From Clostridia bacterium (GTDB lineage: Bacteria > Bacillota > Clostridia > TANB77 > CAG-508), in assembly GCA_022798895.1 (NCBI GenBank), contig JAAWNJ010000014.1, positions 1 through 32,802 of the forward strand: a stretch of DNA of 32,802 nt. Reading direction: 5' to 3'. Positions 1 to 32,802 of this stretch are shown piece by piece. The notes below the pieces were generated by a model. The model saw nothing but the letters and a program-made list of their open reading frames with translations. It had not been told where the DNA came from and ran no database searches. The position numbers and the translations under genes are program-made. How positions within the stretch are numbered: the stretch's first letter is position 1; the number at the start of each line of letters is the position of its first letter.

Positions 1-171
1 CCCAAATACATAAGTTAGTGTGATTCCTGCTAAGATGAGCAAAACCACTATGGTCACTACTAAAGCTACAAGGGTTATCCCAGCTGTTGAAGCTTTGCTG
101 ATTACAGATGGGTTATCCTGGCAGGATATACCCTTTTCATTCTTTTTCAATTTTTTAACTCTTCCCTTCAT
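1..171 (-). CDS. Pilin-like secreted protein, N-terminal fragment (runs off window)
   Basis: Only the first 57 codons are inside the window; the gene continues past position 1. The start at 171 has a GGAG ribosome binding site about 10 bases upstream. A basic leader (MKGRVKKLKKNEKG) is followed by a prepilin-type hydrophobic stretch (GITLVALVVTIVVLLILAG), almost identical to that of the gene at 3177-4529. In type IV pilins and pseudopilins the leader is cut after the glycine and the helix anchors or polymerises the protein. Oddity: about 17 residues (ISCQDNPSVISKASTAG) separate the usual KG from ITLVAL, so the cleavage site context is changed. In this kind of Clostridia such leaders often sit on surface proteins with Ig-like or lectin-like domains, so this is more likely a surface protein than a classical pilus subunit. 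The mature domain cannot be seen. Confidence 0.75.
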   Translation of the reverse strand, partial: MKGRVKKLKKNEKGISCQDNPSVISKASTAGITLVALVVTIVVLLILAGITLTYVFG

Positions 172-342
172 TCTTCCTTTGCTCCTTCTTTTTTATTCTT
201 ATGTATAGTTTTCACATTTTGGGTTTATCTTATACACTGTCTTTTAATATTAGTATAATACATATATATATATTATTTCAATATATTTTATCAGTATATG
301 TCATAAGATGTCAATAATCAACTTTAATTTTTTAGTTAATTC

Positions 343-375
343 TAAGAAAAAAGGAAGCCATTTTTAGACTTCCTT
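343..375 (-). terminator. Intrinsic terminator of the SASP gene
   Basis: A seven-base stem (AAGGAAG / CTTCCTT) with an 11-base loop is followed on the minus strand by a T-rich run. It lies just after the SASP stop codon. Confidence 0.7.
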
Positions 376-382
376 TCTGTAA

Positions 383-559
383 CTAGCTGTTTTCAGCTGT
401 TCTATTTGCAATTTCAATTGCTTTTGTAACAATGTTACCACAAGTTTTTGATGGAACATTTCCCCATCCGCCATCTTGTTTTACTTGGTCATATACACCA
501 AGTTCTTTGGCAATTTCTTCTCTTAATTTATTGGAAATAAGTTTGCTGTTCTTTGACAT
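383..559 (-). CDS. Small acid-soluble spore protein, alpha/beta type
   Basis: A 58-codon gene too short for the ORF track. It starts MSKNSKLISNKLREEIAKEL and contains GGWGNVPSKTCGNIVTKAIE, which fits the alpha/beta SASP pattern: an N-terminal helix ending in ELG(V/I), a GxWGN turn, then a C-terminal helix with the conserved G-x-x-V/M stretch. These proteins coat DNA in the developing spore and shield it from UV and heat; they are cut early in germination. A strong RBS (TAGGAGG) sits about 8 bases upstream of the ATG and an intrinsic terminator follows. At 58 residues it is near the short end of the family. Genes of this family are normally read by sigma-G in the forespore; I did not find a convincing sigma-G promoter here. 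It lies next to the germination operon sleB-ypeB on the same strand. Confidence 0.85.
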   Translation of the reverse strand: MSKNSKLISNKLREEIAKELGVYDQVKQDGGWGNVPSKTCGNIVTKAIEIANRTAENS

Positions 560-748
560 CGAATTTACCTCCTACTAGAGTTTCCTATTTGTGAAATTTT
601 ATTTTCTTACTTGATTAACAGTGAAAGCTTTTTGCTTTTTGTTACTTTTGTTTCACATTATTATTTTGTACCTAAATCTCTAAAATATTTCTTAAATTTT
701 TTCCATTTTATTTAAAATTATTTTTTTGCCTACAAATCTGTAACCATT

Positions 749-2134
749 TTAGTGAGTTAATGTACCATTTGGTGTATTAATAATCACTAAAATGTCTTCT
801 TCCTTTCCTGTTTCGCAATTGATATATACTAAGAAATCAGTATCATCTACTTTTCCTTTGAACTCCCAGCATAGTACTTCACTTTTCCATTCTGTTGGAA
901 TAATGGCTAAACCTTCACTTTTGATATCTAAATTTTTGTTTAAATTTTTCTTTGCTTGCTCTTTTGAAATGAGAACTTTCGAAATATCTCTAGTTTCATG
1001 ATTATTCAAGTATCCACTCGTTTCAACTCCCATAACTTCTCCATTATCTAAAGCAACTTTTACCTTGATTAAGTCTGGATAAACTGTTACATCATCTTGT
1101 TCATAAGCATAGTTAATGGTAACAATTCCATCCTGTTTTAGATAATAGGTTTCTTTCATATTTTTGAAACCACGTTCCTCTAAATATTTCTTTCCAATTT
1201 CGTTTGCTCTTTCTTGGCTAACACTTTCTGCCTCTATACTACGGTTATAGTTCATAAATACAATATGTCCACCTTTTTCTGTAACAGAAATATTAAAGTT
1301 TGCCTCTTTTTCATTATTTACTTTCGCGTTGAAATCATAGGTAATCATGTTTGTATTTTCTGATTTACCTGATAGTGTAATTTCTTGTACTTTATCTTCT
1401 CCAATAAATTTTTTTGCTATTTCTTTTGCCTTGTCCTCACTGATATTTTCGCCTGTTAAGCCTTTTTTCTCTTTTTTCGTAATATGCTCAGAAAAAGCTC
1501 CATCATAAATTAGCCCTGAATACTCGTGGAAGTTTTCTTCTAAGTTTGTAAAGCTATTTTTAGAGATGTTGCTTACTTCTTGTGCAAAGGCAACTGTTCC
1601 TTTTTTCGTTAGCTCTCCCCAGCTAATTCTTCCATCATTCATATCTGCTGATAATTGATTTAATGTGTTTTCTAATTCCACACTATAATCATGTAATTGT
1701 TTTAAATTGTTTAAATCTTCTTGACTTAACTTTTCATTATTAATATTTTTACGTGAAAGTGAATAGCTATAATCACTTACTTGATTTAAAAACTTTTCTG
1801 TTTTCTCTAATTCTACACTTTCTATTGGAAGTCTTGATAAATATACTTGTGCTAAGTTTGCCTCTTTCCATACATTCGTTAATGTTTCTGCGCCATGTTC
1901 TGGTGTACTAGAAATTAATGATTTTGCTAAGTACGTCTCTACATTTTGCACATAATCTACTAATTCAAAAAATGCCATATTATATTGATTTTCTGAAGCT
2001 AATCTATAATCTGTTTGTTTTTTGTAAATCCATACTCCCATTGCAATAATAATGGCAAATAATACGACAACGACACTAAGCATATGCCTGTCTTTTAATC
2101 GATTTTTCCAATCTACTAATTTATTTTGTCCCAT
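749..2134 (-). CDS. ypeB: Germination protein YpeB
   Basis: This 461-residue protein has one membrane segment near the N-terminus (about residues 19-37), a long helical region (about 40-220) and PepSY-like repeats in the C-terminal half. That is the layout of YpeB. In Bacillus, YpeB is needed to place and keep the cortex-lytic enzyme SleB stable and inactive in the spore until germination; the PepSY domains are thought to provide the inhibition. The gene follows sleB by about 97 bases on the same strand, the usual sleB-ypeB operon order. The ATG has a GGAAG-type RBS a short way upstream. Expression is expected in the forespore from the promoter upstream of sleB. The 69-aa plus-strand ORF at 792-1001 is a shadow. 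Confidence 0.93.
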   Translation of the reverse strand: MGQNKLVDWKNRLKDRHMLSVVVVLFAIIIAMGVWIYKKQTDYRLASENQYNMAFFELVDYVQNVETYLAKSLISSTPEHGAETLTNVWKEANLAQVYLSRLPIESVELEKTEKFLNQVSDYSYSLSRKNINNEKLSQEDLNNLKQLHDYSVELENTLNQLSADMNDGRISWGELTKKGTVAFAQEVSNISKNSFTNLEENFHEYSGLIYDGAFSEHITKKEKKGLTGENISEDKAKEIAKKFIGEDKVQEITLSGKSENTNMITYDFNAKVNNEKEANFNISVTEKGGHIVFMNYNRSIEAESVSQERANEIGKKYLEERGFKNMKETYYLKQDGIVTINYAYEQDDVTVYPDLIKVKVALDNGEVMGVETSGYLNNHETRDISKVLISKEQAKKNLNKNLDIKSEGLAIIPTEWKSEVLCWEFKGKVDDTDFLVYINCETGKEEDILVIINTPNGTLTH

Positions 2135-2231
2135 TTCTTTTTCTTCCTTTCTATTTGAAATAGTTAGTTGAATTTCATTTCAACTTGTTCTTGTTAAAAT
2201 ATTGCCCTAATAATAGCTATATTTCTGCCCC

Positions 2232-2732
2232 TTAACGGCAAAATCTATGCTTACCAATAGTTTTAATCAATGGTCTTGACCAAATCCATTTATTAGTTGC
2301 AGTATCTGGATTAAAATAATAAATCGCTCCATCTGTTGGATCCCAACCATTTAGTGCATCTCTCGCTGCCTTTACAACTGTGGCACCTTCTTCTATTGGT
2401 ACATTAATCTGTCCATCTGCAACTGCTGTAAATGCTCCTGACTGATAAATAACTCCTGCAATAGTATTTGGAAATTTAGAATCTTTGACACGATTCAAAA
2501 TAACTGCTCCTACTGCTACTTGTCCCTCATAAGGTTCTCCTCTCGCTTCTCCATTTATAGCTCTTGCGAGTAGTTGTACATCTGAAGTATTTCCACTGTT
2601 GCTATCTGCTGCATAAACAGGCTCTTGTCCAACTAATTCTAATATTCCAAAAACTGCTAAGAATGTAGATATCATAGTAAGTATCATTAAGATAGTTCTA
2701 AAAATAATAGATTTTATTTTTTGTTTTTTCAT
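2232..2732 (-). CDS. sleB: Spore cortex-lytic enzyme SleB (catalytic domain form)
   Basis: A 166-residue protein with an N-terminal signal/membrane segment (about residues 11-33) and a cell-wall hydrolase (Hydrolase_2) domain: LLARAINGEARGEPYEGQVA is the typical start with the catalytic glutamate, followed by GAVILNRV and the AIYYFNP motif. SleB is a lytic transglycosylase that degrades muramic-delta-lactam cortex peptidoglycan during germination. It lacks the N-terminal peptidoglycan-binding domain present in Bacillus SleB, so it is shorter than the roughly 300-residue family norm. The RBS is AAGGAG, 8 bases before the ATG. Its operon partner ypeB is directly downstream. A sigma-G-like promoter lies about 35 bases upstream of the start. 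Confidence 0.93.
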   Translation of the reverse strand: MKKQKIKSIIFRTILMILTMISTFLAVFGILELVGQEPVYAADSNSGNTSDVQLLARAINGEARGEPYEGQVAVGAVILNRVKDSKFPNTIAGVIYQSGAFTAVADGQINVPIEEGATVVKAARDALNGWDPTDGAIYYFNPDTATNKWIWSRPLIKTIGKHRFCR

Positions 2733-2766
2733 GGTTAACTCCTTGTCTTAAAATTTTCTTTGCCAC

Positions 2767-2796
2767 TATTTTGTGCATATTTTGTAAAATTATTCA
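2767..2796 (-). promoter_or_regulatory. Putative sigma-G/F-type promoter of sleB-ypeB
   Basis: On the minus strand TGAATA is separated by 17 bases from CAAAATA, close to the forespore sigma-G consensus (TGAATA ... CATACTA). It sits about 35 bases upstream of the sleB start, where a forespore promoter is expected. Assigned by eye only. Confidence 0.45.
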
Positions 2797-2812
2797 AAAA
2801 ACTAAAATAAAA

Positions 2813-2858
2813 AACTAGTCAAATTTACTCAATTTCACTTGAGAATTTTTGACTAGTT
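2813..2858 (-). terminator. Terminator downstream of the pilin-like gene
   Basis: An 11-base perfect inverted repeat (AACTAGTCAAA / TTTGACTAGTT) encloses a second small stem (CTCAA / TTGAG) and is followed on the minus strand by a T-rich tract. It lies about 36 bases after the native stop codon at 2894 of the interrupted pilin-like gene, supporting 2894 as the original gene end. Confidence 0.65.
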
Positions 2859-2893
2859 GTATGATACAATTTACATTAATATACAATCTTATT

Positions 2894-3034
2894 TTATTTA
2901 ATTCCTATATATACATAATATCCTTTGTCATCACCACCATTTTGTGGGTACAAATTAGAGCTGGTTCCGCTAATTTCTCCATAATAAGTAGAACCTTTAT
3001 TATATCCAGTAATAACCATATCCACCGTTAGGTC
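2894..3034 (-). pseudogene. Stranded C-terminal tail of the interrupted pilin-like protein
   Basis: Minus-strand translation ending at the TAA at 2894 reads ...VITGYNKGSTYYGE...NLYPQNGGDDKGYYVYIGIK. The ending with YPxNG and a final aromatic-rich YYVYIG is typical of Clostridia surface proteins with prepilin-type leaders and Ig-like repeats. It is out of frame with the ORF at 3177-4529 and separated from it by a GC-rich block of about 235 bp. It is therefore the displaced native 3' end of that gene, followed by its own terminator at 2813-2858. The exact upstream edge is uncertain because the insert junction is not marked by an obvious repeat. Confidence 0.65.
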
Positions 3035-3268
3035 ACACACTTGAAGTAGCCAGGCTTCCCTTTCATACTGGTATTCACATTTCAGGCAGAAGATCGCTTT
3101 TGTAAGTGTGCCCTCATCAAGTTTGGAGGTTCTAACTAGCCTCCCAGCGGCGGATACCGTTTGTTGTGTGAAGGCATTATGAGCAATCAGCCCATCCCCG
3201 AGTTATCTTCCAAACTGGGCAGCTATACAGTGCGTTTTTCGCCACGCGCATTTCACGCGGTGCAGATC
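3035..3268. mobile_element. GC-rich structured insert of unknown identity
   Basis: Between the two halves of the pilin-like gene lies roughly 235 bp that is clearly richer in G+C than the surrounding roughly 30% GC sequence. It contains several potential RNA stems on the minus strand: CACACTT paired with AAGTGTG about 75 bases apart, GGAGG paired with CCTCC, and a CGCG-based stem near 3240-3262. No transposase, intron-encoded protein, group II domain V or terminal inverted repeat was recognised. It could be a miniature mobile element, an ORF-less intron or ribozyme remnant, or an assembly chimera. Edges are approximate. Confidence 0.5.
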
Positions 3269-4529
3269 TCTTCTCTGTATATTTCTTTATCGGATTACTT
3301 GACCATTTCTCCCATACATATAATTTCGTTGTTCCAGATACACTTTGATCGCTTGTATTTCCTTTTGCATCATATACCTTTACCATACAGCTATGACTTC
3401 CTGTACTTAAATCTGTAATAGTTTTACTCTTTGTTACACTTAATGTTGTTGCTGAACATGTCTGTGTATCTCTTAATACATTATCAACATAAAATTCCAC
3501 TTTCACAATTCCAGCTTTTGTGTCTTCTGCTGTCACACTAAGGGTAATTCCTGTCTCTGAATATTTTTCGGCTGTGAAATTTGTTATTGTTGGACCTTCG
3601 TTATCAAAATTAAATCCTTCACTTCGGCATATATTAGTTTTGCCACTTTCTGTTTCTAGTAATGTCCATAAATAATAAGTTCCTGTATAGCCTTTTCCTA
3701 TAATCGTTTCATAATTACTACAATTTTCTATAAAACTACTTTGTGTTGGTTCTACTGTCGTGTTTAGCCACTGATATTTTATACTTTTTACTTTGTCATC
3801 AGTTTCTTTTACCTCTACCTTTACTGGATGTTCTTTTTGATATTCTTCATTGCCATTTGGGCTATATTCTACTGACATAACAATTCCATCAACAGTTATT
3901 AGCTCTATAGCTGATAACTCTGCATATACTTTAATGGTGTATTTTCCATTTTGTTTTACAGAACAATTCTCTATAATTTCATCCTTTCTATTGCTATATT
4001 CATACTCTTTTATTACATGTCCTTCTTGTATAATTTCAATTTTATGAATTCCATTTTTTTCTTCCTTTGCGGTTATGGTAAATGTTGCTAATCTAGAATT
4101 TTCTGCTAGTACAGGAGCACTTACTGTTAAGCTTGGAAATACCAATTCCTCTTTTTTTCCTAAGTATTTTCCTAATTTGGGAACACTTCTATCTAGCTCA
4201 AAAGCATAACCATCTATAATTACAATATCATCTATGATTTCTGCATCTTGAATTTCATTTAAAATATAAGTATCTAAAAAATCATTTTCATTGTACTTTA
4301 TATTTGTCCTTTTCTCTACTTGAACAGTAGTTAATACAACTTCTATCTTTTCCCTTGCTTTTGCTATTTCTGTTTTTAATTTTGCATTTGATGCTTGTTT
4401 GAATATGCTATTGTCTCCTAATACATAAGTTAGTGTGATTCCTGCTAAAATGAGCAATACCACTATTGTTACAACGAGTGCTACAAGTGTAATTCCCTTC
4501 TCTTTATTTCTTTTCTTTTGTTTCTTCAT
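3177..4529 (-). CDS. Pilin-like surface protein with Ig-like repeats, 3' end disrupted
   Basis: A 450-residue reading frame. The N-terminus has a basic leader and a prepilin-type motif (KGITLVALVVTIVVLLILAG), followed by DNSIFKQASNAKLKTEIAKA, a helix typical of Clostridia pseudopilin-like surface proteins. The middle contains Ig-like or bacterial Ig repeats of beta-rich sequence, e.g. GPTITNFTAEKYSETGITLS and GSHSCMVKVYDAKGNTSDQS. It is probably exported, cut by a prepilin peptidase and displayed at the surface. From about residue 420 (after NPIKKYTEK) the sequence turns into GC-rich codons and ends in foreign sequence (RSAPREMRVAKNALYSC...); the native C-terminus is found out of frame at 2894-3034. 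The annotated stop at 3177 is thus a product of the insertion. Function beyond surface display is unknown. Confidence 0.75.
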   Translation of the reverse strand: MKKQKKRNKEKGITLVALVVTIVVLLILAGITLTYVLGDNSIFKQASNAKLKTEIAKAREKIEVVLTTVQVEKRTNIKYNENDFLDTYILNEIQDAEIIDDIVIIDGYAFELDRSVPKLGKYLGKKEELVFPSLTVSAPVLAENSRLATFTITAKEEKNGIHKIEIIQEGHVIKEYEYSNRKDEIIENCSVKQNGKYTIKVYAELSAIELITVDGIVMSVEYSPNGNEEYQKEHPVKVEVKETDDKVKSIKYQWLNTTVEPTQSSFIENCSNYETIIGKGYTGTYYLWTLLETESGKTNICRSEGFNFDNEGPTITNFTAEKYSETGITLSVTAEDTKAGIVKVEFYVDNVLRDTQTCSATTLSVTKSKTITDLSTGSHSCMVKVYDAKGNTSDQSVSGTTKLYVWEKWSSNPIKKYTEKRSAPREMRVAKNALYSCPVWKITRGWADCS

Positions 4530-4643
4530 CTTTCTTTATTTTCCTCTCTCTGTTTTTGTATATCTTTATATTAGCATTCAATTAAATGCATGTCAAGAGA
4601 ATTTATTTGAGTGCATGGTAATATTTTTATAGGAGGTATTGTC

Positions 4644-4862
4644 ATGTATCTAAAGAGATTAAAAGATTTAAGAGAAGATAGAGATTTAACACAAAGTGAA
4701 GTAGCAAGTTACTTACAAATTACGAGACAACAGTATGGTTTATATGAAACTGGTAAACGTGACATTCCAGCAGAATTTATCAAATTTCTAGCTATATTTT
4801 ATCATACCTCTACAGATTATATTCTAGAATTAACGAATAACATAGATTCATACAAAAGCTAA
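4644..4862 (+). CDS. Small XRE-family HTH regulator
   Basis: A 72-residue protein made almost entirely of one HTH_3/Cro-CI domain: LKDLREDRDLTQSEVASYL, ITRQQYGLYETGKRDIP, then an LAIFYHTSTDYIL ending. The start at 4644 is preferred over the upstream start of the ORF-track entry because an AGGAGGT box lies 7 bases before it. The C-terminal FYHTSTDYILELT motif is typical of the many small Xre regulators of Firmicutes. No effector domain is present, so it likely acts as a DNA-binding dimer alone. It precedes the glycosyltransferase gene by about 107 bases on the same strand, but any regulatory link is speculation. Confidence 0.85.
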   Translation: MYLKRLKDLREDRDLTQSEVASYLQITRQQYGLYETGKRDIPAEFIKFLAIFYHTSTDYILELTNNIDSYKS

Positions 4863-4969
4863 TTTCTTTGGTATTACGCTTGATATTATATAATAATTAC
4901 AATATAATATATCTTGGATTGTAAACGTGATTATAATTGGCTCATTTAAAAAGAGAAAGGAAACCCAAA

Positions 4970-6091
4970 ATGAAAAAAGTATTAATATTTTATGCTTCTT
5001 ATGGTGGTGGACATTTATCAGCTGCAAAATCCATCTTAAAGTATATTACTGAATGTTGTCCTAATGCAGAAGCTGAAATGATAGATTGTATGAAATACAT
5101 TAATAAACCAATTGAAAAGGTGACAACTGGTGCTTATCGAGAAATGGCAAAAAAAGCTCCAAAACTATGGGGAAAAGTATATTCTGGATCTGAAAAAGGC
5201 CTTCTTTCCCAAATTAGTAAGGATAGCAATAAATTAATGGCTAGAAAATTAAATCATTTATTACAAGAAAAAAAGCCTAATCTTGTTATCTCTACACATC
5301 CTTTTAGTAGTCAAATGGTTAGTTACTTGAAGAAAAAGGGAAAACTAAATTGTACTTTAGCAACTATAATGACTGACTTTGCTATGCACAAGCAATGGCT
5401 TATTGGGCATGAGTTTACACAATATTTCTTTGTCTCTAATGAAGCTATGAAACAAGATATAATAGAGTATGGAGTTTCTAATGATAAAATATTTGTAACT
5501 GGAATTCCTATGTCTGATAGATTTTTTGAAAACTTTGATACTAAAAAAATTCACGAAATGTTTGACTTAGATATGAATAAAAAAGTCATTCTTTTTTTTG
5601 GTGGTGGCGAGTTTGGATTAGGAAAAGAAAGAACTTCACAAATTCTAAAAGCTTTTATTCAAAAAGCTCTTGATTATCAAATTGTGGCAGTAGCTGGAAA
5701 AAATGAAAAAATGAAAGAAGCTTTTGAACAACTAGTTAAAAATAATAATGCTCAAGATAGAGTTCGTGTGTTAGGTTTTACTGATAAAGTCCCTGAATTA
5801 ATGCATATTTCTTCTTTAGTGGTAACCAAGCCTGGCGGACTTACTACTACTGAAAGTTTAGCTTCTAACCTTCCTATGGTAATTATAAATCCCATCCCTG
5901 GCCAAGAAGAGGAAAACGCAGAGTTTTTGGTTTCTAATAGGGTTGGTATTTGGATAAAAAAACAAGATATTCCTGAGGAGATTATTACTACTTTGCTTTC
6001 TTCTGATGAATTAGAAAAAATGAGGGAGAATACTCAAAAGTTCACCAAACAGTATTCTACGAAAATGATTTGTGATATGTTATTAAACTAA
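4970..6091 (+). CDS. MurG/UgtP-type glycosyltransferase (processive diacylglycerol glycosyltransferase-like)
   Basis: A 373-residue GT28-type GT-B enzyme. The N-terminus KVLIFYASYGGGHLSAAKSI matches the MGDG synthase/UgtP N-terminal domain that binds the lipid acceptor. The C-terminal domain has the donor-binding segment VVTKPGGLTTTESLASNLP and an NPIPGQEEENAEFL motif common in UgtP-like enzymes. These enzymes move glucose or galactose from a UDP-sugar to diacylglycerol at the inner face of the membrane, making glycolipids and anchors. Start chosen at the ATG at 4970, with AAAGGAA 8 bases upstream; the ORF-track start at 4937 is an upstream TTG. The UDP-sugar could come from the pgcA/uridylyltransferase pair at 12.3-15.3 kb. 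The true acceptor is not proven. Confidence 0.85.
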   Translation: MKKVLIFYASYGGGHLSAAKSILKYITECCPNAEAEMIDCMKYINKPIEKVTTGAYREMAKKAPKLWGKVYSGSEKGLLSQISKDSNKLMARKLNHLLQEKKPNLVISTHPFSSQMVSYLKKKGKLNCTLATIMTDFAMHKQWLIGHEFTQYFFVSNEAMKQDIIEYGVSNDKIFVTGIPMSDRFFENFDTKKIHEMFDLDMNKKVILFFGGGEFGLGKERTSQILKAFIQKALDYQIVAVAGKNEKMKEAFEQLVKNNNAQDRVRVLGFTDKVPELMHISSLVVTKPGGLTTTESLASNLPMVIINPIPGQEEENAEFLVSNRVGIWIKKQDIPEEIITTLLSSDELEKMRENTQKFTKQYSTKMICDMLLN

Positions 6092-6100
6092 GTATATATA

Positions 6101-6152
6101 AAAATGAAATGATAGTAAAGAATTTAAAATCATTACTATCATTTCATTTTTA
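6101..6152 (+). terminator. Strong bidirectional terminator
   Basis: An 18-base perfect inverted repeat (AAAATGAAATGATAGTAA and its complement) with a 14-base spacer, T-rich on both outer sides. It lies between the convergent ends of the glycosyltransferase gene and recR and probably serves both. Confidence 0.8.
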
Positions 6153-6184
6153 TTTTATATTCTCTTTATCAAGAGAAACTGATG

Positions 6185-6784
6185 CTAAATCTCTCTTCTA
6201 CCTTCTAATGCTTTACTTAAAGTAACTTCATCTGTATACTCCAGATCTCCACCAACTGGAATTCCATGTGCAATTCTTGTTGCCTTAATTCCTAATGGCT
6301 TTACTAATTTAGAAATATACATTGCAGTCGCTTCTCCTTCTACACGTGGATTAGTTGCTAAAATAATTTCTTTGACTTCACCATTCATTAATCTAGATAG
6401 TAATTCTTTGATTTTAATATTATCTGGCCCTACTCCATTCATAGGAGAAATGCTACCATGTAATACATGATAAACTCCTTTAAATTCGTGAGTTCTTTCC
6501 ATTGCTACCACATCTCTAACATCTTCTACTACACAAATAATAGTATGATCGCGATTTAGATTACCACAAATTGGGCAAGGGTCTGTATCTGAAATATTAT
6601 AACATTGTGAACAGTATTTTAAATTACTTTTTGCTTCTAAAATAGCTTTTACAAATTCATTAGTCTCTTCTTCTGTAGCATCTAACATATGAAAAGCAAG
6701 CCTAGCTGCTGTCTTGCTCCCAATGCTAGGCAATTTTTCAAATGCTTCAATTAATTTTTCAATTGATGGTGCATAATAACTCAT
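6185..6784 (-). CDS. recR: Recombination protein RecR
   Basis: A 199-residue protein of standard RecR length. It shows the N-terminal helix-hairpin-helix ([20 protein letters not shown]), a four-cysteine zinc finger (CSQC ... CPIC), and the Toprim domain with [12 protein letters not shown] and the [15 protein letters not shown] segment. RecR works with RecO (and RecF) to load RecA onto SSB-coated single-stranded DNA during gap repair. It is the third gene of the classic dnaX-ebfC-recR operon and starts 16 bases after the ebfC stop. Confidence 0.97.
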
Positions 6785-6800
6785 TTTACTATTCCTTTTC

Positions 6801-7142
6801 CTACATCATGCCTGGTATATTATACTTGCCTAATTCTTGTGCTTGTGCACTGTCTACTTTCCTCAATGCTTCATTAACACAACTTAAAATTAGGTCTTGT
6901 AACATCTCTACATCATCTGGATCAACAGCTTCTTTTTTGATAGTAATTTCTTTTACTTCTTTACTTCCAGATACTTTTACATAAACTGCTCCACCACCTA
7001 CTACTGCATCAAACTCTTTTGCTGCAAGTTCTGTTTGAGATTTCTCCATATCTGCTTGCATTTTTTTCGCTTCTTTCATTAATTGGCCTAAGTTCATTCC
7101 GCCAAATCCACCCATTCCTGGAAATCCGCCTTTTTTTGACAT
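6801..7142 (-). CDS. ebfC: Nucleoid-associated protein, YbaB/EbfC family
   Basis: A 113-residue protein. It has the glycine/methionine-rich N-terminus ([20 protein letters not shown]) and the helix [16 protein letters not shown] followed by the [14 protein letters not shown] beta region of the YbaB fold. YbaB/EbfC proteins form tweezer-like dimers that bind DNA and are nearly always found between dnaX and recR, as here. The start at 7142 is chosen because a GGAG box lies about 10 bases upstream; the ORF-track start at 7190 adds a basic 16-residue extension unlikely to be translated. dnaX ends 53 bases upstream. Confidence 0.95.
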
Positions 7143-7195
7143 AATATTTTTTCTCCTTCTTTTATGTTTACTTTTAAAATTAATTAACATTTCTT

Positions 7196-8803
7196 CTATT
7201 CTTCTATTTCATTAACTGGAATACCTAAATCCTTGATTGGATTTTGTTCTTCCGCTTCTTTTGCTTTTTGCTTTAAAATCTCATCTTGATTATCTAATAA
7301 CTTTACTCTCATTGGTTTTCCACATTCTATGGAAACTAATCTTTCTAATTCTTGTATATTTTCAGGACGTTCCATAGTAGCTTTAATAAATGGAGTTAGT
7401 CCATTTTGGAATACAATACCTACTGTCATATCATTGACTAGTGTAGCAATTGTGCTCATTAAATTGGTAGCTAATATCATTTTTCTTTCTTCTCTTAATG
7501 TACTTATAATCTTTGGCCAAAATTCTAGTTGTTTGATATTTAACTTACTAAAATCTATTGGCTCTTTCTTTTCCACTTTTGCTACTGTATTTGTTTTTGC
7601 TTTTTCTGTATTACTACTTGCTTGGAAATTTCCTTGTGCCATTTTTCTTTCTAGTTGTGTTATTCTTGTTTTTAGTTCTTCTATTCCTCCTGAGCTTGCC
7701 ATATTTTCATTTTGCATTGTTTGAATTACTGGTTGACACAATTTAATCATGGCAACTTCAAATAATACTGCTTTCTGTGAGGACCATTTCATATCATTTT
7801 CTAGTTCTGATAACACATAAATCATTTGTAATAGTCTTTCTTTTGACACTTTCTCTGAAATACTTGCTATTTGTTTTAGTTCTTCTTGGTTATAGATCTT
7901 TAGTTTCTCAGTTGTTTTCCAAACTAAAATATCTTTTGTATACTTAATTAATTCCCATAGTAAATTCGTTAAATCTTTTCCTTCTTGCATGACCGCTTCT
8001 ACTGTGGTAATTGTTTTCTCTATATTACTTTCTATTATTGCTTCCACTATTTGTGAGATAAAGGTTAGTTTTGGAATTCCTACTAAATCTTTTACTAAGT
8101 CCTCATCTATCTTTTGGCTTCCTTCTTGTAAGCATCTTTCTAAAATACTTAAAGCATCTCTCATAGCTCCTTCTGCTAGAATAGAAATAATGCTTAATGC
8201 CTCTTTTGTAATTTCAATTTTGCTTTCATCACAAACATATTGTAATCGTTTACTAATGTCATTATTCGAAATCTTTTTGAAATCAAAACGTTGACATCTA
8301 GAAAGAATAGTTGCTGGTAATTTTTGTGGCTCTGTAGTAGCTAAAATAAATTTAACATGTGATGGTGGTTCTTCTAGTGTTTTTAATAATGCATTAAAGG
8401 CTCCTGTTGATAGCATATGAACCTCATCGATAATATAGACTCTATATTTAGCAAGTGTTGGTAAAAAATTCACTTCATCACGGATAGCTCTAATGTCATC
8501 TACACTATTGTTAGAAGCTGCATCCATTTCTACAATATCAGTTAAAGAACCAGATAAAGCAGCTTTACAGATTTCACATTCATTACAAGGTTCACCATCT
8601 TGTGGATTTAAGCAATTAACTGCTCTTGCTAAAATTTTGGCACTAGTCGTTTTTCCTGTTCCTCTTCCGCCATTTAACAAATAGGCATGTCCTACTCTTC
8701 CTGCTATAATTTGATTTCTAATGGTTTTGGTAATATGTTCTTGCCCTACCATATCTTCGAATTTTAACGGTCTAAACTTTCGATATAATGCAGTGTATGC
8801 CAT
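7196..8803 (-). CDS. dnaX: DNA polymerase III subunit gamma/tau
   Basis: A 535-residue clamp-loader ATPase. It starts [20 protein letters not shown], with Walker [10 protein letters not shown], a four-cysteine zinc module (C-x8-C-x2-C-x2-C around residue 70), Walker B DEVHML and sensor motif [20 protein letters not shown]. Domain III and a C-terminal tau-like region follow. DnaX loads the beta sliding clamp and couples the polymerase to the helicase. The ATG at 8803 is preceded by GGGGAGGAG; the ORF-track start at 8818 is a TTG inside that RBS region. No obvious poly-A slippage site for making a short gamma form was seen. First gene of the dnaX-ebfC-recR operon, directly downstream of the SRP RNA gene. 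Confidence 0.97.
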
Positions 8804-8825
8804 TTGTCTCCTCCCCAAACAATTA

Positions 8826-8983
8826 AAAAGGTATCAAATCTTTATTCTTAGCCACTCTATGGAGAATAAATACCACATAGAAGTATCTACTTATTGCTGC
8901 TTCCTTCCGGACCTGACAAGGTTCATAGGCTCCTATTGGTTTTACTCTCCATACAATGGCTAAAATAAAAAACTTCATACCTT
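8826..8983 (-). ncRNA. ffs: Signal recognition particle RNA (small bacterial type)
   Basis: The minus strand holds the invariant SRP helix 8 apical sequence GTCAGGTCCGGAAGGAAGCA (asymmetric loop and GGAA tetraloop). The flanks pair with each other: TATGGAGA/TCTCCATA, AGCCA/TGGCT, AATAAA/TTTATT and AAAGGTAT/ATACCTTT, making one long rod of about 155 nt. This RNA binds Ffh and guides ribosomes making membrane proteins. It lacks the separate Alu domain of the roughly 270-nt Bacillus RNA. The outermost stem followed by a T-run can act as its own terminator. A good promoter lies just upstream. Position next to dnaX is common in Firmicutes. Exact ends are inferred. Confidence 0.9.
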
Positions 8984-8986
8984 TGT

Positions 8987-9015
8987 ATTATATACTTTTT
9001 TATTTTGTTTAGCAA
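8987..9015 (-). promoter_or_regulatory. Sigma-A promoter of the SRP RNA
   Basis: Minus strand TTGCTA, 17-base spacer, TATAAT. The predicted start is around 8980, right at the base of the SRP RNA rod. Confidence 0.65.
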
Positions 9016-9027
9016 GAGAATTTTATG

Positions 9028-9777
9028 CTATTTTACTCTCTTAAATACAATATCTTTCATATCTGTTTTTTCTATATAGCAATTTTCTTCTTCATCTAAA
9101 TTTCCTGTTGGTAGTTCTAATGCTATTTCTGCTTGATATTTAGCTTTTGTTGTTTCTATCATAAAGTCACAAGTAATAGCAAATTTGATTTCTTCATTAG
9201 TCACTTTTATCTTTTTTAATAATGTATTATTATGAATAATTTCTTTGTCTTTGTCTGAAGTATAGTTACCAATGCTACTGTTACTAAATCTAATTAAAGC
9301 CTGCCCACCTTTACTTCCAATTTCCAAATTAGAAGAGTTGCTACTACTACTTCCTTTATATTCTAACTTTTCATCTACTAAAAACTGCTCATCATAAGTA
9401 TAAAGTCTCCCTGCCTCACTATTAGGCATATAGGTTTGAATAGCTCCTTTTTGTGGTGCCTTTTTTATTTGAATATTACTAATTTTGACACTTTTAATGA
9501 GTTCATCTTCTTTGATGTTATTTGTATTTTGGTCTATATAAAAATACACATCATTATTCTGGCAAATGTCAAAATTCCATTTTTCTTTACTTTTCTCTGC
9601 TGTTTCAACACCTTCTACTGTTCCAATGACTACAATTTTGGAAAGCTGATATGGCATATTTGTTTCGCCTTCCACCTCATATTTAATCATCATAATGGCA
9701 ACACCAAGAAGTACTAAAACTAAAATGCTTACTGCTATTATGAGTTTTATGGTTTCCTTTCTTTTTTCAGTTATCAC
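9028..9777 (-). CDS. Membrane-anchored extracytoplasmic protein of unknown function
   Basis: A 249-residue protein with a short basic N-terminus, one membrane segment (about residues 12-31, LIIAVSILVLVLLGVAIMMI) and a mostly beta/alpha outer domain rich in Ser, Asn and Lys. A low-complexity stretch (GSSSSNSSN) sits near the middle. I do not recognise a family. The start is a GTG at 9777 with AGGAGG 8 bases upstream; the overlapping ATG two bases upstream is followed at once by a stop. The protein is probably tethered outside the membrane. It lies between the SRP RNA and tRNA-Ser on the same strand and may be expressed alone. Confidence 0.7.
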   Translation of the reverse strand: MITEKRKETIKLIIAVSILVLVLLGVAIMMIKYEVEGETNMPYQLSKIVVIGTVEGVETAEKSKEKWNFDICQNNDVYFYIDQNTNNIKEDELIKSVKISNIQIKKAPQKGAIQTYMPNSEAGRLYTYDEQFLVDEKLEYKGSSSSNSSNLEIGSKGGQALIRFSNSSIGNYTSDKDKEIIHNNTLLKKIKVTNEEIKFAITCDFMIETTKAKYQAEIALELPTGNLDEEENCYIEKTDMKDIVFKRVK

Positions 9778-9835
9778 ATCTTCCTCCTTAAGATTTTATT
9801 CTTTTGTATATTTCTTACTACTTTAATTTTACATT

Positions 9836-9929
9836 TGGCGGAGTGGGTGGGATTCGAACCCACGTGGCACTTATACAGTACCTAATTGATTTCGAATCAA
9901 CCTCGTTATGACCACTTCGATACCACTCC
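9836..9929 (-). tRNA. tRNA-Ser (anticodon CGA)
   Basis: A 94-nt class II tRNA with acceptor GGAGTGG/CCACTCC, an anticodon stem GTTGA/TCAAT around the loop TTCGAAA (anticodon CGA, reads UCG), a long variable arm, a GGTTCGAATCC T-arm and an encoded CCA end. It lies just beyond the tadA stop codon. Confidence 0.93.
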
Positions 9930-9931
9930 TT

Positions 9932-10393
9932 TTATTTCTTTTTTTGACGTAGTTCTTTAAAAAATTGCTTTAATATCCCTTCACATTCTTGTCCTAAAAT
10001 TCCTGTTTCTATCTCTATTTTATGATTAAATGGATAATCTTGTAATAAATTTAATACTGAACCACATGCTCCTGTTTTTGGATCCATTGTTCCAATATAT
10101 AACTTTCTAATTCTAGACTGAATGAGAGCTCCTGCGCACATACTACATGGCTCTAAAGTTACATACATATCACAATCTGTTAAGCGCCAAGAATTTAACT
10201 TTTTACTTGCTTTTTGAATTGCTAGAATTTCTGCATGCTTTGTAGTATCTAGCTTGTACTCTTTTTCATTATATGCTCTTGCTATGATTTTATGATTTTT
10301 TACAATAATAGCTCCTACTGGAATTTCTTCCTTGTCATAGGCTTTTTTAGCTTGTTTTAGAGCTTCTTTCATGTATTTTTCAACTTCTAGCAT
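9932..10393 (-). CDS. tadA: tRNA-specific adenosine deaminase TadA
   Basis: A 153-residue CMP/dCMP-deaminase-fold enzyme. It has the zinc and proton-shuttle motif HAEILAIQKA and the second zinc motif PCSMCAGAL, plus the TadA-typical N-terminus (MKEALKQAKKAYDKEEIPVG). It converts adenosine 34 of tRNA-Arg(ACG) to inosine in the cytoplasm and is usually essential. A near-consensus promoter (10435-10463) sits just upstream. tRNA-Ser begins three bases after the stop and may be co-transcribed. Confidence 0.96.
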   Translation of the reverse strand: MLEVEKYMKEALKQAKKAYDKEEIPVGAIIVKNHKIIARAYNEKEYKLDTTKHAEILAIQKASKKLNSWRLTDCDMYVTLEPCSMCAGALIQSRIRKLYIGTMDPKTGACGSVLNLLQDYPFNHKIEIETGILGQECEGILKQFFKELRQKKK

Positions 10394-10434
10394 TTTTTCC
10401 TACTTTCCTATTTTCATGTCTAATTTGCTTTATT

Positions 10435-10463
10435 ATCATACAATATTTCATAATTTCTGTCAA
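10435..10463 (-). promoter_or_regulatory. Sigma-A promoter of tadA
   Basis: Minus strand TTGACA, 17-base spacer, TATGAT, ending about 42 bases upstream of the tadA ATG. Confidence 0.7.
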
Positions 10464-10494
10464 ATCTGATTGGTGAAATATTCACATAGATTCC

Positions 10495-10523
10495 TTGATT
10501 TTTAGTAGGATTGGTGGTAAGAT
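10495..10523 (+). promoter_or_regulatory. Sigma-A promoter of the 23-codon mini-gene
   Basis: TTGATT, 17-base spacer, TAAGAT, divergent from the tadA promoter. The predicted transcript starts near 10530 and would end at the strong terminator near 10690. Confidence 0.6.
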
Positions 10524-10555
10524 AAATAGCATATCTTTATAAAGGAGTGTCATCT

Positions 10556-10627
10556 ATGGCAAAATCAAACAAGTTTGTCACAGCTGCATATCAGCATTTG
10601 GATGAGCTGGTTCTTATGGCACTTTAA
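10556..10627 (+). CDS. 23-residue peptide gene of unknown function
   Basis: A short frame starting MAKSNKFVTAAYQHLDELVL and ending after three more residues. It has a full set of signals: a promoter at 10495, an AAAGGAG box 8 bases before the ATG, and a strong terminator about 28 bases after the stop. The peptide is soluble-looking and could form an amphipathic helix. Between stop and terminator is a small stem (GGAAAG/CTTTCC). The unit is about 160 nt and could be a small-protein mRNA, a dual-function small RNA, or the 5' remnant of a longer deleted gene. I do not recognise the peptide. Confidence 0.5.
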   Translation: MAKSNKFVTAAYQHLDELVLMAL

Positions 10628-10654
10628 AGGAAAGAGCACAGTATCTTTCCAAGA

Positions 10655-10692
10655 CCAAAGGCAAGGGAAATCCCTTGCCTTTGGTTATTTTT
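10655..10692 (+). terminator. Strong intrinsic terminator of the mini-gene
   Basis: CCAAAGGCAAGGG pairs perfectly with CCCTTGCCTTTGG around a 4-base loop and is followed by TTATTTTTATT. Thirteen base pairs make it one of the best terminators in the window. Confidence 0.85.
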
Positions 10693-10729
10693 ATTCCTTG
10701 TGTCTAAATTTACCAATTTTAATCTTTCT

Positions 10730-10801
10730 TTAAAAAAGATTTGCGTGTGTTTCAATATCAAATAACAATATCACTAACCTATCTTCTTCAATTTTATACA
10801 T
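10730..10801 (-). pseudogene. C-terminal relic of a YafQ/RelE-type toxin
   Basis: A 23-codon frame starts two bases after the antitoxin stop codon. It has an AGAGGAA box and an ATG, and reads MYKIEEDRLV... ending LLFDIETHANLF. That ending resembles the conserved C-terminus of YafQ-type mRNA interferases (pattern Y-x-I-x-D-x-x-L-x-L-x-L ... THxxLF). The roughly 65-residue catalytic N-terminal part is missing, so no active toxin can be made. Toxin and antitoxin order and spacing (relB then toxin) is the family norm. The match is by eye to a short motif. Confidence 0.55.
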
Positions 10802-10803
10802 AT

Positions 10804-11109
10804 TTATTCCTCTTCTAAGTCTTTCATTAGTTCATCAACACTATTATAAGTCTTATCCATTCTATCTTTTTCTAGCTCTTCAAAATTGACTTTACTATAA
10901 TCATGTAAATGTCCACATTCACATATATAAGAACCATAACCATCATTTAATTCTACAATGCCTTTTCTTTTTAAAGAAAATGGAATACCATTGTTAAGTT
11001 TTATTTGATGTAAAAATATATTTATTGCTTCACTTAAAGATAAACCTAAATCATCTAATATTGGTGTAATTTCTTTTCTTATATTATCATTTATTCTTAC
11101 TGTAGACAT
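10804..11109 (-). CDS. RelB/DinJ-family antitoxin (orphan)
   Basis: A 101-residue protein. Its N-terminal ribbon-helix-helix (MSTVRINDNIRKEITPILDD) and SLSEAINIFLHQIKLNNGIPF are typical of RelB/DinJ antitoxins, which dimerise on the operator and neutralise an mRNA interferase. The C-terminal part holds an unusual stretch, DGYGSYICECGHLHDYSKVN, with two Cys and two His residues that could bind a metal. The tail SVDELMKDLEEE is the usual toxin-binding end. Start at 11109 preferred, with AGGGGTGA just upstream; the track start is a GTG inside that box. No full toxin gene follows, only a relic. Confidence 0.82.
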   Translation of the reverse strand: MSTVRINDNIRKEITPILDDLGLSLSEAINIFLHQIKLNNGIPFSLKRKGIVELNDGYGSYICECGHLHDYSKVNFEELEKDRMDKTYNSVDELMKDLEEE

Positions 11110-11228
11110 ATTAATCACCCCTTTTACAATTTACTATATAATAACATTATACTTTATATTGTATACAAATGTCAACATTTTGTATACAATATTATCATAT
11201 GTAAATAAACACAATTTATTCTATAATT

Positions 11229-11266
11229 TTAAAAAAACTAAAAGTCCGAAATAGACTTTTAGTTTT
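11229..11266 (-). terminator. Terminator of tRNA-Arg
   Basis: A 14-base perfect inverted repeat (AAAAACTAAAAGTC and complement) with a 7-base loop begins at the CCA end of the tRNA and is followed on the minus strand by a T-run. Confidence 0.8.
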
Positions 11267-11343
11267 TGGTGTGCCTAGCGGGAATTGAACCTGCGACCTC
11301 TCGCTTAGGAGGCGAGCGCTCTATCCAACTGAGCTATAGACAC
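11267..11343 (-). tRNA. tRNA-Arg (anticodon CCT)
   Basis: A 77-nt tRNA with acceptor GTGTCTA/TAGGCAC, D-arm GCTCAGTTGGATAGAGC, anticodon stem CTCGC/GCGAG around CTCCTAA (anticodon CCT, reads AGG), T-loop GGTTCAATTCC and an encoded CCA end. Confidence 0.95.
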
Positions 11344-11375
11344 ATATATAATTGCCTTATTTCAAGGCAATTCCT

Positions 11376-11404
11376 ATTATACGATATTTTTGCATTTTGT
11401 GCAA
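11376..11404 (-). promoter_or_regulatory. Sigma-A promoter of tRNA-Arg
   Basis: Minus strand TTGCAC, 17-base spacer, TATAAT. An 8-bp hairpin (ATTGCCTT/AAGGCAAT) lies between this promoter and the tRNA 5' end, probably in the precursor leader. Confidence 0.7.
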
Positions 11405-11451
11405 GTGCCTCTATTGACTTAATATGATATAATCTAATATGGTGATTAAAA

Positions 11452-12168
11452 ATGCAACGTATTTTAAGTTATTTAAGAAAAACCATTGAAACCTATCATT
11501 TAATCGAAGAAGGAGATAAAATTGCAGTTGGTCTTTCAGGTGGCAAAGACTCTTTTGCTTTATTAATGAGTTTAAAAGCACTGCAAAAATTTTATCCTTC
11601 TCATTTTGAATTACTTGCTATTAGCATTGACCCTGGTTTTGAGTTTTTTAATCAAGAATTTTTGAAAAATAAATGTGAAGAAATTGGAGTTCCTCTCGTT
11701 ATAGAACAATCACATATCAAAGAAATTGTTTTTGATGTAAGGCAAGAAAAAAATCCTTGTTCTTTATGTGCTAACTTACGTAGGGGGATTTTAAACTCTG
11801 TTGCTATTCAAGAAGGATGTAATAAAATCGCTTTAGGTCATAATCAGGATGATGCCTTAGAAACCTTTTTATTAAACTTTCTATATGCTGGGAATTTATC
11901 TACATTTGCCCCTGCTAGTTATATGGATCGTTCTAAAATAACTCTTATTAGACCTTTAATTGATACTCCTGAAAAGGAAATTAAGAAGTTTATAAAACGT
12001 AATCAAGTGGAAGTTATGCCTAAGGTCTGTCCTATGGATGGAATTTCTAAACGTGAAGATATGAAAAATATGATAGTAGAATGGGAGAAAAAAATACCAA
12101 CTATTCGTAGCAATATGGTTGGTGCTATTAAAAGGGCTCATATTAATGGGTGGAAGGAAAGTAAATAA
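11452..12168 (+). CDS. TtcA-like tRNA thiolation PP-loop ATPase
   Basis: A 238-residue ATP pyrophosphatase of the TtcA/TilS fold. It shows the PP-loop SGGKDSFALL, a CSLCANLRRG motif with the CxxC expected to help hold an iron-sulfur cluster, and GHNQDDALETFLLN. TtcA makes 2-thiocytidine at position 32 of certain tRNAs; related proteins thiolate other positions, so the exact target is not certain. Promoter: an extended -10 (TGATATAAT) ends about 18 bases before the ATG, so the leader would be very short and no clear RBS is seen. Its stop faces the pgcA stop across an inverted-repeat element. Confidence 0.85.
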   Translation: MQRILSYLRKTIETYHLIEEGDKIAVGLSGGKDSFALLMSLKALQKFYPSHFELLAISIDPGFEFFNQEFLKNKCEEIGVPLVIEQSHIKEIVFDVRQEKNPCSLCANLRRGILNSVAIQEGCNKIALGHNQDDALETFLLNFLYAGNLSTFAPASYMDRSKITLIRPLIDTPEKEIKKFIKRNQVEVMPKVCPMDGISKREDMKNMIVEWEKKIPTIRSNMVGAIKRAHINGWKESK

Positions 12169-12310
12169 ATAGATAGTAAATGATTATAGATATATTTTCC
12201 GTTCAGCTATGGACGCTCCGCTACAGGGTCTCTTGCCTTTCAGGCATTCCCTATACCTTGCTTCACTTCAAATTATATCTATAATCATTTTTGTTATTCT
12301 ACTATTTACT
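12164..12310. repeat. Long inverted repeat with GC-rich centre between convergent genes
   Basis: AATGATTATAGATATA at about 12179-12194 is repeated inverted at about 12273-12288, and weaker complementarity extends to the two stop codons. The roughly 75-base centre is richer in GC and has its own nested stems (AGGG..TGCC / GGCA..CCCT). The whole could be a MITE-like insertion or a large bidirectional terminator between ttcA-like and pgcA. Confidence 0.55.
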
Positions 12311-14032
12311 TAATTCTTTCATAGCTATTTCTAACTCTTCTAATTTTTCATCTGCATCCTCTAGGTTGTTTCCTTTTACACCCATGTAGAACTTAATCTT
12401 AGGTTCTGTTCCTGAAGGACGTACACAGCACCAACTATCACCTGCTAGGTCAAAATATAATACATTTGATTTTGGTAAATTAGTACTTACATCTTCTCCT
12501 GTTTCATTGTTATGAATATTTTGTGCTTGGTAATCTCCAAAGAAAATTACTTTTTCTCCTGCAATTTCAGTTGCTGGATGCTTTCTCATATTTTCCATCA
12601 TTTGTTTAATTTGCTCTGCACCTTCTATACCTTTTAATGTAATAGAAAATTGCTTTTCTTTGTAATATCCATATTTTTCATACATAGCAAGCATGGCATC
12701 CCATAAAGTCATTCCTTTTTGTTTATAATAGCATGCTGCTTCGCAAAGTGTCATTACTGCTACTATTCCATCTTTATCTCTTGCATGTGTTCCAATAATA
12801 CATCCATAACTTTCTTCATAAGAATATAAACATTCATACTCATTGTTGTTTTCTTCAAATCCACGAATAATCTTAGCAACATTTTTAAAACCAGTTAAAG
12901 TTGAAAATAGCTTTACATGATAAGATTTAGCAATTGCATCTGTTAAGTTTGAAGATACAATCGTTTTAATAATGGCTCCATTACTTGGTAATGTTCCATT
13001 AGCTTTCTTTTGTGATAAAATATATTCTGCAATTAAATTTCCTGTCATGTTTCCATTAAATTGAATATACTCACCTGTTGTTTGATTTTTAGCATATACT
13101 CCTAATCTATCTGCATCTGGGTCATTAGCTAGAATGATATCTGCATCTTTTTCTTTTGCTAATTCTAATGCTAATTTAAAAGCTTTTGGATCCTCTGGAT
13201 TTGGATAATCCACTGTTGGGAAATTACCGTCTGGGTCTGCTTGTTCTTTTACTACATAAATATTTTCAAATCCTAATTCTTTTAAAATAGTTTGAACTGG
13301 AATATTCCCTGTTCCATGAAGTGGCGTATAAACAATTCTAATATCTTTTTGTGTTTCATCAATTGCTTTTTGATTTACAACTAATTTTTTAAGTTCTTCT
13401 AAATATTTTTTATCAATTTCAGCGCCAATAGTATGGTATAGTCCTTGGCTTTCTGCTACTGATTTTTCTATTTTCTTAATAGCAGATAAATCTGTTACTT
13501 TATTTACTTCTGCTATAATTTCTTTATCTGTTGGCTCTACAATTTGAGCACCATCTTCCCAATATACTTTGTATCCATTATATTCTGGTGGATTATGACT
13601 TGCTGTTACTACAATTCCTGCAATACAGCCTAATTCCCTTACTGCAAAAGATAGTTCTGGAGTTGGTCTTAAGGTATCAAATCGATAGGTTTTAATTCCA
13701 TTTGCATTTAAACAAAGTGCTGCTTGCTCACTAAATTCTACTGACATTCTTCTAGAGTCATACGCTATTGCTACTCCTCTATTTTGTCCACCTTTTTGGA
13801 TGATATAATTTGCTAACCCCTGTGTTGCTTTAGTAACAGTATAAGTATTCATTCTATTGGTTCCAATACCAATAACACCTCTTAATCCTGCTGTTCCGAA
13901 TTCTAAATCTTTATAAAATCTATCTTCTATTTCTTTTTCATTATTTTCAATATTTTTTAAGTCTTGTTTGTCTACTTCAGAAATAGCTAGGTCATTTAAC
14001 CATTGTTCATATTTTACTTTATATTTTTCCAT
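12302..14032 (-). CDS. pgcA: Phosphoglucomutase/phosphomannomutase
   Basis: A 576-residue alpha-D-phosphohexomutase. It has the active-site serine loop TASHNPPEYNGYKVYW, the metal-binding loop DPDADRLGV, the sugar-binding segment EESYG and the phosphate-binding loop RPSGTEPKIKFY. It interconverts glucose-6-phosphate and glucose-1-phosphate (and probably mannose phosphates). Length and the N-terminal DKQDLKNIENNEKEIEDRFY segment match the PgcA group of Firmicutes. It lies 15 bases downstream of the uridylyltransferase gene on the same strand, so the two enzymes form a sugar-1-phosphate to UDP-sugar module. RBS AAAGGA just upstream of the ATG. Confidence 0.94.
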   Translation of the reverse strand: MEKYKVKYEQWLNDLAISEVDKQDLKNIENNEKEIEDRFYKDLEFGTAGLRGVIGIGTNRMNTYTVTKATQGLANYIIQKGGQNRGVAIAYDSRRMSVEFSEQAALCLNANGIKTYRFDTLRPTPELSFAVRELGCIAGIVVTASHNPPEYNGYKVYWEDGAQIVEPTDKEIIAEVNKVTDLSAIKKIEKSVAESQGLYHTIGAEIDKKYLEELKKLVVNQKAIDETQKDIRIVYTPLHGTGNIPVQTILKELGFENIYVVKEQADPDGNFPTVDYPNPEDPKAFKLALELAKEKDADIILANDPDADRLGVYAKNQTTGEYIQFNGNMTGNLIAEYILSQKKANGTLPSNGAIIKTIVSSNLTDAIAKSYHVKLFSTLTGFKNVAKIIRGFEENNNEYECLYSYEESYGCIIGTHARDKDGIVAVMTLCEAACYYKQKGMTLWDAMLAMYEKYGYYKEKQFSITLKGIEGAEQIKQMMENMRKHPATEIAGEKVIFFGDYQAQNIHNNETGEDVSTNLPKSNVLYFDLAGDSWCCVRPSGTEPKIKFYMGVKGNNLEDADEKLEELEIAMKELSK

Positions 14033-14047
14033 CTCTTTATCCTTTCT

Positions 14048-15292
14048 TTAACTAATATGATAAAATGCTTTATATAAAGCTCTTGCTGTTTCTGGACTGT
14101 CTACGCCTTCAGCATTTTTTACTGGTGCAAATTCATCTTCTCTTTTTACCCTTAGAATACTCATGCTATCCACTGTTGAGAAGGCATCAAATAGAAATGC
14201 TTCAAATTTGTAGGCATTTGGCTCTGTTGGTTCTACTACTTCTCCTTTATCATTTAAATAACTTGCTTTTTTGAAAGCAACATGATATGGCAATTTATTT
14301 GTACTTATTTGTTCTAATGCTGATAAATGGAACTGATTACATAGAATATGAGATTCTCCGTAAAGAAGTTCACCTTTCTCATCTGTTCTCTCTGCTAATT
14401 CGTCTGATATTTCAGTATATTCAATTACATTTGGCTTATTATCTTTTTTGCAGAAAACACCTACTCTTTCATGCGGATTAGCCTTTACAACACTTTTTCC
14501 TGCCATCAGAGTTCCTTCACTAATGGCTAGCCCTGTTAATACTGGATCTACCATTTTTGCTAAGACATTATCTACTCCACCAATATATACCCATTCAATT
14601 CCTTTTTCTTTCATATCGTAAAGTACACCATTTTTTCTCATGGCTTCAAAAATTCCGCCATGCCCATCTGCTGCTAGTTTCATTGTTCCATCTTCATTTA
14701 ACAAAATTTTTCCTTTTGTATCAATCATTGGTAATTTTCCTTGAATAAAGAAACTAACTGCTTCCTTTGGATATCCAAAGTAGTTATGATCTTTAAAAAA
14801 TTGAATGGTATCTTCATTGTTAGCATCACTTGTCATTAAATACCATGGAATGGTAACATGATATTTTTCACAAGCTTCTCTCATTGTGTCACATAATATT
14901 TCAAAAATAGATTGATGTGAGTCTAATCCTAAATCATAAGTTCCTTTTGGTCCATTATGTCCAAGTCTTGTTCCTTGTCCTCCTGCCATGGTAACTACTG
15001 CTAATTTTCCAGCTTTGATTGCCTCTTCTCCTAAAGAAGTATATTTTTCTAATTCTTCTTGTGATAATTCTGCTTTTGTTACATGACTAATAGGTTCTAA
15101 TTTTGCATTTTCAAAATTTGCTTTTATTTTAGTTGTTTCATAAAGTTCTTGCATTTGTTTAAAATTCGTTGTTAAGATTGCATCTAACAGCTCACTTTGT
15201 CTTTCTTTTGATAGGGAATTAAAAGAATTTAATAAATGTTCTTGTCCATACTTTTGAAGCATTTGCTTAGCAGCTAATAATTTTTCTTCCAT
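14048..15292 (-). CDS. UDPGP-type UTP-sugar-1-phosphate uridylyltransferase
   Basis: A 414-residue protein of the eukaryotic-like UDPGP family (UDP-GlcNAc pyrophosphorylase/UDP-sugar pyrophosphorylase), unlike the GalU/GlmU families. The nucleotide-binding motif is VVTMAGGQGTRLGHNGPKGT. The middle has PWYLMTSDANNEDT and the sugar-binding ADGHGGIFEAM and GVDNVLAKMVDP segments. It condenses UTP with GlcNAc-1-P, Glc-1-P or related sugar phosphates; which one cannot be told by eye. It sits in an operon with pgcA (stop to start 15 bases), arguing for glucose-1-phosphate or a mutase product as substrate. The product could feed the glycosyltransferase at 4.97 kb. Confidence 0.88.
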   Translation of the reverse strand: MEEKLLAAKQMLQKYGQEHLLNSFNSLSKERQSELLDAILTTNFKQMQELYETTKIKANFENAKLEPISHVTKAELSQEELEKYTSLGEEAIKAGKLAVVTMAGGQGTRLGHNGPKGTYDLGLDSHQSIFEILCDTMREACEKYHVTIPWYLMTSDANNEDTIQFFKDHNYFGYPKEAVSFFIQGKLPMIDTKGKILLNEDGTMKLAADGHGGIFEAMRKNGVLYDMKEKGIEWVYIGGVDNVLAKMVDPVLTGLAISEGTLMAGKSVVKANPHERVGVFCKKDNKPNVIEYTEISDELAERTDEKGELLYGESHILCNQFHLSALEQISTNKLPYHVAFKKASYLNDKGEVVEPTEPNAYKFEAFLFDAFSTVDSMSILRVKREDEFAPVKNAEGVDSPETARALYKAFYHIS

Positions 15293-15424
15293 AAAATTAC
15301 CTTCCTTTTCTTAAAATAGTTTGTCCCTATAAAAACTGTAACTAATATCTACTATCTTATATCATATCCATTTTTTCGTCAATTATGTTTTGAAGAATTC
15401 TATTTAGTTTAATAATTCTTAAGA

Positions 15425-15462
15425 TTAAAAAATATCACTTTCGCTTTTGCTACTTGTGATAT
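15425..15462 (-). terminator. Terminator of the 15.5 kb gene
   Basis: ATATCAC/GTGATAT stem followed on the minus strand by TTTTTTAAT, about 10 bases after the stop codon. Confidence 0.65.
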
Positions 15463-15471
15463 GCTTTCAAT

Positions 15472-15987
15472 TTATGCTTCTTTTTTATATCCTTCAAATA
15501 CATCTGTAATTTCTCTTTCTCCTGATGTATTTAAAACCCTATCATGCGAATTTAATATTTCTACAATGTGATGATTAAATTCTGTTACTTCAAAGAAATT
15601 AATTATCTTTATATTATTTACCTTTTCTTTTTCTACCCATCTTTGTATATTTTCATTATTTTTCTCAATATAACCTCTGCTTCCATTAATTAATATAATG
15701 TTTTCTTTTTTCTCATTTACTTCTAAGTCTAGTAGTTGATGAATATCTCCATATTTCTTAGAATTAATTTCTTCCCAACGAATTCCTAAAATTTCTTCTT
15801 CATTTCTTAAATTCAATTTTCTTACTAATGTTACAATATTTTCTCGTATATTGTTTTCTAGGAGTGTTATCACGTTTATTTGTTCTTCTATTTTGTGGTT
15901 TATATATGGCAATAACATTGTTGCAAAATGCCAATCACTCACATAAAAACTACATAGTTTTTCGACTCTTTGATTTTCTTTTCTCAT
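15472..15987 (-). CDS. MEDS-like signalling domain protein (uncertain)
   Basis: A 171-residue soluble protein. The start at 15987 is chosen because AGGGG lies about 9 bases upstream; the track start at 16005 has no RBS. The N-terminus (VEKLCSFYVSDWHFATMLLPYIN) and LINGSRGYIEKNNENIQRWV, with alternating helices and strands, resemble the RecA-like MEDS sensory fold, but this is weak. A C-terminal FFEVTEFNHHIVEILNSHDRVLNT segment has two adjacent His residues. No membrane segment. It is a monocistronic unit with its own terminator, divergent from spoIIR. Function unknown. Confidence 0.65.
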   Translation of the reverse strand: MRKENQRVEKLCSFYVSDWHFATMLLPYINHKIEEQINVITLLENNIRENIVTLVRKLNLRNEEEILGIRWEEINSKKYGDIHQLLDLEVNEKKENIILINGSRGYIEKNNENIQRWVEKEKVNNIKIINFFEVTEFNHHIVEILNSHDRVLNTSGEREITDVFEGYKKEA

Positions 15988-16231
15988 TTGAAACAACCCC
16001 TTCATTTGTATTTTGCATCTTGGAAAATTTTACCATTTATTACTTACGGAAGTCAAGCTTTTTCCAAATAAATCGTACGTCTTTATTCGACATTTAGATA
16101 TCATTTTTTTATCAAATTTGTATGAATTTTCTTTGGCAAGTCAAAAAATTTTTTCCAATACTGTATATTTTTTTTAATTTAGTCAATAATTCTATTAAAC
16201 ACAAAAATTTTGAAAATACGGAGGATAAAAA

Positions 16232-16855
16232 ATGAAAAGATTTTTTGTATTATTATTGTTATTAACTTTATTTATATTAGTATCTGCACTTTCTTACGTA
16301 AATGCGGTCTCTAGCAATATTGCTGATAGTGTATTTCGTTTACATGTTATTGCAAATAGTGATAGTGAAGAAGATCAAGCCCTAAAATTAAAAGTAAGAG
16401 ATGAACTTCTTTCCTATATGAATACTTTAGCCAAAGATTGCTCCTCTAAAGAAGAAGTAGTAGCTTTAGCAAAAGAACACCAAGCAGAATTTAAAGCAAT
16501 TGCCCAAAAGGTGATTTCTGACAATGGTTTTTCTTACCCTGTTACAATTCAAATTGGTGATAGCGATTTTCCTACCAAAACTTATGGGGATATTTCACTT
16601 CCAGCTGGAACCTATGATGCTTTAAGAGTACAAATAGGTGAAGCTAAAGGAAAAAATTGGTGGTGTGTCATGTTTCCTCCTCTTTGTTTTGTAGATGTTA
16701 GTACTGGTATTGTTCCTGATGACTCTAAAAAAGAAATGCAAGAAAGTTTAAGTGATGAAGAATATGATTTAATTAGTAAAACGGATAATGATGAGATTCA
16801 TTTTAAGTTTAAGTTAATAGAATTTTTCCAAAATTTAAGACTTGGACAAAAATAG
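16232..16855 (+). CDS. spoIIR: Stage II sporulation protein R
   Basis: A 207-residue protein with a signal/membrane segment (about residues 4-24) and the SpoIIR core VFRLHVIANSDSEEDQALKL. A second conserved part, the PAGTYDALRVQIGEAKGKNW and WCVMFPPLCFVD region, follows. SpoIIR is made in the forespore under sigma-F and secreted into the intermembrane space, where it triggers SpoIIGA to process pro-sigma-E in the mother cell. RBS GGAGG lies 7 bases before the ATG. I could not confirm a sigma-F promoter in the AT-rich upstream region 15988-16231, where nothing else was recognised. Confidence 0.94.
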   Translation: MKRFFVLLLLLTLFILVSALSYVNAVSSNIADSVFRLHVIANSDSEEDQALKLKVRDELLSYMNTLAKDCSSKEEVVALAKEHQAEFKAIAQKVISDNGFSYPVTIQIGDSDFPTKTYGDISLPAGTYDALRVQIGEAKGKNWWCVMFPPLCFVDVSTGIVPDDSKKEMQESLSDEEYDLISKTDNDEIHFKFKLIEFFQNLRLGQK

Positions 16856-16947
16856 TTCCATTTTACACAAGAATTACTTGTCAAAAAGAACAAACTATGG
16901 TATAAACTTGTTGAAATGAAAAGAAATTTAAATGGGGGTTGTTCATT

Positions 16948-18234
16948 TTGGATAAATTAGTAATTCAAGGACCAACAAAATTAAAAGGAGAAGTAACCAT
17001 TAGTGGTGCAAAAAATGCAGCAGTAGCTATCCTTCCTGCAACCTTGTTGATAGATGGTATTTGTAAAATTGAAAACTTACCAAATATCAGTGATGTAAGA
17101 ACTTATTGTAAAATTTTAGAAACTTTAGGTGCAAAAATCACTTGGTTTTCAGATAATGAAATAGAAATTGATACAAGAAACATTGGATGTACACAAGCAC
17201 CTTTAGATATGACTAGTAGATTTAGAGCTTCTTATTATTTATTAGGTGCTCTTTTAGGAAGATGTGGTGCTGCTGAAGTTGGCATTCCTGGTGGATGTAA
17301 CTTAGGTGCAAGACCAATTGATCAACATATTAAAGGTTTTGAAGCATTAGGCGCTAAAGTAGATGTTGCACAAGGAAAAATCTCTGCTAAAGTAAAGAAG
17401 TTAACAGGTACTTCCATTTATATGGATATTGTTTCTGTTGGTGCAACTATTAATGTTATGCTTGCTAGTGTATTAGCGGAAGGAACTACAACAATCGATA
17501 ATGCTGCAAAAGAACCTCATATTGTTGATGTTGCAAACTTCTTAAATACTATGGGTGCTGATATTCGTGGTGCTGGTACAGATGTAATTAAAATTAATGG
17601 TGTGAAAAGCTTACATGGAGACACTACATATTCTGTTGTTCCAGATCAAATTGAAGCTGGTACTTTCATGCTTGCAGCAGTTGCTTCTAAAGGTGATATT
17701 TTAATTAAAAATTGTATTCCAGAACATTTAGATTGTATTACTGCTAAAATCGTTGAAATTGGTGGAACAGTTGAAGACTTAGGTGATAGTGTTCGTGTTT
17801 CTATGAATAAAAGACCAAATAAAGCAATTGTCAAAACACTTCCATATCCTGGTTTCCCTACGGATTTACAACCTCAAATGGGTGTTGTACTTTCAGTTGC
17901 AGATGGTATAAGTACCATTAATGAAAGTATTTGGGATTCTAGATTTCAATACACTGCTGAATTAAACAAAATGGGAGCAAAAATTGCACCACAAGGTGGA
18001 AAAACAGCTGTATTTGAAGGTGTAAAAGGTTTAGTTGGTTCTCAAGTTTGTGCAACAGATTTAAGAGCAGGTGCAGCACTTCTTGTTGCAGGCACAATTG
18101 CTAATGGAGAAACACATTTATACAACTTACAACATATTGATAGAGGATATGAAAATATAGAAGAAAAATTTAGAAATTTAGGAGCAAAAATTCAAAGAGT
18201 TTCTGAACCTGATGAAACTATGTGCGATACCTAA
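16948..18234 (+). CDS. murA: UDP-N-acetylglucosamine 1-carboxyvinyltransferase
   Basis: A 428-residue EPSP-synthase-fold enzyme. The N-terminus is (M)DKLVIQGPTKLKGEVTISGA with GAKNAAVAILPATLL. The active-site loop GIPGGCNLGARPIDQHI carries the catalytic cysteine that fosfomycin attacks. The TDLRAGAALLVAG motif is near the C-terminus. It transfers enolpyruvate from PEP to UDP-GlcNAc, the first committed step of peptidoglycan synthesis. No ATG fits: a TTG at 16948 lies 8 bases after GGGGG, while the track start at 16939 is a TTG inside the RBS. The non-ATG start is worth noting. It leads a run of same-strand genes with walJ-like and rlmH. Confidence 0.95.
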   Translation: MDKLVIQGPTKLKGEVTISGAKNAAVAILPATLLIDGICKIENLPNISDVRTYCKILETLGAKITWFSDNEIEIDTRNIGCTQAPLDMTSRFRASYYLLGALLGRCGAAEVGIPGGCNLGARPIDQHIKGFEALGAKVDVAQGKISAKVKKLTGTSIYMDIVSVGATINVMLASVLAEGTTTIDNAAKEPHIVDVANFLNTMGADIRGAGTDVIKINGVKSLHGDTTYSVVPDQIEAGTFMLAAVASKGDILIKNCIPEHLDCITAKIVEIGGTVEDLGDSVRVSMNKRPNKAIVKTLPYPGFPTDLQPQMGVVLSVADGISTINESIWDSRFQYTAELNKMGAKIAPQGGKTAVFEGVKGLVGSQVCATDLRAGAALLVAGTIANGETHLYNLQHIDRGYENIEEKFRNLGAKIQRVSEPDETMCDT

Positions 18235-18270
18235 AAAAGTTCTAACAAAAGAAGTAAAGGAAAAACAAAC

Positions 18271-19065
18271 ATGCTAAAGTTTTGTAGTTTATATAGTGGT
18301 AGTAGTGGGAATAGTCTATTTGTTGAAACACCCAATAGCAAGGTTCTAATTGATGCTGGTGTTAGTACGAAAAAAATTGAAACTGCTTTAAATGATTTAG
18401 AGGTAGACCCTCATGATATTGACGCTGTTTTAGTAACACACGAACATTCTGATCATGTAAAAGGTCTAGGAACCTTAGCTAAAAAATTTAATATTCCCAT
18501 TTACGCTAATCAAGAAACATGGGATGCTATGCCAGAAATTGCGGAAAAAGTTCAATTAGAAAATCAAAATTTTTTCAAACCAAATGAAAAATTTGATATT
18601 GGAGATTTAAATATTCTTCCTTTTAAAATTCCACATGATGCTGCTAATCCATGTGGTTTTAATTTGTTTTGTGGCAATCAAAAAATCAGTATTGCTACTG
18701 ATTTAGGACATATGGATTATGATCTTATTAAATACTTAGAAGAAAGTCAGTTTATTTTATTAGAAGCAAACTATGACCCTAATATTTTAAAGTGTTCTAG
18801 GTATCCTTATCCATTAAAGCAAAGAATTGCAGGTCCAAATGGTCATTTATCTAATGAAATGGCTGGAAAAACAATTTCTTATCTTTTAAAAAGTGGATTA
18901 AATAAAGTGATGCTTGGACATTTAAGTAAGGAAAATAACTTCCCAGAACTTGCTTATCAAACAGTTATTGATGAACTTTGCCATCAAAACTTTAATGAAA
19001 ATCATTTTTCATTAAGTGTTGCTAGCCGTTTGGCACCTAGTAGTGTAGTAAATATAGAGGGATAA
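18271..19065 (+). CDS. MBL-fold hydrolase, WalJ/YycJ family
   Basis: A 264-residue metallo-beta-lactamase-fold protein with the family start KFCSLYSGSSGNSLFVET, the zinc motif THEHSDHVKGL and the ATDLGHMDYDLIKYL segment, and a later GHLSNEMAG histidine region. YycJ/WalJ proteins are likely nucleases; in several Firmicutes the gene belongs to the walRK cell-wall two-component locus and lies near rlmH. Here it follows murA by 36 bases and precedes rlmH by 1 base, consistent with co-transcription. Confidence 0.93.
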   Translation: MLKFCSLYSGSSGNSLFVETPNSKVLIDAGVSTKKIETALNDLEVDPHDIDAVLVTHEHSDHVKGLGTLAKKFNIPIYANQETWDAMPEIAEKVQLENQNFFKPNEKFDIGDLNILPFKIPHDAANPCGFNLFCGNQKISIATDLGHMDYDLIKYLEESQFILLEANYDPNILKCSRYPYPLKQRIAGPNGHLSNEMAGKTISYLLKSGLNKVMLGHLSKENNFPELAYQTVIDELCHQNFNENHFSLSVASRLAPSSVVNIEG

Positions 19066-19066
19066 T

Positions 19067-19549
19067 ATGTTACATATTGAAATTATTTGTGTTGGAAAAT
19101 TAAAAGAAGATTATTTAAAATCTGCTATTGCAGAATATAGGAAAAGATTATCGAAATATTGCTCTTGTCAGGTCATTGAATTGCCTGATGAAAAATTGCC
19201 TTCTCCTCTTTCTGAAGCTGATAAAAGAAAAGTAATTGAAAAAGAAAGCAATTCTATTTTAAGTCATATTAAGGAAAATAGCTATGTGTTTGCTTTAGAC
19301 TTAAAAGGAAAACAATATACTTCTGAAGAATTTTCTGAAAAACTATCTAATATTGCTCTTCGTGAAAATTCTACTATTACTTTTTTAATTGGTGGAACTT
19401 TAGGTATGTCTCAAGAATTACTAGAACATGCTAATCAATTAGTTTGTTTTTCTAAAATGACCTTTCCACACCAATTAATTCGTGTATTTTTATTAGAGCA
19501 ATTATTTCGTAGTTTTAAAATTCAAAACAACGAAACTTATCATAGGTAA
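19067..19549 (+). CDS. rlmH: 23S rRNA pseudouridine-1915 N3-methyltransferase RlmH
   Basis: A 160-residue SPOUT methyltransferase of standard length: IEIICVGKLKEDYLKSAIAE at the start, FLIGGTLGMSQELL as the SAM-binding knot, and FSKMTFPHQLIRVFLLEQLF and a terminal YHR (usually YHK) closing the active site. It methylates pseudouridine 1915 in helix 69 of 23S rRNA within 70S ribosomes. The start codon comes one base after the walJ-like stop, so translational coupling is likely. Confidence 0.96.
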   Translation: MLHIEIICVGKLKEDYLKSAIAEYRKRLSKYCSCQVIELPDEKLPSPLSEADKRKVIEKESNSILSHIKENSYVFALDLKGKQYTSEEFSEKLSNIALRENSTITFLIGGTLGMSQELLEHANQLVCFSKMTFPHQLIRVFLLEQLFRSFKIQNNETYHR

Positions 19550-19566
19550 ATTAATATATAATTGAA

Positions 19567-19728
19567 TTGTAGAGGAAAAAGGAAAAAGAAAACAATAATC
19601 TCTTTTGAATAAAATCGGGGGCACGAATTTTTACCTAAAAAGACAAAAGATATTTTTTTCTGAACATATCAGGGGTGATATATTAAAAGGGAATCATATA
19701 TAAAATTAAAAACCTTTTTCCTCTACAA
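19567..19728. repeat. 162-bp element with 16-bp perfect terminal inverted repeats
   Basis: TTGTAGAGGAAAAAGG at 19567-19582 is exactly inverted at 19713-19728 (CCTTTTTCCTCTACAA). The inside has no convincing ORF but a short stem (ATATCA/TGATAT at about 19667). A MITE-like insertion or a structured RNA or large terminator after rlmH are both possible. No clear target-site duplication was seen. Confidence 0.55.
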
Positions 19729-19746
19729 AAATAAAAACATAAATTA

Positions 19747-19875
19747 CTATTCGGAAATTTTTTTCAAGATATGTTTAGCACATATATAAGAAATGAAATT
19801 TCTAAGAATAAAATAAATAGAAACAAATGATATTTCTAAAATGATACATAATTTAATCAATTGAATTAATCTCAT
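19747..19875 (-). CDS. Possible 42-residue membrane peptide
   Basis: A short minus-strand frame, MRLIQLIKLCIILEISFVSI..., with one strongly hydrophobic segment and a basic tail (CAKHILKKISE). An AGGAC box lies 6 bases before the ATG. It follows the spmA-spmB genes on the same strand by about 100 bases. The frame is AT-rich and the hydrophobicity could be fortuitous, so confidence is low. Confidence 0.3.
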   Translation of the reverse strand: MRLIQLIKLCIILEISFVSIYFILRNFISYICAKHILKKISE

Positions 19876-19972
19876 AACTTGTCCTTTCTGCTCTTTACCT
19901 TTTGCAAATTTTACTCTGAACTTGTTATGTTTTTTATCTTACTACCAATTTTTTCATTTGTCAACAAAAACT

Positions 19973-20500
19973 TCACGACATAATTTGACAAATTATGACA
20001 GAGCTTATCATGCCTGCTAAGTCTGCAAGTAGTGCTGCTGCTAATACAAAGCGGATTTTCTTCACTTTGACACAAGCTGTATAAATAGCAATAGTATAAA
20101 AAGTAGTTTCTGTTGATCCCATAATAACTGAAGTTATCATTCCCAATGTTGTATCTACTCCATATTGTTTCATAATGTCTACTGCTACTCCCATAGAAGC
20201 ACTTCCTGATATTGGTCTTAACATTGCTAAAGGAAGGATTTGACTTGGAATTTTTAATAGGTTAGTTACTGGTGAAATAAGTCCAATAATAAAATCTAAA
20301 ATTCCTGATGTTCTAAGTGCCCCTACTGCTAAGAATATTCCAATTAAAGTAGGAAATAGACCTACTACAATTTTTACACCTTCTGTTGCACCTTCTAAAA
20401 AACAATCAAATACTTTTTGTTTTTCTTTTATTCCATAATATAAAATAATTAAAATAATAATGGGGATAGCTGATGCTGATAAATAGTTAACAATTTGCAT
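19973..20500 (-). CDS. spmB: Spore maturation protein B
   Basis: A 175-residue membrane protein with several hydrophobic helices and nucleoside-recognition (Gate) domain sequence: GATEGVKIVVGLFPTLIGIF and MLRPISGSASMGVAVDIMKQ and MGSTETTFYTIAIY. SpmA and SpmB are needed for normal spore core dehydration and heat resistance; their transported substrate is unknown. It starts 10 bases after the spmA stop. Length matches the family. Confidence 0.95.
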   Translation of the reverse strand: MQIVNYLSASAIPIIILIILYYGIKEKQKVFDCFLEGATEGVKIVVGLFPTLIGIFLAVGALRTSGILDFIIGLISPVTNLLKIPSQILPLAMLRPISGSASMGVAVDIMKQYGVDTTLGMITSVIMGSTETTFYTIAIYTACVKVKKIRFVLAAALLADLAGMISSVIICQIMS

Positions 20501-20510
20501 ATCATACCTC

Positions 20511-21086
20511 CTAAAATTTCTTCATCATTATTTTAGTTGCTGTAATTCCTACTGTTGCTGCTATAATAGTAGCTACCCAAACTTGCAGAATAACACCACT
20601 TGGTGCTATTGAACCAAGTGAACTACGAATGGCAATGACATTTGTGGGAATTAATTGCAAAGAAGCTGTATTTAATACAATGAACATTGCCATAGAATTT
20701 GTTAAAGTATCTTTTTTAGGATTTTCTTTTTGCATAGTTTCCATTGCTTTTAAACCTAATGGTGTGGCGGCATTTCCAAGTCCTAATAAATTAGCTACTA
20801 CATTCATAGAAATTTCTTCTTTGGCTTGTTCATTATGTTTTAATTCCGGAAATAGGAATTTTATAGCTGGCTGTAACATTTTGGTAAGTTTCGACATTAG
20901 TGTCGTTTTTTTGGCTATATTCATAATCCCATTCCATAAACAAATTGTTCCAAAAAAAGTTAATGTTAGTTCAACTGCTGATGCAGCAGAATCAAAAATT
21001 CCATTACTTACTTTTTCTACATTCCCTGTTAATAAGGCATAAATAAAAGCAATTCCTATAAAAATTGGCCAAATAATATTTAACAT
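20511..21086 (-). CDS. spmA: Spore maturation protein A
   Basis: A 191-residue membrane protein of the same Gate-domain family: MLNIIWPIFIGIAFIYALLT start, AVELTLTFFGTICLWNGIMN and ANLLGLGNAATPLGLKAMET motifs, and a MAMFIVLNTASLQLIPT segment. It forms the usual pair with spmB and probably a two-component membrane complex in the spore. The upstream region 21087-21300 separates it from the divergent AbrB-type gene. Confidence 0.95.
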   Translation of the reverse strand: MLNIIWPIFIGIAFIYALLTGNVEKVSNGIFDSAASAVELTLTFFGTICLWNGIMNIAKKTTLMSKLTKMLQPAIKFLFPELKHNEQAKEEISMNVVANLLGLGNAATPLGLKAMETMQKENPKKDTLTNSMAMFIVLNTASLQLIPTNVIAIRSSLGSIAPSGVILQVWVATIIAATVGITATKIMMKKF

Positions 21087-21223
21087 ATCACTACTTTCTC
21101 CTATCCTTTTATGTTATTCTTCTCCCTTTTTTTTATGACTATTTATTTTTATGAAGTTTCGACAAATTATTTGCATTTTCATATCATTTTTTTCCATTTT
21201 TGTTAATTTTTTACAATTTTTTA

Positions 21224-21252
21224 TTGCTTTTAGGCTATTTGTGTGTTATTAT
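21224..21252 (+). promoter_or_regulatory. Putative promoter of the AbrB-type gene
   Basis: TTGCTT, 17-base spacer, TATTAT; an overlapping TATAAT starts three bases later. It lies about 50 bases upstream of the ATG. Confidence 0.45.
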
Positions 21253-21300
21253 AATTCATATCGCGTTTGTCGAATTTTGTTGTTTTAAGGAGGAAAGAGT

Positions 21301-21555
21301 ATGAAATCTACAGGAATTATAAGACGAGTAGATGAATTAGGAAGAGTGGTAATTCCAATCGAGCTAAGAAACAAATTTGGTATTGCTGAAAAGGACCCAA
21401 TTGAAATATTCGTAGATGGTTCTAACATTGTACTAAAGAAATTCGAACCTAATTGTATCTTTTGTGGAAGTTCTAAGAAATTGTCTGAATATAAAGATAA
21501 ATTAGTTTGTGACAAATGCTTAGAGAAATTATCTGAAATAAAAACAGAAGAATAA
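21301..21555 (+). CDS. AbrB/Abh-family transition regulator with zinc ribbon
   Basis: An 84-residue protein with the AbrB swapped-hairpin DNA-binding domain (MKSTGIIRRVDELGRVVIPI, then FGIAEKDPIEIFVDG). A four-cysteine C-terminal part (CIFCGSS ... CDKCLEK) follows, typical of the Clostridia group of AbrB-like proteins. AbrB-type regulators repress transition-state and sporulation genes during growth. The RBS is AAGGAGG, 7 bases before the ATG. It is divergent from spmA and convergent with rsmI across a terminator. Whether it controls the nearby spore genes is not shown. Confidence 0.92.
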   Translation: MKSTGIIRRVDELGRVVIPIELRNKFGIAEKDPIEIFVDGSNIVLKKFEPNCIFCGSSKKLSEYKDKLVCDKCLEKLSEIKTEE

Positions 21556-21570
21556 ATATAGAAAAATATA

Positions 21571-21604
21571 AAAACCACTAGTCCAATCACTAGTGATTTT
21601 TTAT
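21571..21604 (+). terminator. Bidirectional terminator between the AbrB-type gene and rsmI
   Basis: CACTAGT/ACTAGTG stem with a 6-base loop, flanked by AAAA and TTTTTT. Confidence 0.7.
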
Positions 21605-21618
21605 GCTTCAATAACCTT

Positions 21619-22446
21619 TTAGCTATTCAAAAACTGCTGATAAATTTCATTTTTAGGAACATTTCTATCTTTTGCTATTTGTTTAATAATTTCTTTCTTT
21701 TCTAATCCTAATTTTTCATAAAACATATAATGTTCTTGTAATGTCATTTGTTCAAAATCCATTTCTTCTTTATCCTCATTTGCATTTAAATCTAAAATGA
21801 TAACAAATTCTCCTTTTGGTTCTTTATATTTTTGTATTACTTCAGATACTTTCCCATATATTTTTTCTTCATGAATTTTTGTCAATTCTCTAACAATACA
21901 AATTGGTACATCTCCTATTGCTTGTAAGATATCTTCTAATGTCTTTTGCAATTTATGTGGCGCTTCATATAAAATAACGGTTTTTGTTTCTTTTGCTATT
22001 TTACTAAAAGTTTCTTTTCTATTTTTTTTATTCAATGGCAAAAATCCATAAAAGCTAAATTCTTTAGTAGAAATTCCTGAAACAATAAGGCTATTAATTA
22101 ATGCACATGCACCTGGAATAGGTACTATTTCAATTTCTTCTTTGATTGCTGCTTTTACAATTTCTTCTCCTGGGTCTGATATTCCTGGTGTTCCTGCATC
22201 TGTGACAATTGCAATATTTTTTCCTGCTATTACTTCATTTATTAATTCTTCTGTTTTTATTTCTTCATTATGCCTATGATAACTTATCATTGGCTTACTG
22301 ATTTCAAAATAGTTTAGTAATTGCAAAGTATGTCTGGTATCTTCTGCTGCAATTAGGTCTACTTCTTTTAAAGTCTGAATTGCTCTAAAAGTCATATCTA
22401 GCAAATTTCCAATTGGCGTTGCTACTAAATAAATGGTTCCTTTCAT
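21619..22446 (-). CDS. rsmI: 16S rRNA (cytidine-1402 2'-O)-methyltransferase RsmI
   Basis: A 275-residue tetrapyrrole-methylase-fold enzyme: GTIYLVATPIGNLLDMTFRA start, AAEDTRHTLQLLNY, VTDAGTPGISDPGE and IVPIPGACALINSLIVSG. It 2'-O-methylates C1402 of 16S rRNA at the decoding site. It follows the TrmN6-like methylase gene by 23 bases on the same strand; the same pair is common in Firmicutes. Confidence 0.95.
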   Translation of the reverse strand: MKGTIYLVATPIGNLLDMTFRAIQTLKEVDLIAAEDTRHTLQLLNYFEISKPMISYHRHNEEIKTEELINEVIAGKNIAIVTDAGTPGISDPGEEIVKAAIKEEIEIVPIPGACALINSLIVSGISTKEFSFYGFLPLNKKNRKETFSKIAKETKTVILYEAPHKLQKTLEDILQAIGDVPICIVRELTKIHEEKIYGKVSEVIQKYKEPKGEFVIILDLNANEDKEEMDFEQMTLQEHYMFYEKLGLEKKEIIKQIAKDRNVPKNEIYQQFLNS

Positions 22447-22469
22447 GTTTTGCTCCTCATTCTATTTTT

Positions 22470-23204
22470 CTATTTATTATATATTTCTAAAATATCCTTT
22501 GTATAGTTCCCTTGTAAATCATAAATGTAAATTGGTTTTTCTACTTTTAAAAATGGTCTTGCATTTTTAATTGCTTTTACTAAAATTAAATTTGGTTCTT
22601 TTTCTTGGTTTGGATGGACAAATTTTATGACTTTGGGTTCTAATTTATATTTTCTTAAACTTGTCATAATATCAGCTAATCTCTCTGGCCTATGTACCAT
22701 GTAAATACTTCCTTGGTCTTTTAGTAAATAACTAGCAATAGAAATAAAGTCTTCTAAATTAGCAGTAATTTCATGACGAGAAATTAACTTTGCTTCATTT
22801 TCATTGATACCTCCTGTTCCCTTCTTTTTATAGGGCGGATTTGTGACAATTGCGTCAAGGCTTTGTGTTTCATATATTTTTTTTAGTTCTTTGATATCTT
22901 TACAAATAATATCAATTCTTTCTTCTAAATGGTTTAACTGCACACTTCTTTGTGCCATTTGTGCTACTTCTGGCTGTATTTCTACTCCTGTTATTTTCGT
23001 ATCTTGTGTTTTAGCAGATAATAAAATGCCTAAAATTCCAGTTCCAGTTCCCATATCTAGTATAGTGCTATTTTTCTTAATCTCTTTAGCAAAGTCTGAT
23101 AACAGCACACTATCCATTCCAAAACAAAATCCATTTTTGTTTTGGATAATTTTTAATCCATTTAATTCTAAATCATCTATTCTTTCATTTTCCTTTAATT
23201 TCAT
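22470..23204 (-). CDS. TrmN6/YabB-like tRNA adenine-N6 methyltransferase
   Basis: A 244-residue class I SAM methyltransferase. SAM motif I is ILDMGTGTGILGILLS and the catalytic motif is NPPY (VTNPPYKKKGTGG), diagnostic for N6-adenine or similar amino methylation. The N-terminus (DLELNGLKIIQNKNGFCFGM) is typical of the TrmN6/YfiC-YabB group, which acts on A37 of tRNA-Val in E. coli; the target here is not proven. Co-transcribed with rsmI. Confidence 0.88.
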   Translation of the reverse strand: MKLKENERIDDLELNGLKIIQNKNGFCFGMDSVLLSDFAKEIKKNSTILDMGTGTGILGILLSAKTQDTKITGVEIQPEVAQMAQRSVQLNHLEERIDIICKDIKELKKIYETQSLDAIVTNPPYKKKGTGGINENEAKLISRHEITANLEDFISIASYLLKDQGSIYMVHRPERLADIMTSLRKYKLEPKVIKFVHPNQEKEPNLILVKAIKNARPFLKVEKPIYIYDLQGNYTKDILEIYNK

Positions 23205-23261
23205 AATTGCTCTTTCCTTGTATTATTATACTATATTACTATCATTTATTTCTTAAATTAC

Positions 23262-23290
23262 TAGACTAAGTGCAACAGATAAGTTATAAT
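23262..23290 (+). promoter_or_regulatory. Sigma-A promoter of the 30-residue peptide gene
   Basis: TAGACT, 17-base spacer, perfect TATAAT. The predicted start is near 23297, giving a leader of about 40 bases. Confidence 0.55.
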
Positions 23291-23337
23291 AAGAACAGCC
23301 TTTCGCAAGGTAATCTTGAAGAAAGGAGGTAAGCATA

Positions 23338-23430
23338 ATGCTTTTGCTAAAAATCATACTAAAGATAATTGCTATTGTAATTGATATAATTCTTCTAGTA
23401 ATAGATATTATAAGTCACTTACATAAATAG
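23338..23430 (+). CDS. 30-residue hydrophobic peptide, type I toxin-like
   Basis: A 30-codon gene starting MLLLKIILKIIAIVIDIILL and ending IISHLHK: one membrane helix with an internal near-repeat (VIDII) and a basic tail. Complete signals surround it: promoter at 23262, AGGAGG RBS 6 bases before the ATG, and a strong GC-rich terminator 3 bases after the stop. The leader contains CCTTTC that can pair with GAAAGG directly at the RBS, a way to hold translation down. Size, hydrophobicity and leader fit small membrane toxins of type I toxin-antitoxin systems; a regulatory small membrane protein is the alternative. No antisense RNA has been shown. Confidence 0.6.
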   Translation: MLLLKIILKIIAIVIDIILLVIDIISHLHK

Positions 23431-23433
23431 CAA

Positions 23434-23465
23434 GCCCCCCGTAGTCGCCACTACGGGGGTTTTTA
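23434..23465 (+). terminator. Terminator of the 30-residue peptide gene
   Basis: Nine GC-rich pairs (CCCCCGTAG/CTACGGGGG), a 6-base loop and TTTTTT. Confidence 0.9.
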
Positions 23466-23613
23466 ATGTTCATGCTTTTACTGTTATACTAAAGATTTGC
23501 TATAGCTATAATAAATTATAGCATATACTTTTACTATATGCAAGAATTTTTCAAACATTCATTGTCAAAAGTAGCCATTATTACATAAACTATACTAATG
23601 GCGAGGTGATTAC

Positions 23614-23775
23614 ATGGAACAGCTTAATCGAGGAGAAGTTTCTAAAAAGGAAAAGTTTAATTTCAAAGAAAAAAAAGAGAATACAATGCATTCTCTTTTT
23701 GAAGTAGAACATTTTTTACATGATTTTAGAAATATTTGTAAGGGCTTAAAGCTTTACCAAATTTTACGTAAATAA
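23614..23775 (+). CDS. 53-residue hypothetical protein
   Basis: A short plus-strand frame, MEQLNRGEVSKKEKFNFKEK..., highly charged at the N-terminus, then HSLFEVEHFLHDFRNICKGL and a basic end. A GAGGTGAT box is 5 bases before the ATG. Its stop codon abuts the stop codon of the convergent GerMN gene with no gap. No family recognised. It could be a small spore or cytosolic protein. Confidence 0.5.
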   Translation: MEQLNRGEVSKKEKFNFKEKKENTMHSLFEVEHFLHDFRNICKGLKLYQILRK

Positions 23776-24450
23776 TTAAGTTGTAGTGTTTCCTGTTTTA
23801 TTGTTTTGCGTGTTTCCTGTTGTATTAGTTGTTTTATTTATTTGTGTATTATTAGTTGTATTGTTAGTATTAGTTTGCTTTGTAGTACTATTGTTTTTTT
23901 CAATTCTAATAAAAGCATTTTTGAAATTTATTTTATTATCTTTAAATGCTTGGTCTTCTCTACCATTAATTAGAATTTTTACACTATTTACTTCATTTAA
24001 TTGTGTTAAAGTATTTACAATGGCATATACTGTCATATTTTCTGCTTCTTGCCCACCTTTATGGTTATCTATAAACTCTTTAGATAGATCTAAATATACC
24101 ATATCCCCTTTTAACTCTGCTTTTAATACTCTTGTTCCTTCTGGGATAACTGTTTGTAGCTTATCACTTTTTGGTCCCTCTAATAGCAAGCCCATTAATG
24201 TAGCATAAGGATCTGTTAATAAGGTTTTACTGTCTACCATTCTTCCTTCTGGCATTAATTCTTTTGTTTCTTTATTTTGGTAATATAGTGTGACAATTGT
24301 CTGCCTCATGGTGTCATTCCCAACTTCCTCTTGTGGCTGAATTTCATTTTGACTTACATCTTTATCCTTATTAGTAAGTAAATAAATAGTTACCCCTACA
24401 ATTCCTATTATTAAAATAGCCATTATTGTTAAAAATACTTTTCTATTCAT
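23776..24450 (-). CDS. GerMN-domain membrane-anchored protein
   Basis: A 224-residue protein. A membrane anchor (about residues 5-24) is followed by a single GerMN domain (LYYQNKETKELMPEGRMV, then LLEGPKSDKLQTVIPEGTRV and VYLDLSKEFIDNHKGG) and a low-complexity Thr/Asn tail. GerMN domains occur in GerM, a ring-forming protein of the sporulation feeding-tube apparatus, and in other spore or envelope proteins; GerM has two copies, this has one. Start at 24450 chosen for its GGAG box; the track start at 24540 adds an unlikely 30-residue extension. The Thr/Asn tail (many TNTTN units) is unusual and may reach across the wall. Confidence 0.85.
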   Translation of the reverse strand: MNRKVFLTIMAILIIGIVGVTIYLLTNKDKDVSQNEIQPQEEVGNDTMRQTIVTLYYQNKETKELMPEGRMVDSKTLLTDPYATLMGLLLEGPKSDKLQTVIPEGTRVLKAELKGDMVYLDLSKEFIDNHKGGQEAENMTVYAIVNTLTQLNEVNSVKILINGREDQAFKDNKINFKNAFIRIEKNNSTTKQTNTNNTTNNTQINKTTNTTGNTQNNKTGNTTT

Positions 24451-24620
24451 CTGTTTTTCTCTCCTTTTCTTTTTATTGATTATTCTGTTAGAACAACCTT
24501 GAACTTGTACTATTAGTTCTATCTCTATTCTGGTTTTCATTTGTTTAGAACTTTATTTTTCATTTTCTCAACTTTTCCATAAAATGCTGTTATACTATGT
24601 AATGTAATTTTTTACTGTAA

Positions 24621-24693
24621 GTGCATGTAGCTTAAATGATAGAGCGCCCAATTGTCACTTGGGAGGGTGGGGGTTCAAGTCCCGTCATGCACG
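24621..24693 (+). tRNA. tRNA-Asp (anticodon GTC)
   Basis: Acceptor GTGCATG/CATGCAC, D-arm GCTTAAATGATAGAGC, anticodon stem CCCAA/TTGGG around TTGTCAC (anticodon GTC), T-loop TTCAAGT. No CCA is encoded, unlike the Ser and Arg tRNAs here. The T-stem (GGGGG/CCCGT) has one G-G mismatch and one G-T pair, so it is less regular than usual. Confidence 0.85.
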
Positions 24694-24697
24694 TCAT

Positions 24698-24727
24698 GAG
24701 AAGTAGTTAATTCTACTTCTCTTTTTT
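24698..24727 (+). terminator. Terminator of tRNA-Asp
   Basis: GAGAAGTAG/CTACTTCTC, 6-base loop, then TTTTTT, five bases after the tRNA. Confidence 0.85.
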
Positions 24728-24793
24728 ATCTTCTAAAATCTTTAAAACTTTCTTAATTTCACATTTTCCAAGCTATTCTCCCACTATTTTACA

Positions 24794-24822
24794 TTGACAA
24801 ATGCCTATTCTAAGTATACAAT
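24794..24822 (+). promoter_or_regulatory. Strong sigma-A promoter of the activase gene
   Basis: Perfect TTGACA, 17-base spacer, TACAAT. The start is predicted near 24829, leaving a leader of about 175 bases before the ATG at 25005. Confidence 0.8.
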
Positions 24823-24828
24823 AAAGGG

Positions 24829-25004
24829 TATCAATTTAAGATGAATACTAAATAAATTTTATCATATAAAAACGAACTAACAAAATCTAAAAAGCAAAGC
24901 TTTTAAGATTTTGTAATATTCGTAATAACTATCTTCTACGTCAATTGCTTACGCAATTTCCTAGAATATAGAAATAGGACATAAAAAGGAGCGCGAAGTT
25001 TTTT
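24829..25004 (+). promoter_or_regulatory. Structured 5' leader of the activase gene
   Basis: Two stems stand out: a 15-bp stem (CAAAATCTAAAAAGC with 24899-24913, one mismatch, 3-base loop) and a second with an outer CTATCTTCTA/TAGAATATAG and inner AATTGC/GCAATT (24929-24971). AAGGAG follows, about 13 bases from the ATG. The layout suggests an RNA regulator, but it matches no riboswitch class I know. Confidence 0.4.
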
Positions 25005-26054
25005 ATGAGCAAATTATTACATGTTGGTTTAGATGTAGGCTCTACCACTGTAAAAATCGTCATTATGGACGAAAATTTAAATGAGCTATATTCTGATTAT
25101 CAAAGACACTTTTCAGATACTAAAAATACAGTATGCAAAGTATTAGAAAATTTAGCTACTCAATATTCTGACCATGAATTTAGCATTGCTTTAACAGGTT
25201 CAGGAGCAATGAGTGCTGCCAAATTTTTAGATTTGCCTTTTATTCAAGAGGTAGTTTCTTGCAAACGTAGTGTTGAAAAATATATTCCTGAAACAGATGT
25301 AGTTATTGAACTTGGTGGAGAAGATGCTAAAATCATTTATTTTGATAAATCTATTGAGCAACGTATGAATGGAACTTGTGCAGGTGGCACAGGTGCTTTT
25401 ATCGATCAAATGGCTTCTTTACTACATACAGACCCTACAGGACTAAATGAACTTGCCAAAAATCATAAAATGCTTTACCCTATTGCTTCTCGTTGTGGTG
25501 TTTTTGCTAAAACGGATGTACAACCTCTTCTAAATGAGGGAGCTGCAAAAGAAGATATCGCTGCTTCCATTTTTCAAGCAGTTGTTAATCAAACCATTAG
25601 TGGGTTAGCTTGTGGCAGACCAATTCGTGGTAATGTTGCCTTTTTAGGTGGTCCTTTAAATTACTTATCTGAACTTCGTACTCGTTTTATTGAAACCTTG
25701 CATTTAACAGAAGAACAAATTATTATCCCAGCAGAAGCCCATTTGTTAGTTGCAAAGGGTGCTGCGCTTGATTCTATTTATTCTAGTCATCCAATTACAG
25801 TTGAAAAGTTAAGAGCAAAAATAGAGATGTTAAAAGTATCTCATGATGATACTTCACATCCTTTATCCCCTTTATTTTCTATTGATGCAGAATATCAAGA
25901 ATTTAAAGAAAGACATGATAAAGAAACTGTTAAAAAAGGAGATTTAAAATCTTATGAAGGTGACTGCTTTGTAGGAATTGACGCTGGTTCTACTACCACA
26001 AAGTTAGTAGTAATTGACCCAGACCGGTACTCTTCTTTATTCTCTCTATGGTAG
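25005..26054 (+). CDS. 2-hydroxyacyl-CoA dehydratase activase, N-terminal part (frameshifted)
   Basis: First 350 codons of a very large activase. It has an ASKHA (BadF/BadG/HgdC) ATPase domain: LLHVGLDVGSTTVKIVIMDE, the cluster cysteine motif NGTCAGGTGAFIDQMA and a second phosphate-binding start FVGIDAGSTTTKLVVIDP near its end. Such proteins use ATP to push an electron into 2-hydroxyacyl-CoA dehydratases or related enzymes in anaerobic amino-acid fermentation. The frame ends in a foreign tail (DRYSSLFSLW) because of one extra C near 26024-26025; removing it joins the frame to the ORF at 26014-29334. The true protein would be about 1,440 residues, the normal length for this family. It may be a real mutation or a sequencing error. 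Confidence 0.85.
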   Translation: MSKLLHVGLDVGSTTVKIVIMDENLNELYSDYQRHFSDTKNTVCKVLENLATQYSDHEFSIALTGSGAMSAAKFLDLPFIQEVVSCKRSVEKYIPETDVVIELGGEDAKIIYFDKSIEQRMNGTCAGGTGAFIDQMASLLHTDPTGLNELAKNHKMLYPIASRCGVFAKTDVQPLLNEGAAKEDIAASIFQAVVNQTISGLACGRPIRGNVAFLGGPLNYLSELRTRFIETLHLTEEQIIIPAEAHLLVAKGAALDSIYSSHPITVEKLRAKIEMLKVSHDDTSHPLSPLFSIDAEYQEFKERHDKETVKKGDLKSYEGDCFVGIDAGSTTTKLVVIDPDRYSSLFSLW

Positions 26055-29000
26055 CAATAAGGGAAATCCTTTACAAAGTGTTATTAATATGCTCAAAAAA
26101 TTATATAGCGAGAAACCTAAAAAAGCAGTTATCCGTTATAGCGGAGTTACAGGATATGGAGAAAAATTAATTCAGTCTGCCTTAAATGTAGATTTAAATG
26201 AAATTGAAACAATTGCCCACTATACTGCTGCAAAACAATTTATGCCTAATGTTACTAGTATTGTAGACATTGGTGGTCAAGATATGAAGTATATTCGTAT
26301 GAAAAAAGGTGCAATTGATAATATTATGCTAAATGAAGCTTGTTCTTCTGGTTGCGGTTCTTTTATTGAGACTTTTGCTAAGAGTTTAAATCTATCTATT
26401 GAAGAGTTTGTAAACTCTGCTTTAGAAGCTAGAAAACCAGTGGATTTAGGCTCTCGTTGTACAGTATTTATGAACTCTAAAATTAAACAAGCCCAAAAGG
26501 AAGGTTATAGCGTAGGAGATATTTCAGCAGGACTTTCTTATTCTGTTATTAAAAATGCAATTCAAAAGGTAATGAAGGTAAGAGACGTTAAGAGTTTAGG
26601 TGCACATATTGTGGTACAAGGTGGTACTTTCTATAATGATGCCGTTCTTCGAGCTTTTGAACTCATTGTAGGAAGAAATGTAGTAAGACCTGATATTGCA
26701 GGCTTAATGGGTGCTTATGGTGTTGCTTTACTTTCTAAAGAACAATATGAAGCAAATCTAGATATGGAATATGTATCAACACTTGCTGATTTAGAAAGCT
26801 TAGATAAATTAGAAATTAGTATTTCACATGTTCGTTGTAATGGTTGTGAAAATCATTGCTTATTAACCATTAACAAATTCAATAATGGTTCTCAATATAT
26901 TTCTGGTAACCGCTGTGAGAAGGGTGCTGGTGGTGTAGGGGAACACAAAGACTTACCAAATATTATGAAGTATAAATATGAAAGGCTATTTAGCTATACT
27001 CCTTTAGAAGAAAAAGATGCTCCTCGTGGAACTATTGGCATTCCTAGAGTATTAAATATGTATGAAGATTACCCTTTCTGGTTTACCTTCCTAACTAATC
27101 TAGGATTTCGTGTAATTCTATCAGAAAAGAGTAATCGTAAAACATATGAAAAAGGTATGGAAAGTATGCCTTCTGAGTCTGTTTGCTTCCCTGCTAAACT
27201 TTCTCATGGTCATATTATTGGCTTAATTAAACAAGGTGTTAAAACAATTTTTTATCCTTGTATGCCATATTCTAGAAAAGAATATGAAAAAGCAGATAAT
27301 CACTATAACTGCCCTATCGTTATTTCCTATTCTGAAGTACTAAAAAACAATGTGGAAGAAATAAAAGAAAAAGATATCAAGTTCTTAAATCCATTTCTGC
27401 CTTTTGAACCAAAGACTTTAACTGAAACAATTTTAGAATTGCCTGAATTTGAAGAATATCATTTTACCAAAAAGGAATTACTTGAGGCTAGCCAAAAAGC
27501 GGAAGCAGAATATCAAAACTTTAAAGAAGATATCCGTAAAAAAGGACAAGAAGTTTTAGATTACATAGAAAAAACAAATAGCAAAGGTATTGTCTTAGCG
27601 GGTCGTCCTTATCATACAGACCCTGAAGTAAATCATGGTATTGATACCTTAATTACAAGTCTTGGGCTTTGCGTTTTGACAGAAGATTCTATTTCTAACT
27701 TGTCACAAGTTAAACGTCCTATTCGTGTAGTAGATCAATGGGTATATCATGCAAGACTATATGCTGCAGCTGATTTTGTAGGCAAACATCCTGCTTTAGA
27801 ATTAGTTCAACTAAATTCTTTTGGTTGTGGAGTAGATGCTGTTACAACTGACCAAGTGGAAGAAATACTAAATAGTTTTGGTAAGATGTATACTTTAATT
27901 AAAATAGACGAGATTAATAACTTAGGAGCTGTTCGTATTCGTATTCGTTCCTTACTTGCTAGTATGAAAAAACGTGAGATAAATCAAGAATTAAAACAGG
28001 GCGATGGAAATTATGAGCAACATAAAGAAACCTTTACAAAAGAAATGAAAAAAGACTATACTATCCTAATTCCACAAATGGCTCCTATTCATTTTGATTT
28101 AATTGAAGCTGCCATGTCTTCTTCTGGATATCATGTAGAATTACTAAGAGAATGCACTCCACATACTGTAGAAACAGGACTAAAATATGTAAATAATGAT
28201 GCTTGTTACCCATCTATTTTAACTACTGGTCAAATGATAGAAGCATTAGAATCTGGAAAATATGACTTGAATAAAACTGCTTTAATTATGTCACAAACAG
28301 GTGGTGGTTGTAGAGCTACTAACTATATTGGATTTATTCGTAAGGCATTAAAAGATGCTGGCTTTCCTAATATACCAGTTATTTCTTTCAATGTGGTGGG
28401 TATGGAAAAAATGCCTGGATTTAAACTTACCATCCCTTTAATTGAAAGATTGCTAAAAGTACTAGTTTATGCAGATTTATTGCAGAAAATGCTTACGAAA
28501 AATAGGGCATATGAAGTGCATAAAAGTGAAACTCAAGCTCTATTTGATGGCTGGATGATAAAGTGTAAAAAGTTAATTGAGAAATCTACTTTGAAAGAAT
28601 TTAAAGCTAGTATATACGAAATTGTAAATGATTTTGAAAAAATAGAGTTAGATACATCTGTAGAAAAGCCTAAAGTTGGTATTGTGGGAGAAGTTTTAAT
28701 TAAATATCATCCTTTTGGTAACAATTTTGTAGCTGATAAATTAGAAGAAGAAGGCGCAGAAGTAATCTTACCTGATTTTATGGGATTTATTAAATTTATT
28801 GCTACCCATAAAATTACTTTTAATCAATTAATTAAGACAAATAAGATGTCATCTAAGCTATTTAAAGCAGCCATTAAATTAATTGATATTTTAGAAAAAG
28901 ATGTTATTATTGCACTTAAAACTTCTAAAAAAGGCTATTTATTACCTTGTAATATTTTTGAACTAGAAACTAAGGTAAAAGATGTATTATCTATTGGTAA

Positions 29001-29334
29001 CCAAACTGGTGAGGGCTGGTTCTTAACAGCTGAAATGATAGAATATATTGAACATGGTATTCCAAATATCGTCTGTGTACAACCTTTTGCTTGTTTGCCA
29101 AACCATGTTGTGGGAAAAGGTGTTATTAAAACCATTCGCTCTTTATATCCAGAAGCCAACATTTCTCCTATTGATTATGACCCTGGTGCTAGTGAAGCTA
29201 ACCAGACAAACAGAATTAAGTTATTAATGACTGTTGCAAAAGATAACCTAGCTAAACAACAAAAGGAAAGAAAGGCCTTGGAGAAAGAAAATGCAGAAAT
29301 AACATCTGACAAAAAAGAAAAGGTTGAAAAATAA
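26014..29334 (+). CDS. 2-hydroxyacyl-CoA dehydratase activase, main part (frameshifted)
   Basis: The remaining roughly 1,100 codons. The second ASKHA domain continues (VIRYSGVTGYGEKLIQSAL, IVDIGGQDMKYIRMKKGAID, cluster motif EACSSGCGSFIETFAKSL). Then comes the DUF2229/DUF2229-like and CoA-dehydratase-subunit-like region, with VRCNGCENHCLLTINKFNNG and CEKGAGG cysteines, PCMPYSRKE, NSFGCGVDAVTTDQV and SQTGGGCRATNYIGFIRKAL. The track start at 26014 is a TTG in the slipped frame and is not a natural start: the true first residues in this frame are about TGTLLYSLYG. The lysine-rich C-terminal tail (about the last 25 residues) is typical. A terminator follows at 29350. Not proven to be expressed as one protein. 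Confidence 0.88.
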   Translation: MTQTGTLLYSLYGSNKGNPLQSVINMLKKLYSEKPKKAVIRYSGVTGYGEKLIQSALNVDLNEIETIAHYTAAKQFMPNVTSIVDIGGQDMKYIRMKKGAIDNIMLNEACSSGCGSFIETFAKSLNLSIEEFVNSALEARKPVDLGSRCTVFMNSKIKQAQKEGYSVGDISAGLSYSVIKNAIQKVMKVRDVKSLGAHIVVQGGTFYNDAVLRAFELIVGRNVVRPDIAGLMGAYGVALLSKEQYEANLDMEYVSTLADLESLDKLEISISHVRCNGCENHCLLTINKFNNGSQYISGNRCEKGAGGVGEHKDLPNIMKYKYERLFSYTPLEEKDAPRGTIGIPRVLNMYEDYPFWFTFLTNLGFRVILSEKSNRKTYEKGMESMPSESVCFPAKLSHGHIIGLIKQGVKTIFYPCMPYSRKEYEKADNHYNCPIVISYSEVLKNNVEEIKEKDIKFLNPFLPFEPKTLTETILELPEFEEYHFTKKELLEASQKAEAEYQNFKEDIRKKGQEVLDYIEKTNSKGIVLAGRPYHTDPEVNHGIDTLITSLGLCVLTEDSISNLSQVKRPIRVVDQWVYHARLYAAADFVGKHPALELVQLNSFGCGVDAVTTDQVEEILNSFGKMYTLIKIDEINNLGAVRIRIRSLLASMKKREINQELKQGDGNYEQHKETFTKEMKKDYTILIPQMAPIHFDLIEAAMSSSGYHVELLRECTPHTVETGLKYVNNDACYPSILTTGQMIEALESGKYDLNKTALIMSQTGGGCRATNYIGFIRKALKDAGFPNIPVISFNVVGMEKMPGFKLTIPLIERLLKVLVYADLLQKMLTKNRAYEVHKSETQALFDGWMIKCKKLIEKSTLKEFKASIYEIVNDFEKIELDTSVEKPKVGIVGEVLIKYHPFGNNFVADKLEEEGAEVILPDFMGFIKFIATHKITFNQLIKTNKMSSKLFKAAIKLIDILEKDVIIALKTSKKGYLLPCNIFELETKVKDVLSIGNQTGEGWFLTAEMIEYIEHGIPNIVCVQPFACLPNHVVGKGVIKTIRSLYPEANISPIDYDPGASEANQTNRIKLLMTVAKDNLAKQQKERKALEKENAEITSDKKEKVEK

Positions 29335-29349
29335 TAAATATACTAAAAT

Positions 29350-29381
29350 AGCCATTTCTTCGATTAAAGAAATGGCTTTTG
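29350..29381 (+). terminator. Terminator of the activase gene
   Basis: AGCCATTTCTT/AAGAAATGGCT with a 6-base loop and TTTT after it. Confidence 0.75.
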
Positions 29382-29447
29382 CTATATATATTTTTTTAGT
29401 AATATGAATATATTCTGATTTGTTTCAATATTATTCTTAATTTACTT

Positions 29448-29720
29448 TTATACTAATTTTTTTACCTCTTCTATTTCAACTCCATTTTGTGTTATTCTTC
29501 CCTGTATTGAAATAAAGTTACCTTGTTGCAAATTTCGATAAATCCAATCTGCTATTTCGTCATAGGCATATCCTCTTACTATTTGTCCTTTTTCTATTTC
29601 TAAATCTAAAAGAACAATTGATGTATGCTTTTTACTTAAACTTTTTGTATTGGAGTTATATATAAACTTAAAATCTATTTTATTTTTGATAGTTCCACTT
29701 AAAAAACATAAATTTATCAT
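29448..29720 (-). CDS. Small OB-fold (SSB/PriB-like) protein downstream of the DGR template
   Basis: A 90-residue protein that fits one OB-fold: INLCFLSGTIKNKIDFKFIY, then SIVLLDLEIEKGQIVRGYAY, helix DEIADWIYRNLQQG, and NFISIQGRITQNGVEIEEV. The alternating strands with a central helix and the G-x-I/L-x-x-x-I-x-F start are like single-stranded DNA-binding proteins. It is the last same-strand gene after the DGR target, accessory gene, RT and TR, starting about 250 bases beyond the TR. It may be part of the DGR as a single-strand or cDNA-binding helper. The RBS is a GGAAAGG-like box 5 to 10 bases upstream. The intervening stretch 29721-29970 shows no other gene. Role inferred from context. Confidence 0.6.
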   Translation of the reverse strand: MINLCFLSGTIKNKIDFKFIYNSNTKSLSKKHTSIVLLDLEIEKGQIVRGYAYDEIADWIYRNLQQGNFISIQGRITQNGVEIEEVKKLV

Positions 29721-29970
29721 AGTTTTACCTTTCCTCTATACTATAGCTTAATCTTTCTATTTTCTTCATCTATCTAATTTATCTTCTAAAATTAAAGCAT
29801 AAAATTTATATATTCTATTTTAAAATTAAAATCTACTAATATAAATTTCATTGATACCTATTTACCTAAAAAGTTTTATCAAACTTTCTTTGGAGGGAAT
29901 AAATCTCTTTAATACTAATACTTATCATGGAATATATTCCTTAAAATATATTATCTAGACTTAGCATTAG

Positions 29971-30110
29971 AGTGGACGGAAGGAATTGTTGGCATTGTTG
30001 TTGGTCGTAGTATTGTTGTTGCGATTAGACGTAGTGTTATTGCTGTTGTTGTAATTACCTCCCCTATTAACACAAGGGTTACTATTGCTACTATTCGTGT
30101 TAGTAGAATT
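29971..30110 (-). repeat. DGR template repeat (TR)
   Basis: 140 bp that aligns without gaps to 31981-32120. On the minus strand it reads as an Asn-rich sequence: 20 AAT or AAC codons can be counted in the target's frame (for example NRNNNTTTNNNANNSFRP). Adenine-rich AAY codons are the substrate of adenine mutagenesis in DGRs. The 3' end carries TTCCTTCCGTCCACT, identical in both repeats, as expected for the initiation-of-homology side. It begins 18 bases after the RT stop codon and is not itself a protein-coding gene. Confidence 0.95.
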
Positions 30111-30127
30111 TGATTTATCCCCATTTT

Positions 30128-31186
30128 TTATGGTATATAAAATAACTTTTGATTTAAATTATTTGTATCTGCTATCTTTATATATCCCATATGTCCACAT
30201 AAATACCTTTTGGCGTCTTTACTGCTCATCTTTCCTCTTTTTATATTGTATTCCATTTCTCTTATTTTCTTCTTTAGCTTTCTTTTTCCTCTATCTCGTA
30301 TCTTTAATCTATATTCATTAATTTTATAGCCACAAAAGTTAATCCCTTGTTTACTTTTAAAAATTTGTGTTTTTTCATTTAATTCTAGTTCTAAATTTTC
30401 TTCCAAAAACTCCTTTATTTTTCCTAAACACATTTTGGCTTCTTGTTTGTTTTTTACAAATAAGATAGAATCATCTAAATAGCGAAAATAGTATCTAATC
30501 CTTAACTCATGTTTTATATATTGATCTAACTCATTTAAATAAATATTGGCAAATAACTGTGAAGTATAATTTCCTATTGGTAATCCCTTTCTCTTTCTAT
30601 TTAACTCTTTTTTATTTAACATTGTTTGTTTTTCTTCTTGTGTACAATTAGAATAAATAATCTCTTGTAAAAGCCATAATACTTTCTTATCAGTTATCTT
30701 TCTTTTTAAAATATGAAATAAAATATCTTTATCAATATGATCAAAATATTTTCTAATATCCATTTTTAAAACATAGTATTCTTTCCAAGTATTTTTACAA
30801 TGTTTCATTGCTTTTTGCACATCTAAAGCTGCCTTGTGCATTCCTCTATTTTGAATGCAAGCATAAGTATGATAAATGAGACTTTTTTCAAAATATTCTT
30901 TTAAGAAATTGTCTACGACAAACCTATGCACAATTCTATCTATGTACCTACTTTTCTCTATTCTTCGTAATTTTGGTTCTGTTACATAAAATGTAGTATA
31001 TCCGCCATGTCTATATGTGCCAATTTTTAATCTCTCATATAACCACCAAATATATTCTTCTTGCTTTAGATTAAATAAAATTACTTCTTCTCGATAGCCT
31101 TTTCCTTTTCTACTTAACAAATGAGCTTTCATTAGATTTTCATAAGTTAATTTCTTATCAAACTCATTTCTTATCGTTTTTGGCAT
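30128..31186 (-). CDS. Diversity-generating retroelement reverse transcriptase
   Basis: A 352-residue RT. Motifs in order: RIEKSRYIDRIVHRFVVDNF (RT motif 2 region), YYVLKMDIRKYFDHID (catalytic Asp of motif A), GLPIGNYTSQLFANIYLNEL (motif 4 with the DGR hallmark IGNxxSQ in place of QG), and YFRYLDDSILFV (catalytic YLDD). The C-terminal GKRKLKKKIREMEYNIKRGK is basic, as in the thumb of other DGR RTs. It copies the TR RNA with errors at adenines; the cDNA then replaces the VR. The start at 31186 overlaps the end of the accessory gene by 23 bases, with GGAGGA about 10 bases upstream inside that gene, so translation is probably coupled. Confidence 0.96.
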   Translation of the reverse strand: MPKTIRNEFDKKLTYENLMKAHLLSRKGKGYREEVILFNLKQEEYIWWLYERLKIGTYRHGGYTTFYVTEPKLRRIEKSRYIDRIVHRFVVDNFLKEYFEKSLIYHTYACIQNRGMHKAALDVQKAMKHCKNTWKEYYVLKMDIRKYFDHIDKDILFHILKRKITDKKVLWLLQEIIYSNCTQEEKQTMLNKKELNRKRKGLPIGNYTSQLFANIYLNELDQYIKHELRIRYYFRYLDDSILFVKNKQEAKMCLGKIKEFLEENLELELNEKTQIFKSKQGINFCGYKINEYRLKIRDRGKRKLKKKIREMEYNIKRGKMSSKDAKRYLCGHMGYIKIADTNNLNQKLFYIP

Positions 31187-31658
31187 AGTATTTAATTAGT
31201 CCTCCTAATATTTTTCCTATTTCTGTTATTTTACTTATTGCTATTTGAAATTTCTTCTCATCTATCCATTTATTCTTTAACATAATCCTTAAATAAATTC
31301 TCTGGCAATTTAGACTTACATCTATCTTATTCAAATAATTCATTTTATTTTTTTCTTTCACTTTCGGTATATATAGAGTATTTTCTAGCATCTCATACAT
31401 GGATACTTTATATTCATTACAATATACAATATATGCTACATCTAGCCTTGCCAACTTTTCCAAATAATATTCTATTCTTGTTTCTGGAATTCCTATTTTA
31501 CAAACTTCCTTTTTGAAACAAATACATTTTAGCCCTAGTTGTTTATTCAAAAAAACTGCATCTTTCCCTGTTGCTACATAAAATGGACCTAACTTTACAA
31601 ATACTATTTTTTCTTTATCTTTTTCCTTTAAAATTTCTAACATATTACTAAAACTCAT
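31164..31658 (-). CDS. DGR accessory protein: MutS-domain-I-like plus Avd-like helical bundle
   Basis: A 164-residue protein in two parts. Residues about 17-85 (IVFVKLGPFYVATGKDAVFL, GIPETRIEYYLEKLARLD) resemble the N-terminal mismatch-recognition domain I of MutS, whose pattern is GxFYE...DA...GIP...YL.KL. Residues about 105-160 (YLNKIDVSLNCQRIYLRIML, KITEIGKILGGLIKYY) form helices like the Avd four-helix bundle. MutS-like (MSL) and Avd proteins are known DGR accessories: Avd binds the RT and the TR RNA. The fusion suggests both functions in one protein. It is the gene before the RT and overlaps it. Confidence 0.8.
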   Translation of the reverse strand: MSFSNMLEILKEKDKEKIVFVKLGPFYVATGKDAVFLNKQLGLKCICFKKEVCKIGIPETRIEYYLEKLARLDVAYIVYCNEYKVSMYEMLENTLYIPKVKEKNKMNYLNKIDVSLNCQRIYLRIMLKNKWIDEKKFQIAISKITEIGKILGGLIKYYAKNDKK

Positions 31659-31659
31659 C

Positions 31660-31958
31660 TTTTATTCACACCTTTCTAATTTTGGCGCATTTTCATGTCT
31701 GCAAGCAAAACTTGCAAACACGAAAAAAGCGCCATGCTAGTGGCGCCACGCTAGTGAAAAATTGAAATTTCTTTTCGTTTCACTCAAGACTTTTCAATTT
31801 TTCACTATTAGCGTATCTTCGATTCGCTATATATTCTTTTTAATTTGGAAAAACCTTTCCTTTTTTTCTTTTTCGATTTTACGTAAACCAGCATACAGTA
31901 TTTACAATTGCCTTTCGGCAATTGCATAAGTTATCTGTAGTTCACTTCGTTCACACAG
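31660..31958 (-). other. Hairpin-rich spacer between the DGR target and accessory genes
   Basis: No ORF of note. Contains a 16-bp perfect inverted repeat (TAGTGAAAAATTGAAA at 31752-31767 with 31792-31807), a GCAAG/CTTGC stem near 31701, a GTGGCGCCAC palindrome, and the GAAA-loop hairpin at 31905-31924. None is followed by a T-run on the minus strand, so plain terminators are unlikely. Confidence 0.6.
31905..31924 (-). promoter_or_regulatory. GAAA-tetraloop hairpin downstream of the VR
   Basis: On the minus strand CAATTGCC, loop GAAA, GGCAATTG: a perfect 8-bp stem with a GNRA loop, 56 bases past the VR end. In the Bordetella phage DGR a short hairpin or cruciform with a GRNA-type loop just after the VR aids target-site recognition. 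The distance here is longer, so the role is a guess. Confidence 0.5.
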
Positions 31959-32802
31959 CTAACTTAACTTCAAAAACAAAAGTGGACGGAAGGAATAGCC
32001 GGCATTGCTGTAGGTCGTAGTGTCGTAGTAGCGACCAGACGTAGTGCTACCGCCGCCGCTGTAATAACCTCCCCTAGTAACACAAGGGCTACTAGAGCTA
32101 CTACTCGTGCGAGTGGAATGCTCTGTGCTCCACTCTATGCAATTAGAAGCCATATCATGGATATTACATACCTTATCTCCTGCTTTTCCTGTATTTAATT
32201 TGCTTGAATTTACTGATGTCTTGTTGGCATAATTACTGTTTCCACTGTATTTTTGTATGAATACTATTGCTGTATCCCAGCTATAACTATTTATCAAATC
32301 ACTTTCTACATAATTACTACTATACATTTCTCTTGCTTGTGTTGCTGCATTTGGTTGCGTTATATCTACCCATGCCACTTTATTTACTTGTGAATCTACT
32401 TTTCCATCACTTCCTTGACTTGCTTCATATCTTCCTAGGTAGTATCCACCGTTAGTCTTTGTCTTTGCGACAAAATCTCCTAGATTTTTAGCAGCGGTAT
32501 TTCCTGAATTACTAGTTAATTCTTGATAATAATTTGATATTGTTACTACTTGTGTATAATTATCTGCATTTTGCTGCAATGTTGGTGTTCCATTAGTAGT
32601 GTCAAATGTATATCTTCCTAAAGTGACAGTTGTTGTACTTCCATCTTTATTTTTTATCTCTCCTACTGGTATCCACACAAATTGATTTCCTTCTTCATCT
32701 TCTATTACGATTCCATCTTGTACTGCAGGCATTCCATCTCCATTATATGTGTATTCTACATTTCCTGTACCTCCATTTGGTACTACTTTAAAGCCTCCTG
32801 GA
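31959..32802 (-). CDS. DGR target protein with FGE/sulfatase-type C-type-lectin fold (5' end outside window)
   Basis: A frame open to the window edge; the ATG at 32732 in the track is internal, since the frame continues upstream (PGGFKVVPNGGTGN...). The visible part has the formylglycine-generating-enzyme (SUMF1) fold: DGIVIEDEEGNQFVWIPVGE, GGYYLGRYEAS, and the C-terminal CVTRGG...GYSFRPLLFL ending. This fold is the standard scaffold for DGR variable regions. Residues in the last 50 or so (HSTRTSSSSSSPCVTRGGYY onward) come from the VR. Similar targets in gut Clostridia begin with a prepilin-type leader and are displayed at the cell surface; the leader here lies outside the window. The target is then likely an adhesin or receptor with a hypervariable binding face. 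Confidence 0.93.
   Translation of the reverse strand, partial: PGGFKVVPNGGTGNVEYTYNGDGMPAVQDGIVIEDEEGNQFVWIPVGEIKNKDGSTTTVTLGRYTFDTTNGTPTLQQNADNYTQVVTISNYYQELTSNSGNTAAKNLGDFVAKTKTNGGYYLGRYEASQGSDGKVDSQVNKVAWVDITQPNAATQAREMYSSNYVESDLINSYSWDTAIVFIQKYSGNSNYANKTSVNSSKLNTGKAGDKVCNIHDMASNCIEWSTEHSTRTSSSSSSPCVTRGGYYSGGGSTTSGRYYDTTTYSNAGYSFRPLLFLKLS
31981..32120 (-). repeat. DGR variable repeat (VR)
   Basis: 140 bp at the 3' end of the target gene. Compared with the TR base by base it has 28 mismatches; 26 lie at adenines of the TR coding strand and 2 are T to C changes at third codon positions. Of 20 template Asn codons, 19 differ in the VR and encode mostly S, G, Y, T, R, D and H. The repeat ends 19 bases before the end of the stop codon region, as is usual for DGRs. 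Confidence 0.96.

Follow-up and report, generated by a model that had tools for sequence, protein, structure and literature searches.

The window, that is, the whole stretch of 32,802 nucleotides analyzed here, is contig C48 of a Clostridia genome of 1.93 Mb in 135 contigs. Its minus strand carries a diversity-generating retroelement (DGR) cassette in the order target gene with variable repeat (VR), MSL-Avd ORF, reverse transcriptase (RT), template repeat (TR), a small gene for an OB-fold protein (hereafter, the OB gene) and terminator (Table 1).

Table 1. Coordinates of the DGR cassette features within the window
Feature	Position	Strand	Basis or remark
Target protein ORF, VR at 3' end	31959..32732	-	start uncertain, contig ends at 32802
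Variable repeat (VR)	31981..32119	-	TR/VR comparison
Accessory ORF, MutS domain I (MSL) fused to bAvd	31164..31658	-	PF01624 3.9e-10, PF22296 8.5e-12
DGR reverse transcriptase, 352 aa	30128..31186	-	Pfam RVT_1 6e-21, PHROG reverse transcriptase 9e-107
Template repeat (TR), Asn(AAY)-rich, directly past RT stop	29971..30109	-	TR/VR comparison
Shine-Dalgarno-like AGAGGAAAGG, ~7 nt 5' of OB gene	29728..29737	-	read from sequence
OB gene, SSB/PriB-like accessory, 90 aa, last in DGR cassette	29448..29720	-	ORF and family/fold data
Terminator-like hairpin between OB gene and convergent gene 26014-29334	29350..29377	.	12 pairs minus strand, 11 plus strand

The cassette and its terminal gene

TR and VR share 81% identity over 139 nt, and 25 of their 27 differences fall at TR adenines. 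With these adenine-specific differences and a DGR-type RT beside TR and Avd, the cassette can be classified as a DGR. A remote VR in the same genome (G000:C129:8006-8144, L253) has 23 mismatches to the window TR, 22 of which are again TR adenines; hence, the element looks recently active and multi-target. Judging only from the adenine-specific TR/VR differences, from which we infer retrohoming, the DGR is apparently active. Two more remote VRs were assigned to the window TR, at C9:4228-4364 (L255) and C78:20661-20802 (L256), with a less clear adenine bias. The same genome also encodes a second, distant DGR-type RT of 44% identity (G000:C17:4433-5422, L122), accompanied by Avd and lacking an OB gene.

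MSL and Avd are separate genes in relatives but one ORF in the window, probably as a result of a deletion fusion. None of the 55 other MSL frames examined had an Avd match, unlike the fused ORF of the window. The idea, suggested by tblastn spans, of an Avd-like domain at the end of MSL proteins was dropped, since most separate MSL tails have a Cys-pair segment in its place. The window MSL retains the Phe, and not the Glu, of the MutS FxE motif. Beyond the terminator, the ORFs at 25005-26054 and 26014-29334 overlap in different frames and appear to be two parts of a single activase/dehydratase-type protein split by a frameshift.

The preliminary description had placed a 90-residue SSB/PriB-like protein on the strand of the TR as the last element of the cassette, and this arrangement was confirmed. 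The OB gene starts with ATG and lies 250 nt 3' of the TR on the same strand. A hairpin follows it, while no terminator hairpin was predicted on the minus strand in the interval from the TR to the OB gene; thus, the OB gene closes the cassette. Homologues occur in 89 of the 292 genomes from the same GTDB family, and dN/dS was below 1 in all 41 homologue pairs compared (60-97% amino acid identity; mostly 0.06-0.5, maximum 0.82). The ORF is therefore not a chance one, and these ratios point to purifying selection.

Fold and family of the OB protein

Taken alone, the window protein gave only PF01336 (OB-fold) at E 0.038 and no SSB match in a Pfam search, as well as chance matches only in a phmmer search of the PDB. 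Since these single-sequence searches yielded no significant match, the case for the fold rests on the family profile and an AlphaFold2 model. The SSB family of Pfam (PF00436) was matched individually by 53 of the 82 members of the family alignment A1, the best at E 1.5e-7, and the general OB family PF01336 by 26. The AlphaFold2 model, built with the same 82-sequence alignment, reached a pLDDT of 88.6 and displayed the order of strands and helix typical of OB folds, and its best 50 Foldseek matches in the PDB were SSBs (SsbA, SsbB and others) or PriB, with a probability of 1.00 and TMq of 0.67-0.80. In a profile-profile alignment against 26 SSB-type proteins, the family was colinear across the whole domain (probability 97.9). 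Residues N3, G9, F19, A57, D58 and G74 were invariant or nearly so in A1. Structure prediction had been proposed in the preliminary description as the check that could expose a fold other than OB; instead, the model bears the original assignment out, and the protein is predicted to have an OB fold of the SSB/PriB type. It did not match the bAvd, HRDC or MutS_I models, and the 25 families listed for A1 included none of the Avd, HRDC and MSL domain families.

The proteins are only mildly basic, a point against the ssDNA-binding role proposed below, with a median net charge of +2 and a pI above 8 in 57% of the 82 members. None of the 107 family hits carries the acidic C-terminal tip of SSBs; the three best SSBs of the window's own genome end in DDLPF. 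By its sequence, this is a minimal, single-OB-domain protein of the SSB/PriB type devoid of the acidic C-terminal tail that housekeeping SSB has. PriB, too, is known to lack an SSB tail. This trait, together with the presence of PriB among the best fold matches, would suit a PriB-like replication adaptor, which would couple the cDNA-target intermediate to the host replication restart or lagging-strand machinery and open the VR strand. DGR efficiency was indeed found to vary with replication direction (PMC12875486). However, SSBs score slightly above PriB in the fold search, and we consider such an adaptor improbable.

Linkage of the OB gene to DGRs

In an RT tree, the OB carriers formed one clade (support 0.94), but the loci in it had been chosen mostly by OB hits, and for this reason we quote prevalence from the RT side. 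In the 292 genomes of the family, 75 RT hits had an identity of 57% or more to the window RT. For 64 of them, a single-sequence search placed an OB gene no more than 3 kb away, usually some 320-620 nt 3' of the RT on the same strand, an interval that corresponds to the space of the TR. HMM searches added three RTs with an OB gene (G090:C5, L128; G161:C28, L131; G230:C27, L257). Once five RTs running into a contig end were left out, the OB gene was near 67 of the 70 clade RTs with downstream sequence, the exceptions being one RT in G271 (L129) and two in G171 (L126, L127). One genome (G253) has three cassettes of this kind, each with its own OB copy, and a few degenerate RT matches below 57% identity also adjoin an OB gene.

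The count from the OB side gave a similar picture. Out of 119 OB genes in the loci retrieved, 80 lie next to a substantial RT, 15 to an RT remnant, six only to MSL or Avd and one only to TR/VR, with 13 more at contig edges and four solo. Hence, 102 of the 106 copies with informative context adjoin a DGR part. The genomic-context survey suggested in the preliminary description thus found the gene recurring with DGRs, and not mostly away from them.

This association is kept through rearrangement. At three loci (L096, L111, L147), the OB gene remains with the DGR though the TR is elsewhere, and at another (L102), it sits between target and Avd. MSL and OB genes form a codirectional block opposite the RT operon at six loci (L097, L151, L152, L154, L218, L219), an arrangement which suggests that the two act or move together. 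The outer flank beyond the OB gene varies, with 38 flank groups among 59 loci. With locus L058 left out, OB distances track RT distances (r 0.61, p 0.0005, n=54), a correlation that could come partly from host phylogeny. The first test, with L058 included, gave no correlation; this locus was suspected of hiding it, since the sole long RT match there belongs to a second RT of distant similarity. At L058 (1117-3993, G267:C24), the DGR RT gene is split near residue 240 by an insert encoding this second RT (22% identity), and the insert is probably a group II intron.

RT, MSL and OB also occur together in two genomes of a second family within the order. The RTs of these genomes fall inside the group formed by the main family's RTs, and the linkage has been kept through transfer to this second family. 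Being kept through rearrangement, flank change and such a transfer, the linkage is more than the inheritance of one locus. These observations, along with the 67 of 70 and 102 of 106 counts, make it unlikely that the OB gene is a passenger, i.e., an SSB-like gene merely travelling beside DGRs with an unrelated function. Although the four solo copies and several RT-less ones are intact, as a passenger might be, we regard this explanation as the least credible of those considered, with a very small chance of being correct.

Several loci (L050, L054, L060, L065, L073, L079, L138) have no usable RT and retain MSL, OB or both, in some cases along with TR and VR; for some of these cassettes, the whole genome gave no RT match at the E 1e-30 limit. 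They may be relics, targets served in trans, or signs of an RT-independent role. In several cases, the OB copy has stayed intact despite the loss of the RT, with a dN/dS of ~0.36 between two such copies; therefore, either another role or lagging decay is possible.

Outside this RT clade, no OB gene accompanied the clade of 51-54% RT identity (VR-Avd-RT-TR, no convincing MSL), nor was one found beside the RTs of the group below 47% identity, many of which show MSL-Avd-RT. No OB homologue was found outside the order at E <= 1e-9 in a 399-genome sample of the phylum, and the viral contigs and phage records searched contained no relative. Profile hits outside the order in the class sample (E 1e-5 to 1e-7) were rejected as ordinary SSBs, most being frames of 135-175 aa with a DDLPF-type end. 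As it occurs only in a single RT clade, within one Clostridia family and the two genomes of the second, the OB gene can be regarded as a lineage-specific accessory.

Possible role and relation to known systems

We favor, with somewhat better than even confidence, a scenario in which the OB gene is a dedicated accessory of this DGR clade, whose product binds the single-stranded intermediate of retrohoming and displaces host SSB. The protein probably acts on the ssDNA copy through which the target gene is rewritten. The likeliest ligand in mutagenic retrohoming would be either the adenine-mutagenised cDNA freed from the TR RNA or a transiently single-stranded VR strand, which the protein would hold in an unfolded state, ready for annealing. 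The SSB tail is a docking site for ExoI. With host SSB displaced by the tail-less protein, ExoI and other tail-docking enzymes would not be recruited.

Work on the reconstituted BPP-1 DGR showed that ExoI has a non-catalytic inhibitory effect on retrohoming, that cDNA-TR RNA hybrids accumulate upon its removal, and that a lagging-strand-replicated target is favored (PMC12875486). Four core components suffice for this DGR to function in E. coli (PMC12875486), and sister clades possess the RT-Avd core without an OB gene; thus, the OB protein is not generally required for DGRs. It is tempting to extend this scenario and to suppose that the clade's own tail-less SSB takes the place of host SSB on the mutagenic cDNA or on the target strand, keeps away ExoI and other tail-docking enzymes and, together with MSL, supplements the RT-Avd core as a retrohoming module; we put this forward tentatively, as a possibility rather short of an even chance.

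RNA binding is equally compatible with the predicted structure as binding to ssDNA. The protein might be an RNP chaperone: instead of coating ssDNA, it would attach to the structured TR RNA or to the complex of RT, Avd and MSL and help to prime the cDNA. The OB gene usually stands directly after the TR in the same orientation and could be transcribed together with it, and OB folds also bind RNA, the general OB family being one that members of A1 match. The nearest relatives, however, are the ssDNA-binding SSB and PriB, and the OB gene is sometimes off the TR or on the opposite strand, so cis coupling to the TR RNA is not needed. Overall, a chaperone of this kind seems unlikely to us, though it is the strongest of the alternatives to binding of the single-stranded retrohoming intermediate.

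The process by which DGR cDNA is integrated into the VR has been called mysterious (PMC12875486). A conserved, clade-specific SSB-like gene points to the single-stranded intermediate, which, if our preferred scenario is right, would be the step that earns a protein of its own. A tail-less SSB set against ExoI and host SSB offers a concrete handle, testable in the E. coli reconstitution, and the OB protein could improve DGR-based directed evolution tools.

Among known systems, the DGRs with Avd and MSL (Wu et al. 2018, as cited in PMC10053308) have the same RT, TR, VR, adenine-specific differences, bAvd and MutS-domain-I MSL, to which the window clade adds the conserved SSB/PriB-like gene. Avd, HRDC and MSL are the DGR accessory proteins named in PMC10053308; through its citation of Wu et al. 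2018, we learn that one further DGR-linked protein, with no Pfam/CDD match, was suggested there. The OB protein is possibly that protein, in which case the association, as far as this citation conveys it, could already be on record with the fold not given. Among the papers reached by a full-text literature search for DGRs with an OB-fold or SSB protein, none described such a component. If our reading holds, this would be, to our knowledge, the first SSB-type protein established as a DGR component.

With the bacterial SSB family (PF00436; B. subtilis SsbA/SsbB, C. burnetii SSB), the OB protein shares a single SSB-type OB domain, a full-length profile match and conservation at the aligned positions N3, G9, A57-D58 and G74. 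Unlike SSBs, it has only ~84-90 aa, lacks a linker and an acidic DDDLPF-type tip and is encoded beside DGR RTs; its sequence identity to the fold matches is only 11-20%. PriB (primosomal replication protein N) is likewise small and tail-less, with a similar size and fold (TMq 0.67-0.73), but the OB gene occurs in a DGR and not in the usual PriB context, and its sequence is not specifically PriB-like. Finally, Avd of the BPP-1 DGR and the HRDC accessory of Treponema DGRs are also small DGR-linked proteins; unlike the OB protein, neither has an OB fold, Avd being a helical bundle and HRDC a helicase-associated domain. The OB gene co-occurs with Avd and is an addition to it rather than a replacement.
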